NCBI RefSeq assembly: GCF_013408985.1
Contig: NZ_JACBZT010000001.1
Span: 1,860,001-1,924,000 of the forward strand
Source: Petropleomorpha daqingensis
GTDB lineage: Bacteria; Actinomycetota; Actinomycetes; Mycobacteriales; Geodermatophilaceae
Direction: 5' to 3'
DNA length: 64,000 nt
In this document: in pieces, positions 1-64,000 of the stretch
Layout: the number at the start of each line of letters is the position of its first letter
Numbering within the stretch: the first letter of the stretch is position 1
Made by a program: the position numbers and the translations under genes
The notes under the pieces: generated by a model
Told to the model about the DNA's origin: nothing
Seen by the model: the letters and a program-made list of their open reading frames with translations, nothing else
Database searches by the model: none

Positions 1-976
1 CGCGTCCGGGTCCGCTCTCGATCCTGTTCTGGAGGGTGCGGGCGGCTTCCGCCACGGCGCTGCCGTGTTCGGTTCCGACGCCGAGCTGGTGGACGTGGCG
101 CTGAGCTACCTCGAGGAGGGGCTGCGCACCGGTGATCTGACCGTGCTCAGCTGCACGCAGGAGACCGAGGAGCTGCTCCGTCGCGAACTCGGGGCGGGCG
201 CCCGCGGGCTCGAGTCCGACCCCGGTCTCATCCCGCAGGACACCCGGCCGCCGGACGTGTTCACGCACCTGCGGCAGTACGCCCACCGGGCCACGCAGGG
301 CGGGACCAGCCGGCTGCGCGTGCTCGCCGAGGTGCCCGCTGCCCGGGACCCGCTCCAGGTGCGCGAGGTGATCCGCGTCGAGGCGGCGGTCAACTCCGTC
401 ATGGCCGACCTGCCCGTGACCAACCTCTGCGTCTACGACAGCCGCCGCCTGTCTCCCGACCTCGTCGCCAGCGCACGCGACACCCACCCGGTGCTCGCCA
501 CCGGCGCGACCTGGGCCGCCAACGAGGCGTACAGCGACCCGGCGAGCTACATCCGCGCGCTCCCGTCGCCCCGCCCGTCGGAGGAGAGCCTGGCCCCGAT
601 CGTCGTGGTCGACGACGCGCCGTCCCTGCCCGACCTGCGGCACCGACTCATCGGCGCGCTGCCCGCCCTCGTCCGGGACGAGGTGCAGCTCGAGGACCTC
701 CGTCTCGGCATCAGCGAGGTGGCGGCCAACGCCTTCCGGCACGGAAAGCGACCGGTCTCCGGCCGGCTGTGGAGCGTCGGGCGCGAGGTGATCTGCACGA
801 TCACCGACAGCGGGACGACCTTCGACAACCCGCTCGCCGGCTTCATCCCCGCGCACGGCTTCGACCTCGGCCGCGGCGGCATGGGCCTCTGGCTGGCCCG
901 CAAGCTCTTCGACCACGTCGACCTGTTCCCGGGGCCGACCGGGTTCACGGTGCGCCTGTCCACCACGCTGCGCTGA
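1..976 (+). CDS. MEDS-domain / HATPase anti-sigma-type regulator (5' truncated)
   Basis: The frame is already open at base 2 and encodes GGFRHGAAVF just before the first possible GTG at 65. That stretch fits the start of a MEDS sensory domain, so the true start lies outside the window. The N-terminal half matches MEDS proteins (conserved GL..GD turn near the start). The C-terminal half is an RsbW-like HATPase: N-box EVAANAFRHG, G1-like DSGTTFDNP, G2-like GGMGLWLARKL. Proteins of this architecture usually act as serine-kinase/anti-sigma switches in actinobacterial stress signalling. The partner is not visible here. Domain calls are firm; the role is family-based. Confidence 0.85.
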   Translation, partial: ASGSALDPVLEGAGGFRHGAAVFGSDAELVDVALSYLEEGLRTGDLTVLSCTQETEELLRRELGAGARGLESDPGLIPQDTRPPDVFTHLRQYAHRATQGGTSRLRVLAEVPAARDPLQVREVIRVEAAVNSVMADLPVTNLCVYDSRRLSPDLVASARDTHPVLATGATWAANEAYSDPASYIRALPSPRPSEESLAPIVVVDDAPSLPDLRHRLIGALPALVRDEVQLEDLRLGISEVAANAFRHGKRPVSGRLWSVGREVICTITDSGTTFDNPLAGFIPAHGFDLGRGGMGLWLARKLFDHVDLFPGPTGFTVRLSTTLR

Positions 977-1032
977 CCCGTGCGGGCGCGTGTGCTTGAC
1001 GCGCCAGATCCCTCACTGCTGAGCTACTGAGT

Positions 1033-1866
1033 GTGATCGTGGTGACGGCGGCCGGTGGCCCTACGGGAACGGCCGTCGTCCGGGCCCTGCGCGAGCGCGG
1101 CGAGGCGGTGCGCGCCGTGGTGGCCGGCCGCAAGCCGCGCCCGGAGCTCGAGGAGCTCGGGGCGGAGGTGGTGCTGGGCGAGCTGACCCAGCCCCAGCCG
1201 TGGCGCGACCTGCTCGCCGGAATGGACGCGCTCTACCTGATCTGGCCGAACTTCCACCCCGACGAGGGCGACGGTGCGCGCGCGATCTTCGCCGAGGCGC
1301 GCCGGGCCGGCCTGCCGCGGCTGGTCTACCACTCGGTGCTGCGCCCGCAGGCCCGGGTCATGCCGCACCACGCCGCCAAGGACCGCGCGGAAGAGGCACT
1401 GGACGTCAGCGGCGTCCCCTGGCGCGTGCTGCAGCCGTGCGCCTACGCGGACAACTTCGACGACGCGCTCGCCGAGGCGCAGCGGACGGGGGTGCTGCAG
1501 AGCCGGTGGGGGCTGCGGCAGGGCCAGTCGCTGGTCGACCTGCGCGACGTCGCCGAGGCCGCGGCGGTGCTGCTCACGGAGGACGGTCTCGACCGCGGGA
1601 CGTTCGAGGCGGTGGGCCCCGAGCCCCTGACCGCTCCCCGGCTGGCCGAGCTGATGGCCGATCGGCTCGGGCGGGAGGTGCGCGCCGAGGACCTCGTCCC
1701 GCACGGCGACGCCCCGACCTCCTACGCCGGCCGGTGCCTGCGCTCGATGTTCGACCACTACCGCGCGCACGGCTTCGCAGGCAGCCCGCGCGTGCTCACC
1801 GACCTGCTGGGCCGCGCGCCCAGGACCTTCGCCGAGCGCCTGGCCGATGTGGAGGTAGCCGCGTGA
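1033..1866 (+). CDS. NmrA-like NAD(P)-binding protein
   Basis: This is a 277-residue atypical short-chain dehydrogenase of the NmrA/HSCARG type. The N-terminus carries a Rossmann glycine motif (TAAGGPTGTAVVRAL) and the body lacks the classical YxxxK catalytic pair. Such proteins bind NAD(P)H as redox sensors or act on quinones and isoprenoid-like substrates. It overlaps the following MarR gene by 4 bases (GTGA), so the two are translationally coupled and the MarR protein probably controls both. GTG codons at 1033, 1039 and 1042 are all in frame; 1033 is the longest choice and there is no clear Shine-Dalgarno (SD) sequence to decide. Confidence 0.85.
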   Translation: MIVVTAAGGPTGTAVVRALRERGEAVRAVVAGRKPRPELEELGAEVVLGELTQPQPWRDLLAGMDALYLIWPNFHPDEGDGARAIFAEARRAGLPRLVYHSVLRPQARVMPHHAAKDRAEEALDVSGVPWRVLQPCAYADNFDDALAEAQRTGVLQSRWGLRQGQSLVDLRDVAEAAAVLLTEDGLDRGTFEAVGPEPLTAPRLAELMADRLGREVRAEDLVPHGDAPTSYAGRCLRSMFDHYRAHGFAGSPRVLTDLLGRAPRTFAERLADVEVAA

Positions 1867-2384
1867 CGATCGCGAGCGAGGTGCGCGACGCCGTCGACCT
1901 GATCCTCGACCAGTGGGCGCGCGAGCGGCCCGACCTGGACTGCTCGCCGATGGGCATCATCGGCCGGATCACCCAGCTGCAGCGCGAGGTGCACCTGGCG
2001 CAGCGGGCCACGTTCGCCCGGCACGGCCTGGACGCGCCGGCGTTCGACGTCCTGGCCGCGCTGCGCCGGGCGGGGGCGCCGTACCAGCTCACCCCGACCG
2101 CGCTGATGCGCACCGCGCTGGTCACCTCCGGCGCGATCACCCAGCGGCTGGACCGGCTGGAGGAGAAGGGCCTCATCACCCGGGAGCGCAGCGAGGCCGA
2201 CGGGCGCGCCGTCGTCGTCACCCTCACCGATGCCGGCCGGGCCGCCCTGGACGCCGCGCTGCCCGACCACCTGGAGACCGAGCGGGCGCTGCTCGCCGGG
2301 CTGTCCGAGGACGACCGGGAGCAGCTGGCCGACCTGCTCCGCCGCTTCCTCGTGTCTCTCGGCCGCCTCCCCCAGGAGCCTTAA
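1863..2384 (+). CDS. MarR-family transcriptional regulator
   Basis: The 173-residue protein has a winged-helix core (LTPTALMRTALVTSGAITQR recognition region, then the wing ERSEADGRAVVVTLTDAG). The GTG start at 1863 overlaps the stop of the NmrA gene as GTGA. MarR proteins are dimeric repressors that release DNA on binding phenolics or on thiol oxidation. The coupling suggests it senses the substrate or redox state handled by the NmrA protein. Its stop codon lies at the edge of a perfect palindrome. Confidence 0.9.
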   Translation: MTIASEVRDAVDLILDQWARERPDLDCSPMGIIGRITQLQREVHLAQRATFARHGLDAPAFDVLAALRRAGAPYQLTPTALMRTALVTSGAITQRLDRLEEKGLITRERSEADGRAVVVTLTDAGRAALDAALPDHLETERALLAGLSEDDREQLADLLRRFLVSLGRLPQEP

Positions 2385-2411
2385 GCGCGCTTTATCGCGA
2401 TAAAGCGCGCT
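2384..2411. repeat. 28-bp perfect palindrome at the end of the MarR gene
   Basis: The element reads the same on both strands. Each half contains GCGCGCTTTAT and the centre is CGCG. It begins on the last base of the MarR stop codon, so it could act as a Rho-independent-like terminator or as a dimer binding site. A related but longer palindrome lies at 5426-5467, just past the transporter operon; 13 of 15 bases of the inner half-site match. Confidence 0.75.
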
Positions 2412-2446
2412 GTGGGCCGGTTCACAGCGCGGCGGTAAACCCGACC

Positions 2447-2481
2447 TTTCCGGTGGAGAAAGTGTCGGTTACTGTGCCCGC
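2447..2481 (+). promoter_or_regulatory. promoter of the leader peptide / sulfonate transporter operon (predicted leaderless)
   Basis: A -10-like hexamer TACTGT lies at 2470-2475, six bases before the GTG of the leader peptide at 2482. That spacing puts the transcription start at or next to the start codon and implies a leaderless mRNA. A weak -35 candidate (TTTCCG) sits at 2447-2452. There is no SD before 2482. Confidence 0.5.
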
Positions 2482-2559
2482 GTGCACCTGCTGCTGCTCG
2501 TGGCCTGCCGCCACCTCGACCACGGTCGGTTGAGCAGCACCCTCTGTCCGGGCGCCTGA
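2482..2559 (+). CDS. 25-residue Cys-containing leader peptide (sulfur-responsive attenuator candidate)
   Basis: GTG to TGA encodes MHLLLLVACRHLDHGRLSS followed by TLCPGA. Short ORFs with a CRH(V/L)D...SS.LC pattern recur upstream of actinobacterial sulfur-assimilation and sulfonate ABC operons, where they are annotated as putative leader peptides. Leaderless Cys-rich ORFs in mycobacteria have been shown to act as cysteine-responsive attenuators. Here two Cys codons (residues 9 and 22) precede a G+C-rich stretch before the substrate-binding protein gene. The regulatory role is inferred from sequence pattern and position. Confidence 0.7.
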   Translation: MHLLLLVACRHLDHGRLSSTLCPGA

Positions 2560-2581
2560 CCGCTCGCCACCCCCTTTCCTG

Positions 2582-2631
2582 GCGCGCGGCCGCCCGCTGA
2601 CGCGTGCCCTCGCCCGCTGTCCTCCGCGCGC
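2582..2631 (+). promoter_or_regulatory. candidate attenuator stem between leader peptide and transporter
   Basis: GCGCGCGG (2582-2589) can pair with CCGCGCGC (2624-2631), forming a long-looped stem between the leader-peptide stop and the SD at about 2655-2661. It is short and the region is GC-rich throughout, so it could be chance. It is listed because attenuation would need such a structure here. Confidence 0.3.
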
Positions 2632-2667
2632 CCGCGTGCCCTCTGCCCATCCAGAGGAGCTCCCCGC

Positions 2668-3744
2668 ATGTCCCGCACGACCTTCCGCCGCGCACTCGCG
2701 GTGCTGGCCGCCGTCCCGCTGGCGATCGGCCTGGCCGCCTGCGGCGGCAGCAGCGCCGCCGACGACAGCGCCTCAGGCGGCGCCCCCTCCGAGCTGCGCC
2801 TCGGCTACTTCGCCAACGTCACGCACGCCGCCGCGCTGATCGGCGTCCAGCAGGGCTACTTCGCCGACGAGCTCGGGAAGACGAAGCTGTCGACCCAGGT
2901 GTTCAACGCCGGCCCCGACGAGGTCGAGGCGCTGTTCGCCGGCGGCCTGGACGCCGCCTACATCGGCCCGAGCCCGACGATCAACGCCTACGGGCAGAGC
3001 GACGGCGACGCGATCCGGATCATCTCCGGCGCGGCGTCCGGCGGCGCGCAGCTCGTCGTCCGCGACGGCATCAACTCCCCCGAGGACCTCAAGGGCACGA
3101 CGCTGGCCAGCCCCCAGCTGGGCAACACCCAGGACGTCGCCCTGCGCACCTGGCTGACGAAGCAGGGCCTGGAGAACAGCGTGGACGGCGGCGGCGACGT
3201 CACCATCACCCCGACCGCGAACGCCGACGTGCCCAACCTCTTCGACTCCGGCGAGCTCGACGGCGCCTGGGTGCCCGAGCCGACCGCCTCCCTGCTCGTC
3301 CTCGAGCACAAGGGCCACGTGCTGGTCGACGAGAAGGACCTCTGGCCGCAGGGCCAGTTCGTCACGACGCAGCTGATCGTGCGCACCGAGTTCCTCGAGC
3401 AGTACCCGGACACGGTCGCGGCGCTGCTGCGCGCGCACGTCAAGGCGGTCCAGTTCGCGCAGAGCGACCCGGACGGCGCGAAGAAGGCGGTCAACGCCGC
3501 GCTCGACGCCGCTGGCGGCAAGTCGCTCAAGGACCCGGTGCTGGACCGGGCGTGGAGCGAGCTGACGGTCACCTACGACCCGATCGCCTCGGCGCTGGAG
3601 ACCTCGGCGAAGAACGCGGTCGCTGCCGGGACGACGGAGAAGCAGGTCGACCTCAAGGGGATCTACGACCTGCGGCCGCTCAACGAGATCTTGAAGAAGC
3701 AGAACCTCGAGCCGGTGTCGGCCGGCGGGCTGGGGGAGGAATGA
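2668..3744 (+). CDS. ABC transporter substrate-binding lipoprotein (sulfonate/taurine/nitrate type)
   Basis: The 358-residue protein starts with a lipoprotein signal peptide (positive n-region, hydrophobic core, lipobox LAAC near residue 25). It then shows the SsuA/TauA/NrtA periplasmic-binding fold: LRLGYFANVTHAAALIG, AYIGPSPTINAYG, GAQLVVRDGINSPEDLKG. It would sit on the outer membrane face and deliver an alkanesulfonate, taurine or similar oxyanion to the ATPase/permease encoded next. The ATG has an SD (GAGGAGC) about 7 bases upstream. The Cys-type leader peptide upstream favours an organosulfur ligand over nitrate; the exact ligand is not determined. Confidence 0.88.
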   Translation: MSRTTFRRALAVLAAVPLAIGLAACGGSSAADDSASGGAPSELRLGYFANVTHAAALIGVQQGYFADELGKTKLSTQVFNAGPDEVEALFAGGLDAAYIGPSPTINAYGQSDGDAIRIISGAASGGAQLVVRDGINSPEDLKGTTLASPQLGNTQDVALRTWLTKQGLENSVDGGGDVTITPTANADVPNLFDSGELDGAWVPEPTASLLVLEHKGHVLVDEKDLWPQGQFVTTQLIVRTEFLEQYPDTVAALLRAHVKAVQFAQSDPDGAKKAVNAALDAAGGKSLKDPVLDRAWSELTVTYDPIASALETSAKNAVAAGTTEKQVDLKGIYDLRPLNEILKKQNLEPVSAGGLGEE

Positions 3745-4541
3745 CAGTGCGCACGCAGGACGTGCTGACCGCCGGGGTGGGGGCCGCGACCGCGGCCGCC
3801 GCTCCGGCGGCGGTGCGTGTGGAGGGCGTCTCGCAGGTCTTCGGCCGCGGCGCGCCGCCGGTGCTCGACGGAGTCGACCTGACGGTGGCGCCAGGGGAGT
3901 TCGTCTGCCTGCTCGGCGCCTCGGGCTGCGGCAAGTCCACGCTGCTCAACCTGATCGCCGGGCTGCTGGAGCCGACCGCGGGCCGGATCGAGGTCTCCGC
4001 GGAGCGGCCGGCCCTGATGTTCCAGGAGGCCGCGCTGCTGCCGTGGCTGACCGCCGCGCGCAACGTGGAGCTGGCGCTGCAGGCCCGCGGGGTCGGCCGT
4101 TCCGAGCGGCGGGCCGAGGCCGAGCGGCTGCTCGCGGTGGTCAACCTGGGCGGGCACGGCGGCAAGCGGGTGCACGAGCTCTCCGGTGGCATGCGCCAGC
4201 GGGTGGCCCTCGCCCGGGCGCTGGCCCAGGACAGCGCCGTCCTGCTCATGGACGAGCCGTTCGCGGCGCTGGACGCCATCACCCGCGACGTGCTGCACCA
4301 GGAGCTCACCCGCGTCTGGGCCGAGCGGCAGCTGTCGGTGGTGTTCGTGACGCACAACGTCCGCGAGGCGGTGCGGCTCGGTCAGCGGGTCGTGCTCATG
4401 GGCTCGCGCCCCGGCCGCATCGTGCGGGAGTGGGAGATCGACATCTCGCACCCGCGCACCATCGAGTCGCCGGCGGTCAGCGCGCTCGCCGCGGAGATCA
4501 CCACCGAGCTGCACCGGGAGATCAGCCGCCATGGCCATTGA
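3741..4541 (+). CDS. ABC transporter ATP-binding protein (SsuB/TauB-like)
   Basis: The 266-residue ATPase has Walker A GASGCGKST, Q-loop MFQEAALLPW, signature LSGGMRQR, Walker B VLLMDEPFAALD and H-loop VTHN. The ATG at 3741 overlaps the stop of the binding-protein gene (ATGA). About 25 Ala-rich residues precede the first beta strand, which is longer than typical SsuB, so a start further in is possible. It powers import with the permease at 4531 and the lipoprotein at 2668. Confidence 0.9.
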   Translation: MTVRTQDVLTAGVGAATAAAAPAAVRVEGVSQVFGRGAPPVLDGVDLTVAPGEFVCLLGASGCGKSTLLNLIAGLLEPTAGRIEVSAERPALMFQEAALLPWLTAARNVELALQARGVGRSERRAEAERLLAVVNLGGHGGKRVHELSGGMRQRVALARALAQDSAVLLMDEPFAALDAITRDVLHQELTRVWAERQLSVVFVTHNVREAVRLGQRVVLMGSRPGRIVREWEIDISHPRTIESPAVSALAAEITTELHREISRHGH

Positions 4542-5421
4542 CCTGCGGACGCCCAACGTCGCCGAGGACCGTTCGGTCGTCGCCGGGCTCGACGAGCTGG
4601 AGACCCCGGTCGCCGCTCCCGCCGGACCCTCGCTCGGCCGCAGGTTCGTCCGGTCGGTGCTGCCGCCGGTGGTCTTCCTCGCCGTCCTGGTCGGCGTGTG
4701 GCAGCTGGTCTACGTGCTGAAGCTGAAGCCGTCGTACGCGCTGCCCGGGCCGGCCGACGTGGCCGATACCTTCTGGCACACCGTGCAGGACGGCCGTGCG
4801 ACCGAGGCCATCTGGACCAGCCTGTCGCGCGGCGCCTTCGGGTTCGCGCTGTCGCTGGTGATCGGCACGCTGCTGGGCCTGGCGATGTGGAGCAGCCGGT
4901 GGCTGCGGGCGGCGATCGGGCCGATCGTCAGCGGGCTGCAGAGCCTGCCGTCGGTGGCGTGGGTGCCGGCCGCGATCATCTGGTTCCAGCTCACCGACGC
5001 CGCGATCTACACCGTCGTCCTGCTGGGCGCCGTGCCCTCGATCGCCAACGGGCTGCTCACCGGGATGAAGCAGGTGCCGCCGCTGTTCGACCGGGTGGGC
5101 CGGGTGCTGGGCCTGTCCGCGATCGGCCGGGTGCGGTACGTGCTGCTGCCGGCCGCGCTGCCCGGCTACCTGGGCGGGCTGCGCCAGGGCTGGGCGTTCG
5201 CCTGGCGCTCGCTCATGGCGGCCGAGCTGATCACCTACTCGCCGCGGCTCGGGCAGGGGCTGGGCCAGCTGCTCAACATCGGCCGCGAGCTGTCGCAGAT
5301 GTCGCTGGTGATCACGTCGATCGTGCTGATCCTCGTGGTCGGCGTGGCCATCGAGCTGCTGGTCTTCGCGCCGCTGGAGCGCGGCGTCCTCGCCCGCCGC
5401 GGCCTCACGACCAGTCGCTGA
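4531..5421 (+). CDS. ABC transporter permease (SsuC/TauC-like)
   Basis: The 296-residue inner-membrane protein has an N-terminal cytoplasmic stretch, then about six hydrophobic segments. A BPD_transp_1 EAA-type loop follows (LGLSAIGRVRYVLLPAALPG). The start overlaps the ATPase gene by 11 bases, so the three genes form one operon. No separate sulfonate monooxygenase (SsuD/TauD) gene lies next to it in this window. Confidence 0.9.
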   Translation: MAIDLRTPNVAEDRSVVAGLDELETPVAAPAGPSLGRRFVRSVLPPVVFLAVLVGVWQLVYVLKLKPSYALPGPADVADTFWHTVQDGRATEAIWTSLSRGAFGFALSLVIGTLLGLAMWSSRWLRAAIGPIVSGLQSLPSVAWVPAAIIWFQLTDAAIYTVVLLGAVPSIANGLLTGMKQVPPLFDRVGRVLGLSAIGRVRYVLLPAALPGYLGGLRQGWAFAWRSLMAAELITYSPRLGQGLGQLLNIGRELSQMSLVITSIVLILVVGVAIELLVFAPLERGVLARRGLTTSR

Positions 5422-5425
5422 CCGC

Positions 5426-5467
5426 GGTTTCGCGCGCTTAACCGCGCGCGGTTAAGCGCGCGAAACC
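5426..5467. terminator. 42-bp perfect palindrome; bidirectional terminator candidate
   Basis: The sequence is perfectly self-complementary over 42 bases (half-site GGTTTCGCGCGCTTAACC plus GCG). It sits exactly between the converging permease stop (5421) and DNA ligase stop (5470). It can fold into a 20-bp stem on either strand. Its inner core resembles the palindrome at 2384-2411. Confidence 0.7.
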
Positions 5468-5469
5468 AC

Positions 5470-6498
5470 CTAGGGGAGCCCCGGGACGTCGTCGGGGTGC
5501 AGGTCGGCGCGGACCCGGACGAAGCGCATCGGGTGGCGGAAGACGCCGGCCTGCAGCGCGGCGTCCGCGCTGACCTCGACGACGACCGCCGGCTCCACCT
5601 TGGTGAGCGGCACCGACAGCCGGCCGCCGCCGAAGCGGCCGGTGCCGATCCGGTCCGGCCAGGGGTGGTCCGGCCCGGCCGGGGTGAGGACGGCGGCCAG
5701 CTCCTGCGCCTGCCGCGGCGAGAGCGGGCTGGACCGTCCCACGACGACCAGCTCGCCGTCGCGCAGCAGCCCGGCGACGAGCTGGCTGGGCCGCTCGATC
5801 GGCCCGATGACGCCGCCGGCGATGACCTCCGTCGTCTCCCAGGACTTGACCTTCAGCCACTCCCGCCGGCCCGGCGCGTACCGGCCGGACGCGCCCTTGA
5901 CGACCAGCCCCTCGACGCCGGCCGGGCGGAAGTCGCGGAACCAGGCCCTGGCCTCCTCCACGTCGGCGGTCAGGGGGGAGAGCTGCAGCGGGGGAGCCCA
6001 CCGGGCGGCCAGCTCCTCGAGCGCGGAGCGCCGGGCCCGCAGCGTGCGGCGGCGCAGGTCGGTGCCACCCGCGGCGAGCAGGTCGAACGCGACGTAGGAC
6101 GCCGGAGCGGCGGCCACGAGGGCGCCGATCCGGCCGGGCGAGGCGCCCATGCGCTGCTGCAGCAGGCCGAAGTCCAGCCGCGAGCCGTTCCACACGACGA
6201 CCTCCCCGTCGACCACGGACCCGGCCGGCACCTGCGCCACCGCCGCGGCGGCGATGTCGGGGAAGCGGTCGGTCAGGTCGCGGCCCTGCTTCGACCACAG
6301 CCGCGTGGACGACGCCGAGCGGACGATCACCAACCGGTAGCCGTCCCACTTGGGTTCGTACCGGCAGCCGCCGGGCAGCGCGCTCGGCGGCGGGATGTCG
6401 CGCACCGGCTTGGCGAGCTCCACCGCCACGGGTCCCGCGAGGTCGGGCGGGAGGTCCGGCAACCCCGGGACGAACGACGGCACCGACGGATCATGCAC
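5470..6498 (-). CDS. ATP-dependent DNA ligase (LigC/LigD-ligase-like)
   Basis: About 342 residues carry the nucleotidyltransferase motifs of ATP-dependent ligases: motif I YEPKWDGYR with the adenylated Lys, motif III VDGEVVVW, motif IV VEGLVVKG and motif V LKVKSWE, followed by an OB-fold domain. Such enzymes seal nicks in accessory repair, including NHEJ-type break repair in actinobacteria. The frame extends upstream, but those 61 residues are Arg/Ser-rich and unlike ligases, so GTG at 6498 (MHDPSVPSFVPG) is chosen. There is no strong SD there. No Ku gene is adjacent. Confidence 0.88.
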   Translation of the reverse strand: MHDPSVPSFVPGLPDLPPDLAGPVAVELAKPVRDIPPPSALPGGCRYEPKWDGYRLVIVRSASSTRLWSKQGRDLTDRFPDIAAAAVAQVPAGSVVDGEVVVWNGSRLDFGLLQQRMGASPGRIGALVAAAPASYVAFDLLAAGGTDLRRRTLRARRSALEELAARWAPPLQLSPLTADVEEARAWFRDFRPAGVEGLVVKGASGRYAPGRREWLKVKSWETTEVIAGGVIGPIERPSQLVAGLLRDGELVVVGRSSPLSPRQAQELAAVLTPAGPDHPWPDRIGTGRFGGGRLSVPLTKVEPAVVVEVSADAALQAGVFRHPMRFVRVRADLHPDDVPGLP

Positions 6499-6730
6499 GC
6501 GGAGTGAGGGCCGACGTGCCTGGCAGGAAGACCGTGTCACCCGGACGTGGCACGTCCCTACGCTGCGCGAACGCGCTCGGGAACGGCAGGAGTCGCGACT
6601 TCTGACAACCTGGACCGGTCGATCGTTGCGAGGACGTGATTCCAGGATGGTGACGGTGGGTAGCGGGGAATTCGTGAGCACGGCTCAAAGTTGAGACGTC
6701 AACGAAAGCCCGTCTTCCCGAGGGAGCATC

Positions 6731-7306
6731 GTGTCTCGTCCCGTCCTGCAGATCATCTCCGCCAGCACCCGCGCCGGCCGCAAGGGCATCGCCGTCGCCC
6801 GCTGGTTCCAGCGCTTCGCCGAGCAGCACGGCGGCTTCGACGTCGAGCTGGTCGACCTGGCGGAGGTCGGGCTCCCCGTCTTCGACGAGCCGAACCACCC
6901 GCGGCTGCGGCAGTACGTGCACCAGTCGACCAAGGACTGGAGCGCCACGGTCTCGCGCGCCGACGCCTTCGTGTTCGTCACCCCCGAGTACAACCACTCC
7001 TTCCCGGCGTCGCTGAAGAACGCGCTGGACCACCTCTCGGCCGAGTGGGCGGACAAGCCGGCCGGGCTGGTCAGCTACGGCGGCGTCTCGGCCGGCCTGC
7101 GCGCGGCGACGGCGATCAAGCCGGTGCTCGCCGCGCTGCGCATGCTGCCGGTCGTCGAGGCGGTCTCCATCCCGTTCTTCGCCCAGTTCCTCACCGAGGA
7201 CGACGAGTTCGCGCCCAACACCGAGCTCGAGGCCGGTGCCAAGGCGATGCTCGACGAGCTGGCCCGGGTCACCCCGGCGCTGCGCTCGCTCCGCGACGCC
7301 GCCTAG
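6731..7306 (+). CDS. NAD(P)H-dependent FMN reductase
   Basis: The 191-residue flavodoxin-fold protein has the phosphate-binding loop SASTRAGRKGIAVARW and the family signature TPEYNHSFPASLKNALDHL. It reduces FMN, quinones or azo compounds with NAD(P)H in the cytoplasm. The GTG start has an AGGGAG SD. Its stop overlaps the stop of the converging response-regulator gene by a few bases. Confidence 0.88.
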   Translation: MSRPVLQIISASTRAGRKGIAVARWFQRFAEQHGGFDVELVDLAEVGLPVFDEPNHPRLRQYVHQSTKDWSATVSRADAFVFVTPEYNHSFPASLKNALDHLSAEWADKPAGLVSYGGVSAGLRAATAIKPVLAALRMLPVVEAVSIPFFAQFLTEDDEFAPNTELEAGAKAMLDELARVTPALRSLRDAA

Positions 7307-7965
7307 CCCGGTTCGCCGGGCCGGACCAGCCCGCATTCGTAGCCGAGGACGACGGCCTGCACGCGGTCCCGCAGGTCGAGCTTGGCCAGCACGTGGGCCA
7401 CGTGCGTCTTCACGGTGGTCTCCGAGAGCACCAGCTCGGCCGCGATCTCGGCGTTGGACCGGCCGCGGGCCAGCGCGGTGAACACCTCCAGCTCCCGCGG
7501 CGTCAGCCTGCCCAGCGCCGGCGGCAGGCCGGCGCCGGGCGGCGGCCGGCGGACCCAGTCCTCGATCAGCCGCGCGGTCAGGGCGGGGTCGAGCAGCGCC
7601 GAGCCCTCGGCCACCGTGCGGACGGCGTGCAGCAGCTGGGCGCGCGGCGAGTCCTTGAGCAGGAAGCCGCTCGCCCCGGCCCGCAGCGCCCGGTAGAGGT
7701 ACTCGTCCTGACCGAAGGTGGTCAGCACCAGCACCCGGGACGACGAGCCCGCGGACAGCAGCCGTTCGGTCGCCTGCAGCCCGTCCATGCCCGGCATCCG
7801 GATGTCCATGAGGACGACGTCCGGCCGGTGCTCGGCGGCCGCTCGTAGCGCCGCCTGGCCGTCGCCGGCCTCGGCCACGACCTCGAGGTCGGGCTGGGCG
7901 TCGAGGATCATCCGCAGCCCCTCGCGGACCATGGCCTGGTCGTCGGCCACCAGCACGCGGATCAC
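7303..7965 (-). CDS. LuxR/NarL-family response regulator
   Basis: The 220-residue protein has a receiver with an intact acidic pocket (VADDQAMVREG), the phospho-Asp in VVLMDIRMPGMDG and Lys in GFLLKDS. A LuxR-type HTH follows (LTPRELEVFTALARGRSNAE). It is the partner of the kinase gene at 7962-9107, with a 4-base GTGA overlap. Likely targets are the divergent membrane-protein gene at 9265 and possibly the secreted-protein gene at 9937; this is inferred from position. Confidence 0.92.
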   Translation of the reverse strand: MIRVLVADDQAMVREGLRMILDAQPDLEVVAEAGDGQAALRAAAEHRPDVVLMDIRMPGMDGLQATERLLSAGSSSRVLVLTTFGQDEYLYRALRAGASGFLLKDSPRAQLLHAVRTVAEGSALLDPALTARLIEDWVRRPPPGAGLPPALGRLTPRELEVFTALARGRSNAEIAAELVLSETTVKTHVAHVLAKLDLRDRVQAVVLGYECGLVRPGEPG

Positions 7966-9107
7966 GGCGCCTCCACCGGCAGGACGGCGAGCACCCGGAA
8001 GCCGCCGTCGGGACCCGGGCCGGTGGTCAGCGTGCCGCCGTACAGCGCCGCCCGCTCCCGCATGCCGATGAGCCCGTGGCCGGTGCGCGTGCCGCTGGGG
8101 CCGCGGCCGTCGTCGGTGACCTCGATCCGCAGCGCCCCGGGTTCCTGGCTCAGGTGGACCCACGCCGTCGTCGCGCCCGCGTGCCGGCGGACGTTGGTGA
8201 GGGCCTCCTGCACGATCCGGTACGCGGCCAGCTGCACGCCGAGCGGCAGTTCCACCGGGTCGCCGTCCTCGGTGACCGCCACCTGCAGACCGCCGGCCGC
8301 CGCCTCGTCGACCAGCTCGGGCAGCCGCGCCAGCGACGGCTGCGGGGTGGTGGCCGCCGGCGCCCGCAGCACGCCCAGCAGCCGGCGCATCTCGCCCAGC
8401 GACTGCCGCCCGGTCTCCTGCACCCGGCGGATCGGCTCCACGGCCCGCGCCGGGTCGCCTTCCAGCACCTCCTCGGCCGCCTCGGCCTGCACGACCATGA
8501 GGCTCAGCCCGTGCGCGACGACGTCGTGCAGCTCGCGGGCGATCCGCTCCCGCTCCTGGGCCGCGGCCAGCTCGGCCTCGCGCGCCACCTCGCCCTCCAG
8601 CGCGGCGGCGCGGTCCTCGACGGCGGCCAGGCGCAGCGCCCGCTGCCGGACGAGCGCGCCCAGCCCGCCGGCCACGCCGAAGTAGACCAGCGGGTAGACG
8701 GCGTCGAACGGCGCGACCGGCGCGGTGCGGGCCTGCAGCAGCGCGGTGCCGACGACCGTCGCCGCGACGACGGCGAACCCGGCGATCATCGCCGGTGGCC
8801 GCGACAGCCGGGCCAGCGTGTACACGCAGACCAGGACCGCGAGGAAGCTGGCGAAGGTGGCCGGCGCCGACTCGCCGGCCAGCACCTGCCCGAGGATCGC
8901 CAGGCTGATGGCGACGGTGACCAGCAGCGGCGAGCGGCGCCGCGCGCCGAGCGGCAGCACGCCGGCCAGCGCCAGCACGGTGACCAGCGCGGGGTTCCCC
9001 GCCGGACGGTCGGCGACCAGCTGCACCACGGTGAGGACGGCGAGCACCCCCGGGACGGCGACGTCGAGCCACGGCCCCACCACCGCCGCTCGCGCCGTGC
9101 TCGTCAC
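7962..9107 (-). CDS. sensor histidine kinase (NarL/DesK-type, HisKA_3)
   Basis: The 381-residue kinase has about five N-terminal hydrophobic segments, then a coiled linker, a HisKA_3 dimerisation helix with the phospho-His in RIARELHDVVAHGLSLMV, and a HATPase_c domain (DDGRGPSGTRTGHGLIGMRE). GTG at 9107 is chosen because the protein then starts directly before the first membrane segment. The longer open frame would run into the divergent gene's promoter. Confidence 0.9.
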   Translation of the reverse strand: MTSTARAAVVGPWLDVAVPGVLAVLTVVQLVADRPAGNPALVTVLALAGVLPLGARRRSPLLVTVAISLAILGQVLAGESAPATFASFLAVLVCVYTLARLSRPPAMIAGFAVVAATVVGTALLQARTAPVAPFDAVYPLVYFGVAGGLGALVRQRALRLAAVEDRAAALEGEVAREAELAAAQERERIARELHDVVAHGLSLMVVQAEAAEEVLEGDPARAVEPIRRVQETGRQSLGEMRRLLGVLRAPAATTPQPSLARLPELVDEAAAGGLQVAVTEDGDPVELPLGVQLAAYRIVQEALTNVRRHAGATTAWVHLSQEPGALRIEVTDDGRGPSGTRTGHGLIGMRERAALYGGTLTTGPGPDGGFRVLAVLPVEAP

Positions 9108-9162
9108 GGGACGCAGAGTGCCTGGCCCACCTCGCGAGCACCACCTGCTGGGGGACCGGTTC

Positions 9163-9179
9163 CCTCCTCCGGGAGGAGG
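9163..9179. promoter_or_regulatory. inverted repeat in the divergent promoter region
   Basis: CCTCCTCC and GGAGGAGG are separated by one base between the kinase gene (start 9107, minus) and the membrane-protein gene (start 9265, plus). Its position suits an operator for the neighbouring response regulator, though the purine/pyrimidine-simple sequence could be chance. Confidence 0.3.
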
Positions 9180-9264
9180 AGGCGGTTCGCGCCCGCGGCC
9201 GATGCGGGGCGCCGTGCCGCTCCGGCAGCGTCCTGGGCCCGACCTCCACCGACAGGAGCCTCCG

Positions 9265-9837
9265 ATGAACCCCTCGTTCCTGCGTCCGCTCGGCCTCGCC
9301 GTCGCGCCGCTCACCGTCGTCTCGCTCGGCCTCGCGGTCGTGGCCGGGACCACCGCCTCCGGCGCGGCCGTCGAGGCCTCGCCGTTCGCCATCGCGTCGT
9401 CGGCACTCCTGCTGCTCGCGCTGCTCGGCATCGCGGCCACGGGGCTCGCCGCCGTGGCCGCCGGCCGGACCCTCGTCGCTCCCGGGCTCGCCGTCCTCGG
9501 GGCCGTGCTCGTGGCCGGCGGGGGGTGGGCGTCGCTGTTCGTGCTGCCGGACCTGGCCGACCGGGCGCCGCGGCTGCTCTCCTCCGGACAGCTGAGCGGG
9601 GTGACGGTCGGCTACGTGGCCTCCTACGCGATCCTCGCGATCGGCTGGCTGGCGACCGGGATCGTGCTGGCGCGGGCGCGCGTCGTCCCGGTCTGGCTGG
9701 GCGTGCTGCTCGCGGTCGGCGGCGCCGCGACGATGGTGCCGGCGCCGGAGCCCCTGCGGCTGCTGATCCTGAGCGTGGGCGTCTCGCTCGCCGCACACCG
9801 GCTGGCTGCACCGGCCCGGACGGCGGTGACCGCCTGA
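9265..9837 (+). CDS. small multi-pass membrane protein, function unknown
   Basis: The 190-residue protein has five or six hydrophobic segments (for example VAPLTVVSLGLAVVAG and VPVWLGVLLAVGGAATMV). It has no recognised enzymatic motif and is similar in style to DUF4386-type actinobacterial membrane proteins. ATG at 9265 has a good SD (AGGAG). It is divergent from the HK/RR pair, which suggests regulation by that system. Confidence 0.75.
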   Translation: MNPSFLRPLGLAVAPLTVVSLGLAVVAGTTASGAAVEASPFAIASSALLLLALLGIAATGLAAVAAGRTLVAPGLAVLGAVLVAGGGWASLFVLPDLADRAPRLLSSGQLSGVTVGYVASYAILAIGWLATGIVLARARVVPVWLGVLLAVGGAATMVPAPEPLRLLILSVGVSLAAHRLAAPARTAVTA

Positions 9838-9857
9838 CCGACGTCAACCTCCGGATG
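9837..9857. promoter_or_regulatory. 21-bp motif shared with 27761-27781
   Basis: ACCGACGTCAACCTCCGGAT plus G starts at the end of the 9265-9837 gene and is 80 bases upstream of the secreted-protein gene. A copy with two differences lies in the promoter gap of the second two-component system. It may be a binding site for related LuxR-type response regulators. Confidence 0.4.
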
Positions 9858-9936
9858 GATGCGGATCAGCCGTGCGGCCGACGCGGAGCCGTCCCCTCGC
9901 ACAGCAGGCTCGCCGCAACCACACAAGGAGGCAGTC

Positions 9937-10395
9937 ATGCGCGGCACCATCCTCGGCGGCGCGGTCCTGGGCATCGTCGTCCTGACCGCGGCCCCCGCTC
10001 TGGCCTGTTCGTCGCTGACGCCCCGCGCCTGCGCGGCCGCCGGCGGCACCTTCGCCCACCAGCGGTCGGTGAGCACCTGCACCGTCACGACGACCGCACG
10101 GCAGACGACGGCGCCCTTCTCGACGCTGAACACGCGCAGCGAGGCCGGGCTCACCGCCGAGTACGACGGGCAGGCGCAGGACGTGTACGACGTGGCGACC
10201 ACGACGACCCGCAGCCAGCGCGGCCGGGGGCCGATCACCACGACGACCAGCACGACCACCACGCTCGTCGGGCGGCAGTGGCTCAGCTGCCACGTCACCG
10301 AGACGTTCGAGGGAGTCGTCTCCTCGGCCGGCACCGTGGATCCCGACGTGTGCGCGCACCCGGAGAACTACCCGCTGACGGGCCTCATCGTCTGA
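9937..10395 (+). CDS. secreted small Thr-rich protein, unknown function
   Basis: The 152-residue protein has a Sec signal peptide (MRGTILGGAVLGIVVLTAAP, cleavage near ALA-CSS). The mature part is Thr-rich (TTTTSTTTTL) with several Cys. ATG 9937 is preceded by a strong SD (AAGGAGG). No known domain is recognised. Cys directly after the Ala motif is not a clear lipobox, though lipidation cannot be excluded. Confidence 0.7.
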   Translation: MRGTILGGAVLGIVVLTAAPALACSSLTPRACAAAGGTFAHQRSVSTCTVTTTARQTTAPFSTLNTRSEAGLTAEYDGQAQDVYDVATTTTRSQRGRGPITTTTSTTTTLVGRQWLSCHVTETFEGVVSSAGTVDPDVCAHPENYPLTGLIV

Positions 10396-10416
10396 GTGGG
10401 GGTATCAACGAAGGCG

Positions 10417-10911
10417 ATGACCGAGCGCAAGCCCCCGGGCATGTCCTTCGAGACCTGGGTCGATCAGCAGATCACCCAGGCCCAGGCCCGTGGCGCGTTC
10501 GAGGGCCTCACCCTCGCCGGGCGGCCGCTGCCCCGTCGCGACCGCGAGCAGACCAGCTACGAGTGGGCGCTGGAGTGGGCGCGGCGGGAGAACGGCGGCC
10601 CCGACGGCATGCTGCCGCCCGGCCTGGCGCTGCGGAAGGAGCGCGACGGGCTGCCCGAGGTGGTCGCGCGCCTGCCCTCGGAGGGCGCCGTCCGGGGCGT
10701 GGTCGACGAGTTCAACGAGCGCGTGGCCGCGCACTGGCGCCGTCCGGCCGACCGGGCCGACGCCGTCCCGGGCATGGCCGACCTCGACGTCCTGCTCGAG
10801 CACTGGCGGGCGACCCGCCCGCCGGCCGAGCCCGAGCCCGAGCCCGCGATCATGGCGCCGGAACCCCGTCGGAGGCGCCGGCGGTGGTTCCGGCGCCGTG
10901 ATCGCGGCTGA
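10417..10911 (+). CDS. DUF1992 (DnaJ-homologue C-domain-like) protein
   Basis: The 164-residue protein has the DUF1992 signature near its start: WVDQQITQAQARGAFEGL then GRPLPRR. A highly charged tail follows (EPEPEP then RRRRRRWFRRR). The family is named for similarity to part of a DnaJ homologue; its function is not established. ATG 10417 has an AAGG SD. A GTG at 10396, immediately after the previous stop, would add seven residues. Its stop abuts the convergent hydantoinase gene. Confidence 0.8.
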   Translation: MTERKPPGMSFETWVDQQITQAQARGAFEGLTLAGRPLPRRDREQTSYEWALEWARRENGGPDGMLPPGLALRKERDGLPEVVARLPSEGAVRGVVDEFNERVAAHWRRPADRADAVPGMADLDVLLEHWRATRPPAEPEPEPAIMAPEPRRRRRRWFRRRDRG

Positions 10912-12783
10912 TCAGAGGACGTCGAACTCGTTGAAGGCCGCGCCGCCGGAGAGCTGGGCGTAGCCGGGACCGCGGTCGAAGAACGGCTCGTCGCCGGTCC
11001 GCTCGGCCTGCCGCGACGCCCGCAGCGCCTCGGTCGCCTCGTGGTCGGCCTCGCCGGACTCCGTCACCACGACGCCGTAGTCGGCACGCGCGCCGGCCAC
11101 CGAGACCTTGCGCCACGCGATGTCGCGCAGCACCTCCTCGACCGGCCGGTCCAGCGGGTCGCCCCAGCCGCCACCGCCGGTCGTCCTGATCCGGACGACG
11201 GTGCCGGCCGTCAGCGGCTCGGCGTCGGCGAGCGCGTCCACCTCGTGCTCGTCCGGCCCGCCCGGGTCGACGGTGATCTGGAACGGCCGCCCGGCCTTGC
11301 CGCCCTTCACGCCCCAGCAGGCGAGGATCGAGCGGTCGGCGATCGACATGAAGTGCGCGTCGCGCAGCACCCGGATGTGCTTCTCGTAGCCGCAGCCGCC
11401 GCGGTAGCGCCCCGGCCCGCCGGAGTCCATGGCCAGGCCCAGCCGCTCGACGCGCAGGGGGAAACGGCCCTCGGTGAACTCGGTCGGCAGGTTCCGCGAG
11501 TCCGGGACCACGTGGATGGTGTCCTCGCCGTCGGCGTAGTACCGCCCGCCCGAGCCGCCACCGAGCACCTCGCGCATGAGGTACGGCTGCCCCTCCAGGT
11601 CGGTGCCGTAGACGCCGGTGTAGCGGATCGTCTCCTGGTCGGCCGGCATCCGTCCGCCGGTGGCCTTGGCCAGCACGCCGGCGAGCACGCCGAGCAGCCG
11701 CAGGATCACGAACGTCCGGGCGTTGGTCGGCGCCGGGAAGATCGGCGTCAGCAGCGTCCCCTTCTCCGGGAAGCGCATCTCGATCAGCGGGACGACGCCC
11801 TCGTTGACGTCGAGCTGCGCCATCCGCTCCGGCGACTCGGCCAGGTTGCGCAGGATCGGCGCCAGCCACTTCTTGAGGAAGTTGCCGTCGGCGTAGTCGC
11901 CGCAGTGGTTGATCGGCCCCTTGGCCTGCGGGCCGGTGCCGGTGAAGTCGATCACGAGCGGCACCGAAGCAGAGGAGTCCATGGTCAGCGTGATCCGCTG
12001 CCGGTGCAGCTGCGGCTCCTCGACGCCGTCGTGCTCGGCGTAGTCCTCCCACACGTAGGTGCCGTCGGGGATCTGCGACAGGATCTCCCGCCGGTAGACC
12101 TCGGTGGAGTTGGCCAGGATCGCGTCGAAGCAGGCCTCGACCGCCTCGACCCCGTACCGGTCGAACAGCTCGCCCAGCCGCCGCGCGCCGGCCAGGCAGG
12201 CCGAGCACTCGGCGTCGAGGTCGGCGGCCAGCGAGTCGGGCATCCGCGAGTTGCGGGTCATGATCTTCAGCGCGCTCTCGTTGGGCACGCCGCGGTCCCA
12301 CAGCTTGATCGGGGGGACCATCAGGCCCTCCTCGTACACCGACGTCGCCGCCGACGGCATGGAGCCGGGCACCGCGCCGCCGATGTCGTCGTGGTGGCCG
12401 AACGCCTGGATGAAGGCGACGACCCGCTCGGCCCCGTCCACGTGCGCGAAGACCGGCACGGTCACGCACAGGTCCGGCAGGTGGCCGATCCCGCCCTCGG
12501 AGAGGTAGACGTCGTTGTGGAAGAAGACGTCGCCGACGTTCATCGTGTCGATCGGGTAGTCCCGGACGACGGGGTGCACCAGCGCCGAGTACGAGCGGCC
12601 GGTGAGCTTGCGCAGCTGCCGGTCGTGGATGCCGGCCCGGAAGTCGTGGGCGTCGCGGATCATCGGCGAGCGCGAGGTGCGCCCGATCGACGTCTCGACC
12701 TCCTTCTCGATCGCGGCCAGCGTGCCGGCCACGATCTCGATGAGGACCGGGTCGGCCTCGACCTTGCCGTCGGTGAGGCTCAT
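10912..12783 (-). CDS. hydantoinase B / oxoprolinase-family subunit
   Basis: The 623-residue protein shows HyuB hallmarks: MIRDAHDFRAGIHD-type N-terminus, HPVVRDYPIDTMNVGDVFFHND, HHDDIGGAVPGSMP and a C-terminal Gly-rich GGGGWGDPLDRP. With HyuA (4-base ATGA overlap) it would form an ATP-dependent cyclic-amide hydrolase or a related carboxylase. Family members act on N-methylhydantoin, 5-oxoproline, acetone or acetophenone. Substrate cannot be fixed from sequence, and no aminohydrolase or carbamoylase lies beside it. Confidence 0.9.
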   Translation of the reverse strand: MSLTDGKVEADPVLIEIVAGTLAAIEKEVETSIGRTSRSPMIRDAHDFRAGIHDRQLRKLTGRSYSALVHPVVRDYPIDTMNVGDVFFHNDVYLSEGGIGHLPDLCVTVPVFAHVDGAERVVAFIQAFGHHDDIGGAVPGSMPSAATSVYEEGLMVPPIKLWDRGVPNESALKIMTRNSRMPDSLAADLDAECSACLAGARRLGELFDRYGVEAVEACFDAILANSTEVYRREILSQIPDGTYVWEDYAEHDGVEEPQLHRQRITLTMDSSASVPLVIDFTGTGPQAKGPINHCGDYADGNFLKKWLAPILRNLAESPERMAQLDVNEGVVPLIEMRFPEKGTLLTPIFPAPTNARTFVILRLLGVLAGVLAKATGGRMPADQETIRYTGVYGTDLEGQPYLMREVLGGGSGGRYYADGEDTIHVVPDSRNLPTEFTEGRFPLRVERLGLAMDSGGPGRYRGGCGYEKHIRVLRDAHFMSIADRSILACWGVKGGKAGRPFQITVDPGGPDEHEVDALADAEPLTAGTVVRIRTTGGGGWGDPLDRPVEEVLRDIAWRKVSVAGARADYGVVVTESGEADHEATEALRASRQAERTGDEPFFDRGPGYAQLSGGAAFNEFDVL

Positions 12784-14858
12784 CGACCGTCCTCCTTGGT
12801 CAGCAGCAGGTTGCCGTAGGCGTCGACGGTGGCGCGGAAGCCCTGGTGCACGGGCACGGTCGAGCCGAACTCCTCGATGATCGCCGGGCCGTGGACGACG
12901 TCGTCCCGCCTCAGATCGGGCCGGTTGTAGGTCGGCGTGTCCACCCAGTCGTCGAAGAACACCCGCCGGGAGCCCGTGACGGCCCGGTCCGTCCCGCCGT
13001 CGCCCGGCTCGAGTTCGACCATGTCCGGACGGCGGATCGGCCCGATCCCGCTCACCCGGAGGTTCACCCACTCGACCGCCTGGCGCGGGTCGTCGGCGAA
13101 GTCGTAGCCGTAGAGCTGCCGGTGCGCGGCGTGGAAGGCCTGCGCCACGGCCTCGGCGGCGGCGTTGTCGAGCAGGCCGTCGGCGACCGGCACCCGCACC
13201 TCGAAGGCCTGCCCGACGTAGCGCAGGTCGGCGGTGCGCTGCATCCGCTGCTCATCGCGGCCGAAGCCCTCGCCGTCCAGCGCCGTCCGGGCCTGCGCCT
13301 CCAGATCGGCGTAGACCGCCTTGACCCGCTCGAGGTCGAGGTCGGCGTGCCGGGAGACGACGGTCTGCACGTAGTCGTTGCGGACGTCGACGGTGAGCAG
13401 CCCGAACGCGCTGACGTTGCCCGGGTTCGGCGGCACCAGGGTGCGGGGCAGGCCCAGGATGTCCATCAGCCGGCAGGCCAGCAGCGAGCCCGACCCGCCG
13501 AACGTGGTCAGCGTGAAGTCGCGGACGTCGAGGCCGCGGGCGACGGTGACCTGGCGCAGCGCGTTGGCCTGGTTCCACGCGGAGATCTCGAGGATGCCGG
13601 TCGCCGTCCGCTCCAGGGACAGGTCCAGCTTGCCGCCGAGCGCCTCCAGCCCGTCGCGGGCGGCCTCGACCGACAGCGGGATCTCCCCGCCCAGCAGGTG
13701 CGGGGGGATCCGGCCGAGGACGACGTGCGCGTCGGTCACGGTCGGCTGGTCGCCACCGTTCGGGTAGCACATCGGGCCGGGGTCGGCACCGGCCGACTTC
13801 GGCCCGACCTTGAGCGTGCCCTCGGGGGAGAGCCAGGCGATCGAGCCGCCGCCCGCGCCGACGGTGACGACGTCGATCATCGGGATCTTCGACGGGTAGT
13901 CGCCCACCGAGCCCTCGGTGGTCAGCGTCGGCTCGCCGTCGATGACCACGGTGACGTCGGTCGAGGTGCCGCCGCCGTCGCAGGTGAGCACCCGGTCGAA
14001 CCCGGCCGTGCCGGCGATCAGCGCCGCGCCCAGGGCGCCCGCGGCCGGGCCGGACAGCATCGTGGTGATCGGCTGGTGCACGACCTCGCCGGCCGACAGC
14101 ACGCCGCCGTTGCTCTTCATCACGTAGAACGGCACGCCCGGCGCGATCTCGTCGAGCCGGGTGCGGATGTTGGTGACGTACGCGGCGACCTTGGGCTTCA
14201 CCGCGGCGTCGACCAGCGTGGTCACCGAGCGCTCGTACTCGCGGTACTCGCGCAGCACCTCGCTGGACAGCGAGACGACGGCCCCGGGGTACTCGGCCTC
14301 GATCACCTCGAGCATCGCCCGCTCGTGCGCGTCGTTCGCGTACGAGTGCAGGAAGCAGACGCCGATGGTGCGGATGCCGGCGTCCTCGAAGAAGCGGACG
14401 GCGGCGACGGCGTCGTCCCGGTCGAACGGGCGGACCTCCTCGCCGCGGAAGTCGAGCCGGCCGCGGACGGTGCGCACCAGGTCGGCGGGAACGATGCGCG
14501 GCGGCTTGACCCAGAAGTAGCTGTTGCCGTAGCCGTCGGGCACCGACTGCCGGGCGATCTCCAGCACCGACTCGTAGCCCTCGGTGGTGATGAACCCGAT
14601 CCGGTCGAGCTTGCCCTCGAGCAGCTGGTTGGTCGCCACCGTCGTCCCGTGGCTGACCGCGGTGACCGCCTCGCCGTCCAGCCCGAGCTGCCCGAGCACC
14701 TTGCGGACGCCGTTGAGGAAGCCCTCGGCCGGGTCGACCGGCGTGGACGGCGTCTTGGTGGTGCTGGTCTGCCCGGTCTCCTCGTCCACCGCGACGACGT
14801 CGGTGAACGTCCCGCCCGTGTCGATGCCGATGCGGACCCGGCGGGGCGGCGCGCTCAT
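12780..14858 (-). CDS. hydantoinase A / oxoprolinase-family subunit
   Basis: The 692-residue ASKHA-fold ATPase has the N-terminal phosphate-binding loop RIGIDTGGTFTDVVAVDEET, the central ATSVDV-like GGGTSTDV and the DPGPMCYPNGG region. It is the first gene of the two-gene operon and has the full length expected for HyuA. ATG 14858 is preceded by a -10-like element with no room for an SD, so its mRNA is probably leaderless. Confidence 0.92.
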   Translation of the reverse strand: MSAPPRRVRIGIDTGGTFTDVVAVDEETGQTSTTKTPSTPVDPAEGFLNGVRKVLGQLGLDGEAVTAVSHGTTVATNQLLEGKLDRIGFITTEGYESVLEIARQSVPDGYGNSYFWVKPPRIVPADLVRTVRGRLDFRGEEVRPFDRDDAVAAVRFFEDAGIRTIGVCFLHSYANDAHERAMLEVIEAEYPGAVVSLSSEVLREYREYERSVTTLVDAAVKPKVAAYVTNIRTRLDEIAPGVPFYVMKSNGGVLSAGEVVHQPITTMLSGPAAGALGAALIAGTAGFDRVLTCDGGGTSTDVTVVIDGEPTLTTEGSVGDYPSKIPMIDVVTVGAGGGSIAWLSPEGTLKVGPKSAGADPGPMCYPNGGDQPTVTDAHVVLGRIPPHLLGGEIPLSVEAARDGLEALGGKLDLSLERTATGILEISAWNQANALRQVTVARGLDVRDFTLTTFGGSGSLLACRLMDILGLPRTLVPPNPGNVSAFGLLTVDVRNDYVQTVVSRHADLDLERVKAVYADLEAQARTALDGEGFGRDEQRMQRTADLRYVGQAFEVRVPVADGLLDNAAAEAVAQAFHAAHRQLYGYDFADDPRQAVEWVNLRVSGIGPIRRPDMVELEPGDGGTDRAVTGSRRVFFDDWVDTPTYNRPDLRRDDVVHGPAIIEEFGSTVPVHQGFRATVDAYGNLLLTKEDGR

Positions 14859-14865
14859 GCCGGGT

Positions 14866-14871
14866 ACCTTA
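14866..14871 (-). promoter_or_regulatory. -10 element for leaderless hyuAB transcription
   Basis: On the minus strand TAAGGT lies seven bases before the HyuA ATG, placing the transcription start at or beside the start codon. The bases around it (CACCGCTAAGGTACC) resemble a box upstream of the FdrA-like gene near 59492. Confidence 0.45.
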
Positions 14872-14938
14872 GCGGTGAGATACCGGTCGCGGAAGCGTCC
14901 TCGTTGACGCCGGGTGCCCGCGGTGCTGCGATGCCCCG

Positions 14939-15934
14939 GTGCTCACCGCCTCGCGGTGTTCCGCCTCCCTGATCGCCGCCGCGCTGGTCCTCGCCGGCTG
15001 CACGGCCGATGGCGGGGGAGGCGATCCGCCGTCCGCGGCGACGACCTCTGCCACTGTGCGGTCGACGGCTCCCGAGGGCTTCCCGGTGTTCGCTGCCGAG
15101 GACATCCAGGAGGCGCGGCTGCGCCTGCCGGGAGGCCCGGACTGGCTGGCGGTCGCCGAGGACGGCGTCTGGGTGAAGCGTGACGACGGCACGCTCGACC
15201 GCATCGATCCCGACACCGGCAAGTCGGCGCTCAGCGTGGAGCTCGGCGGTGGCCTGTGCCAAGGGGTCGGCGCGGGTCTGGGGGCCGTCTGGGCGTGCCG
15301 GGACACCGACGTCGTCCGCGTCGATCCCGCCAGCGGCGAGGTGACCGCGGTGTTCCCGCTGAACAAGACGGCGAGCCAGGGGCATCTGGTCACCGCCTCC
15401 GGGCGACTGTGGGTGCTGGCCGGTGACGGAAGCACGCTGCGCGGCCTCGACCCGGCGACCGGGGCGGTCGTCACCACGATCGCTCTCGGGGCCCGAGGGA
15501 CCGACGTGGGCGCGGGACCGGCCGGTCTGTGGGTGGCCAGCCAGCCCGACGGGCAGGTGCTCCGGGTCGATCCGGACGCCGGCACCGTGGCGGTCCGGGC
15601 GACGGGCCTCGACCGGCCGCTCGCGGTCGCCGTCACCGACCAGGTGTGGGCCGGGGGCGCCGATGCGACGGTGCGCCTGGATCCGAGCACCGGGGCCGTG
15701 CAGGTCACGACCGCCGTCGGCATCGGTCTCGACGGCAGCATCGCCGCGGCCGGGGACGGCGTCTTCCTGCGCAACGGGGAGCGGTTCCTCGTCCGGCTGG
15801 ACGCCGCGACCGGTGCGCCCGTGTCCGGCGTCTCGGCAGACGTCGAGAGCGCCGGCGATGTGGTGGTGGCGTTCGGCTCGGTCTGGACGACGGCCTACGA
15901 CGACGCCACCATGTTCCGACTGCCTGCGAGCTGA
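14939..15934 (+). CDS. beta-propeller lipoprotein (virginiamycin B lyase/PQQ-like repeats)
   Basis: The 331-residue protein has a lipoprotein signal (LVLAGC lipobox near residue 22), a short Ser/Thr linker and about six repeats of the pattern G.LW......G.L.RIDP.TG (for example VWACRDTDVVRVDPASGEV). The fold is a YncE/Vgb-type beta propeller anchored outside the membrane. No catalytic His/Glu of true streptogramin lyases was identified, so a binding or scaffold role is equally likely. It is followed 19 bases later by a thioredoxin gene. Confidence 0.78.
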   Translation: MLTASRCSASLIAAALVLAGCTADGGGGDPPSAATTSATVRSTAPEGFPVFAAEDIQEARLRLPGGPDWLAVAEDGVWVKRDDGTLDRIDPDTGKSALSVELGGGLCQGVGAGLGAVWACRDTDVVRVDPASGEVTAVFPLNKTASQGHLVTASGRLWVLAGDGSTLRGLDPATGAVVTTIALGARGTDVGAGPAGLWVASQPDGQVLRVDPDAGTVAVRATGLDRPLAVAVTDQVWAGGADATVRLDPSTGAVQVTTAVGIGLDGSIAAAGDGVFLRNGERFLVRLDAATGAPVSGVSADVESAGDVVVAFGSVWTTAYDDATMFRLPAS

Positions 15935-15953
15935 CCGCAGAGGGGGACATCCC

Positions 15954-16289
15954 ATGCCCGTGCCGTTCACCACCGACGCGACCTTCGCCGACGACGTCCT
16001 GGCCAGCCCGACGCCGGTGCTGGTCGACTTCACCGCCCCCTGGTGCCAGCCCTGCAAGATGATGGCGCCGGTCATCGAGAACCTCGCCGTCGAGCAGGCC
16101 GCGCGGATGACGGTGATCGCCCTCGACGTCGACGAGAACCCGGTCACCACCGACCGGTACCACGTCATGGGCATGCCCACGCTCGGCTTGTTCATCGGCG
16201 GCGAGCTGGTCACCACCGTCGTCGGCGGCCGGCCCGGCTACGCGGTGATGCAGGCCCTCGAGCCGTATCTGCCCTCGGCCGTCAGCTGA
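15954..16289 (+). CDS. thioredoxin with WCQPC active site
   Basis: The 111-residue thioredoxin fold has the redox site APWCQPCKMMAP and the cis-Pro region GMPTLGLF. The second active-site residue is Gln rather than the usual Gly, which may shift redox potential or partner choice. ATG 15954 has an AGAGGGGGA SD. A close paralogue lies at 16800 beyond the HxlR regulator gene. Confidence 0.92.
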   Translation: MPVPFTTDATFADDVLASPTPVLVDFTAPWCQPCKMMAPVIENLAVEQAARMTVIALDVDENPVTTDRYHVMGMPTLGLFIGGELVTTVVGGRPGYAVMQALEPYLPSAVS

Positions 16290-16318
16290 CTCCTCCTCCG
16301 ACCCGCCGCAGGCGCCCC

Positions 16319-16356
16319 TTGCATCCACACTGGGTCCAGGGTCTAGACTCAGGACC
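16319..16356 (+). promoter_or_regulatory. promoter plus palindromic operator of the HxlR gene
   Basis: TTGCAT (16319-16324) and TAGACT (16344-16349) make a plausible -35/-10 pair with a 19-bp spacer. The -10 is seven bases before the GTG at 16357, which predicts leaderless mRNA. A 24-bp imperfect palindrome (16333-16356; GGTCC...GTCTAGAC...GGACC, 20 of 24 positions symmetric) overlaps the -10 and ends at the start codon. This is ideal placement for autorepression by HxlR. Confidence 0.6.
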
Positions 16357-16782
16357 GTGAACGACGGTGTGGCGCAGGTGCTGTCCCTCGTCGGCGAGCG
16401 GTGGGCGCTGCTCGTCGTCCGCGAGGTCGCCCTCGGGCTGCGCCGGTTCAACGAGCTCGAGGCCGCGACCGGCGCGCCGCGCACCGTCCTGTCCGACCGG
16501 CTGCGGCGGCTGACCGCCGCCGGGGTCCTGGCCCCGCGCCCCTACCGGATCCCCGGCAGCCGCGAGCGCACCGAGTACGTCCTCACCGACGCCGGAGCCG
16601 ACCTGCTCCCGCTGCTGGCCGCCGTGTCCGACTGGGGCGAGCGGCACCTCGGCGCGGGCGCGGCGCAGGACGTCGTCTACCGGCACGGCGGCTGCGGCGG
16701 CCGGGTGACCGCCCGTCTCGTCTGCGAGTGCGGCGAGGAGACCAGCCCGCACGACCGGTTGATCGCCCAGGTCAACCGCTGA
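16357..16782 (+). CDS. HxlR-family regulator with C-terminal Cys cluster
   Basis: The 141-residue winged-helix protein (LSLVGERWALLVVREVALGL, then RTVLSDRLRRLTAAGVL) is typical HxlR. A C-terminal extension holds HGGCGGRVTARLVCECGEE, with Cys residues spaced like a zinc or redox site. HxlR proteins often sense electrophiles or redox change. Lying between two thioredoxin genes, it probably regulates thiol homeostasis and itself. Confidence 0.88.
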   Translation: MNDGVAQVLSLVGERWALLVVREVALGLRRFNELEAATGAPRTVLSDRLRRLTAAGVLAPRPYRIPGSRERTEYVLTDAGADLLPLLAAVSDWGERHLGAGAAQDVVYRHGGCGGRVTARLVCECGEETSPHDRLIAQVNR

Positions 16783-16799
16783 TCCCCGAGGAGAGCGTC

Positions 16800-17135
16800 A
16801 TGTCCCTGCCCACCACCACCGACGCCGCGTTCGCCCGCGACGTCCTCGCCGCCGAGACCCCCGTGCTCGTCGACTTCACCGCCGACTGGTGCCCGCCGTG
16901 CACGATGATCAAGCCGGTGCTCGAGCGGATCGCGACCGAGGAGGCCGGCCGGCTGCGCGTCGTCACCCTCGACGTCGACGAGAACCCCGAGGTCACCCGC
17001 CGCTACGGCGTCCTCGGCATGCCGACGCTCGGTCTGTTCATCGGTGGCGAGCTGGTCACGACGCTGGTCGGGGCTCGGCCGCAGGCCGCCGTCCTCAAGG
17101 CGCTCGAGCCCTACCTGCCGGTCTCCGCTCGCTGA
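16800..17135 (+). CDS. thioredoxin with WCPPC active site
   Basis: The 111-residue thioredoxin is clearly paralogous to the one at 15954 (same SLPTTTDAAFARDVLA-type N-terminus, GMPTLGLFIGGELVTT). Its active site is ADWCPPCTMIKP. CPPC sites are more typical of TlpA-like or actinobacterial thioredoxins. ATG 16800 follows a GAGGAGAG SD, 17 bases after the HxlR stop, so it is probably cotranscribed with it. Confidence 0.92.
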   Translation: MSLPTTTDAAFARDVLAAETPVLVDFTADWCPPCTMIKPVLERIATEEAGRLRVVTLDVDENPEVTRRYGVLGMPTLGLFIGGELVTTLVGARPQAAVLKALEPYLPVSAR

Positions 17136-17173
17136 GATTGCGAAGGCCCGGGACGCCGACGAGGGTCCGGGGC

Positions 17174-17683
17174 ATGGACATCACCGAAGTCATCCTCGAG
17201 CAGCACCACGAGCAGCGGCGGATGTTCGCCGTCCTGGACGAGATGCCCCGCGGCGACACCGCCGCGCTGGGTGCCGTCTGGGCGAGGCTCGAGGTGCTGC
17301 TCGAGGTGCACGCCGAGGCGGAGGAGAAGTTCTTCTACCCGCGGCTGCTCAAGCTGGGGAAGGGCAATCCGGACGGCGACGTCGACGAGGAGGTCGAGGA
17401 CGCCATCAAGGACCACAACGACATCCGCGACGCGGTGAGGAAGACGCACGACCACGAGGTCGACACCGACGAGTGGTGGACCGCCGTGTGGGACGCGCGC
17501 AAGGCCAACGACGACCACATGGGCGAGGAGGAGCGGGAGGACCTGCTCGACTTCCGCCACCACGCCGACCTGCAGACCCGGCACGACATCGCGGTGCAGT
17601 TCCTCACCTACGAGGCGCAGCACTACGCCGGCATCCCGATCCGCGACAAGGACCCGGAGCAGTACGTCGAGGAGAACTCCTGA
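17174..17683 (+). CDS. hemerythrin domain-containing protein
   Basis: The 169-residue four-helix protein has the expected His/Glu ligand pattern: LEQHHEQRRMF, then HAEAEEKFFYP, KDHNDIRDAV and NDDHMGEEERE. It probably carries a di-iron centre that binds O2, NO or iron, or senses oxidative stress. It sits downstream of the thioredoxin/HxlR group. No clear SD precedes ATG 17174. Confidence 0.85.
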   Translation: MDITEVILEQHHEQRRMFAVLDEMPRGDTAALGAVWARLEVLLEVHAEAEEKFFYPRLLKLGKGNPDGDVDEEVEDAIKDHNDIRDAVRKTHDHEVDTDEWWTAVWDARKANDDHMGEEEREDLLDFRHHADLQTRHDIAVQFLTYEAQHYAGIPIRDKDPEQYVEENS

Positions 17684-17750
17684 CCCCGTGTCACGCTTCC
17701 GGCCCCTGCTCCGTCTCATGGGGGAGGACTGAGACGGAGGAGGACGGGCG

Positions 17751-18509
17751 ATGCGGATCGCGGTGGCCGGGGGGACCGGCCTGGTCGGGGGCCTGCTGGT
17801 CGAGGAGCTGAGGGCCGCGGGACATGACCCGGTGGTGCTGGCGCGCTCGACGGGCGTCGACATCACCACCGGGGCGGGGCTGGACGCGGCGCTCGAGGGC
17901 GCCGGGGCCGTCGTCGACGTCAGCAACGTGACGACGACGCGACGCGGCCCGGCCGAGGCGTTCTTCGCCGCCGGCACTCGTCACCTGCTCGAGGCGGGCC
18001 GGCGCGCCGGGGTCGGCCACCACGTCGTCCTGTCGATCGTCGGGGTCGACCGGGTCGACACGGGCTACTACGCGGCCAAGCGCGCGCAGGAGCGGGCGGT
18101 CCTGGACGGCGACGTGCCCGCGACGGTGCTGCGGGCGACCCAGTTCCACGAGTTCGCCGACCAGCTGCTGGCGCGCATCCCGGGGCCGGTCGCCGTCCTC
18201 CCGCGCATGCGCGTGCAGCCGGTCGCGGCGCGCGAGGTCGCGGCGGCGCTGGCCGCGCTGGTCGACGGGCCGCCCGCCGGACCGGCCCCGGACCTGGCCG
18301 GTCCCGAGGTGCACGAGCTCGTCGACCTCGCCCGGCGGGTGCTGGCGGCACGGGGGTCGCGGCGGCCGGTGCTCCCGGTCCGGCTACCCGGGCAGGCCGG
18401 CCGGCAGATGGCCGAGGGGGCGCTCCTGCCCACCGAGCCGGGGCCGCGCGGCCGGGAGACCTTCGACGAGTGGCTGGCCGCCCTCGCCCCTGCGCGAGAC
18501 GCTCGGTGA
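17751..18509 (+). CDS. NAD(P)-binding atypical SDR
   Basis: The 252-residue Rossmann protein has GGTGLVGGLLVEEL at the N-terminus and a YYAAKRAQE segment resembling the atypical-SDR active helix. It is similar to NmrA/YbjT-type proteins. The substrate is unknown. ATG 17751 follows a GGAGGA SD. It overlaps the next membrane-protein gene by GTGA. Confidence 0.85.
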   Translation: MRIAVAGGTGLVGGLLVEELRAAGHDPVVLARSTGVDITTGAGLDAALEGAGAVVDVSNVTTTRRGPAEAFFAAGTRHLLEAGRRAGVGHHVVLSIVGVDRVDTGYYAAKRAQERAVLDGDVPATVLRATQFHEFADQLLARIPGPVAVLPRMRVQPVAAREVAAALAALVDGPPAGPAPDLAGPEVHELVDLARRVLAARGSRRPVLPVRLPGQAGRQMAEGALLPTEPGPRGRETFDEWLAALAPARDAR

Positions 18510-18907
18510 GAACGGTCGTCCGGGCGGCGCTGGCGCTGCTCGCGCTGTCCGCCGCCGTCGTGGGGTTCTGGGCGCTGTTCGCGCCGTCGTCCTTCTACTC
18601 GTCGTTCCCCGGCCTGGGGTACACGTGGGTCTCCGAGGCCGGGCCGTACGACGAGCACCTGGTCCGCGACGTCGGCGCGCTCTACCTGGCCCTGCTGGTG
18701 GTGACCGTTCTCGCGCTGCTGCGGCCGGCCGCCGTGCGGCCGTGGGTGGCCGGCGTGGCGTGGCTGGTGTTCGGCGTCCCGCACCTCGTGTTCCACGCCG
18801 CGCACGCCGGTCCCGGCGACGCGGTGGAGGTCACCGCGCTGGCGCTGAGCGTGCTGCTCGCCGTCCTCGCCTGCCTCCCGGCGGGTCGAGCCCGCTCCAT
18901 GCCTTGA
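18506..18907 (+). CDS. four-TM membrane protein, unknown
   Basis: The 133-residue protein has four hydrophobic segments with a short extracytoplasmic loop (FYSSFPGLGYTWVSEAGPYDEH). GTG 18506 is coupled to the upstream SDR stop. The pattern resembles DUF4345-like or other small actinobacterial membrane proteins; the function is not known. Confidence 0.7.
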   Translation: MRTVVRAALALLALSAAVVGFWALFAPSSFYSSFPGLGYTWVSEAGPYDEHLVRDVGALYLALLVVTVLALLRPAAVRPWVAGVAWLVFGVPHLVFHAAHAGPGDAVEVTALALSVLLAVLACLPAGRARSMP

Positions 18908-18933
18908 CGGGCATATGCCTGCAGAGGCATGCT
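18904..18933 (+). promoter_or_regulatory. promoter and operator of the ArsR/SRPBCC pair
   Basis: TTGACG (18904-18909) and CATGCT (18928-18933) are spaced 18 bp. An inverted repeat ATGCCT-GCAG-AGGCAT (18915-18930) lies between them. A start about seven bases after the -10 falls at GTG 18941, so the mRNA is probably leaderless. The repeat is a strong candidate ArsR autoregulatory site. Confidence 0.55.
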
Positions 18934-18940
18934 CGTCGAC

Positions 18941-19258
18941 GTGCACGAGGCGACGTGGGCGGCGCTGGCCGATCCGAAGCGGCGGGCGGTCCTGGGCCTG
19001 CTCCGGGAGCGACCCCGCGCGGTCGGTGAGCTGGTCGGGGCGCTGCGGCTGACCCAGCCCGCGACCTCCAAGCACCTGCGGGTGCTGCGGGAGGCCGGGC
19101 TGGTGCGGGTGATCCCGGAGGCGCAGCGGCGGATCTACGCGCTCGACCCGGCCCCGCTGGCCGAGCTCGACGCCTGGCTGGACCCGTACCGGGCGCTGTG
19201 GAACGACCGCCTCGACGCACTCGGCAGGCATCTGGACGAGACGGAGGAACGGTCATGA
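18941..19258 (+). CDS. ArsR-family transcriptional regulator
   Basis: The 105-residue winged-helix protein has ATWAALADPKRRAVLGLL and the recognition helix QPATSKHLRVLREAGLV. It lacks the Cys metal-binding motifs, as usual for the ArsR proteins coupled to AHSA1/SRPBCC genes. GTG 18941 is chosen because it fits the promoter spacing; ATG 18929, inside the inverted repeat, would add four residues. It overlaps the SRPBCC gene by ATGA. Confidence 0.9.
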   Translation: MHEATWAALADPKRRAVLGLLRERPRAVGELVGALRLTQPATSKHLRVLREAGLVRVIPEAQRRIYALDPAPLAELDAWLDPYRALWNDRLDALGRHLDETEERS

Positions 19259-19776
19259 CGGACCTGGGCACCTACGTGGAGCTCGACGGCCGGCCCGCGG
19301 TGCGCTTCGAGCGGACCTTCCCGCACCCGGTCGAGCGCGTCTGGCGGGCGGTCACCGAGCCGGGGGAGCTGGTGCGCTGGTTCCCCTCGGCGGTGCAGCT
19401 GGAGCCGCGGGTCGGCGGGGCGGTGACGTTCTCGGGCGATCCGTACATGGAGGGCTCGACGGGGCGGGTGCTCGCCTACGAGCCGCCGTCCCGGCTGGCG
19501 TTCACCTGGGGGGACGACGAGCTGCACCTCGCGCTGGAGCCGGCCGACGGCGGGTGCCGGCTGAGGCTGGTGAACGTGCTGTCGGACCGCTCGACCGCCG
19601 CCCGCAACGGCAGCGGCTGGTACGTGTGCCTGGCCGAGCTGGTCAAGGTGCTCGACGGCGTCCCCTCGCGCGGCCCGCACAGCAAGGACACCGTGCCGTG
19701 GGAGCCGACCTACCAGGCGCACGTCGACGCCGGCCTGCCCTCCGGCGCCCCGATCCCCGACCCCGTCGAGCGGTGA
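19255..19776 (+). CDS. SRPBCC/AHSA1-like protein
   Basis: The 173-residue START-like fold has the typical FERTFPHPVERVWRAVTEPG entry and DGGCRLRLVNVLSDR strand region. ArsR-SRPBCC pairs are common; the SRPBCC protein is thought to bind a hydrophobic ligand. ATG 19255 overlaps the ArsR stop. It converges on an SDR gene across a strong hairpin. Confidence 0.87.
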   Translation: MTDLGTYVELDGRPAVRFERTFPHPVERVWRAVTEPGELVRWFPSAVQLEPRVGGAVTFSGDPYMEGSTGRVLAYEPPSRLAFTWGDDELHLALEPADGGCRLRLVNVLSDRSTAARNGSGWYVCLAELVKVLDGVPSRGPHSKDTVPWEPTYQAHVDAGLPSGAPIPDPVER

Positions 19777-19782
19777 CCGACC

Positions 19783-19845
19783 CAGGCATGGGAAGCGATA
19801 CGTGCGTTTTCGGGCGCGAGACGCACGTATCGCTTCCCATGCCTG
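19783..19845. terminator. 25-bp-arm hairpin between convergent genes
   Basis: Arms 19783-19807 and 19821-19845 are perfectly complementary (core GGGAAGCGATACGTGCGT), with a 13-base loop. The element is far longer than a normal Rho-independent stem and lacks a U-tract, but it lies exactly between stops at 19776 and 19853. It resembles the hairpins at 50185 and 62434 in layout though not in sequence. Confidence 0.7.
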
Positions 19846-19852
19846 AGGGGGC

Positions 19853-20674
19853 TCAGCCTTGGGCCTGGCGGGCGACGTGCTCCCACTCGCGCCAGGTGGC
19901 CAGCCGGGACTCGTAGTCGCGGGTGGCGATGCCCAGCGGCGCGGTGCCGAAGAAGACCCGCAGCGGCGGGTTCTCCGCGTCCACGATCGCCAGGACGGCG
20001 GACGCCGACGCCTCCGGGTCGCCGGGCGAGGCGACACGGGCCTTGCGCTCCTCGGCGGCCTTCTCCCGGTACTCGTCGTAGGCCGGGTTCGGCGCCGCGA
20101 GCTTGGCCGAGGCGCCGCCCCAGTCGGTGGAGAAACCGCCCGGCTCGATGATCGTGACCTTGATGCCGAAGTCGGCGACCTCCTGGGCCAGCGCCTGGCT
20201 GATGCCCTCGAGCGCCCACTTCGAGCCGTTGTAGATGCCGATGTTCGGGAACGCGCTGATCCCGCCGATCGACGAGACCTGCAGGATGTGCCCCGAGCCC
20301 TGCGCCCGGAGGTACGGCAGCGCGGCCTGGGTGATCCACAGCGCGCCGAACACGTTGGTCTCGAACTGCGCGCGTGCCTCCTCCTCGGAGATCTCCTCGA
20401 TCATCCCGAACTGCCCGTAGCCGGCGTTGTTGACGACGACGTCGAGCCGGCCGAAGCGCTCGTGCGCCTGCGCGACGGCGGCGAGATCGGCCTCGCGGTC
20501 GGTCACGTCGAGCCGGATGGGCAGGATCTTGTCGCCGAAACGCTCGACCAGGTCGTCGAGGGTGCTGGTGTCGCGGGCGGTCGCGGCGACGGTGTCGCCC
20601 CGCTCGAGCGCCGCGATGGCCCACTCGCGGCCGAAGCCGCGGGATGCGCCGGTGATGAACCACGTCTTGGACAT
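19853..20674 (-). CDS. classical short-chain dehydrogenase/reductase
   Basis: The 273-residue enzyme has TGASRGFG (cofactor), NNAG, the catalytic Ser in VSSIGG and YNGSK. It is an NAD(P)-dependent oxidoreductase of unknown substrate, of the kind annotated oxidoreductase/SDR family in actinobacteria. ATG 20674 gives the expected length. Confidence 0.92.
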   Translation of the reverse strand: MSKTWFITGASRGFGREWAIAALERGDTVAATARDTSTLDDLVERFGDKILPIRLDVTDREADLAAVAQAHERFGRLDVVVNNAGYGQFGMIEEISEEEARAQFETNVFGALWITQAALPYLRAQGSGHILQVSSIGGISAFPNIGIYNGSKWALEGISQALAQEVADFGIKVTIIEPGGFSTDWGGASAKLAAPNPAYDEYREKAAEERKARVASPGDPEASASAVLAIVDAENPPLRVFFGTAPLGIATRDYESRLATWREWEHVARQAQG

Positions 20675-20717
20675 GCTCCGGCCAGCGCACGAGGGGCGAG
20701 GTCTGTTCCCCCGGAGG

Positions 20718-21905
20718 TCAGACGGCGACGGCGGCCACCGGGGCCAGGGCCTCCGCCGGACCCGGGCGGCCGAAGTGCCAGCCCTGGCCGTGGTCGACGC
20801 CGAGCGCCAGCAGGGTCGCGGCCTCCGCGGCGGTCTCCACGCCCTCGGCCACGACCTGGACGTCGCAGCCGTGGCCGAACTCGACCAGCGAATGCACCAG
20901 CGTGGACAGCACCGGGTCGCTGTCGACGCCGGAGACGATGCTGCGGTCGAGCTTCATCACGTCGGGCGCGGTCACCACGATGTGCCGCAGCGAGCTAAAG
21001 CCGGCACCGACGTCGTCGATGGCCAGCCGCAGGCCAGCGGCGCGGAACGGCGCCAGGACGGCGGCCAGCGCGGCGTAGTCCTCGACCGGGTCGTGCTCGG
21101 AGAGCTCCAGCAGCACGCGGTGCAGGGGCAGCCGCGCGAGCAGGTCGGCGCACGCGGGCAGCTGCAGCGTGCTGGGGGAGACGTTCATGGCGACGTAGCC
21201 GCCGACGCGGTCCAGGTGCTCGGCGGCGCGCTCCAGGGCGAGCAGCTCGAGCTGGTGCCCGGTGCCGATGCTGTGCGCCTCGGCGAAGCAGACGTCCGGC
21301 GGCTTGCCCCAGTCGGCCGGGAAGCGGCTGAGCGCCTCCGCGCCCACCCGGTCGCCGGTGGCCAGGTCGACGACGGGCTGCAGGACGACGAGCGGCCCGC
21401 CCGCCTCGACCACCGGGGCGAGTCGCTCGGCGATCTCGGCCCGCCGGTGCTGCTCGTGCACCTCGGGTTCGAGGATCACCGACGCCGCCGAGGCGAGCAC
21501 CTCGATCAGCGCCTGGTCCCGCGTGGTCAGCTCGGGATCCGAGGTGAAGCCGAAGGCGCAGAAGGTGCCGTACAGCTCGCCGTCGGCGAACCGCACGGGG
21601 GCGGAGACGTAGCTGCGGATCCGCGGGATGCGCGCCGCCGGCAGCACCATCGCCTCCGGGTGCATGCGCACGTCGGGGATGACAGCGGGCAGCCGGCCGT
21701 CGAGGATCGCCTGGCAGAACGTCGTCTCCTGCGGCTGGGTCAGCCCGTCGCGGAAGACCAGCGGCACCGAGGACTCCATGACCTCGAGGTGCTGCGTGGT
21801 GCCGTCGAGCCGGCTCAGGAACGCGACGGACATCTTCAGCGACCGCCGCGCCGTCCGCAGCAGATCGGCGATCTGCTGCTCGGCGTCGGTGCGCTGCCTG
21901 CCCAT
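20718..21905 (-). CDS. GAF-EAL cyclic-di-GMP phosphodiesterase
   Basis: About 395 residues hold an N-terminal GAF domain (roughly 10-145) and a C-terminal EAL domain. Key catalytic residues are present: EAL at about 190, the Asn in MNVSP, Glu in ELSEHD, AIDDVGAGFSSL, KLDRS and AEGVET. It probably hydrolyses c-di-GMP under control of a ligand or light/redox signal bound by the GAF domain. A GTG at 21950 would add 15 residues; neither start has a clear SD. Confidence 0.88.
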   Translation of the reverse strand: MGRQRTDAEQQIADLLRTARRSLKMSVAFLSRLDGTTQHLEVMESSVPLVFRDGLTQPQETTFCQAILDGRLPAVIPDVRMHPEAMVLPAARIPRIRSYVSAPVRFADGELYGTFCAFGFTSDPELTTRDQALIEVLASAASVILEPEVHEQHRRAEIAERLAPVVEAGGPLVVLQPVVDLATGDRVGAEALSRFPADWGKPPDVCFAEAHSIGTGHQLELLALERAAEHLDRVGGYVAMNVSPSTLQLPACADLLARLPLHRVLLELSEHDPVEDYAALAAVLAPFRAAGLRLAIDDVGAGFSSLRHIVVTAPDVMKLDRSIVSGVDSDPVLSTLVHSLVEFGHGCDVQVVAEGVETAAEAATLLALGVDHGQGWHFGRPGPAEALAPVAAVAV

Positions 21906-22024
21906 GCCGGGGTCATCGACAGATCGCGACGACCTCTGGAGCCTTTTCACGCTGTCGTGTCGATGAGTGCCGGCCCCGTTCGACGTCTCAGTGCACAGAC
22001 ACCCGAGAACGCCAGGAGGAAGCC

Positions 22025-22663
22025 ATGCCCCGCCCGCTCGTCGTCCAGACGTTCGTGACCCTCGACGGGGTCATGCAGGCCCCCGGCGGCCCGGAGGAGG
22101 ACGCCTCCGGCGGCTTCGCCTACGGCGGTTGGTCGCACCCCTTCTTCTCCGACGACTCCGGCCAGCAGGTCGTCGACTGGTTCGCCGGCGCGCAGGACTT
22201 CCTGCTCGGCCGGACCACCTACGAGATCTTCGCCGGCTTCTGGCCGCAGGTCCCCGCCGACGCCGGCAACCCGATCGCCGACGCGCTCAACACCAAGCCC
22301 AAGCACGTCGCCTCGCGGACCCTGGACAAGGTCGACTGGGACGGCGCGCGGCTGATCGAGGGCGACGTCGCCGAGGCGGTCCGCGCGCTCACGGCCGAGG
22401 ACGGCGGCGAGCTCCAGGTGCACGGCAGTGCCGGGCTGATCCAGACGCTGCTGGCCGAGGACCTGGTCGACGAGCTGCGGGTGATGGTCAGCCCCGTCAC
22501 GCTCGGCTCCGGCAAGCGGCTCTTCGGCGACGGGACCATCCCGCGCTCGTGGCGGGTGACCTCGTCGCGGGCGACCTCCACCGGCGTGCTGATCACGACC
22601 TACCAGCGCGTCGGCGAGCTGAAGACCGGCGAGTTCACCCTCGACGAGGAGCTCCACCGCTAG
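22025..22663 (+). CDS. RibD C-terminal / dihydrofolate-reductase-like protein
   Basis: The 212-residue protein has the RibD_C/DHFR-like fold (VVQTFVTLDGVMQAPGG, LLGRTTYEIF, HGSAGLIQTLL, VTLGSGKRLFG). It belongs to the YyaP/YwjB group, which has an NADPH-binding fold but no established riboflavin role. ATG 22025 has a strong AGGAGG SD. Its stop overlaps the convergent flavohemoglobin stop. Confidence 0.9.
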   Translation: MPRPLVVQTFVTLDGVMQAPGGPEEDASGGFAYGGWSHPFFSDDSGQQVVDWFAGAQDFLLGRTTYEIFAGFWPQVPADAGNPIADALNTKPKHVASRTLDKVDWDGARLIEGDVAEAVRALTAEDGGELQVHGSAGLIQTLLAEDLVDELRVMVSPVTLGSGKRLFGDGTIPRSWRVTSSRATSTGVLITTYQRVGELKTGEFTLDEELHR

Positions 22664-23868
22664 TCGGCGTCGGCCTGCCACAGGTCGGGGCCGAACACCT
22701 CGTACTGGATGTCCGCGGGCGAGACGCCGCGGTCGAGCAGCACGCCGCGGATCCCGCGCATGAACGGCAGCGGCCCGCAGAGGTAGTACTGCGCGTCGTC
22801 GGGCAGCTGCACGTCGTCGAGGTTCATGATCCCGCCGTGCCGGCTGTCGACCGCCAGCTCGCCGTCCGGGCCGTGCTCGTACCAGACGTGCAGCGAGGCG
22901 TTCGGCAGCTTCCGGACGTCGTCGAGCACCTGCTGCCGCAGCGGGAACGCGGCCTCGTGCAGATCGGCGTGCAGCACGGTGATCGGCAGGTGGGAGCCGG
23001 CCACGGCCAGGTGCGAGAGCATCCCGGCCATCGGCGTGACCCCGATGCCGGCGCTGGCGAAGACCACGGGGCGACCGGAGTCGTCGAGGACGACGTCGCC
23101 GTAGGGCACCGACAGGGTCAGCCGGTCGCCGACGCCCACGGTGTCGAACAGCAGGTGGGACACCTCGCCGTCCGGCGTGCCGTCGCCGGTGACCCGCTTG
23201 ACCGCGAACGAGCGGTGCTCGCCGTCGTCGGCGCGGGTGAGGCTGTACTGGCGCGGCTGGTGCACGCCGTCGGGCATCAGGACCTTGACCGTGACGTACT
23301 GGCCGGGCAGCGACGTCTTGACGATCCGGTCGTCGACCCGGCGGACGGTGAAGGTGACGACGTCGTCGGTCTCCTGGCGCTTCTCGGCGACCTCCCAGTC
23401 GCGCCAGACCGTCTCCGGGCGGACGCCGCGGGCGCTGTACAGACCGCGTTCCTGGTTGATCAGCGCGCGGGCCATCAGCCAGTACACCTCGTCCCACGCG
23501 GCGACGACCTCCGGCGTGACCGCGTCGCCGAGGACGTCGGCGATCGCCCAGAACAGGTTGTCGCGCACGACCTGGTACTGCGGGGGGCTGATGCCGAGGG
23601 AGGCGTGCTTGTGCGCGATCCGCTGCAGCAGGTGCTCCGGCAGGTGGTCGGGGTGCTCGACCAGCGCGGTGGCGAACAGCGCGACCGAGCCGGCCAGGGC
23701 ACGCTGCTGGGTGCCCTCGGCCTGGTTGCCGCGGTTGAAGATGCCGTCGAGCAGTTCGGGGTGCTCCCCGAACAGGTGCTGGTAGAAGCGCTCGGCGATC
23801 TTGCCGATGTTCTCCCCGACCACGGGCAAGGTCGCCTCGATGACCGGGCGTGACTTCTCGGTGAGCAT
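22660..23868 (-). CDS. hmp: flavohemoglobin (nitric oxide dioxygenase)
   Basis: The 402-residue enzyme has a globin domain (about 1-140; proximal His in IAHKHASLG, then LFWAIADVLG), an FAD-binding ferredoxin-reductase domain (RQYSLT) and an NAD-binding domain (GIGVTPMAGM, YLCGPLPFM, YEVFGPD). It oxidises NO to nitrate using O2 and NADH. ATG 23868 (MLTEKSRPVIEATLP) is chosen because it starts at the globin helix and follows a GAGGGGAG SD; the longer frame upstream is Arg-rich and non-globin. Confidence 0.95.
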   Translation of the reverse strand: MLTEKSRPVIEATLPVVGENIGKIAERFYQHLFGEHPELLDGIFNRGNQAEGTQQRALAGSVALFATALVEHPDHLPEHLLQRIAHKHASLGISPPQYQVVRDNLFWAIADVLGDAVTPEVVAAWDEVYWLMARALINQERGLYSARGVRPETVWRDWEVAEKRQETDDVVTFTVRRVDDRIVKTSLPGQYVTVKVLMPDGVHQPRQYSLTRADDGEHRSFAVKRVTGDGTPDGEVSHLLFDTVGVGDRLTLSVPYGDVVLDDSGRPVVFASAGIGVTPMAGMLSHLAVAGSHLPITVLHADLHEAAFPLRQQVLDDVRKLPNASLHVWYEHGPDGELAVDSRHGGIMNLDDVQLPDDAQYYLCGPLPFMRGIRGVLLDRGVSPADIQYEVFGPDLWQADAD

Positions 23869-24041
23869 GCGTCTCCCCTCGGGTTGGTAGCCCCCGTGGT
23901 GTTGCGCCCCTGCCCCGTTCCGCGACCACGTACGCATCCGATACCGGATCGGCCGTTTCATGATCATTGTCAGGGGCCGCCCATGGTGGTCGAATCCGGA
24001 CCTACGCGACAGAGGGGTCGCGTCCACCCCCGGGAGGGCCC

Positions 24042-25175
24042 ATGGCCGAGGTCCACGGCACCTGCGACGACCGGTTCTCGCGAGTGCGCGACGCGCTCGC
24101 GGAGCAGCTCGACGGCGAGGAGCTCGGCGCGTCGATCGCCGTCGACGTCGACGGCGAGACCGTCGTGGACCTGTGGGGCGGCTACCGCGACGAGGCCCGG
24201 ACGACGCCGTGGACGCAGGACACGATCGTCAACGTCTGGTCGACGACCAAGACGATCACCAACCTCGCGGTGCTCACCCTGGTCGAGAAGGGGCAGCTGG
24301 ACGTGCACGCGCCGGTCGCCGAGTACTGGCCGGAGTTCCACGCCAACGGCAAGGACGACGTCCGCGTCCGCCACCTCATGTCGCACACCTCCGGCGTGGC
24401 CGGCTGGGACCCGCCCTTCACCGTCGAGGACATGTACGACTGGGACAGCGCCGTGGCCCGCCTGGCCGCGCAGGCGCCGTGGTGGGAGCCCGGCACGGCG
24501 TCGGGCTACCACGCGCAGAACCAGGGCCACCTGCTCGGCGAGGTGCTGCGCCGGGTCGACGGCCGGCCGCTCAAGCAGTACGTGGCCGAGGAGCTGGCCG
24601 GGCCGCTCGGCGCGGACTTCCAGATCGGCGCGCGCCCGGAGGACGAGGGCCGGATCGCGCCCGTCGTCCCGCCGCCGCCGCTGCCGATCGACCTGGCCAC
24701 CCTCGACCCGGCCAGCCCGGTCTTCCGCTGCTTCACCGGCCCGGTCGCCGACGCCGCCAAGGCCAACACCCCGGAATGGCGGGCCGCCGACATGGGCGCG
24801 CTCAACGGGCACAGCAACGCGCGCGGTGTCCTCGACGTCATGCGGGTGGTCTCGCTCGGCGGCGAGGCCGGCGGCGTCCGGTTGCTGTCGGACAAGACCC
24901 TCGACCTGGTCTTCGACGTCCAGTCCGACGGCATCGACCTGGTGCTCGGCGTGCCGTTCCGGTTCGGCATCGGCTTCGGGCTCTCGCCGTCGGGCGCCGT
25001 GCCGTACCTCCCCGAGGGGCGGGTCTGCTACTGGGGCGGCTGGGGCGGCTCGATGATCGTCATGGACCTCGACCGCCGGGTGACGACGAGCTACATGATG
25101 AACCGGATGGCGCCGGGCATCGTCGGCTCGCCCCGGGCGGAGGCCTACCTGGACGCGGTGTACGCGGCCCTGTGA
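24042..25175 (+). CDS. serine hydrolase (beta-lactamase/esterase EstB type)
   Basis: The 377-residue penicillin-binding-fold enzyme has the nucleophile motif STTK (residues 66-69 approximately), the Tyr motif GYHAQNQG and LMSHTSGVAGW. No signal peptide is seen, so it is likely cytoplasmic, as for EstB-like esterases. ATG 24042 follows GGGAGG. It overlaps the alpha/beta-hydrolase gene by GTGA. Confidence 0.9.
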   Translation: MAEVHGTCDDRFSRVRDALAEQLDGEELGASIAVDVDGETVVDLWGGYRDEARTTPWTQDTIVNVWSTTKTITNLAVLTLVEKGQLDVHAPVAEYWPEFHANGKDDVRVRHLMSHTSGVAGWDPPFTVEDMYDWDSAVARLAAQAPWWEPGTASGYHAQNQGHLLGEVLRRVDGRPLKQYVAEELAGPLGADFQIGARPEDEGRIAPVVPPPPLPIDLATLDPASPVFRCFTGPVADAAKANTPEWRAADMGALNGHSNARGVLDVMRVVSLGGEAGGVRLLSDKTLDLVFDVQSDGIDLVLGVPFRFGIGFGLSPSGAVPYLPEGRVCYWGGWGGSMIVMDLDRRVTTSYMMNRMAPGIVGSPRAEAYLDAVYAAL

Positions 25176-25915
25176 TCTCCAGGACCGGCATCTCCTGCGC
25201 CACCGGCGGCTCGGGAGACGACCTGCTGCTGCTCCTGCACGGGCTCGGGGCGACCGGCGCCGTGTGGGAGCGGCTGCTCCCGCTCGTCCACGGCCGCTGG
25301 GTCGCGCCCGATCTCCGGGGCCACGGCCGCTCGCTCGCCGCACCTCCCTACGGCTACGCGGTGCACGCCGCCGACATGGCCGAGCTCGTCACGGAGCTCG
25401 GCGCGGGCAGGGTGACGGTGCTCGCCCACTCCTTCGGCGGGGTCGTCGGGGCCCTGCTGGGCAGCGGTGAGTTCGGGGTCGACGTCGACCGGGTCGTCGC
25501 CGTCGGGACCAAGCTCGAGTGGACAGGGGAGGAGGAGTCCGGGGCCCGCGCGCTCGCCGACCGGCCCGGGAAGGTGTTCGCCACCAGGGACGAGGCGGCA
25601 GCCCGGCACCTGGCCCTCGCGGGCCTGCGCGGTCTGGCGTCACCCGGCGACGAGGTGGCCCTGGCGGGCGTGCGCGAGGTCGAGGGCGGCTGGACCGTCG
25701 CCCTGGACAACCGGGTGTTCTCCGCCGTCGGGCCGTCGGTGACCGGCATCCTGCGGCGGTGCCTCGCCCCGCTGCACCTGGCGGCTGGCGACGGCGACGC
25801 CATGGTGTCCCTGCCGGCGATGCAGCGGATCGACCCCACGGCGCGGCTGATCCCCGGGGCGGGGCACAACGCCCACTGGGAGAGCCCGGCCGCCGTGTGG
25901 TCCTTGATGGGTTAG
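25172..25915 (+). CDS. alpha/beta hydrolase
   Basis: The 247-residue enzyme has the oxyanion segment LLHGLGATGAVWERL, nucleophile elbow AHSFGG (Ser), Asp in GDGDAM and His in GAGHNAHWE. It is probably an esterase or lactonase of unknown substrate, cotranscribed with the serine hydrolase. Its stop overlaps that of the convergent response regulator. Confidence 0.87.
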   Translation: MISRTGISCATGGSGDDLLLLLHGLGATGAVWERLLPLVHGRWVAPDLRGHGRSLAAPPYGYAVHAADMAELVTELGAGRVTVLAHSFGGVVGALLGSGEFGVDVDRVVAVGTKLEWTGEEESGARALADRPGKVFATRDEAAARHLALAGLRGLASPGDEVALAGVREVEGGWTVALDNRVFSAVGPSVTGILRRCLAPLHLAAGDGDAMVSLPAMQRIDPTARLIPGAGHNAHWESPAAVWSLMG

Positions 25916-26568
25916 CTCTCCAGCAGCCCGGCCTCGTGGGCGAGGATCGCGGCCTGCGTGCGGTTGGCCAGGTCGAGCTTGGTGAGCAGGCGGGAGACGT
26001 AGGTCTTCACCGTCGCCTCGCTGACGTACAGCGTGCGGGCCAGCTCGGCGTTGGACTCGCCGCTGCCCAGGAGCACGAGCACCTCGCGCTCGCGGTCGGA
26101 CAGGTCGGCGATCCGCCGCTGCGCCTCGGCCCTGCGCGGGGCGGCGCGGCGGTCGACGTAGGAGTCGATGAGCGCCGCGGTGACCTTGGGGGAGAGCGTC
26201 GCCGTCCCGTCGGCGACGGCCCGCACCGCGGCGGCGATCCCCCGGGGCGGGGTGTCCTTGAGCAGGAAGCCGGCGGCGCCCGCGGCCAGGGCCGCGTACA
26301 CGTACTCGTCGACGTGGAAGGTGGTCAGGACGGCGACCTGCGGCGGGTCCGGCAGCGCGAGGATCTGCTGGGTGGCGGTCAGCCCGTCCATGCCGGGCAT
26401 GCGGATGTCGGTGAGGACGACGTCCGGCCGCAGCTCGCGGGCCGCCTTCACCCCGGCCGCGCCGTCCCCGGCCTCGCCGACGACCTCGAAGTCCCCGGCC
26501 GCCTCGAGCACGGTGCGCAGCCCGAAGCGCACCAGCTCCTCGTCGTCCACCAAGAGCACCCGGATCAC
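25912..26568 (-). CDS. LuxR/NarL-family response regulator
   Basis: The 218-residue protein has an intact receiver (LVDDEELVRFG, phospho-Asp in VVLTDIRMPGMDG, Lys in GFLLKDT) and a LuxR HTH (LSDREREVLVLLGSGESNAE). GTG 26568 overlaps the kinase stop. It is the partner of the kinase at 26565-27707, and the divergent ABC exporter is the likely target. Confidence 0.93.
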   Translation of the reverse strand: MIRVLLVDDEELVRFGLRTVLEAAGDFEVVGEAGDGAAGVKAARELRPDVVLTDIRMPGMDGLTATQQILALPDPPQVAVLTTFHVDEYVYAALAAGAAGFLLKDTPPRGIAAAVRAVADGTATLSPKVTAALIDSYVDRRAAPRRAEAQRRIADLSDREREVLVLLGSGESNAELARTLYVSEATVKTYVSRLLTKLDLANRTQAAILAHEAGLLES

Positions 26569-27707
26569 GTCGGCAGCACCGCCTCGACGGCGAACCCGCC
26601 GTCCAACCGGGGTTCGGCGGTCAGGGTCCCGCCCAGCGTGCGCACCCGCTCACCCAACCCCACCAGGCCGAAGCCGCCGCTGGGGGGCGTGCGCAGCGGC
26701 CCGGCGGACGGGCCGTTGACCACCCGGATCTCCAGCGCCGTCGCCGGCCGGTCGACGACCACGGTGACCGGCGCACCGGGGGCGTGCTTGCCGGCGTTGG
26801 TCAGCGCCTCCTGCACGATCCGGTAGGCGGCCCGGCCGACGACGTCGTCGATCGGGGCGTCGGCGCAGCCGCTGAGCTCGACGTGCATCCCGGCCTCCCG
26901 GGACTGCTCGACCAGCCGCGGCAGGTCCGACAACCCGGGCTGCGGGCCGAGCGGCGCCGCGTCGTCCACCTCGCCGGCGCGCAGCACGCCGACCATCTGC
27001 CGCAGCTCGTCGAGCGCCTGCCGTCCGGCGGTCTGCACCTGGTCGGCCAGCTGCTCGACGCGGTCGCGGTCGCCGGCGGCCATCTCGATCGCACCGGCCT
27101 GCAGCACCATGAGGCTCACCCGGTGCCCGACGGCGTCGTGCATCTCGCGGGCGATGCGGGTCCGCTCGGTGAGGACGGCGTCGCGCGCCAGCAGCTCCCG
27201 CTCGGCCTCGGCCCGCTCGGCGCGGTCCCGCAGCGCGGCGAGCAGCAGGGCGCGGGTGCGCTGCCAGATGCCCAGCGCGCCGGGCAGCACGATGGCCAGC
27301 AGGATTCCGCCGAGCCCGCTCACGGCCCCGTCCACCGTCCCGATGGACCACGGCTGGGCCACCGCCACCGCGCCGACCACGCCGGCGGCGATCCGCAGCG
27401 GCCAGCGGCCGACGTAGCGGCCGACGGCGTAGGCGGTGAGCAGCAGCCCGGCGGTCAGGGCCGTGGACGCCGCGGCCAGGACGGCGCTGAGCACGAACGG
27501 CACCAGCGGCGCCCGGCGGCGGAAGAGGAAGAGCGCGAGCGCCTGCAGCACGCCGAGCGCGATCAGGACGGCGTCGGGCAGCAGCAGGTCGGCGTCGGGG
27601 GTGAGGACGCCGACGGCGATGGTGCTCGTGCCGAGCAGGGCGACGACGCCGTCGAACCAGATCGAGCGCGTGCGGAAGCCCGGGAACAGGCGCGCCCGGA
27701 TCTCCAT
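26565..27707 (-). CDS. sensor histidine kinase (NarL/DesK-type)
   Basis: The 380-residue kinase has four to six membrane segments, a HisKA_3 domain with the phospho-His in RIAREMHDAVGHRVSLMV and a HATPase domain (GGFGLVGLGERV). With its response regulator and the divergently transcribed ABC-2 exporter it matches the common actinobacterial three-part module for envelope stress or drug export. Confidence 0.92.
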   Translation of the reverse strand: MEIRARLFPGFRTRSIWFDGVVALLGTSTIAVGVLTPDADLLLPDAVLIALGVLQALALFLFRRRAPLVPFVLSAVLAAASTALTAGLLLTAYAVGRYVGRWPLRIAAGVVGAVAVAQPWSIGTVDGAVSGLGGILLAIVLPGALGIWQRTRALLLAALRDRAERAEAERELLARDAVLTERTRIAREMHDAVGHRVSLMVLQAGAIEMAAGDRDRVEQLADQVQTAGRQALDELRQMVGVLRAGEVDDAAPLGPQPGLSDLPRLVEQSREAGMHVELSGCADAPIDDVVGRAAYRIVQEALTNAGKHAPGAPVTVVVDRPATALEIRVVNGPSAGPLRTPPSGGFGLVGLGERVRTLGGTLTAEPRLDGGFAVEAVLPT

Positions 27708-27760
27708 GCGTCGGAGCGTATTTCGCGCACGAGCGCCCGCGGGTCGCCCGCAGGTGGATC

Positions 27761-27781
27761 ACCGACGTCAACTTTCGGATG
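27761..27781. promoter_or_regulatory. 21-bp motif in divergent HK / ABC promoter gap
   Basis: ACCGACGTCAACTTTCGGAT plus G matches 19 of 21 bases of the site at 9837-9857. It lies 54 bases from the kinase start and 113 from the ABC ATPase start, a suitable position for a shared operator of this response-regulator family. Confidence 0.45.
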
Positions 27782-27894
27782 ACGAGGTTCCGCCGTCCGT
27801 CGACGTCGCTTCCAGTCGTCCGGCCGACGCGGGGACCCGGGCCTCCTCGGCAGATTCGTCGTCGACACCAGGACGACCCGGAGAGGGACCCGAG

Positions 27895-28773
27895 ATGATC
27901 AAGGTCAGCGGACTCACCAAGCAGTACGGCAACCGGACCGTCGTCGACGACGTGTCCTTCGCCCTGGAGCCGGGCACGGTGACCGGTTTCCTCGGCCCGA
28001 ACGGCGCCGGCAAGACGACGACGATGCGGGTGATGACCGGGCTGGTGCCGGCGACGTCCGGGACCGCGACCGTCGACGGCCGGCCCTACGCGGAGCTCCC
28101 GAACCCGGGCGCCGTCGTCGGCACCCTGATCGACGCCTCCGCGGTGCACCCCGGCCGGTCCGGGCGGACGCACCTGCGGTTGATGGCCGACACGATCGGC
28201 GTCCCGTCGTCCCGGGTCGACGAGGCGCTCGAGCTGGTCGGGCTCGCCGACGCGGCCCGGCGCCGGGTCGGCGGCTACTCCCTCGGCATGCGGCAGCGGC
28301 TCGGCATCGCCGGCGCGCTGCTGCCCGACCCGCCGGTGCTGATCTTCGACGAGCCGGCCAACGGCCTGGACCCCGAGGGCATCCGGTGGATGCGCGACCT
28401 GCTCCGCGGGCACGCGGCGCGCGGCGGCACGGTGTTGCTGTCGTCGCACCTGCTCGGCGAGGTCGAGCACACCGTCGACCGGCTGCTGGTCATCGGCTCC
28501 GGCCGGATCGTCGCCGACGGCCCGGTCGCCGAGCTGCTCGGCTCCGAGGGGACGTCGGTGCGGGCCGCCGACGTCGCCGGCCTGGCCCGCGCGCTCGAGG
28601 GCGCGAGGTTCCACGTGCAACACGGCGCGGACGGCGCGCTGGTCGTCGAGGGTGCCGAGCCCTCCGCCGTCGGGGCCGTCGCGGCCGCCGCCGGGATCGC
28701 GCTGACCGACCTGCGGCCGCTGCAGCGCGGCCTGGAGGACCTCTTCTTCCAGCTCACGGCGGTGGCGTCATGA
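27895..28773 (+). CDS. ABC-2-type exporter ATP-binding protein
   Basis: The 292-residue ATPase has Walker A GPNGAGKTTT, signature YSLGMRQRLG, Walker B LIFDEPANGLDPEG and H-loop SSHLL. It resembles bacitracin/lantibiotic-type exporter ATPases. ATG 27895 follows a GAGAGGGA SD. It overlaps the permease frame at 28770. Confidence 0.92.
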   Translation: MIKVSGLTKQYGNRTVVDDVSFALEPGTVTGFLGPNGAGKTTTMRVMTGLVPATSGTATVDGRPYAELPNPGAVVGTLIDASAVHPGRSGRTHLRLMADTIGVPSSRVDEALELVGLADAARRRVGGYSLGMRQRLGIAGALLPDPPVLIFDEPANGLDPEGIRWMRDLLRGHAARGGTVLLSSHLLGEVEHTVDRLLVIGSGRIVADGPVAELLGSEGTSVRAADVAGLARALEGARFHVQHGADGALVVEGAEPSAVGAVAAAAGIALTDLRPLQRGLEDLFFQLTAVAS

Positions 28774-28820
28774 GCTCACCCGCCGACCACCCACCCTTCG
28801 CCACCTCCGAGGAGACCGAC

Positions 28821-29588
28821 ATGACCGCCACTGCCACCCCGACCACGATCGTCCCCGTCCGCCCCGTCGTGCGCCGGACCGGCCCGTCACTGCCGTCGCT
28901 GGTCGGCATCGAGATCCGCAAGTCGCTGTCCACCCGCTCCGGCAAGGCGCTGGCCGCCGCGGCGATCGTGCTGGCGCCCGCCGCGACCGCCGTCGTCGCC
29001 GGCGCGAGCACGGAGCCGCTGCCGTCGGTCGACGGGCCGATCGCGGTCATGGGGCTGCTCACCGGCTACCTGCTCATCGCGCTGGGCGTGCTGTGCACCG
29101 CAGGGGAGTGGAGCCACCGCACCGTGCAGACGACGTACCTGCTCGTGCCGCACCGCGGCCGGGTGCTGGCGTCCAAGGCCACGGCGATGGCGCTGACGGG
29201 GGCGGTGCTCGGTGCGATCTCGACCGCGCTGACCGCCGGCGTGCTGGCCGTGATGGTCGGCGACAGCACCTCGTGGGACGGCGCCGGGCGGGCGATGACC
29301 GCCGCCGTGGTGGCCTGCGTCGCCTTCGCGGTGACCGGCGCCGGCGCCGGCGCGGCCTTCGCCAACACCCCGGCGGCGCTGACCTCGCTGTACCTGGTGC
29401 TGCTGGGTGTGATCCCGCTGCTGTCGGGCTTCAAGCCCGAGATCGCCGAGAAGATCGACCCGGCGAACGCGGTGCTGAACCTGGGTCAGGGCCAGTCGCA
29501 GACGCAGTCGGCCGTCATCCTGGCCGCCTGGGTCGTGATCCCCGCCGTCGCCGGCTGGATCCTCACCCACCGCCGCGCCGTGCAGTAG
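28821..29588 (+). CDS. ABC-2-type exporter permease
   Basis: The 255-residue protein has about six membrane segments and the motif GEWSHRTVQTTYLLVPHR typical of ABC-2 permeases partnered with such ATPases. ATG 28821 has an SD (GAGGA, 7-base spacing); ATG 28770, overlapping the ATPase stop as ATGA, would add 17 non-hydrophobic residues. Function: export of a peptide or drug, inferred. Confidence 0.87.
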   Translation: MTATATPTTIVPVRPVVRRTGPSLPSLVGIEIRKSLSTRSGKALAAAAIVLAPAATAVVAGASTEPLPSVDGPIAVMGLLTGYLLIALGVLCTAGEWSHRTVQTTYLLVPHRGRVLASKATAMALTGAVLGAISTALTAGVLAVMVGDSTSWDGAGRAMTAAVVACVAFAVTGAGAGAAFANTPAALTSLYLVLLGVIPLLSGFKPEIAEKIDPANAVLNLGQGQSQTQSAVILAAWVVIPAVAGWILTHRRAVQ

Positions 29589-29664
29589 AAGGACCCCCTG
29601 CCCCCCACCCCTCGCACGCTCGGGGCGGGCCCCTGCAGGGGAGCCGTTCCAGCACCTCACCCGG

Positions 29665-29699
29665 CAGAGGCCCCCTCGATCTCGTCGAGGGGGCCTCTG
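29665..29699. terminator. bidirectional terminator hairpin
   Basis: Arms CAGAGGCCCCCTCGA and TCGAGGGGGCCTCTG (15 bp, perfect) enclose a 5-base loop, between the exporter permease stop (29588) and the stop of the last polyketide gene (29708). Confidence 0.8.
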
Positions 29700-29707
29700 G
29701 CGTGTGC

Positions 29708-32164
29708 TCAGGAAGCGAACACCCCAGCGAGGTGGGCGCGCAGCGCGCTCTCGGTCACCGGGCGGGTGCGGAACCCGACGTGCCCGTCGGGCCGCACGAC
29801 GTACGCTGCCGAGCCGGTCTCCCCGCCCAGCCCGTAGGCCGCGGCGAACGCCCCGTGGCAGTCGCGCAGCACCGGCAGGTCGACCAGCGGCGGCACCTTC
29901 GCCGCGGCGCAGGCGATCAGGTACGGGTGCACCTGCCCGCCGGTCGCCTCCCGGATCGAGGAGGCCAGCGCCTCCATCTCCATGATCTGCGACTTCGGCG
30001 TGGTCGCGTCGGCGGTGAGCAGCAGCGTCGTGTGCGTGCCGTGCGTCAGGTCGAACAGCCGCACGTCGTGCTGCACGCCGAAGCGCCGCAGGCCGAGGAC
30101 GTCCGGTGCCCGGTAGCCGGGCGCGGGCCCGCCGCTGAACCCGTCGAGACCGGTGACCTCGCCGACGAGCGGGCTGCCGGCGTAGTTCATGGTCATCTGC
30201 ATCTCGAGCAGGAACTGCGCCTTCTCGTCCTCCATGTCCATCTCGTCGGTGAACGCGATGGCCACGGCCCGGTCGACGATCGCCTTGCCCGCCGGCCGCC
30301 GCTCCGCCTCGTAGCTGTCCAGCAGCGACGGCGACGCGGCGCCGCGCACGGCGAGCGCCAGCTTCCAGGACAGGTTCCAGGCGTCCTGGATGCCGGTGTT
30401 CATGCCCTGCCCGCCCGCCGGCGGGTGGAGGTGCGCGGCGTCCCCGGCCACGAACACCCGGCCGACGCGGTAGCGGTCGACGATGCCGTGCTTGATCCGG
30501 AAGATCGACGCCCACCGCAGGTTGCTCGCCGTCGTCCCGGCCGGCCCCAGGTCGTCGATCACGGCCTGGAGGTCCTCCAGGCCCGGCGGGTCGTACTCCT
30601 TCCAGAACCCCGGCGGGACGACGCCGCTGCCGATCGTCTTCTGGAGCCGCTCCGGCGCCAGCGTCGCGATCCGGTACCGGTTGCGCCCCTTGAGCGGGAC
30701 GCACACCAGCATGCCGGTGAAGTCCCCGCCCTCCTCGATCCGCACCCACCGGAGCAGGTGCCCGGGCGGCATGTCCCAGTCGACGTCGACGTCCCCGAGC
30801 ATGAACAGCTGGGGGAACATCGACAGCCCGCCCTCGAACGTCAGGCCGAGGCCGGCCCGCACCGCGCTCGAGGCACCGTCCGCCCCGACGAGGTACTGCG
30901 CCCGCGCCGTCCCCGCGGTGCCGCCGGGGTACTCGAGCTGCGCGGTCACCCCGTCGTCGTCCTGCTGGAACCCGCGCAGCTCCACGCCGCGCTCGACCTC
31001 GATCCCCAGCGAGGCCAGGTGCGCACCCAGCAGCCGCTCGGTCTCGTACTGCGGCAGCCCCAGGTGGGCGTAGGGCAGCTCGTCCAGGCCGGACCAGTCC
31101 ACCTGGTGGGTCTGCGTGCCGTTGACGAACACGGTCTGGCCGTGCAACCACGTCCCGGCGTCCATCGCCTCGGTGACGATGCCCATGTCCTCCCAGATCT
31201 CCATCGTCCGGCAGTGGATGCCGATCGCCTTGTCCGCCTGGGTCGACGGCTCCGGGCGCTTGTCGATCACCCGCACCGCGATCCCGCGGCGGGCCAGCTC
31301 GATCGCCGCGGTCAGCCCGGTCGGGCCGGCGCCGACGACCAGCACCTCGCTCGCCTTCGCCGTCCGCACCACGCCGTTCGGCGACGGCGTGGGGGGCGCC
31401 TGGACGACCGGCTGCGGTCGCGGCTCGGGCACCCGCACCGGCTCGGGCTCCACGACGGCGGGGGCAGCGGGGGCAGCGGGGACGGCGGCCGGTTCCGCGT
31501 TCACCCGGGCCACCCCGGCCTCCGGCGGCCGGAACCGGATCTCGAAGACCTTGCGGTCGAAGAACACCGACAGCCAGCGGATGATCGGGCCCGTCTGGTC
31601 GGCGTGCGACGGGTCGTCCACCCAGTTGCGGAAGTCCTGCTCGGTCTCCCACTCGGCGAAGATGTGGTAGAGGTCCGTGCCCGCCTCGTGCAGCAGTTCC
31701 TCGCGGATCAGCCCGGGCGTCCCCCGCAGCCGGTCGGTCACCACCGCGTAGGCGCGCTCGAACGCCTCGCCCTCACCCTCGCCGACGCGCGTGGCGATGT
31801 CGATGCGCACGTGCGAGGCCTGCTCGCCGCCCGTCACCCCGTAGAGCAGGTCGAACGTGCTGCGGTCGGCGTCCTCCCGCAGGTCGCGCAGCGCCTCGGT
31901 CAGCATCTCCCGCGCGCTGGACCGGCCGAACGCGTCGACCGCGGCGCGGTCGGCCCAGTCGGCGGCGATGAGGAAGGTCCGCGGGTCGTCGCCGTCGCGC
32001 AGCAGTTCCTGCTTGAGGTTGCCGGGGACGGCGGCGATCTGCGCGGCCGCCTCCCGCCAGGCGTCCTCGAACCGGTCCTCGCAGCCCTCCCGCACGCGCA
32101 TCCGCAGCAACGTGCGGACCGCCCCGCCGTGCACGGTTCCGGGCCGCTCCTCGAGCATGGTCAT
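29708..32164 (-). CDS. SchA/CurD-like domain fused to FAD-dependent polyketide monooxygenase
   Basis: The 818-residue fusion is the last gene of the polyketide operon. Residues about 1-215 contain two ferredoxin-like (ABM/SchA-CurD-type) repeats (for example FRNWVDDPSHADQTGPIIRW). A Pro/Ala/Val-rich linker follows (about 216-270). An aromatic hydroxylase domain comes next: FAD GAGPTGLTAAIELARRG, DG motif VGADGASSAVR, GD motif VFVAGDAAHLHPPAGGQG. A thioredoxin-like tail ends the protein. In spore-pigment clusters the SchA/CurD protein and the hydroxylase are usually discussed as separate genes. It probably oxygenates the cyclised polyketide. ATG 32164 overlaps the CLF stop. Confidence 0.88.
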   Translation of the reverse strand: MTMLEERPGTVHGGAVRTLLRMRVREGCEDRFEDAWREAAAQIAAVPGNLKQELLRDGDDPRTFLIAADWADRAAVDAFGRSSAREMLTEALRDLREDADRSTFDLLYGVTGGEQASHVRIDIATRVGEGEGEAFERAYAVVTDRLRGTPGLIREELLHEAGTDLYHIFAEWETEQDFRNWVDDPSHADQTGPIIRWLSVFFDRKVFEIRFRPPEAGVARVNAEPAAVPAAPAAPAVVEPEPVRVPEPRPQPVVQAPPTPSPNGVVRTAKASEVLVVGAGPTGLTAAIELARRGIAVRVIDKRPEPSTQADKAIGIHCRTMEIWEDMGIVTEAMDAGTWLHGQTVFVNGTQTHQVDWSGLDELPYAHLGLPQYETERLLGAHLASLGIEVERGVELRGFQQDDDGVTAQLEYPGGTAGTARAQYLVGADGASSAVRAGLGLTFEGGLSMFPQLFMLGDVDVDWDMPPGHLLRWVRIEEGGDFTGMLVCVPLKGRNRYRIATLAPERLQKTIGSGVVPPGFWKEYDPPGLEDLQAVIDDLGPAGTTASNLRWASIFRIKHGIVDRYRVGRVFVAGDAAHLHPPAGGQGMNTGIQDAWNLSWKLALAVRGAASPSLLDSYEAERRPAGKAIVDRAVAIAFTDEMDMEDEKAQFLLEMQMTMNYAGSPLVGEVTGLDGFSGGPAPGYRAPDVLGLRRFGVQHDVRLFDLTHGTHTTLLLTADATTPKSQIMEMEALASSIREATGGQVHPYLIACAAAKVPPLVDLPVLRDCHGAFAAAYGLGGETGSAAYVVRPDGHVGFRTRPVTESALRAHLAGVFAS

Positions 32165-33399
32165 GACATCCCCCCTGCGTAGCGCCGCAGCACGATGCTG
32201 CTGTTGAAGCCGCCGAACCCCCGGGCGACGACCACCACCGTCGACACGTCCTGCACGCGCGGATGGCGCACGAGGTCCACGCCCGGGGCGTCGACCGGGT
32301 CGTCGAGGAACGCGATGCCGGGCACGATCCCGTCCCGCATCGCCAGCAGGGCGGTGGCCACGTTCAGCGCCGAGCCGCCGGCCATCAGCCGCCCGGTCCA
32401 GGACGACGGAGCGGTCACCGGCACCGGCGTCGTCCGGTCGCCGAACACCGCGGCGAACGCCTGCAGCTCGAGCGCGTCGAGCTCGGGCGTGCCGGCGGCG
32501 TCGGCCACCACCAGGTCGACGTCGTCCGGGCCGACCCCGGCGTCGGCCAGCGACAGCCGGATCGCCCGCGCGTACTGCGTCGCGTCCGGCGCCGGGTCCT
32601 CGGAGTGGTAGGCGTCGTGGGTGGCGCCGTAGCCGGCGACCTCGCCGTACACCTTCTCCGCGCCCCGTGCCCGCGCGGCCGAGGGCTCCTCGACCAGCAG
32701 GATCGCGCCGCCCTCGCCGATCACGTGCCCGTCGGCCCGGCGGTCGAACGGCCGGTAGGCCTCCTCGGGGCGGGTCGCCGTCGACAGCCGGCCGCTGGTC
32801 GCCTGGCAGAGCAGGGCGTACGGGCAGATGCCGGCCTCGGTGCCCCCCACGAGCACCGCCGGGGTGCCCCGGCGGGCGACGCGGCGGGCCCAGCCGATGC
32901 TGTCCAGCCCGCCGGCGCCCTCCGAGACGACGACGCCGCTGGGTCCCTTGTAGCCGTCGCGGATCGAGATCTGGCCGGTGCTGGCGGCGTAGAACCAGGC
33001 GATCGACTGGTACGCGCCGACCGACTTGGGCCCCTTCGCCCACAGCCCCTGGATCTCGTGCTGGCTGAACTCGTTGCCCCCCGAGCCCGAGGCCAGGAAC
33101 ACCGAGGTGGCGTAGGCGTCCTCCGGGGCCTGGTAGCCGGCGTCGGCCGCGGCCAGCGTCGCCGCGGCCAGCGACGTCCACGTCCACCGGTCGGTCTGCA
33201 CCATCAGCTGGGTCGAGACGTGCTCGCCGGGGTCGAAGTCGCGGATCTGGGCGGCCAGCGTCACCCCGTACCGCTCCGCGTCGAAGCCGGTGATCGGCCC
33301 GATCGCCGGTCGCTCGTCGAGCAGCGCGGCCCAGTGCGCCTCGGCTCCGATCCCCGTGGGGGCGACGACGCCGAGCCCGGTGACCAGCAGCCCGCTCAC
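32161..33399 (-). CDS. type II PKS chain length factor (KS-beta)
   Basis: The 412-residue thiolase-fold protein is paired with KS-alpha (GTGA overlap). The nucleophile Cys is absent: the equivalent stretch is [14 protein letters not shown]. Characterised CLFs usually have Gln before the AGG; here the codon at 32917-32919 gives Gly. CLF sets polyketide chain length as a heterodimer with KS-alpha. GTG 33399 ([16 protein letters not shown]) aligns with the normal N-terminus. Confidence 0.9.
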
Positions 33400-34691
33400 G
33401 GCATCCGCCGCGTGGGGTGGGCCAGCACGATCGCCGACTGGAACCCGCCGAACCCGCTGCCCACCGAGATCGCGACGTCGACCTTCTGCTCGCGCGCCAC
33501 GTTGGGCACGTAGTCGAGGTCGCACTCGGGGTCGGGCACCTCGTAGTTCGCCGTCGGGGGGACGAGGCCGCGCTGCACGGCCAGCGCCGTGGCGGCGACC
33601 TCGATCGACCCGATCGCTCCGAGCGAGTGCCCGATCATCGACTTGATCGAGCTCATCGTCACCCGGCGCGCGGTGTCCCCGAGGCTGCGCTTGACCGCGG
33701 CGGTCTCGTGCCGGTCGTTCTGCTTCGTCCCCGAGCCGTGCGCGTTGACGTAGCCGACCTCGTCGGGGTCGACCCGGCCCTGCCCCAGCGCCAGCCGGAT
33801 CGCCTCGGCCATCTCGGTGCCGTCCGGCTTGAGCCCGGTCATGTGGAAGGCGTTGCAGCGGTTGGCGTAGCCGCTGACCTCGCAGTAGATCTCCGCGTCC
33901 CGGGCGCGGGCGTGCTCGAGCTCCTCCAGCACCAGGATCGCCGCGCCCTCGCCCATGACGAACCCGTCGCGGCGCGCGTCGAAGGGCTTGGAGGCGTGTT
34001 CCGGATCGGCGTTGTTGGCGGTGGTCGCCCGGATCGTGTCGAAGCAGGCCATCGAGATCGGCGAGATCGGGGCGTCGCTGGCCCCTGCGATCACCACGTC
34101 GGCGTCGCCGTCCTCGATCAGCTGGCTGCCGTACCCGATGGCGTCGATGCCGGAGGTGCAGCCGGTCGAGACCACCGTCGCCGGGCCGTGCGCGCCGAAC
34201 CGGATCGCCAGCTCGGTCGCCCCGCAGCTGGGCACCAGCGCCTGGTGCAGGAAGTTCGTCGCGTAGCGCGGGTCGACCAGCCAGTGCGTGCCGGAGTCGC
34301 TGACCTGCACGTACTCGTTCTCCAGCCGCATCGTCGCGCCGACCGCGGTGCCCAGCGTGATGGCCACCCGGTCGGGGTCGGGGGCGTCGGCCGCCCCGCC
34401 GGCCCCGAACGTCAGCCCGCTGTCGGCGACCGCCTCGTCGGCGGCGATCATCGCCATCTGCACGAAGCGGTCGTTGCGGAACACCTCGTTCGCGGTCAGC
34501 CCGAGCGCGCGCGGGTCGAAGTCCACCTCCGCGGCGACCTGCGAGCGGAAGCGGGCCGGGTCGAAGAACGTGATCCGGCGCGTCGCCGTCCGGCCGGCCG
34601 TGATCATGTCCCAGAAGCCCTCCCGGCCGATCGAGCCGGGAGCGAGCACGCCGATCCCGGTGACGACGACCCGGCGCCCCTCCGCGCTCAC
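33396..34691 (-). CDS. type II PKS ketosynthase alpha
   Basis: The 431-residue condensing enzyme has the active-site Cys in [14 protein letters not shown] and the two His in [11 protein letters not shown] and GHSLGAIGS. With the CLF and the ACP it extends malonyl units into an octa- to dodecaketide-type chain. GTG 34691 overlaps the cupin stop. Best matches by motif are aromatic spore-pigment-like KS-alpha proteins; no ketoreductase gene accompanies it. Confidence 0.95.
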
Positions 34692-35119
34692 CGAGCGCCG
34701 TTCGGGCCCGGCGCGGGCTCGGTGTCCACGTGGCCGAGCTCCGGCCGCGGGGCCAGCGGGCCGCACATGAACACGAAGAACGCCGTCGTCGGGCCGTCGT
34801 TGACGATGCGGTGCCGCACCCCGATCGGGATGTGCACCGCCGCCTCGGCCGGCAGCCGGCGCTCCTCGCCGTCCAGCCGCACCGACACCTCGCCGGAGAC
34901 GCAGTAGAGGTACTCCTCCGAGTAGGGGTGCCAGTGCTCGGTCACGACCTCGCCCGGCTCGAGGGTCAGCGTGCCCATGAACCCGGCCGTGGCGCCCACG
35001 CTCGTGGGCGACAGCAGGACGCGGATGTCCCCGCCGCGGCGGCGGTTGGGCGCGGTGTCGGCCCGGTGCACCGTCGGGCCGGAGCGGACCGCCGGCGCGG
35101 CGTGCTGGATCGTCGTCAT
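34688..35119 (-). CDS. cupin-domain polyketide cyclase-like protein (TcmJ/WhiE-II type)
   Basis: The 143-residue single cupin has the metal-binding pattern [12 protein letters not shown] and the second-motif His in [12 protein letters not shown]. Small cupins of this kind lie directly upstream of KS-alpha in tetracenomycin and spore-pigment clusters, where they assist cyclisation or oxidation. ATG 35119 follows a GAGGAGA SD. Confidence 0.85.
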
Positions 35120-36093
35120 GTCTCTCCTCGGGTGGGGACCGGGCTCGCCAGGGCGGGTTCGGGCAGGTCGACGGGGAAGGGGAGGTGCGGCCCGGAGACG
35201 AGCGCCACCGGCAGGGTCGGGTGGACCTGCCGGATCAGCGGGCCCAGCACCGGGACGCTGCCGATCTCGAGAACGGCGGTGGCGCCGCTGTCGACCAGCG
35301 CCTGCGAGGTCGCCTGCCACTGCACGGGCGAGGTGAGGTGCGCCTGCAGGCAGGTGGCCAGCCGTTCGGGGTCCCGCGTCGGCGTCGGATCGGCGTTGGG
35401 CAGCACCGCGACGTCGGGCTCGGACCAGTCCAGCCGCGCCAGGGCGGTGGACAGGTGCGGGACGACGGGCGCCACGAGCGGGCCGTGGCACGCGGCGCGG
35501 CCGGGCAGGCGCACCATGTCCAGCCCCGCGACGGCCACCGCGCGCCGGGCGCGGGTCAGCTCCTCGCGGGTGCCGGCGAGCACGATCTGCCGGGGGCCGT
35601 CGATGCAGGCGATGGTGAGCGTGCCGGAGCTGCCGGACTCGGCGACCAGCATCCGGGCGACGCTCTCGGCGCCGGCGCCGATCACCGCCGCCATCCCGGC
35701 GAAGGACGGCCGAGGCGACAGGTTCAGCAGGTCGGCGCGCCAGTGGACCAGCTCGACCACCTGGTCCAGCCGGAGCGCGCCCGCCGCGACCAGCGCGCCG
35801 TACTCACCGACTCCGTGCCCGGCCAGGACGTGCGGGCGCAGCCCGAGCGCGGCGAGGCTGCGGACGGCGGCCACCCCCGTCACCACCACCTCGAGGTCGG
35901 CAGCAACGGGATCGGCCATGGCGAGCGGGTCGCACCACCAGTCGGCCAGGTCCCGGCCGATGACCTCGGACGCCTCGGCCAGGACGGCGGCCGCCGGCTC
36001 GTCGAACCGCCACGGCCCGGCCAGCCCGGCGATCGCGCCGCTCTCGCCGGGCAGGACGACGGCGACGGCCTCGGAGCGACCCGGCCCGGTCAC
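35116..36093 (-). CDS. acyltransferase (FabD/MCAT-fold) protein lacking the nucleophilic Ser
   Basis: The 325-residue protein has the FabD acyltransferase layout, but the GHSxGE elbow reads [16 protein letters not shown]. The codon at 35812-35814 is GGA (Gly) instead of Ser. The early GQGSQ motif is also degenerate (PGESGA), while the His motif (ACHGPLVAP) and the HWR arginine region remain. Most type II PKSs borrow FabD from fatty-acid synthesis. An in-cluster copy without nucleophile could be a scaffold, a hydrolase-dead chain-release partner or a decarboxylation helper. Overlaps on both sides put it firmly in the operon. Confidence 0.82.
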
Positions 36094-36581
36094 GTCCCCG
36101 GCTCCTTGACGCGGGCCGCCGCCTCGACCTTGTCGCGGATGACGGCCATCTGGACCTTGCTGTTGGCGTCGATCCGCCGCGTCATGCCGGCGGTGTCGAT
36201 CGGCGCCTCGGGCCGCATGTGGAAGTCCTGCACCCAGCGCATCCGGGTGCCGGTGCCTTCCGGCGTGTAGGTCCAGCGGATGTTCATGAACTCGAAGGGG
36301 CCGGGCTCCACCCGGCGGGCCACGACCTCGTGCGCGGCCTCGTCGAGGGTGCGCTCGGACACCCAGCTCCAGACCCGGCCGCTCTCGTCGGGGTGCATCT
36401 TCAGCCGGAACCGGTAGGTCGGGCCGGTCTGCGCGAGGATCTCCACCTCGGCGTACTCGGTGAACAGGTCCGGCCACGCCTCGAGGTCGTTGGTCATCCG
36501 CCAGACGTGGTCGATGCCGGCGTCGATGAGGATCGAGTTGTCGGTGTGGCCGACCGTTTCCTGCTGCTCGACGGTGCTCAT
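36090..36581 (-). CDS. polyketide aromatase/cyclase (SRPBCC, TcmN/WhiE-VI type)
   Basis: The 163-residue single-domain START-fold cyclase has VWRMTNDLEAWPDLFTEYAE and RFRLKMHPDESGRVWSW, as in monodomain ARO/CYC proteins. It directs first-ring cyclisation and aromatisation of an unreduced chain. It lies 1 base after the ACP coding region and overlaps the acyltransferase-like gene. Confidence 0.92.
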   Translation of the reverse strand: MSTVEQQETVGHTDNSILIDAGIDHVWRMTNDLEAWPDLFTEYAEVEILAQTGPTYRFRLKMHPDESGRVWSWVSERTLDEAAHEVVARRVEPGPFEFMNIRWTYTPEGTGTRMRWVQDFHMRPEAPIDTAGMTRRIDANSKVQMAVIRDKVEAAARVKEPGT

Positions 36582-36582
36582 G

Positions 36583-36840
36583 TCAGGCCATCCCCGCCGG
36601 GGCGGAGCCGGACACGGTGGCGACGATCTCGCCGAACGTGTACCGGTCGGGGCTGTCGTCGGGCATCTCGACGCCGTAGCGGTCGTGCAGCTCGGTCTGC
36701 ATCGACAGGAACGCCAGGGAGTCCAGCCCGATGTCGGCGAACCGGGCGTCGGGGTCCGTGGTGTGTGCCGACGGCGGCAGACCCGCCTTCTCGGTGAGCA
36801 CGGCCATCAGGTCGGACAGGGTGAACGTGGGGTCGGGCAT
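36583..36840 (-). CDS. acyl carrier protein (internal start within the BC-ACP frame)
   Basis: The 85-residue type II PKS ACP has the phosphopantetheine Ser in DIGLDSLAFLSMQ. ATG 36840 is preceded by AGGAGGG with a 9-base spacer, so free ACP can be made from the same frame in addition to the BC-ACP fusion. Free ACP is what KS/CLF normally needs. Whether both forms exist is not known. Confidence 0.85.
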   Translation of the reverse strand: MPDPTFTLSDLMAVLTEKAGLPPSAHTTDPDARFADIGLDSLAFLSMQTELHDRYGVEMPDDSPDRYTFGEIVATVSGSAPAGMA

Positions 36841-38328
36841 GGCGGGGTTCCCTCCTGGGTGCCTGCGGGTGGGGTCCGGCCGCTCGTCGGCCGGGAGCGG
36901 GACCAGTTGCAGCACGCCGCGACCGATGGCGGGCAGCTCGGGCACGGGTTCGTCGAGCAGCGCCCCGGCCCGGGCGACCAGCTCGGGCAGGGCGCGGTCC
37001 AGGAACTGGATGTCGTGCCGGTCGGCCAGCACGTCGGGGTGGCGCAGCAGCGCGCGGTGCAGGGCCACGGTGGTGCGCACGCCGGGGCCCTCGACCCGCA
37101 GCTCCGCCAGGGCGCGGTCCATCCGGCGGATCGCCTGGTCGCGGTCGGGGGCCCAGACGACGAGCTTGCCCAGCAGCGAGTCGTAGTGCGGGCTGACCGT
37201 GTCGCCCTGCCGGTAACCGGTGTCGAACCGCGTCCAGGGACCGTCGGGCACGTGCAGCACGTCCAGCCGGCCCGGTGCGGGGGCGAAGCCGCGCGTGGGG
37301 TCCTCGGCGTTGATCCGGCACTCGATGGCCGCCCCGCGAGGGACGACGTCGTCCTGCCGGATCGACAGCCGGCGCCCTCCGGCGGCGAGGATCTGCTCCC
37401 GGACCAGGTCGATGCCCGTGAGCAGCTCGGTCACGGGGTGCTCCACCTGGATGCGCGCGTTCATCTCCATGAAGTAGGCGCGTCCGGACGCGTCGACGAG
37501 GAACTCCATGGTTCCCACGCCCGTGTAGCCCACCGACAGCGCGCCGTGCACGGCCAGGGCGCCGAGCCCCGCCCGCTGGGCCGGGAGCAGGTGGGCGGCG
37601 GGGCCCTCCTCGAGCAGCTTCTGGTGCCGCCGTTGCAGCGAGCAGTCCCGCTCGCCCAGGTAGATGCCCTGACCGTGCGCGTCGCAGAGGATCTGCACCT
37701 CGACGTGCCGCGCGGAGGGGAGGAAGCGTTCCATGTAGACCGTCGCGTCGCCGAAGATCGCGCGCGCGGTGGCACGGGTGCTGGTGAACGCCTCCGCCAG
37801 CTCCGAGGGGGCGCGGACCACGGTCATGCCCCGGCCGCCGCCTCCGGCCGCCGCCTTGATGATCAGCGGATAGCCGATCGAGTCGGCGACGGTCCGCGCC
37901 TCGCTCACGGTCGGCACCGGCTCGACGACACCGGGCAGCAGCGGCAGCCCGGCCTCGGCCATGAGCCGGCGCGCGGTCGCCTTGTTGCCCATGACGTGCA
38001 TGACCTCGGCCGGCGGCCCGACGAAGGTCAGCCCCTCGGTCTCGCAGATCTCGGCGAAGTCGGGGTCCTCGGAGAGGAACCCGTACCCGGGGTGGACGGC
38101 GTCGGCGCCGGTGCGCAGTGCCGCCTCGATGATGTTGGGCACGTGCAGGTAGCTGGACCGGGGGGCCGGCGCCCCGATGTGCACCGACTCGTCGGCCAGG
38201 TCGAGCAGGGCCGAGTTCCGGTCGCAGGTCGAGTACACGGCCACGACCTCGATGCCCAGCTCCCGGCAGGCCCGCGCGACCCGGACGGCGATTTCGCCGC
38301 GATTGGCGATGAGCAGCCGGCTGATCAC
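36583..38328 (-). CDS. accC: biotin carboxylase fused in frame to acyl carrier protein
   Basis: The 581-residue frame has a biotin-carboxylase part (residues 1 to about 450: ANRGEIAVRVARACRELG, KAAAGGGGRGM, EMNARIQVEHPVTE), a Pro-rich linker, and an 85-residue ACP at the C-terminus. Every codon from 36841 back to 36908 was read and none is a stop, so the carboxylase has no terminator of its own before the ACP. BC carboxylates biotin on BCCP using ATP and bicarbonate. GTG 38328 overlaps the BCCP stop. A sequencing error that removed a stop or shifted frame is the main alternative. Confidence 0.85.
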   Translation of the reverse strand: MISRLLIANRGEIAVRVARACRELGIEVVAVYSTCDRNSALLDLADESVHIGAPAPRSSYLHVPNIIEAALRTGADAVHPGYGFLSEDPDFAEICETEGLTFVGPPAEVMHVMGNKATARRLMAEAGLPLLPGVVEPVPTVSEARTVADSIGYPLIIKAAAGGGGRGMTVVRAPSELAEAFTSTRATARAIFGDATVYMERFLPSARHVEVQILCDAHGQGIYLGERDCSLQRRHQKLLEEGPAAHLLPAQRAGLGALAVHGALSVGYTGVGTMEFLVDASGRAYFMEMNARIQVEHPVTELLTGIDLVREQILAAGGRRLSIRQDDVVPRGAAIECRINAEDPTRGFAPAPGRLDVLHVPDGPWTRFDTGYRQGDTVSPHYDSLLGKLVVWAPDRDQAIRRMDRALAELRVEGPGVRTTVALHRALLRHPDVLADRHDIQFLDRALPELVARAGALLDEPVPELPAIGRGVLQLVPLPADERPDPTRRHPGGNPAMPDPTFTLSDLMAVLTEKAGLPPSAHTTDPDARFADIGLDSLAFLSMQTELHDRYGVEMPDDSPDRYTFGEIVATVSGSAPAGMA

Positions 38329-38819
38329 GGGGTCATCTCCCGCGGCCGCAGCAGCATGAGGACCTGGTCGTACTCCACGGACTCGCCGTTCTCGACGAGG
38401 ACCTCGACGACCGTGCCGGCCGTGTCGGCCACGATCGGGTTGAGGAGCTTCATCGCCTCGACGATCCCGAGGGGCTGCCCGGCCTCGACGTCGGTGCCCG
38501 GGCTCACGAAGGGATCCGCCCCGGGCGAGGCCGCGGAGTAGAACGTCCCCACCAGCGGGGCCCGCACGGCCGTCGTGTCCTCTCGTCCCTCCGCCGCGCT
38601 CGCCGTCGGCACCGGCGCCGGGCCGACGGTCGACGGGACGCCGGTGTCGGTCCCCGGTGCCCACTCCACCTCCACGGCCCGGTCGCCGTCTCGCACCGTG
38701 AGCCGGCGCAGCGTTCCCGGCAGCGCCCGCGCCAGCTCCACGACCTCGTCGTGGAGCTGTTGCCCGTTGTCGGACGCCGAGGGGCGGGCGCTGCGCGGGG
38801 GGAGCTCGGTCGGTTGCAC
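38325..38819 (-). CDS. accB: biotin carboxyl carrier protein of acetyl-CoA carboxylase
   Basis: The 164-residue protein has a charged N-terminal region, a Pro/Ala linker and a C-terminal biotinyl domain with the biotinylated Lys in VEAMKLLNP. It carries carboxybiotin between BC and carboxyltransferase. GTG 38819 lies 2 bases after the AccDA stop; its own stop overlaps the BC start. Confidence 0.9.
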   Translation of the reverse strand: MQPTELPPRSARPSASDNGQQLHDEVVELARALPGTLRRLTVRDGDRAVEVEWAPGTDTGVPSTVGPAPVPTASAAEGREDTTAVRAPLVGTFYSAASPGADPFVSPGTDVEAGQPLGIVEAMKLLNPIVADTAGTVVEVLVENGESVEYDQVLMLLRPREMTP

Positions 38820-38821
38820 GG

Positions 38822-40540
38822 TCAGCTCCTCTGCAGCGAGGTCGGGCCCGACGCGTGGAACAGGGCGCCGTCGCCGCCGATCCGGGCCAGCCGACGAGCG
38901 CGGGCCTCCAGCAGGGCGTCGACGTCGAGAGCGGACAGCTCGGCGAGGTCGGCCAGCAGGGCCTCGCGCAGCGCGTCCGCCGCGGCAGCGGGGTCGGTGT
39001 GCGCGCCGCCCGGCGGCTCGGGGACGACGGCGGTCGCGATGCCGGTCGCCTGCAGGTGGGTGGCGCCCAGCCGCATGGCGCGCGCGGCGGCCGGGGCGGC
39101 CGTGGCCGTGCGCCACAGGATCGCTGCGCACCCCTCCGGGCTGATCACCGAGAGGTAGGCGTTCTCCAGCACGAGCAGCCGATCGGACGTGCACAGGGCC
39201 AGCGCGCCGCCGCTGCCGCCCTCGCCGGTGACGACCGCGATGACCGGCACGCGCAGCCGGCTGCTGCGCATGATGATCTCCGCGATCGCGTGGGACTGGC
39301 CGCGCTCCTCGGCTTCCGGCCCGGGGTGGGCGCCGGGTGTGTCGACGAGGGTGATCACCGGCAGGCCGTAGGTCTCGGCGTGACCGAGCAGCCGCATCGC
39401 CTTGCGATAGCCCTCCGGGTGCGGCATCCCGAAGTTGCGGGCCACCCGCTCGCCGACGGTGTGGCCCTTCTCCTGCCCGAGCACCACGACGGAGCGCCCG
39501 CCGATCGAGGCCACCCCACCGACGAGCGCCGGGTCGTCGGCGAAGGCCCGGTCGCCGTGCAGCTCGACGAAGTCGTCGAAGACCGTGCGCAGGTAGTCCA
39601 CGGCGGTCGGGCGCTCGGTCATGCGCGCCATCCGCACGACCTCCCACGGGTCCAGCCGTGTCGGGGGCACCGGCCGCCGGACCGTGGGCGGCGGCTCGAC
39701 GTCCGGGCGGGGAGCGTGCAGCGCGATCAGGCGGGCCAGCAGCGGCCGGATCTCCGCGCGCGTCTCCACGCGGTCCACCAGCCCGTGGCCGAGGAGGAAC
39801 TCCGCCGTCTGGAATCCGGCGGGCAGCGTCGTGCGGATCGTCTCCTGGACGACCCGCGGCCCGGCGAACCCGACGTGCGCACCGCGCTCGCCGACCAGGA
39901 TCGAGCCCAGCGTGGCGAAGGACGCCGACACCCCGCCGTACGTGGGGTCGGTGAGCACGCACACGGTGAGCAGCCCCGCCTCGCGGAGCCGGGCGAACGA
40001 CTCGCTGACCCGCGCCATCTGGAACAGCGAGAACACGCCCTCCTGCATCCGGGCGCCACCGCTGGCGCACACGGTGACGAGCGGGAGCCCGAGGTCCAGC
40101 GCGAGCCCGGCCGCGCCGCTGACCCGGCCGCCCACCTCGAGACCCATGCTGCCGCCGAGGAAGCCGAAGTCCATGACGGCGAGGACCACGTCGGCGCCGC
40201 CGATGCGCGCCGTGCCCACGACCACCGCCTCGCTCTCGCCGGAGCGCTGCGCGGCCTCGCGGAGGCGCTCGGGATAGCGGCGCAGATCGGTGAAGTCCAA
40301 CGGGTCCCGGGGGGCCGGCGCGAAGGTGGTCTCGCTGAAGCTCCCCGGGTCGACCAGCAGCTCGATCCGGGCCCGCGCGCCGAGCTGCAGGTGGTGGTCG
40401 CACTCCGGGCAGACGGAGAGGTTGCGCTCGAGCCGCTTGCGGTAGAGCAGCCAGCCGCAGCCCGGGCAGCTCACCCAGCCCGCCGGGGCGGACGAGGCGA
40501 CGGCGCCGTTGTGCACCGCCCGCGTCATCGTGCGGGTCAT
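38822..40540 (-). CDS. acetyl-CoA carboxylase carboxyltransferase, AccD-AccA fusion
   Basis: The 572-residue fusion starts with an AccD-type zinc ribbon (CPGCGW and CPECDHH), followed by the beta-carboxyltransferase (VTVCASGGARMQEG) and then the alpha half (LGQEKGHTVGER, FGMPHPEGYRKAMRLL, VDTPGAHPG). It transfers the carboxyl group to acetyl-CoA to make malonyl-CoA, presumably dedicated to the polyketide. ATG 40540 overlaps the TcmI-like gene. Confidence 0.93.
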   Translation of the reverse strand: MTRTMTRAVHNGAVASSAPAGWVSCPGCGWLLYRKRLERNLSVCPECDHHLQLGARARIELLVDPGSFSETTFAPAPRDPLDFTDLRRYPERLREAAQRSGESEAVVVGTARIGGADVVLAVMDFGFLGGSMGLEVGGRVSGAAGLALDLGLPLVTVCASGGARMQEGVFSLFQMARVSESFARLREAGLLTVCVLTDPTYGGVSASFATLGSILVGERGAHVGFAGPRVVQETIRTTLPAGFQTAEFLLGHGLVDRVETRAEIRPLLARLIALHAPRPDVEPPPTVRRPVPPTRLDPWEVVRMARMTERPTAVDYLRTVFDDFVELHGDRAFADDPALVGGVASIGGRSVVVLGQEKGHTVGERVARNFGMPHPEGYRKAMRLLGHAETYGLPVITLVDTPGAHPGPEAEERGQSHAIAEIIMRSSRLRVPVIAVVTGEGGSGGALALCTSDRLLVLENAYLSVISPEGCAAILWRTATAAPAAARAMRLGATHLQATGIATAVVPEPPGGAHTDPAAAADALREALLADLAELSALDVDALLEARARRLARIGGDGALFHASGPTSLQRS

Positions 40541-40923
40541 CGCCGCCCCCCGGCCTGCGGTCGCGCGACTCCCTCCGGCGCGGCCGTCCAGTGGTAGAAC
40601 CGCTGCGCCATCGCGTCCCGCGGGGACTGCCAGTTGGGGTCGTACGCGGTGATGTAGGGCCGCAGCTCCTCGCTGATGCGCCGGAAGTCCGGCAGCGACT
40701 GGGCGATCTTCATCGCCTCGGGCCCGGGCCGGTCGAACTCGATCAGGTGCACGTACAGCTCGTGGAACCGAAACAGCGACCGGGAGCGCACGCCGATCTC
40801 GTGGGGCATCGACGTCTGGTCGTAGCTCCCGAAGATCGCCGCGACCTCGTGCTCGTCGGCCGGGGCCATCCTCGCGATGATCACGGTCTGGTCCACATGG
40901 GCCTCCAGCGTCCGCACCGGCAC
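40537..40923 (-). CDS. TcmI-family type II polyketide cyclase
   Basis: The protein is up to 128 residues, with the TcmI pattern TVIIARMAPADEHEVAAIF, SMPHEIGVRSRSLFRFHELY and DPNWQSPRDAMAQRFYHW. It catalyses late ring closure. TcmI proteins usually start near TVIIARM, so GTG 40896 (MDQTVIIARM) could be the true start; no SD decides it. It is the first gene of the operon. Confidence 0.87.
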   Translation of the reverse strand: MPVRTLEAHVDQTVIIARMAPADEHEVAAIFGSYDQTSMPHEIGVRSRSLFRFHELYVHLIEFDRPGPEAMKIAQSLPDFRRISEELRPYITAYDPNWQSPRDAMAQRFYHWTAAPEGVARPQAGGRR

Positions 40924-41287
40924 GACGCGCCGGTCGAGGTGAGAACGCTAGGAGCGAGCCCTACGCTGGGGAATCGGCCGCGCGTCGGGTTCCCGGTCGC
41001 ACCCGGAGGCGCGAGGACGTGGTCGGAGGACCCGCCGTGGGGTGCGACCCCCCACCACCCCCAGAGTCGGAAGACCCGCTGCGGAGGGGGCGTGCCCCCC
41101 CTACCCCCGCCGGGTGGTCCCCCTCTGCGGGCGACCGCCACCCCTACTCGGGTATGAACCCGACGCGATCATCCGGCCGCGTGTCGTCGGATCTGGCGGC
41201 CGCACACAGGGTTCGCTTAGCTTCCGAGGTCCGAGCCGCACCCCTCGAGGGTGCTGCGTCCGGGAGCAGACCGGAGAGTGAACGCCG
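40924..41287. other. divergent promoter region of PKS operon and LuxR gene, with GC-rich inverted repeat
   Basis: No coding frame is convincing here. On the minus strand TAGCGT about 25 bases before 40923 is a possible -10 for the PKS operon. At 41075-41131 CCCGCTGCGGAGGGGG can pair imperfectly with CCCCCTCTGCGGG, giving a strong structured leader upstream of the LuxR gene. GGGTATGAACCC at 41151 resembles short boxes seen near 44908 and 51914. Confidence 0.4.
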
Positions 41288-41992
41288 ATGAGCATCGGAG
41301 CGGAGCGGACGGGATCGGCCGGGCTCGAACCACGCGTGCGGGTGCTCATCTGCGACGAGCACGAGGTGCTGCGGCACGGTCTGCGCACGGTCCTCGGCCG
41401 GGAGCCCGACCTCCTCCTGGTCGCCGAGGCGGGGGACGGCGACACGGCCCTGGAGCTCGCCCGGACGCAGCGCCCCGACGTGACGATGCTCGGCCTCCGG
41501 CGCGGTGAGGTCGTCGAGGACCTGGTGCGGGCGCTGAGCGAGATCGGGACGAGGGTGGTCCTGCTCGGCGAGGCCGGGGCCGGCAGCGACCTGCTCGACG
41601 CACTGCGCGCCGGCGCTCAGGGCTACGTGCAGACGACGGCGTCACCCGAGCGGTTGGTCGAGGGCGTGCGGGCGGTGGCGCAGGGAGAGACCGTGCTGGA
41701 CGCGGCGGTCACCGGCGAGCTGCTGCACCGCCTCGACGGCACGACGGCTCAAGGGGCAACCGATGAACTGCCGCTCACCGAGCGGCAGCAGGCGGTCTCA
41801 CGCCTGGTCGCCGAGGGGTTGACCAACGCCGAGATCGCCGAGCGGTTGCAGTTGTCCCGGGCGACGGTCAAGGGCCACATCACGGTCGCCCTGCGCCGGC
41901 TCGGGCTGCGGGACCGGACCCAGTTGGCCATCCACGTGCACCGCACCCTGCGGCACATGGAGGGAACGGAGGAGGACTCGCTGAGTAGTTGA
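41288..41992 (+). CDS. LuxR regulator with degenerate receiver domain
   Basis: The 234-residue protein keeps the response-regulator layout, but the phospho-acceptor position is Gly69 (PDVTMLGLRRGE where PDVVLMDxRMPG is usual). The Thr/Ser and Lys positions are also lost (VVLLGEAG, GYVQTTAS). The LuxR HTH is intact (LTERQQAVSRLVAEGLTNAE). It is therefore a phosphorylation-independent atypical response regulator, probably controlling the divergent PKS operon. ATG 41288 follows GGAGAG. Confidence 0.85.
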   Translation: MSIGAERTGSAGLEPRVRVLICDEHEVLRHGLRTVLGREPDLLLVAEAGDGDTALELARTQRPDVTMLGLRRGEVVEDLVRALSEIGTRVVLLGEAGAGSDLLDALRAGAQGYVQTTASPERLVEGVRAVAQGETVLDAAVTGELLHRLDGTTAQGATDELPLTERQQAVSRLVAEGLTNAEIAERLQLSRATVKGHITVALRRLGLRDRTQLAIHVHRTLRHMEGTEEDSLSS

Positions 41993-42134
41993 GCCAGGAC
42001 GCGTCGTGGTGCCGCGTCGCGACGCGTCGGACCACCGCGGTGATCCCTGTGGCCGCGCTGTCCGTGATCAGTTCAGCAGCTGTCGATGTCGTTATCGTGT
42101 GGATGGTCCTACTGGCACTCTCTCGTATCGGAAC

Positions 42135-42149
42135 ACCGCAGACTGCGGT
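42135..42149. promoter_or_regulatory. inverted repeat upstream of second LuxR gene
   Basis: ACCGCAG-A-CTGCGGT, seven-base perfect arms, lies 45-59 bases before ATG 42194 in a comparatively AT-rich patch. It is a good operator candidate for one of the two LuxR proteins. Confidence 0.45.
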
Positions 42150-42193
42150 TGCGTCGGCTCTGTCCCTGCCGCTCGAACCGGATCGAGATCGCG

Positions 42194-42976
42194 ATGAGCA
42201 CACAGCACACGTCAACGGGGGACTTCCAGGACCGTGTCCGCCGATGGGGCGACGCGGCCGCCGTGCCCCTGCCCCGCCTGGCCGGGACGGCGCTGCGCCC
42301 CTCCGCGACCCGGCCGCCGGCCCGCCTCGTGCGCATCGCGCTGTGCGAGGACCAGGAGGTCTTCCGCCTCGGCCTCCGGGTCGTGCTGGAGGCGCAGCCG
42401 GACATGGCCGTCATCGACGAGACCATGCACCTGCGTGCGGCCCTGGACGGCGTGGAGGAGGTCGACCCCGAGGTCCTCGTCGTCCGGCAGGGGCTGGTGG
42501 GCGGGGAGAGCCTGCCGGTGCTGCGCGACCTGTGCCGGCGCAGAACGGCCGTCCTGGTGCTCGCCGAGAGCGGGGAGCAGGCCGAGGCCGAGCTCGTCGA
42601 GGTGCTGCAGGCCGGGGTGAAGGGCTATCTGCCGCGCCGGTCGGGCGCGCAGCGCCTGGTGGAGGCGGTGCGTGCCCTCGCCCGGCACGAGGTCGCGCTC
42701 GACCCGGGGGCGACGCGGGAGCTGGTGCGCTACCTCACGGGTCCCGCGGGCCGCGCCGCGTCCCCGAGAGGTGCGCTGGACCTGCTCACCGATCGGCAGC
42801 GCGAGGTCGCCCAGCTGGTCTCGCAGGGGCTGTCCAACGACGAGATCGCGACCCGGTTGTTCCTGAGCCTGGCGACCGTCAAGAGCCACCTCACGATGTC
42901 GATGCGCCGGCTCGGGGTGCGCACCCGTACGCAGCTGGCCATCCTCGTGGCGCGGGAGCCGTCGTCGGTCGCCTGA
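42194..42976 (+). CDS. LuxR regulator with degenerate receiver domain (paralogue)
   Basis: The 260-residue protein has an extra N-terminal tail of about 50 residues, then a receiver whose phospho-Asp is replaced by Arg98 (PEVLVVRQGLVGGE) and whose Lys region is GYLPRRS. The HTH is intact (LTDRQREVAQLVSQGLSNDE). With the 41288 protein it forms a tandem of pseudo-receiver regulators beside the polyketide operon. ATG 42194 is chosen because the open frame upstream shows no domain. Confidence 0.85.
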   Translation: MSTQHTSTGDFQDRVRRWGDAAAVPLPRLAGTALRPSATRPPARLVRIALCEDQEVFRLGLRVVLEAQPDMAVIDETMHLRAALDGVEEVDPEVLVVRQGLVGGESLPVLRDLCRRRTAVLVLAESGEQAEAELVEVLQAGVKGYLPRRSGAQRLVEAVRALARHEVALDPGATRELVRYLTGPAGRAASPRGALDLLTDRQREVAQLVSQGLSNDEIATRLFLSLATVKSHLTMSMRRLGVRTRTQLAILVAREPSSVA

Positions 42977-42983
42977 GCCGCCG

Positions 42984-42998
42984 CCGAGCGGGGCTCGG
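42984..42998. terminator. short hairpin between convergent LuxR and ABC genes
   Basis: CCGAGC-GGG-GCTCGG lies in the 39-base gap between stops at 42976 and 43016. A second, imperfect copy of the same words follows at once. It is a weak terminator candidate. Confidence 0.4.
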
Positions 42999-43015
42999 AC
43001 GACCGCCGAGCGGGC

Positions 43016-43885
43016 TCAGACGACGTCGCGGCGGGTGAGGAGCAGCCCCATCAGGGCCGTGGCCGCGACGAGGAAGAGCCCGAGCACGGCCGCGGCCTGA
43101 GGACCGCTCACGATGGCGGCCACCCCCGGGGTGTGCACGGTGGTGCCGGCCGCGGCGAGCGCGGCGACGAGCGAGCCGGCGTTGGCGCCGGGCAGGACGG
43201 CCTGCGCGGAGTCGAAGAAGCTGAGCAGCGGCGCCGCGACGTTGATGATCAGGTTCTCGATCGCCAGCACGAAGACCAGCCCCAGGGCGATCGGCAGGGC
43301 GGTGCTGCGCAGCAGCGTGCCCAGCAGCATCCCCAGCACGCCCCACGTGCTGGCGATGAGCAGGCCCCCGCCGACGCCGAGGGCGAGCGCGCCGGCCGAC
43401 GGCCAGTCCGCCGGCGCGTCCTCGGCGTGGGCGATGAGCCCGCTGGCGCCGGCGGTCAGCAGGAAGGCGACCGCGACGGTGCCGGCGAGCACGATCTCCA
43501 GCGCCAGCAGCTGCCCGGCGAGCAGACGCAGCCGGCGCGGGTTCTGGGCGAGGACGGTCTTGAGCGTCCCCCAGCCGTACTCACTGCCGGTGAGCAGGGC
43601 GCCGAGGGTCATCAGCAGCGCCCCGCCGAAGAGCGGCAAGCCGGAGATGGTGTTCTCGACCAGCCGCGACGGCAGCGTCTCCCCGAGCACCGCCGACGCC
43701 GGTAGCCCGTCGAACGACGAGCCGCGCCGGTAGGCGGTGTAGGGGATCACCAGCGCGAAGACGATCTGGAGGGTGGGCCACAGGCCCAGCAGCACCCAGG
43801 TCGCCGGCCGCCGGGCCAGCACGAGCAGCTCGACCGCCACGACGCGGCGGAGCCCTCCGGACGGTCGGGGCAGCACGTCGGTCAC
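43016..43885 (-). CDS. ABC-2-type exporter permease
   Basis: The 289-residue protein has about six membrane segments and GSEYGWGTLKTVLAQNPRR, the amphipathic motif of ABC-2 permeases. GTG 43885 overlaps the ATPase stop. It may export the polyketide or a peptide; proximity to the pigment operon is suggestive only. Confidence 0.87.
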   Translation of the reverse strand: MTDVLPRPSGGLRRVVAVELLVLARRPATWVLLGLWPTLQIVFALVIPYTAYRRGSSFDGLPASAVLGETLPSRLVENTISGLPLFGGALLMTLGALLTGSEYGWGTLKTVLAQNPRRLRLLAGQLLALEIVLAGTVAVAFLLTAGASGLIAHAEDAPADWPSAGALALGVGGGLLIASTWGVLGMLLGTLLRSTALPIALGLVFVLAIENLIINVAAPLLSFFDSAQAVLPGANAGSLVAALAAAGTTVHTPGVAAIVSGPQAAAVLGLFLVAATALMGLLLTRRDVV

Positions 43886-44835
43886 CGGGGGCCTCCCGCG
43901 TCGTCGCCGGTCATCTCGAGGAAGACCTCCTCGAGGGTGCGCGCGCTCTGCCGCAGGCCCGTGACCTCCACGTCCGCGTGGACCAGCGCGCGGTTGATCT
44001 CCGCGGCAGCGCTCGACGGGGCCTGCACGTGCAGGACGTCCCCGACGATCGAGACCCGGTCGGCCCCCACCAGACCGGCGGCGACCAGGGCGGCCTCGCC
44101 GAGCGGCGCGGCCTGGATCTCCAGCCGGCCGAGGCCCCGCAGCTCCTCGACGGTGCTCTCGACGACCAGCCGGCCCTCCGCGATGATCGCGACCCGGTCG
44201 CACGACTGCTCCACCTCGCCGAGCAGGTGGCTGGACAGCACGACGGTCCGGCCGTCGGTGGCCAGCCGGCGCAGCAGCGCCCGCATGTCGGTGATGCCGG
44301 CGGGGTCGAGCCCGTTGGTCGGCTCGTCGAGCACCACGACCTCCGGGTCGGTGAGCAGCGCGGCGGCGACACCCAGCCGCTGCTTCATGCCGAGCGAGTA
44401 CGTGCGATAGCGGTCGTCGGCGCGGTCCTCGAGGTCGGTGATCGAGAGGACGGCGGCGATCCGGGCGGCCGACGCCCCCGTGTGCCCGGCGAGCACCCGC
44501 AGGTTGTCCCGCCCGGACAGGTACGGGTAGAAGCCCGGCCCCTCCACCAGCGCACCGACGGCCACGCCCGGGGACCCGGCCGGCATCCCGAGGACGGACG
44601 CCGTGCCGGCGGTCGGGCGGACCAGCCCCAGCAGCATCCGCAGCGTCGTCGTCTTCCCGGCGCCGTTCGGGCCGAGGACGCCGAACACCTCTCCGCGGCG
44701 CACCTCGAGGGAGAGCCGGTCCACGACGGTCCGCTTGCCGTAGCGCTTGGTCAACCCGGCCATGACCACCGCCGGTCCGGCGACGCGCCGGCCGGACGTC
44801 ACCGCGTGGGGAGCGGTGCCCGTTTGTTGCTGCAT
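43882..44835 (-). CDS. ABC-2-type exporter ATP-binding protein
   Basis: The 317-residue ATPase has Walker A GPNGAGKTTT, signature YSLGMKQRLG, Walker B VVLDEPTNGLDPAG and H-loop SSHLLGE. ATG 44835 is used; GTG 44844 would add three residues, and neither has an SD. A CATACT hexamer on the minus strand near 44908 could be its -10. Confidence 0.88.
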   Translation of the reverse strand: MQQQTGTAPHAVTSGRRVAGPAVVMAGLTKRYGKRTVVDRLSLEVRRGEVFGVLGPNGAGKTTTLRMLLGLVRPTAGTASVLGMPAGSPGVAVGALVEGPGFYPYLSGRDNLRVLAGHTGASAARIAAVLSITDLEDRADDRYRTYSLGMKQRLGVAAALLTDPEVVVLDEPTNGLDPAGITDMRALLRRLATDGRTVVLSSHLLGEVEQSCDRVAIIAEGRLVVESTVEELRGLGRLEIQAAPLGEAALVAAGLVGADRVSIVGDVLHVQAPSSAAAEINRALVHADVEVTGLRQSARTLEEVFLEMTGDDAGGPR

Positions 44836-44844
44836 GCGGCGCAC

Positions 44845-45173
44845 TGTGGCCCCGATCGGGGGCGGTGTCGACGGTCCGGGGATCCCGTACCGGCCGATCG
44901 GGCCGAAAGTATGAGACCCACCGGAGGGGGTCGTGGGCCTGCGGTCCCGCCGCTGCGCGCATCCACCCTGCCCCGGGGAGGAGCGACCACACCTGGGATG
45001 GGGCCCGCCATACCCGGGTCGGACCGATTTTCCCTACTCACGGTCGCTCGACGCCGCACTGCCCCGACGGCCATGGTTCTCACCGCACTGACAGGCCGTC
45101 CATAGGCGGATCCCCTCCGCCTCGCAGGCGTCCGCGATCGCACGGTGCATCGACCCATCGAATCGAGGCCACC
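44845..45173. other. divergent intergenic region upstream of beta-helix gene
   Basis: No coding frame is supported. It holds AGTATGAGACCC near 44908, and near 44997 the series GGGATG ... CATACCCGGGTC ... TTTTCCCT, which is mirrored in the gap upstream of the paralogous beta-helix gene (51895-51935). These are probably shared promoter/operator elements. Confidence 0.35.
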
Positions 45174-46625
45174 ATGACCGATTCCCCCACGAGGCGGTCG
45201 AGGTCCCGTGCCAGGACGGCACGGCGGCTGACCCTCCTCTCCGCGTTCCTCCTGCTGCTCACCATGCTGCCGGCCGGCGTCGCGTCGGCCACCGGCCGGA
45301 CCTGGACCGTCTACCCCAACCAGTCGATCCAGGACGCCGTCAACCGGGCGAGCAGCGGTGACGTGATCCGCCTCGTCGCCGGCGAGTACAAGAACCAGGC
45401 CGTCTGCGTCAACGGCAAGGGCCTGACCATCGTCGGGGCGGGGGCGGACAAGACCCTCATCTCGTGGCCGGACTGGACCAAACCCGACGTCGTCAACGCC
45501 AACGGCAGCGTCACCCCCGGCGACCAGGTCGACGCGCCGGCCGGCGGCAACGCCTGCTGGTCGGAGTGGGCCTCCCACGACCCGGAGAGCGTCAAACAGG
45601 GCACCCTCCAGCACCAGCTGGCCGACGACGTGTCCGGTCTGTTCTTCCTCAACCCGAACGGTCCGGTCACCGTGACCGGCCTGTCGACGCTCAACCACAC
45701 CGCCAACGGCATCGTCGTCGAGGGTGGCAAGAAGGGCGTGGTCGTCTACCAGACCAAGGGCAAGGGCCACGACCGGTACGGCATCCTGGCGAGCAACTCG
45801 AGCAACATCGTGATCAAGTACAACGTCGAGACCGCCGTGACCCGGGTCCCCTCGTCGAACACGAGCGGCAACAGCGGCACGGCGGGCGTCTCGGTCTCCG
45901 ACTCGGCGAACGCCAACGCCCTGGTCCAGGGGAACCGCACGAACGGCTGGAACATCGGCGTCTTCATCCGTGAGTCGCGGACCGGCGCGGTGGTCGGCAA
46001 CGACATCACCAACAGCTGCGTCGGCATCAACCTGTTCGACGACACCAACACCGAGGTGCCGCCGAACCAGGCCTCGACGATCAACGCCGGCAACTTCGCG
46101 GTGCTGAGCAACAACGTGCACGACAACCACCGGTTCTGCCTGGCCGGCATCGGCCAGGTGGCCGCGCGGCTGAAGGTCTCCGGGACCGGCATCGCGGTGG
46201 TCAACATGGACACGGTGCTGCTCAAGTACAACACGGTGATCAACAACGGTCCGGCCGACCCGGTCCAGCTGCTGGACTTCCCGGCCGCCGGGATCCTGCT
46301 GCTCTCGCTGCCGGCCTTCAACACCACCACCCCCAACGCGGCCATCCCGGTCGAGAAGGTCGCCGTGGTGAGCAACAAGGTCACCGGCAACACCACCGCC
46401 GTCGACCCGGACGGTCCGGGACCGCAGCCGGCCTTCCGCGCCCCGCTGGACATCGAGGTCGGCTTCCCGCCGGGGACGGTGCTCGCCGACCCCACCAACC
46501 CCAACAACCCACCGATCCCGATCCCGCCCATCGGTAGCGGCATCCTCTTCCAGGGCAACACCTGCGGGTACCAGCTCGTGGGCCTGGGCGCCGGCAACGT
46601 CAAGATCGACTGCGGAGCTCACTGA
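45174..46625 (+). CDS. secreted right-handed parallel beta-helix protein
   Basis: The 483-residue protein has a long signal peptide (Arg-rich n-region, LTLLSAFLLLLTMLPAGV, cleavage after ASA). It then has pectate-lyase-like PbH1 repeats: IQDAVNRASSGDVIRLVAGE, GKGHDRYGILASNSSNIVI, GWNIGVFIRESRTGAVVGN. Such folds bind or cleave polysaccharide; no catalytic residues of a known lyase family are recognisable. It is paralogous to 52067-53344, sharing the HDRYGIL and RFCLAG(I/V)G motifs. Confidence 0.85.
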   Translation: MTDSPTRRSRSRARTARRLTLLSAFLLLLTMLPAGVASATGRTWTVYPNQSIQDAVNRASSGDVIRLVAGEYKNQAVCVNGKGLTIVGAGADKTLISWPDWTKPDVVNANGSVTPGDQVDAPAGGNACWSEWASHDPESVKQGTLQHQLADDVSGLFFLNPNGPVTVTGLSTLNHTANGIVVEGGKKGVVVYQTKGKGHDRYGILASNSSNIVIKYNVETAVTRVPSSNTSGNSGTAGVSVSDSANANALVQGNRTNGWNIGVFIRESRTGAVVGNDITNSCVGINLFDDTNTEVPPNQASTINAGNFAVLSNNVHDNHRFCLAGIGQVAARLKVSGTGIAVVNMDTVLLKYNTVINNGPADPVQLLDFPAAGILLLSLPAFNTTTPNAAIPVEKVAVVSNKVTGNTTAVDPDGPGPQPAFRAPLDIEVGFPPGTVLADPTNPNNPPIPIPPIGSGILFQGNTCGYQLVGLGAGNVKIDCGAH

Positions 46626-46639
46626 TCCCCGCTGACCGA

Positions 46640-46667
46640 GGCCCCCTCGACGCGAGTCGAGGGGGCC
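46640..46667. terminator. bidirectional terminator hairpin
   Basis: GGCCCCCTCGAC and GTCGAGGGGGCC (12-bp perfect arms) with loop GCGA lie between stops at 46625 and 46680. Confidence 0.8.
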
Positions 46668-46679
46668 CCGGCCCCGTGT

Positions 46680-48356
46680 TCAGCTGTTGGGCCGGGTGGG
46701 CAGCAGGCCCTCCTGGTGGTCCAGCTCGCGTTCCAGCACCCGGAGGGCCGAGTCGGGCAGCCGGCCGACGTCCCGCCAGCGCAGCAGCGTGTCCCGCTCG
46801 GCGTCGATGACCGCCCGGTGCACGCGCACCGCCGCCTCGTACTGCGGGTTGTAGGGGATGTCGATCTCGGCGTTCTCCAGGACGTCCAGCCGCTGCCGGT
46901 ACCGCGCCAGGCGCGCCTCCAGCTGGGCGCGCAGCGCCGCGATCGCCTTGTCGTCGACGTCGTCGTGGTCCTCCAGCTCCATCTCGGAGAGCCGGTCGAG
47001 ACCGGACTGCACCGCGGCGGAGCGGGCCTGGTTGCGGATCCGGGCCTGATCCGCGGCGTTGGCGCGCAGCCCCAGCGCGCGGACGAGCGGCCCGAAGGTG
47101 ATGCCCTGGCCGACCAGGGTCACCAGGACCACGAGGAAGGCGCAGAACAGGAGCAGGTTGCGGTCGGGGAACGGCTCGCCGCTCTCGGTGACCCGCGGGA
47201 GCGTGAAGATCGCGGCCAGGGTGATGACGCCGCGGGTGCCGGCCCAGCTGAGCGCGGTGAGCTCCTTACCGGTCAGCCGCTGGTCGACGTGCGCCGCGCG
47301 CTCCTCGGCGGGGTCGTCGTCCGTGGCCTGCTCGACGTCGTCCCCACCGCCGAGCCGCATGTGCAGCGAGCGGGGCAGCAGCTGGGTCAGCACCAGCCAG
47401 AGCGGGCGCAGGACCAGGACGACGCCGACGGTGATCGCCGACGCGATGACGATCGTCGAGGTCTCGTACTGGTGCAGCCCCTCCACGACCCGCGGCAGCT
47501 GCTGGCCGATGAGCAGGAAGACCAGCCCCTCGAGCAGGAAGTCGACCAGCCGCCAGACGGCGCCGACCTGCATCCGGTAGTCGCCGGAGACGCTGCGGGA
47601 GCTGTCGTGCCCGATGAGCAGGCCGGCGATGACGACGGCCAGGACACCGGAGACGTGGAGCTCCTCGCCGATGAGGTAGGCGAGGAACGGGGTGGCCAGC
47701 GAGACGGCGTTGAGCGTCATCGTGTCGCGCCGCAGCCGCCGGACGAACCGCACGGCGTAGGCCACGGCTAGGCCGACGACGACCCCGCCGACGGCGGAGA
47801 GCACGAACCGCCCCAGCGCCCACGGCGTCGAGTAGCCGTGCCCGGTGGCCGCCGAGACGGCGACGGTCAGCACGGTCAGCGCCGTCGCGTCGTTGAGCAG
47901 GCCCTCGCCCTCGATCAGCGTGAGCACGCGCGGCGGCAGGCCGACGCGGCGCCCGACGGAGAGGGCGGCCACCGGGTCGGGTGGGGCGACGGCGGCCCCG
48001 AGCGCGATGCCGGCGGCCAGCGTCGCGCCCGTCACCCACAGCTGGAAGCCCACCCCGATGAGCAGCGCGGTGGCGAGGACGAGCAGCACCGAGAGGCTGA
48101 TGACCGTGCGCAGGTGCTGGCGGATCGCGAGCAGCGACGAGTCCAGGGCCGCGCTGTAGAGCAGCGGCGGGATGACCAGCGTCAGGATGATGTGCGGGTC
48201 GAGGACGACGTTCGGGCCGGGCAGCAGCGCGTAGGCGATCCCGGCGACCGTCATCAGGGCGGCCGCGGGCAGCCCCGTCTTCTCGGCCACCCAGCGCAGG
48301 ACGACGACCACCGCCACCGCAGCGAGCACGAACAGCAGCGTCGACTCCACATCCAC
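46680..48356 (-). CDS. CPA1-family Na+/H+ antiporter
   Basis: The 558-residue membrane protein has 11-12 hydrophobic segments, the ion-site motif APPDPVAALSVGRR, EGEGLLNDATAL and the TRGVITLAA segment. A long cytoplasmic C-terminal helix-rich tail (about 430-558) is of the type found in bacterial NhaP/Nha1-like exchangers. It supports pH and sodium homeostasis. GTG 48356. Confidence 0.92.
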   Translation of the reverse strand: MDVESTLLFVLAAVAVVVVLRWVAEKTGLPAAALMTVAGIAYALLPGPNVVLDPHIILTLVIPPLLYSAALDSSLLAIRQHLRTVISLSVLLVLATALLIGVGFQLWVTGATLAAGIALGAAVAPPDPVAALSVGRRVGLPPRVLTLIEGEGLLNDATALTVLTVAVSAATGHGYSTPWALGRFVLSAVGGVVVGLAVAYAVRFVRRLRRDTMTLNAVSLATPFLAYLIGEELHVSGVLAVVIAGLLIGHDSSRSVSGDYRMQVGAVWRLVDFLLEGLVFLLIGQQLPRVVEGLHQYETSTIVIASAITVGVVLVLRPLWLVLTQLLPRSLHMRLGGGDDVEQATDDDPAEERAAHVDQRLTGKELTALSWAGTRGVITLAAIFTLPRVTESGEPFPDRNLLLFCAFLVVLVTLVGQGITFGPLVRALGLRANAADQARIRNQARSAAVQSGLDRLSEMELEDHDDVDDKAIAALRAQLEARLARYRQRLDVLENAEIDIPYNPQYEAAVRVHRAVIDAERDTLLRWRDVGRLPDSALRVLERELDHQEGLLPTRPNS

Positions 48357-48476
48357 GTGTCCATCCTCCCTGGCGCTGCGTCAGGTCTCCCGGGCGGCGC
48401 CGAGAGCGCGCCGTGATGCGCACCGCAGTCGGTCGCGTTCCGGAATCTGGTCGGCTCGCGCACCCTTGCCTCGGAC

Positions 48477-49553
48477 ATGGATCTGTTCTCGCCCGTGACC
48501 ATCGGCGACCTCGAGCTCGCCAACCGCGTCGTGATGGCGCCGCTGACCCGGATGCGGGCCGGCGCCTCCGGCGTCCCGAACGACCTGCTCGTCGAGCACT
48601 ACCGGCAGCGCGCGGGCGTCGGGCTCGTCATCACCGAGGGGACCTACCCCAACCACGAGTCGCAGGCCTTCGTCGGCCAGCCCGGCATCGTCACCGACGA
48701 GCAGGTGGCCGGCTGGCGCCGCGTCGCCGACGCCGTGCACGCCCGCGGCGGCCGCATCGTGATGCAGGTGATGCAAGGCGGCCGGGTCACCCATCCCGAC
48801 ACCAACGGCGGACGACGCGTCGTCGCTCCTTCTGCGCTGGCGATCGACGGCCAGACGCACACGCCGAAGGGCAAGCAGCCCTACCCGGTGCCGCACGCGC
48901 TGTCCGTCGACGAGGCGCGGGCGACGCTGCAGGACGTCGTCGCCGCCTCGCGGCGCGCGGTCGAGGCCGGGCTGGACGGCGTGGAGATCCACGGCGCCAA
49001 CGGCTACCTGCTGCACGAGTTCCTCTCGCCGGCGTCCAACCAGCGCGACGACCTCTACGGCGGTTCGCCGGAGAACCGGGCGCGCTTCGTGATCGAGGTC
49101 GTCACGGCGGTGGCCGCGGAGATCGGCGCCGGTCGCGTGGGCCTGCGGATCTCGCCCGAGCACAACATCCAGGACGCGCTGGAGACCGACCGGGACGACG
49201 TCCGCGCGACCTACGGGGCCCTGGTCGACGCGCTGCGGCCGCTGGACCTGGCGTACCTGTCGGTGCTGCACAGGGAGCCCGCCGGTGAGCTGGTGCAGGA
49301 ACTGCGGCAGCGCTTCGGCGGCCCGCTGATCGCCAACAGCGGCTTCGGCACGGTCACCACGCGCGCCGAGGCGGTGGCGCTGATCGAGGCCGCGCACGCC
49401 GACGCCGTCGCCGTCGGCCGCGCCGTCATCGCCAACCCCGACCTGGTCGAGCGCTGGCAGGGCGAGCACCCGGAGAACGAGCCGAACGCGGCGCTCTTCT
49501 ACGCCCCCGGCGCCGAGGGCTACACCGACTACCCGGCGCTGCGCGCCGGCTGA
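48477..49553 (+). CDS. Old Yellow Enzyme-family alkene reductase
   Basis: The 358-residue FMN barrel protein has LANRVVMAPLTRMRAG, VEIHGANGYLLHEFLSPASN (His/Asn substrate pair) and DLYGGSPENRARF. It reduces activated C=C bonds with NAD(P)H. ATG 48477, full length for the NemA/OYE family. Confidence 0.94.
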   Translation: MDLFSPVTIGDLELANRVVMAPLTRMRAGASGVPNDLLVEHYRQRAGVGLVITEGTYPNHESQAFVGQPGIVTDEQVAGWRRVADAVHARGGRIVMQVMQGGRVTHPDTNGGRRVVAPSALAIDGQTHTPKGKQPYPVPHALSVDEARATLQDVVAASRRAVEAGLDGVEIHGANGYLLHEFLSPASNQRDDLYGGSPENRARFVIEVVTAVAAEIGAGRVGLRISPEHNIQDALETDRDDVRATYGALVDALRPLDLAYLSVLHREPAGELVQELRQRFGGPLIANSGFGTVTTRAEAVALIEAAHADAVAVGRAVIANPDLVERWQGEHPENEPNAALFYAPGAEGYTDYPALRAG

Positions 49554-49635
49554 TCCGAACTCCGCGCCCAACGCTCACAGTCGGTCCCGTGCAGGATGAG
49601 CCGTCCGCTGTCCCGGCCGGGAGTCAGGAGGCGCT

Positions 49636-50178
49636 GTGGTCGACCTGGTGCGGGCCACCGCCGTCGAGCGCGCCGTTGACCGTCCTGGCGACGACGTCGT
49701 CCCGTCGGCGGACGTGGTGATGGACCGCGCGTTCACCGTTCCGGCGCCACCGGCGGAGGTGTGGCCCTGGTTGGCGCAGCTGGGCAAGGGACGAGCCGGC
49801 TGGTACCTCCCGCGCAGCGTGGAGCGGCTCGTCCCGCCTCGTCGGCGGGCAAGCCGCTCCGTGGACCCGCGGTGGCAGGACCTGGCGGTCGGCGACGTGA
49901 TCCCCGACTACGGCGGACCGCACGAGACGTTCGCGGTGACCGCGATCGAGCCGCCCCGGTCGCTGGTCTACCGCTCGCGGCGCGGACGCACGGACGTGTC
50001 CTGGTCGATCAGCCTCGCTGCCGAAGCCGGCGGGTGCACGCGCGTCCACCTGCGCCTACGGCTCGCGCCCGTCCGCCATCGATGGCTCGCCGAGATCGGC
50101 GGCGGCTTGCTCGACCTGCTGACGATCGCAGGTATGGCCGCCGGACTGCGGGAACGGCTCAGGGACGACGGCAGGTGA
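49636..50178 (+). CDS. SRPBCC-like protein
   Basis: The 180-residue START-like protein has DRAFTVPAPPAEVWPWLAQLG, GDVIPDYGGPHETF and a C-terminal helix. The family binds lipids or hydrophobic ligands. GTG 49636 follows a CAGGAGG SD. It ends just before a hairpin. Confidence 0.8.
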   Translation: MVDLVRATAVERAVDRPGDDVVPSADVVMDRAFTVPAPPAEVWPWLAQLGKGRAGWYLPRSVERLVPPRRRASRSVDPRWQDLAVGDVIPDYGGPHETFAVTAIEPPRSLVYRSRRGRTDVSWSISLAAEAGGCTRVHLRLRLAPVRHRWLAEIGGGLLDLLTIAGMAAGLRERLRDDGR

Positions 50179-50184
50179 CGCAAC

Positions 50185-50234
50185 TGTGCGCGGAGTCGCC
50201 GTTCGGAGGGGATCGAAGGGCGACTCCGCGCACA
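50185..50234. terminator. 16-bp-arm hairpin between convergent genes
   Basis: TGTGCGCGGAGTCGCC (50185-50200) pairs perfectly with GGCGACTCCGCGCACA (50219-50234) across an 18-base loop, between stops at 50178 and 50239. Confidence 0.7.
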
Positions 50235-50238
50235 ACGA

Positions 50239-51732
50239 TCACCGTCGTCCGGTCCAGACCTCCCGCTCGGCGCCGTCCGGGTCGTCGACGACGGTGAGCT
50301 GCTCGTCGATCAGCGCCGTCGTCCGTGCGCCCGTGTCGTACTGCGGCCAGCCGGGGTCGCCGTCCGCGACGAACCGGACCCACGCGGCATGGGCGGTGTC
50401 GGCCACGGCCTGGGGCGGAGACGTGCCGATCAGCGGGTGCGCCGTGACGTCGTCCAGCGTGTCGAAGACGAAGGGGACCTCGGTCGCGTGGCAGGCGCCG
50501 AGGCGACCCTCGAAGCTCGGCGACCAGTAGTCGAACCGGTACATCCACGTCGGGCCGGCGTGCGCCTCGGCGACGCGGATCGCGGGGATCCGGAAGAACC
50601 AGTCGGAGACGACGGCGGCCATCACGTCGCCGTGGCCGGCGTCGGCACGGTTGGCCCGGTAGGTCGCCACCGCCTCGTCGGACGCGCCGTACCCCGTGGC
50701 GGCGGCGGTCAGGACGGCCTCGTCGATGAAGTCGATGGCCCCGTTCGGGACGACGAACAGCCGCGCCTCGTCGTTGTTCGAGCCCACCAGCAGCGCCACG
50801 TCGGAGCTCGCACCCCCGGCGAGCGCGTCCAGCGGGTGCTCCGGGAGCGTGTCGCCGTCGACCACCGGGGCGAACGGCAGCAGGCTCAGCGCGAGGCTGC
50901 CCCACTTGGCGGGGTCGGGCGCCGTCTGCACCTCCTCGACCAGCGCCGACGCCGCTGCGACCACCTGGTCCACGGGCAGAGCCGTGATGGCCTCCCGGGT
51001 CGGTTCCACGCCCAGCGCCTCCGCGAAGAACCGGGAGACGGTGAGCGCGACGTCCGGTGCCAGCGTGTGCGCCGCCGCGCCGCTCTCCAGGACGGCCTGC
51101 CGGAACAGCCCCCGGGCGCCGGGCATCGCCAGCAGGGTCGTGATGCTCATGGAGCCGGCGGACTCCCCGGCGACCGTGACGCGGTCCGGATCGCCGCCGA
51201 ACGCGGCGATGTTGCGCTGCACCCACTGCAGGGCGGCGATCTGGTCGAGCAGCCCGACGTTGGCGACGCCGTCCCCGAGGTAGAGGAAGCCCTCGGCGCC
51301 CAGCCGGTAGTTGATCGTCACGCAGACGACCCCGTCGCGGGCGAACGAGCTGCCCCGGTACGCGGCCACGGAACCGGAGCCGTTCATGAACGACCCGCCG
51401 TGGATCCAGACCAGGACGGGGAGCCCGGTGGCCTGCGGATCCGGCGTCCAGACGTTCAGGTTCAGCACGTCCTCGCCCGGGATCGTGATCTCGGGGAACA
51501 GCGGCGCGTACTGCGGCGGGTAGTCGCCCTTCGGGGCGGTCGGCCCGTACGCGGTGGCATCCCGCTCGCCGTCCCACGGCTCCGCCGGCTGCGGCGGTTG
51601 CATCCGGTTCGGCCCGAAGGGCGGGGCGGCGTAGGGGATCCCCAGGAACGCGGGCACGCCGTGGTCGATCGTGCCGACCAGCCGACCTCCCTCGACCTGC
51701 ACGGTGGGACGTACCTGCGTCGCCTCGCTCAT
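50239..51732 (-). CDS. type B carboxylesterase
   Basis: The 497-residue alpha/beta hydrolase has the oxyanion motif WIHGGSFMNGSG, nucleophile VAGESAGSMS, acidic residue in GSNNDEA and His in ACHATEVPF. It is typical of actinobacterial pNB-esterase-like enzymes. No signal peptide is seen. ATG 51732. Confidence 0.93.
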   Translation of the reverse strand: MSEATQVRPTVQVEGGRLVGTIDHGVPAFLGIPYAAPPFGPNRMQPPQPAEPWDGERDATAYGPTAPKGDYPPQYAPLFPEITIPGEDVLNLNVWTPDPQATGLPVLVWIHGGSFMNGSGSVAAYRGSSFARDGVVCVTINYRLGAEGFLYLGDGVANVGLLDQIAALQWVQRNIAAFGGDPDRVTVAGESAGSMSITTLLAMPGARGLFRQAVLESGAAAHTLAPDVALTVSRFFAEALGVEPTREAITALPVDQVVAAASALVEEVQTAPDPAKWGSLALSLLPFAPVVDGDTLPEHPLDALAGGASSDVALLVGSNNDEARLFVVPNGAIDFIDEAVLTAAATGYGASDEAVATYRANRADAGHGDVMAAVVSDWFFRIPAIRVAEAHAGPTWMYRFDYWSPSFEGRLGACHATEVPFVFDTLDDVTAHPLIGTSPPQAVADTAHAAWVRFVADGDPGWPQYDTGARTTALIDEQLTVVDDPDGAEREVWTGRR

Positions 51733-52066
51733 GGCTGCTCCGATGCCTCGCCGCTGGGCCCCGTGGTGCCCGAAGCGTGTCGAGGCTGATCGGAGGTGTC
51801 AATCAGTCCCCCGGGCGGCTACCGGGGGGAGGGCCGTCGTCGCTGCCTGTGAGGTCTGATCCGCAGGTCGCGGTCGTCCTGCGCCCCAGGTCGCACCGGG
51901 ATGCACGACCCAGGTATGAGATCCCGGTTTTCCCTGGAGTGTCATCGGACCCTTCCGTCACACCGACCACATCGTTGCGGGGCGCCCCGGTTCTGCGAGA
52001 TCTCCCACCGGCCGGGCGGACCGGGCGTCGGCAGTTCCACGAGCGCACGCCGCAATGGGAGGACGG
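51733..52066. other. divergent intergenic region upstream of second beta-helix gene
   Basis: No gene is supported. It contains GGGATG, CAGGTATGAGATCCC (51914) and GGTTTTCCCT, in the same order and nearly the same spacing as in the gap before 45174. An SD (GGGAGGA) precedes ATG 52067. Confidence 0.35.
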
Positions 52067-53344
52067 ATGGACCACACCAGCACACGGAGATCCCCGCGCA
52101 CGTCGAGGGCGGCGCGAGGCCTGACGGTCACCGCGTCGGCCGTTCTGCTCCTCGCTGCCCTGCCGGCGGGGGTCGCCGCTGCGGGCGGCGGGCACACCTG
52201 GGTGGTCCACCCCGGTGAGTCGATCCAGGCCGCCGTCGACCAGGCGGCGTCCGGCGACACGATCAAGATCGAGGCGGGCACCTACCAGGAGGCCGTCTGC
52301 GTCGACCACAAGGGCCTGACCATCGAGGGTGCGGGCCGGGACGCCACGAAGATCGTCTGGCCGGACTGGACGACGCCGGCCGACCTCCCCGACGTCGCGT
52401 CGACGCCCTGCTGGGAGGCCCAGAACAGCGTCGACCCCGAGAGCGACCCGAACACGCTCAAGGACGACGTCTCCGGGATCTTCTTCCTCGACCCCGACGA
52501 ACCGGTCCGGGTGACGTTCCTGTCGACCTGGAACCACCCGGCCAGCGGGATCGCCGCGTGGGGGGCCGATGGCTTCCGGGTCTACAAGACCAAGGGCCAC
52601 GGGCACGACCGCTACGGCATCCTGGCGGCCGACTCGACCCATACCCGCATCATCCGCAACATCGAGGAGGGGGTCGACCGGGGCACCGCGGACCAGCCCA
52701 ACAGCGGCACCGCCGGCATCGGGATCACCGATTCGGCCGAGGCCTACGCCGACGTCGTCACCAACGACGTCGAGGGCTACAACGTCGGCGTCTTCGTCCG
52801 CGAGGCCCGCACCGGCATCATCCGGCACAACTACATCGCCGGGAACTGCGTCGGCATGCTGATCTTCGACGACGCCGCCACCGAGGTGCCCGACGCCACT
52901 CGCAACGTCCGGGCCGGCGACTGGACGGTCCGGGCCAACGAGTCCACCGCGAACGACCGCTTCTGCCTGGCCGGCGTCGGCGAGGTGCAGGCGGCCCTGC
53001 GGGTCTCGGGCACCGGCATGGCGGTGGTCAACGCCGACTACGTGAGCATCTACGACAACAAGATCCACGACAACGTGCCGGCCGTGGACCCGTCGACGCT
53101 GCAGTTCCCGGCCGCGGGCCTGGCGCTGCTGACTCTGCCCCCGTTCAACAATCCCCAGAACGTCGACCCCGGACCCGTCGAGAACGTGGAGGTGCTGAGC
53201 AACAACATCCTCGGCAACACCCCGGTCGACATCCTGCGCGGCTGGCCGCCGCCGCTGGACCAGCAGTTCCCACCGGTCGGGAAGGGCATCTCGATCCGCG
53301 GCAACAACTGCGAGACCAGCATCCCGGCGTCCGTCTGCGGCTGA
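52067..53344 (+). CDS. secreted right-handed parallel beta-helix protein (paralogue)
   Basis: The 425-residue protein has a signal peptide (GLTVTASAVLLLAALPAGVA), then PbH1-type repeats (IQAAVDQAASGDTIKIEAGT, GHGHDRYGILAADSTHTRII, YNVGVFVREARTGIIRHN). It aligns along its length with the 45174 protein but lacks part of its C-terminal Pro/Asn-rich stretch. Role: extracellular polysaccharide binding or processing, inferred from fold. ATG 52067 is favoured over 52055 by the SD. Confidence 0.85.
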   Translation: MDHTSTRRSPRTSRAARGLTVTASAVLLLAALPAGVAAAGGGHTWVVHPGESIQAAVDQAASGDTIKIEAGTYQEAVCVDHKGLTIEGAGRDATKIVWPDWTTPADLPDVASTPCWEAQNSVDPESDPNTLKDDVSGIFFLDPDEPVRVTFLSTWNHPASGIAAWGADGFRVYKTKGHGHDRYGILAADSTHTRIIRNIEEGVDRGTADQPNSGTAGIGITDSAEAYADVVTNDVEGYNVGVFVREARTGIIRHNYIAGNCVGMLIFDDAATEVPDATRNVRAGDWTVRANESTANDRFCLAGVGEVQAALRVSGTGMAVVNADYVSIYDNKIHDNVPAVDPSTLQFPAAGLALLTLPPFNNPQNVDPGPVENVEVLSNNILGNTPVDILRGWPPPLDQQFPPVGKGISIRGNNCETSIPASVCG

Positions 53345-53356
53345 CGGGCCGGCGTG

Positions 53357-53391
53357 CCGGAGGCCCTCCGCCTGCACAGGAGGGCCTCCGG
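53357..53391. terminator. bidirectional terminator hairpin
   Basis: CCGGAGGCCCTCC and GGAGGGCCTCCGG (13-bp perfect arms) with a 9-base loop lie between stops at 53344 and 53400. Confidence 0.8.
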
Positions 53392-53399
53392 TGCGTCCG

Positions 53400-54056
53400 C
53401 TACCTCCGGCGGCCCAGGAGCCAGCCGATCGCGACACCGAAGACCGTGAGCAGCGCGCCGACGCCAGCACCCAGCAGAAACGTCTGCACGTCGCTGCCAC
53501 CGGCCGGAGCAGCAGCGGCCCGGCCGGTGAAGACCTGGGGAGCCTCGGCAGCAGAAGGCTCGGCGACGGCCTCCGAAGCGGTCGGCCGGGCCGACGGCGC
53601 CGACCGGATCGGTACGACGGCGCCGGTCAGCTCGGCGTCGATCGCCTTGAAGAACTGCCCGGCCATCCGCTTGGCCACGCCGGTCATCATCCGCTGCCCC
53701 ACGCCGGCCACCGGGCCGCCGACCACGGCGTCCGCCGAGTAGGTCAGCGTCGTGGAGTCCCCATCGGGAGCCAGGGTGATCGTCACCGTCGCCCGCACCT
53801 GCCCCGGCGCACCCGCGCCCGAGGCGTGCATGACGTAGGACGTCGGCCGGTCCTGGTTGGTCAGCCGGACCTCGCCGGCGTAGGTGCCGCGGATCGCGCC
53901 GACCCCGACCGAGACGTTCATCTTGTACTCGTCCGCGCCGGTCTTCTCGAGCGATTCGCAGCCCGGGATCGTCCGCGCCAGCACCGCCGGGTCGGTGATC
54001 ACCGACCAGACCCGCTCGGGGTCCGCGTGCAGCACCGCAGAGCCGTCGAGGTTCAC
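53400..54056 (-). CDS. CoxG-like SRPBCC protein with C-terminal membrane anchor
   Basis: The 218-residue CO-dehydrogenase-G-family protein has GSAVLHADPERVWSVITDP, CESLEKTGADEYKMNVSV and QFFKAIDAEL. An Ala-rich linker and one C-terminal TM helix (FLLGAGVGALLTVFGVAIGW) then RRR follow. CoxG members recruit or mature molybdenum hydroxylases at the membrane. GTG 54056 overlaps the large-subunit stop. Confidence 0.88.
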   Translation of the reverse strand: MNLDGSAVLHADPERVWSVITDPAVLARTIPGCESLEKTGADEYKMNVSVGVGAIRGTYAGEVRLTNQDRPTSYVMHASGAGAPGQVRATVTITLAPDGDSTTLTYSADAVVGGPVAGVGQRMMTGVAKRMAGQFFKAIDAELTGAVVPIRSAPSARPTASEAVAEPSAAEAPQVFTGRAAAAPAGGSDVQTFLLGAGVGALLTVFGVAIGWLLGRRR

Positions 54057-56461
54057 GCCAGAACTCCCGTCCCCCGAGCAGTCCGCTCGGCATCTTCGTC
54101 GCGCATCAGGTCGTACAGCTCGGTCGGCGAGATCGGCATCGAGGCGATCCGCCGTCCCGTCGCGTCCTCGATCGCCGAGGCGATCGCCGCCGTCCCGGGG
54201 ATGACCCCGGCCTCGCCGGCGCCCTTCAGCCCCAGCGGGTTGAGAGGGGACGGCGTCTGCTGGTGGTCGATCCGCACGTCGGGCACCTCGGAGGCGTACG
54301 GCATCAGGAAGTCCATGAACGAGGCGTTCTGCAGCTGCCCGTCGCGGTCGTAGGCCATCCGCTCGTACAGCGCGCCGCCGACGCCCTGCGCGACGCCGCC
54401 GTGCACCTGCCCCTCGACGATCATCGGGTTCACGATGTTGCCGCAGTCGTGGACGACGGCGTAGTCCACGACGTCGATCTCCCACGTCGCCGGGTCGATC
54501 TCCACCACCGCGGCGTGCGCGCCCGAGGCGAAGGTCGAGCGGATCGGCGAGTAGTAGTCGCGGTGCTCCAGCCCGGGGGCATCTCCCTCGGCCACGGGCG
54601 GCTTGTCGTCGGACGACGTCGTCGCGAACTGCGTCGCCTGCTTGGCGGCCTCGTCGAACGCGTACCGCAGCGGGTTGGACAGCACGGCGACGGTGCGCAG
54701 CGGGATCGACGCCCCCGGCGTCCCGCGGACCTGGACGACGCCGTCGGCGATCTCCAGGTCCTCCGGGTTGGCCTCCAGGACGTCGGCCGCGATCCGGATG
54801 GCCTTGTCCCGCACGCCCCGGGCCGCCAGCGCGATGGCGTTGCCGCTCATCACCGCGGCCCTCGAGGCGAACGTGCCCACGGCGTAGCCGAACCGCCGCG
54901 TGTCCCCCGTCGTCACCTCGACGTCCTCGATCGGCACCCCCAGCTCGGTGGCGACGATCTGGGCGAACACCGTCTCGTGGCCCTGCCCCTGCGAGGTCAG
55001 CCCCGTCGACACGAGCACCTTGCCGCTGCCGAGGACCTGCACGTGCCCGCCCTCGTAGGGGCCGGGCCCGGTCCCCTCCACGTAGAGCGCCATGCCGATG
55101 CCCAGCAACTTCCCCCGCTCGGCGGCATCGCGCCGACGGGCCTCCATCGAATCCCAGCCGACCAGCGCGGTCAGCTTGGACAGCAGCCCCGGGTAGTCGC
55201 CCGAGTCGTAGATGACCGGCCGGCCGTCCTGGAACGTCAGGTGGTGGTCGTAGGGGAACTGGTCGGGCTGGATCAGGTTGCGCTCGCGCACGACGGCCCG
55301 GTCCAGCCCGAGGGCGTCCGCGATGCGGTCCATCGTCCGTTCCATCGCGTAGCAGCCCTGCGGCCGCCCGGCACCGCGGTACGGCGTCACGATGACGGTG
55401 TTGGTGTAGACGCTCTCGACCTTCACCCGGTAGGTCGGGATCGCGTACGGCCCGACCAGCTGGGTCGCGGTGACGATCGGCACGATGATCCCGTAGGGCG
55501 TGTACGCGCCGTTGTCGTGCCAGATGTGCACGTCGAGCGCCGTCACGCGGCCCTCGTCGTCGTAGCCGACGGTGATCTCCTGCCGCTGCTGGCGCTCGTG
55601 GGCGCTGGAGATGAAGTGCTCGCGGCGGTCCTCCGCCCACTTCACCTCCTGGCCGAGCGCGATCGCGGCCATCGGCACCAGCAGCTCCTCCGGCCACGGG
55701 TGCACGATCTTCACGCCGAAGCCGCCGCCGACGTCCGGCGCGATGACCTCGACCTTGTCCAGCGACAGCTCGAGCTTGGCCGCGATCGCCGCGCGCACCG
55801 ACGTCGCCGCCTGGGTGCTGGAGTAGACCCGCAGCGAGCGGTCGTCAGCGTCCCACCGGGCGTGCACGCCCTTGCCCTCCATCGGCGTGCAGGCGCTGCG
55901 CTCGATGTACTGGGTGAAGGACAGCGTGTTCACGGAGCCGGCCAGCGCCGCCTCGACGTCGCCGGTCTCCTGGTGGTGGACGGCGGCGACGTTGTCCGGC
56001 ACGTCCTCGTGGACGACGGCCTTCGCCTCGCGAGCGCCGTCCACCCCGACGACGACCGGGAGCTCCTCGTACGTGACGACGATCTTCTCGGCGGCGTCCT
56101 CGGCGAGGTACCGGTCGGTGGCGACCACCATCGCGACCGGCTCGCCGACGTGGTTGACCACGCCGTTGGCCAGCGGGTAGCCGGTGCGCGGCGCGTGCAG
56201 CTGCGGATGGGGGATGAGCACCGGCAGCGGCTCGGCCATCGGGCCGGTGAGGTCCTCGTAGGTGTAGATCGCGACCAGGCCCTCGACGTCCAGCGCCTCG
56301 TCGACGTCGATGCCGATCACCCGGGCGTGCGCGTGCGGGCTGCGCACGAAGGCCGCGGCCAGCGCGCCGGAGCCGATGTCGTCGAGGTAGCGGCCCTTGC
56401 CGGTGATCAGCCGGGCGTCCTCGCGGCGGCGGACCGGCTCACCGAACAGCCTGGTGGTCAT
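54053..56461 (-). CDS. xanthine dehydrogenase-family molybdenum hydroxylase, large subunit
   Basis: The 802-residue molybdopterin subunit has APDVGGGFGVKIVHPWPEE, PYRGAGRPQGCYAMER and the catalytic Glu in LKGAGEAGVIPG. The active loop lacks the AYxCSFR motif of form I CO dehydrogenase, so a heterocycle or aldehyde is the likelier substrate. The UraA-like permease gene next door suggests a pyrimidine or purine. ATG 56461. Confidence 0.92.
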   Translation of the reverse strand: MTTRLFGEPVRRREDARLITGKGRYLDDIGSGALAAAFVRSPHAHARVIGIDVDEALDVEGLVAIYTYEDLTGPMAEPLPVLIPHPQLHAPRTGYPLANGVVNHVGEPVAMVVATDRYLAEDAAEKIVVTYEELPVVVGVDGAREAKAVVHEDVPDNVAAVHHQETGDVEAALAGSVNTLSFTQYIERSACTPMEGKGVHARWDADDRSLRVYSSTQAATSVRAAIAAKLELSLDKVEVIAPDVGGGFGVKIVHPWPEELLVPMAAIALGQEVKWAEDRREHFISSAHERQQRQEITVGYDDEGRVTALDVHIWHDNGAYTPYGIIVPIVTATQLVGPYAIPTYRVKVESVYTNTVIVTPYRGAGRPQGCYAMERTMDRIADALGLDRAVVRERNLIQPDQFPYDHHLTFQDGRPVIYDSGDYPGLLSKLTALVGWDSMEARRRDAAERGKLLGIGMALYVEGTGPGPYEGGHVQVLGSGKVLVSTGLTSQGQGHETVFAQIVATELGVPIEDVEVTTGDTRRFGYAVGTFASRAAVMSGNAIALAARGVRDKAIRIAADVLEANPEDLEIADGVVQVRGTPGASIPLRTVAVLSNPLRYAFDEAAKQATQFATTSSDDKPPVAEGDAPGLEHRDYYSPIRSTFASGAHAAVVEIDPATWEIDVVDYAVVHDCGNIVNPMIVEGQVHGGVAQGVGGALYERMAYDRDGQLQNASFMDFLMPYASEVPDVRIDHQQTPSPLNPLGLKGAGEAGVIPGTAAIASAIEDATGRRIASMPISPTELYDLMRDEDAERTARGTGVLA

Positions 56462-56973
56462 CGGTCGCCGTCCTGCATGGTGGCGGCGGCGTGCCGGACG
56501 GCCTTCTTGATGTTGGCGTATCCGGTGCACCGGCAGAGGTTGCCGCCGACGATCTCGTCGACCTCCTCCTCGGTGATCTCCGCCGACCGGTCGCGGTCCT
56601 CGAGCCCGGCCTTGATCGTCATCAGGAAGCCCGGCGTGCAGAACCCGCACTGCAGGGCGTGGCACTCGCGGAACGCCTCCTGCACCGGGTGCAGCTTCTG
56701 CCCGCCCTGCCCGTCGTCGGTCGCGAGCCCCTCGACGGTCTGGATCTCGGAGCCGGCGGCCTGGACGGCGAGCATCAGGCAGGAGCGCATCGGCCGGCCG
56801 TCGACCAGCACCGTGCAGGCGCCGCAGACGCCGTGCTCGCAGCCGACGTGCGTGCCGGTCAGCCCGAGGTCGTGGCGCAGCGCGTCGGACAGCAGCCGGC
56901 GCACCGGCACGGTCACCTCGTGCGGCACGCCGTTCACGGTCAGGACGACGTCCCGCTCCACGTCCACGGTCAC
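56458..56973 (-). CDS. molybdenum hydroxylase [2Fe-2S] subunit
   Basis: The 171-residue small subunit has the plant-type cluster motif CEHGVCGACTVLVDG...C and the second cluster motif CGFCTPGF...CRCTGY. It passes electrons from the molybdenum site to FAD. GTG 56973 overlaps the FAD-subunit stop, and its own stop overlaps the large-subunit start. Confidence 0.95.
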   Translation of the reverse strand: MTVDVERDVVLTVNGVPHEVTVPVRRLLSDALRHDLGLTGTHVGCEHGVCGACTVLVDGRPMRSCLMLAVQAAGSEIQTVEGLATDDGQGGQKLHPVQEAFRECHALQCGFCTPGFLMTIKAGLEDRDRSAEITEEEVDEIVGGNLCRCTGYANIKKAVRHAAATMQDGDR

Positions 56974-57842
56974 GCGCGTCCCCCTGCCTCGGCGGCCGCT
57001 GCGGCCAGCGTTCGTTCGGTGAGCACCCCGACGAGCAGGCGCCGGTAGTCGGCGCTGGCGTGGATGTCGGTGTCGGGCTCGACCAGGCTCTGCGCCAGCG
57101 CGGCGGCCTTGCCCCAGTCGGCGGAGTCGACCGGCGACCCGACGACGGCCTCGGTGAGGTCGTGCACCTCGGGCACCAGGCCGACGGAGATGTAGGAGGC
57201 GCGGACGGCGGACACGCGCCGGTCGGCGTCCAGGGTGACGACGACGCCGGCGCCGCAGACCGCGTAGTCGCCCTTGCGGCGGGCCACCTCGGCGAACGCG
57301 GTGCCCGAGCGCGCCGGCAGCGCCGGGAAGAAGGCGGAGGTGACGACGGCGGGGCCGTGCACCGAGGTCTCGAGCGGGCCGACGAACAGGTCGGACCACG
57401 AGATCGTCTCGACGCCGGAGGGCGTGGCCACGGTGACCGAGCCGTCGGTCAGGGCGAGGACGGAGGTCATCTCGCCGGAGGGGTCGGCGTGCGCGATGGA
57501 GCCGACCGTCGTCCCGCGGTTGCGGATCGCGGGGTGGGCGACGTTCGCCGTCGCCCGGGCCAGCAGCGGCTGGACCCGGGCGGCGGCGTCGTCGTGGAGC
57601 AGGGCGTTGTGCCGGACGAGCGCACCGACCCGCACGCCGTCCCCGGTGGCCTCGACGGTGTCGAGACCGGGCACCTTGTTGATGTCGACCAGGGTCGTCG
57701 GTGCCGCCAGCCGCATCAACAGCAGCGGCAGCAGCGACTGACCACCGGCCAGCACCTTGGCGCCCTCACCCTCGTCGGCGAGGACCGCGAGGGCCTCGTC
57801 GAGGGTGCCGGGGTCGGCGTAGCGGAACGGTGCCGGTTTCAC
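56970..57842 (-). CDS. molybdenum hydroxylase FAD subunit
   Basis: The 290-residue FAD-binding subunit (CoxM/XdhB type) has AGGQSLLPLLLMR and TTVGSIAHADPSGEM. The order FAD, Fe-S, Mo, CoxG is a standard four-gene module. GTG 57842 lies 14 bases after the permease stop. Confidence 0.93.
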   Translation of the reverse strand: MKPAPFRYADPGTLDEALAVLADEGEGAKVLAGGQSLLPLLLMRLAAPTTLVDINKVPGLDTVEATGDGVRVGALVRHNALLHDDAAARVQPLLARATANVAHPAIRNRGTTVGSIAHADPSGEMTSVLALTDGSVTVATPSGVETISWSDLFVGPLETSVHGPAVVTSAFFPALPARSGTAFAEVARRKGDYAVCGAGVVVTLDADRRVSAVRASYISVGLVPEVHDLTEAVVGSPVDSADWGKAAALAQSLVEPDTDIHASADYRRLLVGVLTERTLAAAAAEAGGRA

Positions 57843-57856
57843 TGGTGGAGCGTGCC

Positions 57857-59341
57857 CTATCGGTTGTTGTGCGGGGTACCCGGACGGCCGACCTGGTCGA
57901 CCGACGACGGGTCGGGCGACTCGTAGTCGGCACCGGTCTCGCTGACCTCGTGGACGCCGAACTCGCCGACCGCCGGACCGGTGCCGCCGTAGTAGCCGGC
58001 CTCGCTGCGCAGCGCGGTCCGCATCTCCTCCGGGGCCAGGACACGGGCGACGTGCCAGCCGACGACCGCCACGATCGTGCCGAGCGCGATGCCCGACAGC
58101 GAGAAGGTGTCGCTGAACACCAGGGCGACGCCACCGATCCCGATGATGATCCCGGCCGCCAGCGGCACCAGGTTGATCGGGTTGGCGAAGTCGACCCGGT
58201 TCTCCTTCCAGATCTTCGCGCCGAGCAGGCCGATCATCCCGTAGAGGATCACCGTGATCCCGCCGAGGACGCCGCCCGGGGTCGCCGCGACGAGCGCGCC
58301 GAACTTCGGGCACAGACCCAGCAGGATCGCCACGATCGCGGCCACGTAGTAGGCAGCCGTGGAGTACACGCGGGTGGCGGCCATGACGCCGATGTTCTCG
58401 GCGTACGTGGTGGTCGGCGAGCCGCCGACCGAGCTGGCGACCACGGTGCCCACACCGTCGGCGAGGATCGCCCGACCCAGCATCGGGTCGAGGTCGCGCT
58501 TGGTCATCTCGCTGACCGCCTTGACGTGCCCGGCGTTCTCCGCGATCAGGGCGATGACGGCCGGCAGCACGAGCAGGGCGAAGTTGAACGAGAAGTGCGG
58601 CGCGGTCAGGGGCGGGAAGCCGATCCAGTCGGCCTTGCCCACGCCGCTGAAGTCGGTGCGGAAGTGGTCGATCTGCTCGCCGTTGCTGCTGCCGGTGATC
58701 GAGTGGATCTGGCCGAACGCCTTGTCGAAGATCCACGACACGAGGTAGCCGAAGACCAGCCCGAGCAGGATCGAGATGCGGGCCCAGAACCCGCGCAGCA
58801 CCAGCGAGCAGACGATGACGAAAGCCATGGTCAGCAGCGCCACCCACTGGTCCTGCGGCCAGTAGATGCCGGCCACGACCGGCGCGAGGTTGAAACCGAT
58901 CAGCATGACCACGGCGCCGGTGACGGCCGGGGGCAGGACACGGTGCACGACCCCGGCGCCCGCGAAGTGGATGATCAGACCGACGATCGCCAGGACGGCG
59001 CCGGCGATCAGGATCGAGCCGACGACGTCGGAGCTGTCGCCGCCCTGGGCGCGGATGGCCGCGACGCCGCCGACGAACGAGGCGCTGGTGCCGAGGTAGC
59101 TGGGGATCTTCCCGGCGACGATGAGCAGGAAGATGATCGTCGCGATCCCGCTCATCATGATCGCCAGGTTCGGGTTCAGGCCCATGACGATCGGGAAGAC
59201 GAAGGTCGCGCCGAACATGGCGACCACGTGCTGGGCACCGATGCCGATGGTGCGAGGCCACGTCAGCCGTTCGTCCGGCGCGACGGCCTCACCGATCGGC
59301 GGGGTCTTGCCGTCCCCGTAGAGCTTCCAACTGAACGCCAT
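57857..59341 (-). CDS. NCS2-family uracil/xanthine permease (UraA-like)
   Basis: The 494-residue permease has about 14 membrane segments, the AQHVVAMFGAT motif, AENAGHVKAVSE and GGSPTTTYAENIGVMA. The last resembles UraA-type uracil permeases more than xanthine transporters. A charged C-terminal tail follows. ATG 59341 is favoured by a GAGGAGG SD; a GTG at 59362 would add seven residues. It is the first gene of the catabolic operon. Confidence 0.92.
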   Translation of the reverse strand: MAFSWKLYGDGKTPPIGEAVAPDERLTWPRTIGIGAQHVVAMFGATFVFPIVMGLNPNLAIMMSGIATIIFLLIVAGKIPSYLGTSASFVGGVAAIRAQGGDSSDVVGSILIAGAVLAIVGLIIHFAGAGVVHRVLPPAVTGAVVMLIGFNLAPVVAGIYWPQDQWVALLTMAFVIVCSLVLRGFWARISILLGLVFGYLVSWIFDKAFGQIHSITGSSNGEQIDHFRTDFSGVGKADWIGFPPLTAPHFSFNFALLVLPAVIALIAENAGHVKAVSEMTKRDLDPMLGRAILADGVGTVVASSVGGSPTTTYAENIGVMAATRVYSTAAYYVAAIVAILLGLCPKFGALVAATPGGVLGGITVILYGMIGLLGAKIWKENRVDFANPINLVPLAAGIIIGIGGVALVFSDTFSLSGIALGTIVAVVGWHVARVLAPEEMRTALRSEAGYYGGTGPAVGEFGVHEVSETGADYESPDPSSVDQVGRPGTPHNNR

Positions 59342-59413
59342 GAGTGCCTCCTCGACACGCATTCCGACTCGATCCGGTGTCGGTCAACAGGCGTTGCCGG
59401 ACCGGGCGGCGTC

Positions 59414-59433
59414 ACTGTGTCACCACGCACAGT
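59414..59433. promoter_or_regulatory. inverted repeat in divergent permease / FdrA promoter gap
   Basis: ACTGTG-TCACCACG-CACAGT, with outer CCGGG/CCCGG, lies between the minus-strand permease (start 59341) and the plus-strand FdrA-like gene. A second, imperfect GTGCTAA...TTATTGCAC repeat follows at 59452-59471. These are likely operator sites for a local regulator not encoded in the window. Confidence 0.45.
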
Positions 59434-59520
59434 CCCGGCGGAAGTACCTCAGTGCTAAATCGTTATTGCACGTTCGGGCGATACTTCACCGCTGAGAAAC
59501 CTACGACTACGGTCGTGGTC

Positions 59521-61014
59521 GTGGCAGCTCCACCGACCGGCGTCCGCTCCGTCGTCCTCCGCTCCGGCGTCTACGCCGACTCCGTGAAGCTCATGCAGGT
59601 CAGCCGGGACGTCGGCGCGACCGAGGGCGTCACCGGCGTCCTGGTCGCGATGGCCACGCCGCTGAACCTCGAGATCGCCGAGAACATGGGCCTGGCCCCC
59701 GACGAGGAGGCCTCGCCGGAGCAGTTGCTCATCGCGATCCGGGCCACGGACGACGCCGCCCTGGCCGCCGCGACCGCCGCCGTCGACGCCGCGCTGGCCG
59801 CCCGGGAGCGGTCCTCCGCGACCGCCGCGACCATCCCGCTGCGCACGATCGGCGCCGGCCTGGACGAGCTGCCGGTCGACACCGAGGCGCTGGCGATCAT
59901 CAGCGTGCCCGGGCAGTACGCCGTCGCCGAGGCCGCCGACGCGATCGCCGCCGGACGCAGCGTCCTGGTCTTCTCCGACGGCGTCCCGGTCGAGCACGAG
60001 GTGCTGCTCAAGCGCGCCGCGCACGACGCCGGCGTGCTGGTCATGGGCCCCGACTGCGGCACCGCGATCGTCTCCGGCGTCGCGCTGGGCTTCGCCAACG
60101 TCGTCCGGCCCGGTCCCGTCGGGCTGGTCGCGGCCAGCGGCACCGGCGCGCAGCAGGTGTCCTGCCTGCTCGACGCGGCCGGCGTCGGCGTCTCGCACGT
60201 GCTCGGTGTCGGCGGCCGTGACCTCAAGGCCGAGGTCGGCGGGCTGGCCACGCTCGACGCCCTGGCCGCCCTCGACGCCGACCCCGCCACCGAGCGGGTG
60301 CTGCTGGTCTCCAAGCCGCCGGCGCCCGCCGTCGCCGAGGCCGTGCGCGCGGCCGCCGACGGGCTGAGCGTGCCGGTCCGCGACGCGGTGCTCTCGGCCG
60401 ACGCGCCCGACCTCACCGCCGCCGTCGAGGGGCTGCTGGCCGACATGGGCCGCGAGGTGCCGGCCTGGCCGTCGCGCCCGGGGCCGGACGAGAAGGCCGT
60501 GCCGGGCGCCGTCCTCAAGGGGTTCTTCTCCGGCGGCACGCTGGCCGACGAGGCGATGCTGCTGGCCTCGCCGGCGCTCGGCGAGATCCGCTCGAACATC
60601 CCGCTGCGCCCGGAGCTCGACCTCGGGACGGACCTGGCCGCCCCGGGTCACGTCGTCGTCGACTTCGGGGACGACGCGCTGACCGTCGGCCGCGCGCACC
60701 CGATGATCGACCCCACGCTGCGGCTCGAGGCGATCAGCAACCTGGCCGCCCGGCGCGAGCCGGCGGTGCTGCTGCTCGACGTCGTCCTCGGGTACGGCGC
60801 CGACCCCGACCCGGCGCACTCGCTGGTCCCGGCGCTGACCGCGGCCCGCCGCCACGTACCGCTGCCCGTCGTCGTCGCGCTGATCGGGACCGAGGGCGAT
60901 CCGCAGGGCTGGAGCCGCCAGGCCGACGCGCTGGCCGCCGCCGGTGCCGCGGTCTTCGCCTCGAACGCGCAGGCCACCCGCTACGCCCTCGACCTGCTGG
61001 GAGGCGCCCGATGA
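59521..61014 (+). CDS. fdrA: FdrA-like protein (AllF-type, acyl-CoA synthetase fold)
   Basis: The 497-residue protein has two succinyl-CoA-synthetase-like halves (VMGPDCGTAIVSGVALGFAN; SGTGAQQVSCLLDAAG; ALIGTEGDPQGWSRQ). In enterobacteria FdrA, together with the DUF1116 and DUF2877 proteins, has been linked to oxamate carbamoyltransferase in allantoin breakdown. GTG 59521 or 59515 fit a leaderless start after TACGGT/TACGAC. Overlaps the next gene by ATGA. Confidence 0.87.
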   Translation: MAAPPTGVRSVVLRSGVYADSVKLMQVSRDVGATEGVTGVLVAMATPLNLEIAENMGLAPDEEASPEQLLIAIRATDDAALAAATAAVDAALAARERSSATAATIPLRTIGAGLDELPVDTEALAIISVPGQYAVAEAADAIAAGRSVLVFSDGVPVEHEVLLKRAAHDAGVLVMGPDCGTAIVSGVALGFANVVRPGPVGLVAASGTGAQQVSCLLDAAGVGVSHVLGVGGRDLKAEVGGLATLDALAALDADPATERVLLVSKPPAPAVAEAVRAAADGLSVPVRDAVLSADAPDLTAAVEGLLADMGREVPAWPSRPGPDEKAVPGAVLKGFFSGGTLADEAMLLASPALGEIRSNIPLRPELDLGTDLAAPGHVVVDFGDDALTVGRAHPMIDPTLRLEAISNLAARREPAVLLLDVVLGYGADPDPAHSLVPALTAARRHVPLPVVVALIGTEGDPQGWSRQADALAAAGAAVFASNAQATRYALDLLGGAR

Positions 61015-62429
61015 GCCTGCAGGAGCTGCTGGCCACCCCACCGGCGATCGTGGCGGCCGGCGTCGACGTCTTCTCCGACGCGCTGCGCGCGCAGGGCGCC
61101 GAGGTGCACGACGTCGACTGGCGCCCGCCGGCGTTCGGCGACCCGGCCGACCTGGCCGCGCTCGCCCTCGACGCCCGCCGCGCCGCCGCCAACCGCACCG
61201 CCGTGGAGCGGGTGCTCGCCGCCGGCTCCCAGCTGGTCGACGTCCAGCCCGCGCGGGCCGTGCTCGACCTGCCCGACCGCATGCTGCTGCACGCCGGCCC
61301 GCCGATCGAGTGGGCCGACGCCTCCGGGCCGATGCGCGGCGCGCTGATCGGCGCCTGCCTGTTCGAGGGCTGGGCCGACACCGCCGAGGAGGCCGAGCGC
61401 ATCCTCGCCGCCGGCGAGATCGCCCTCGACCCCTGCCACCACCACTCGGCCGTCGGCCCGATGGCCGGCGTGACCAGCCCGTCGATGTGGATGTGGTGCC
61501 TGCAGGACCCGGTCGGCGGCGGCCGTGCCTTCTGCAACCTCAACGAGGGCCTGGGCAAGGTGCTGCGCTACGGCGCGTACGGGCCCGAGGTGATCGAGCG
61601 GCTGCACTGGATGGCCGACGTGCTCGGCCCGGTGCTCGCCGCCGCGGTGCGCACCCCGCTGGAGGCCGGCGTCGACCCGATCGACGTCAAGGCGATTCTC
61701 GCCCAGATGCTGCAGATGGGCGACGAGGGGCACAACCGCAACCGGGCCGGCTCCGCGATCACCCTGCGCGAGCTCGCGCCGGCGCTGGCCGAGGTCGACG
61801 CCCCGGCGAAGGCCATCTCCGCGGTGCTGCGCTTCATCGGCGGCAACGAGCACTTCTTCCTCAACCTCGGCATGCCGACGGCGAAGCTCGCGATGGACGC
61901 CGCCCGCGGCGTGCCCGGCTCGACGATGGTCACCGTCATGGCCCGCAACGGCACCGAGTTCGGCATCCAGACCGCCGGGACCGGCGACCGCTGGTTCACC
62001 GGACCCGCGCAGACGCCGGTCGGGCTGTTCCTCGGTGACTACGGTCCGGACGACGCCAACCCCGACATCGGCGACTCCGCGATCACCGAGACCTACGGCG
62101 TCGGTGGCTTCTCGATGGCCGCCGCCCCGGCGATCGTCCGGTTCGTCGGCGGCACGGTGCCCGACGCGCTGGCCACGACCGAGCGCATGTACCAGGTGAC
62201 CCTGGCCGAGAACCCGGCGATGGCGATCCCGATCCTCGGCTTCCGCGGCTCGCCCACGGGCATCGACGTGCTCAAGGTGGCGCGCACCGGCTGGCTGCCG
62301 CAGATCAACACGGGCATGGCCGGCGCGGTCGCCGGCACCGGTCAGGTGGGCGCCGGGCTGGTGCAGCCGCCGCAGGAGTGCTTCGAGAAGGCGCTGGCCG
62401 CGCTGGCCGAGGAGACCCGCGCCGCCTGA
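61011..62429 (+). CDS. DUF1116 protein (YlbE/AllG-like)
   Basis: The 472-residue DUF1116 protein has CHHHSAVGPMAGVTSPSMW, NLNEGLGKVLRYGAYG and FIGGNEHFFLNLGM. It is the constant partner of FdrA. The usual third partner (DUF2877) is not seen downstream here. ATG 61011 overlaps the FdrA stop. Confidence 0.9.
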   Translation: MSLQELLATPPAIVAAGVDVFSDALRAQGAEVHDVDWRPPAFGDPADLAALALDARRAAANRTAVERVLAAGSQLVDVQPARAVLDLPDRMLLHAGPPIEWADASGPMRGALIGACLFEGWADTAEEAERILAAGEIALDPCHHHSAVGPMAGVTSPSMWMWCLQDPVGGGRAFCNLNEGLGKVLRYGAYGPEVIERLHWMADVLGPVLAAAVRTPLEAGVDPIDVKAILAQMLQMGDEGHNRNRAGSAITLRELAPALAEVDAPAKAISAVLRFIGGNEHFFLNLGMPTAKLAMDAARGVPGSTMVTVMARNGTEFGIQTAGTGDRWFTGPAQTPVGLFLGDYGPDDANPDIGDSAITETYGVGGFSMAAAPAIVRFVGGTVPDALATTERMYQVTLAENPAMAIPILGFRGSPTGIDVLKVARTGWLPQINTGMAGAVAGTGQVGAGLVQPPQECFEKALAALAEETRAA

Positions 62430-62433
62430 GCAG

Positions 62434-62508
62434 CGCCGAGAAGGCACTTCGTGCACGCGACACGGCGGGACACGCCGTCCGGGCGTGCACGAAGTGCCTT
62501 CTCGGGCC
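62434..62508. repeat. 75-nt hairpin repeat, copy 1
   Basis: The 21-bp arms 62437-62457 and 62484-62504 (CGAGAAGGCACTTCGTGCAC plus G) are perfectly complementary, and the middle has its own ACGGCG/CGCCGT stem. It is identical to the 62683-62757 copy except for one base. It begins 4 bases after the DUF1116 stop. Confidence 0.85.
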
Positions 62509-62538
62509 CTGCTCCCGCTGATCAGGCATTCTCCCGGC

Positions 62539-62652
62539 GTGAACACCGTCGGGGGCACCGGTCCGGTCCTGGTCATCGTGGTCGTCGCCGTCCTGCTCGT
62601 GCTCGTGGGCGCGGCCGTGGCGGCGTGGCTGACCGGTCGTCGACGCCGTTGA
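62539..62652 (+). CDS. 37-residue single-TM mini-protein
   Basis: GTG to TGA encodes a short polar start, a Val/Leu-rich membrane helix (VLVIVVVAVLLVLVGAAVAA) and a WLTGRRRR tail, typical of bacterial small membrane proteins. It sits between the two hairpin copies. No SD is clear; a chance ORF cannot be excluded. Confidence 0.5.
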   Translation: MNTVGGTGPVLVIVVVAVLLVLVGAAVAAWLTGRRRR

Positions 62653-62682
62653 GGACGTGCGCGGTTACGCGCGCCTGAACAC

Positions 62683-62757
62683 CGCCGAGAAGGCACTTCG
62701 TGCACGCGACACGGCGGGACTCGCCGTCCGGGCGTGCACGAAGTGCCTTCTCGGGCC
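62683..62757. repeat. 75-nt hairpin repeat, copy 2
   Basis: Same 75 bases as copy 1 with A to T at one central position; arms 62686-62706 and 62733-62753. It lies in the same orientation, 249 bases downstream, and directly adjoins (and appears to replace) the 3' end of the carbonic anhydrase gene. Confidence 0.85.
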
Positions 62758-63170
62758 GGCGGCGAGCTCAGGCGCTCGATCGAGGCGCGGACGTCGTCCT
62801 CCAGCTCGCCGAACGCCTCGGAGTGCCAGTGCGGGCGCACGCCGGTGTCCTGCTCGATCGAGTCGCGGAAGTCCTCGTCGGAGAAGGTCAGCATCCCGCA
62901 GTCGGTGTGGTGGACGAGGATGATCTCGGTCGTCCCGAGCAGCCGCTGGCTGATCGCGAGCGAGCGGATCTCGTCGTCGGTGACCACGCCGCCGGCGTTG
63001 CGGATGACGTGCGCCTCGCCCTCGTGGAGGCCGAGCACGCGGTAGACGTCGAGGCGGGCGTCCATGCAGGCCAGGACGGCGACGTGCTTGGCCGGCGGCA
63101 GGGGGAGCGGGCCGGTGAAGGACTCGGCGTAGCGGGCGTTGTTCTCGAGCAGTTCGTCGGTGACGGACAC
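62758..63170 (-). pseudogene. beta-carbonic anhydrase, C-terminus lost at hairpin repeat
   Basis: The first 138 or so residues match Rv1284-type carbonic anhydrase: LACMDARLDVYRVLG (Cys35, Asp37), LVHHTDCGML (His88, Cys91), EDDVRASIERLSSPPA. Homologues continue with about 25 more residues (RGFVFDV-type end). Here the frame runs into the hairpin repeat and stays open for hundreds of codons across the minus strand of the DUF1116 gene, with no proper stop. GTG 63170 has an AGGAG SD. The enzyme may still be made with an aberrant tail. Confidence 0.75.
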
Positions 63171-63433
63171 GGGGGAGCTCCTGATCTGATCGGCTTGGTA
63201 GGGATTCATCCCTCGCGGCCGCACCCCGCGCGGTGCGTCTGCCGGCAGGCCGATCAGGGACGACGGGATCGGCCGGGCGATCCGGCAGCGCGCGACGGCG
63301 CGGCCGGACGACACAGCCCGTCGAACGCGTTCAGCCGGCGGCTCGGCCAGAAGGCCTCCAGCCCGGCGACGCGGACGCGCCCAACCTGCTCCGCCGATAC
63401 GTGAAGATGCAACCAGATCTTTTCCCCGAAGTA
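63171..63433. other. gap between carbonic anhydrase start and ArsR operator
   Basis: No supported gene. It holds the minus-strand SD of the carbonic anhydrase and GC-rich sequence without clear repeats, then turns AT-rich towards 63410. Confidence 0.4.
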
Positions 63434-63457
63434 CTTTGCAAACACTCCTTTGCAAAC
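63434..63457. promoter_or_regulatory. tandem palindromic operator of ArsR-type gene
   Basis: Two copies of CTTTGCAAAC (63434-63443 and 63448-63457), each containing the palindrome TTTGCAAA, are separated by 4 bases, just upstream of ATG 63470. AT-rich symmetric words are rare in this genome, so an autoregulatory operator is likely. Confidence 0.65.
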
Positions 63458-63469
63458 TAACCTTGCGCC

Positions 63470-64000
63470 ATGCCGCACCGCCGCAAGGAACTCGACGCCG
63501 CCTCGCTGAAGGCGCTCGCCCACCCGCTGCGGGTGCAGATCATGCGGCAGCTCGACCTGCGCGAGCACATGAGCGTGACCAGCCTGGCCCAGGAGCTCGG
63601 GGAGACGACCGGCGCGGTCAGCTACCACCTGCGCCAGCTCGCCCGGCACGGCCTGGTCGAGGAGGTCGACGCTCCCGAGGAGCCGGGGGACCGGCCGGCC
63701 GTCGGCCGCCGCCGGCGGATGTGGCGCATGGCCGTCGACGAGATCCACATCAGCGGCAACGCCTTCCTGACCGACCCGGACACGAAGGAGGCCGCCGGCT
63801 TCCTGCTGCGCGAGTTCGAGTCCGCCCGGAGCCGCCGTCTCGCGCACTGGTTCGCCACCTCGACCACGTGGCCGGAGGAGTGGCAGAACGCCTCCAGCGA
63901 CATGGACGGCACGCTCACGCTCGATCCGGCGCAGACGCGGGCGCTGGCCGACGAGCTCAAGGCCGTGATCGACCGCTACCGCGAGCTGCCGCCCGGCGCG
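63470..64000 (+). CDS. ArsR/HTH_20-type regulator (3' end beyond window)
   Basis: At least 177 residues, open to the window edge. The winged helix LKALAHPLRVQIMRQLDLRE and recognition helix TGAVSYHLRQLARHGLVEEV are clear, followed by an acidic/Arg linker and a helical C-terminal domain (AAGFLLREFESARSRRLAHW). Such proteins often repress an adjacent MFS transporter gene, which would lie outside the window. ATG 63470 is only about 13 bases from the operator, suggesting a very short or absent leader. Confidence 0.88.
   Translation, partial: MPHRRKELDAASLKALAHPLRVQIMRQLDLREHMSVTSLAQELGETTGAVSYHLRQLARHGLVEEVDAPEEPGDRPAVGRRRRMWRMAVDEIHISGNAFLTDPDTKEAAGFLLREFESARSRRLAHWFATSTTWPEEWQNASSDMDGTLTLDPAQTRALADELKAVIDRYRELPPGA

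Follow-up and report, generated by a model that had tools for sequence, protein, structure and literature searches.

Among the closest described systems we count the whiE-type spore-pigment and pentangular polyphenol clusters, which combine a ketosynthase (KS), a chain length factor (CLF), an acyl carrier protein (ACP), SRPBCC and TcmI cyclases, a cupin and an FAD/ABM oxygenase, as does the locus described here. We know of no carboxylase belonging to whiE itself, and of no fused ACP there. Carboxylase genes do occur in the formicamycin (for) cluster, where a figure legend defines ACC as acetyl-CoA carboxylase and the text names ForABC as the minimal polyketide synthase (PKS) (PMC5414599). Like our locus, for places them among the genes for an aromatic polyketide, alongside KS-alpha, KS-beta, ACP and cyclases; unlike our locus, it comes with no mention of a fusion between biotin carboxylase (BC) and ACP in the excerpts of that report (PMC5414599). 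A search of the open-access PMC literature found no BC-ACP fusion in a type II PKS context (no mention in the excerpts of PMC6498181 and PMC8374128), and by word search "carboxylase" is absent from the main text of a type II PKS review (PMC12664062) and of a catalogue (PMC10132072). A type II PKS cluster with its own carboxylase is therefore known; what is new here is a BC-ACP fusion, probably with free ACP as a second product.

The window, by which we mean the whole 64,000-nucleotide stretch analyzed, covers positions 1,860,001 to 1,924,000 of the single 5.38-Mb contig (GC about 74%) of Petropleomorpha daqingensis, the sole genome of its genus in our comparison set. Hosts of the cluster are actinobacteria from soil and rock. 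On the minus strand, the gene order runs from a TcmI-type polyketide cyclase (40537–40923) through a fused AccD-AccA carboxyltransferase (38822–40540), a biotin carboxyl carrier protein (BCCP, 38325–38825), the BC-ACP frame (36583–38328), an SRPBCC polyketide cyclase (36090–36581), a FabD/MdcH-like acyltransferase (35116–36093), a cupin (34688–35119), KS-alpha with its active-site Cys in TGCTSG (33396–34691), and a CLF with the ketosynthase fold (32161–33399), named from its position and absent Cys, to an FAD monooxygenase with ABM domains (29708–32164). The carboxyltransferase scores 336.3 bits with the accA model (cut-off 319.3) and 308.6 with accD, just below the cut-off of 317.45; the BCCP carries EAMKL and scores 115.7 bits with TIGR00531 (cut-off 115.2). 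Since the locus sets BC, BCCP and the two carboxyltransferase halves next to KS-alpha, CLF and ACP, it is an aromatic (type II) polyketide operon that carries a complete, dedicated acetyl-CoA carboxylase of E. coli type. By analogy with whiE-type clusters, we would guess that its product is a dark pigment.

Two features of the operon stand apart from the fusion. AccD and AccA form one 572-residue protein, and the carboxylase is of E. coli type in an actinobacterium. Separately, the FAD monooxygenase holds two ABM stretches within one protein.

The BC frame opens at a GTG (38328) that overlaps the BCCP stop (GTGA), continues through a tail of ~50 residues and a proline-rich linker into the ACP, and stops at 36583. 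Its translation has 581 residues with a single terminal stop and none internal, bearing out the earlier note's statement that no stop separates carboxylase from ACP. The BC part, tail and linker included, spans 36844–38328, and the 85-residue ACP part, with the phosphopantetheine motif DIGLDSL, spans 36583–36840. Pfam places Biotin_carb_N (residues 2–110), CPSase_L_D2 (116–322), Biotin_carb_C (336–444) and PP-binding (507–558) in this one frame, and both the BC and the ACP half exceed the Pfam cut-offs. The BC is of AccC type, with Biotin_carb_N, ATP-grasp and Biotin_carb_C all present and a PRK08591.1 score of 605 bits (cut-off 597); with the accC equivalog TIGR00514 it scores 589.7, below the cut-off of 626.5. 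Its residues 4–457 align to the solved BC 8hz4, with MNARIQVEH matching MNTRIQVEH. The ACP has the DSL serine of a type II PKS carrier, scores 33.9 bits with PF00550 (cut-off 20.8), and finds its best solved-structure match in the actinorhodin PKS ACP, IGLDSL aligning with IGYDSL. An AlphaFold model of the fusion, built from 6 sequences, was too poor for use (mean pLDDT 56.1, pTM 0.42).

At about 74% GC stops are rare, so an open frame alone is weak evidence of a fusion. Support for the junction comes instead from its contrast with the other operon junctions and from its recurrence in the family. Seven of the 10 junctions between the 11 neighboring parts are 4-nt ATGA or GTGA stop-start overlaps, AccDA and BCCP meet in a CTGA overlap or a short gap, and ACP/SRPBCC reads TGA-C-ATG; BC/ACP is the sole junction without a stop.

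To trace recurrence, a six-peptide pattern was scanned against genome contigs. The scan returned six loci, and the nearest named relatives belong to the Geodermatophilaceae; each of the six named relatives has all 11 operon parts in unchanged order. Five of the six read through the junction in frame, the exception being G. pulveris, where the BC frame meets a stop about 11 codons inside the ACP. When whole genomes were searched, 35 of the 112 from the family proved to carry the locus which, with Blastococcus sp. CPCC 205250 (L009), gives 36 distinct loci; L010–L014 were excluded as duplicates of L017, L025, L038, L039 and L041, with equal identities and offsets. BC and ACP share one stop-free frame in 17 of the 36, Geodermatophilus obscurus and Trujillonella endophytica being among the fused species, and the fused state appears in all five coded genera that carry the locus. 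That the read-through reflects a sequencing or assembly error, which the earlier note had allowed for, has nothing in its favor beyond the general risk at this GC content, and we regard its chances as negligible: 16 further family loci in other genomes, five of the six named ones included, have the same open junction. Recurrence across other genomes rules such an error out.

The remaining 19 family loci encode BC and ACP separately, with BC displaced by one common offset. In three of these the BC stop coincides with the ACP start codon; in the other 16 it falls 16 to 61 nt into the ACP gene. Two genera (g4 and g10) contain both states, and three with single loci (g1, g2 and g11) only the fused one. 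No locus of the 36 uses the third frame, whose next stop lies 182 nt to more than 1.7 kb past the ACP start, for several loci beyond the stretch read. A shift into this frame would therefore add a long tail, which alone may explain its absence. A universal, fixed fusion is ruled out by the 19 unfused loci, and the same loci make the fusion dispensable. The stop codon in close homologues that the earlier note had proposed as evidence against a fusion is thus found in part of the family and missing from the rest. BC-ACP is a real in-frame translational fusion, recurrent and not universal.

The frames at two fused loci, L009 and L017, have a further property. The frame used by unfused loci is stop-free there for 1,786 nt past the ACP start in L009 and, in L017, for no less than some 1,738 nt, roughly where the stretch ends. 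Of the three frames, the fused one thus yields the shortest product.

We then looked outside the family for the ancestral arrangement. Among the 29 BC loci examined at class level, with flanks of about 1.5 kb, five have a detectable ACP, directly behind BC in four; the 1.5-kb flanks of the 24 others contain no ACP. These four and L051, from an order search, form the outgroup junction set (L051, L062, L063, L069 and L070), from which we left out L050 (genome G231; an ACP, no BC in the stretch) and L059 (ACP 483 nt away). As in our locus, BC is followed directly by ACP, and in L051 and in L082, which covers the L062 locus at greater length, the SRPBCC cyclase, cupin and KS follow in matching order. 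The outgroup pairs differ in being separate proteins, joined by a 4-nt ATGA overlap in 5/5, and their BC tails are short in four of the five (in L062 the tail is long and differs in sequence). On this evidence, the fusion appears to have evolved from a coupled stop/start.

With frame as a character, BC trees need at least three changes, and one gain with two losses is as short as two gains with one loss; well-supported branches alone force three changes in one BC tree and two in another. The outgroup branches are long, making the root uncertain. Single and multiple origins are thus equally short, and we do not claim a single one.

Wider searches returned no second fusion in what they covered. 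In a class-wide sample of 394 genomes, in which the best three candidates per genome were scored and few of these came from Geodermatophilaceae, only the window's own match covered the ACP among 54 BC matches at E ≤ 1e-150. The longest other BC match in this sample, which reaches residue 521 in G295, contains a stop, and no ACP was found in the stretch read there. BC matches occurred in 440 plasmid records, and none of the best 12 of the 440 extends past residue 523 of 581. When 396 genomes from across the phylum were searched for the ACP at E ≤ 1e-10, the window alone matched.

Is ACP also made on its own? In-frame internal starts are known to yield a long and a short product, as in CheA, the short one being the C-terminal part. 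Our case, a candidate read from sequence, is unlike such dual starts in that outgroups encode the two domains as separate genes. The ACP ATG lies at 36840–36838, and direct reading of the bases confirms AGGAGGG at 36856–36850, within the fusion frame and 9 bases upstream, just as the earlier note had it. At −10.8 kcal/mol, this Shine-Dalgarno is matched at 0.7% of BC positions and at none of the 27 internal ATG/GTG codons of the BC. All 17 fused loci keep a start codon (16 ATG, one GTG) with a purine-rich stretch before it. In each of them a 45-base stretch around the ACP start is open, at −3.4 to −10.4 kcal/mol versus about −17 kcal/mol in the BC body, an openness matched by at most 6% of sampled BC positions. 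The 19 unfused loci are likewise open at the ACP start (at most 4% of BC positions).

The strength of the site varies among fused loci, from −5.3 to −11.8 kcal/mol. In six of the 17 it is just −5.3 to −6.0 kcal/mol, a value that 17–31% of BC positions match. Under synonymous resampling, the Shine-Dalgarno stands out in six fused loci (p ≤ 0.021), not in the other 11, and in none of the 19 unfused; six of these 11 have their site dictated by the encoded residues PEED. This mixed result offers weak support for selection on the site in 6/17 fused loci. The weak sites would suit a reading in which fused lineages leave the internal start unused, make only the fusion and have ACP act tethered to BC. 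We consider this improbable, as the ACP start is equally open in fused and unfused loci and no fused locus has lost its start codon and purine-rich stretch. Free ACP is likely also made from the internal start. The proposal in the earlier note that the locus could make both forms therefore holds for the fusion, a real and shared frame, and is plausible for the internal start; the Shine-Dalgarno is not exceptional in every fused locus.

To gauge whether the fused ACP is used, we examined the stretch that joins it to BC. For lack of a stop, ribosomes completing BC must make BC-ACP. In favor of a role, the tail is coding-like, with third-position GC of 0.915 (0.835 in its last 20 codons) against 0.983 in BC. 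Tail and linker dN/dS values of 0.64, 0.44 and 0.22 in three fused groups, versus 0.12–0.13 in BC, suggest some constraint on the tail, and a weak one on the linker, though such values are noisy on short stretches, the ACP itself giving 0.29–0.81. Across the BC tree of 36 loci the linker changed length at least 17 times. Multiples of three account for 15/17 changes under the most favorable parsimony reconstruction and 9/17 under the least favorable (excess over one third, p = 4.5e-6 and 0.075, respectively). Because the count depends on the reconstruction and unfused loci also have a coding tail, it is not proof of selection on the fusion.

These data bear on whether the tethered ACP does anything. 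The same two products would be expected if the fusion were a tolerated by-product, its BC-bound ACP a passenger and free ACP doing all the chemistry, the loss of the stop having been cheap once ACP had its own start. Poor linker conservation fits this, as do the one or two reversions to the unfused state that the shortest trees include and the retention of the whole operon in an unfused relative (L011). On the other side stand the presence of the fused state in five coded genera, though a single base change could restore the stop, the many linker length changes in multiples of three, and the unused third frame. We hold this passenger role to be a serious contender, somewhat short of an even chance.

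The best reading, which we consider probable, is that one operon gives two products, BC-ACP and free ACP, both of which would accumulate. An ancestral coupled stop/start (ATGA) at BC/ACP would have been lost, so that ribosomes finishing BC run on into ACP to give the 581-residue protein. Initiation at the internal Shine-Dalgarno and ATG would supply the 85-residue free ACP, as required in unfused relatives. Free ACP would then serve the ketosynthase; the BC-bound ACP would be at least tolerated and may keep some of the cell's ACP close to the carboxylase.

The acyltransferase of the operon offers a further view of how ACP might be loaded, a step for which an acyltransferase is normally required. 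The protein reads GHGVGE where FabD has GHSLGE, with Gly in place of the nucleophilic Ser. Gly occupies this position in 34 of the 36 family loci (two with GYG) and Ser in one (L029); no acyltransferase gene was found at L036, even in a wider stretch (L088), which makes 34 of 35 where the gene is present. Outgroup loci L051 and L082 differ from ours in leaving no space for the gene: their cyclase-cupin gaps are 63 and 54 nt, so they have no acyltransferase there. The genome's only other FabD-model match keeps the serine (GHSVGE; both matches score below the curated cut-off), and we infer from this that ACP loading probably relies on the GHSVGE protein.

A bolder arrangement can be drawn from the same parts. 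The carboxylase holoenzyme, with ACP arms on BC, could be a self-loading supply complex in which malonyl units pass to ACP on the spot, the Ser-less acyltransferase serving as scaffold or docking partner instead of transferase and free ACP exchanging with or complementing the tethered form. We judge this unlikely. BC (AccC) carboxylates biotin only; the step that yields malonyl-CoA belongs to the carboxyltransferase, here AccD-AccA. A direct malonyl link would therefore need the whole carboxylase complex. The suggestion in the earlier note that the tether physically links malonyl-CoA supply to the carrier is unproven: BC is not the subunit that forms malonyl-CoA, and unfused relatives do without the tether.

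For genome annotation, we predict a gap: gene callers that assign a single start to each frame would report fused loci as a long carboxylase without an ACP, and the cluster would appear to lack its carrier. If both forms are made, the family provides a natural experiment in tethering a precursor-supplying enzyme to its carrier, complete with matched fused and unfused relatives. It would bear on how type II PKS carriers get their malonyl units, and on designs that fuse supply enzyme to carrier.
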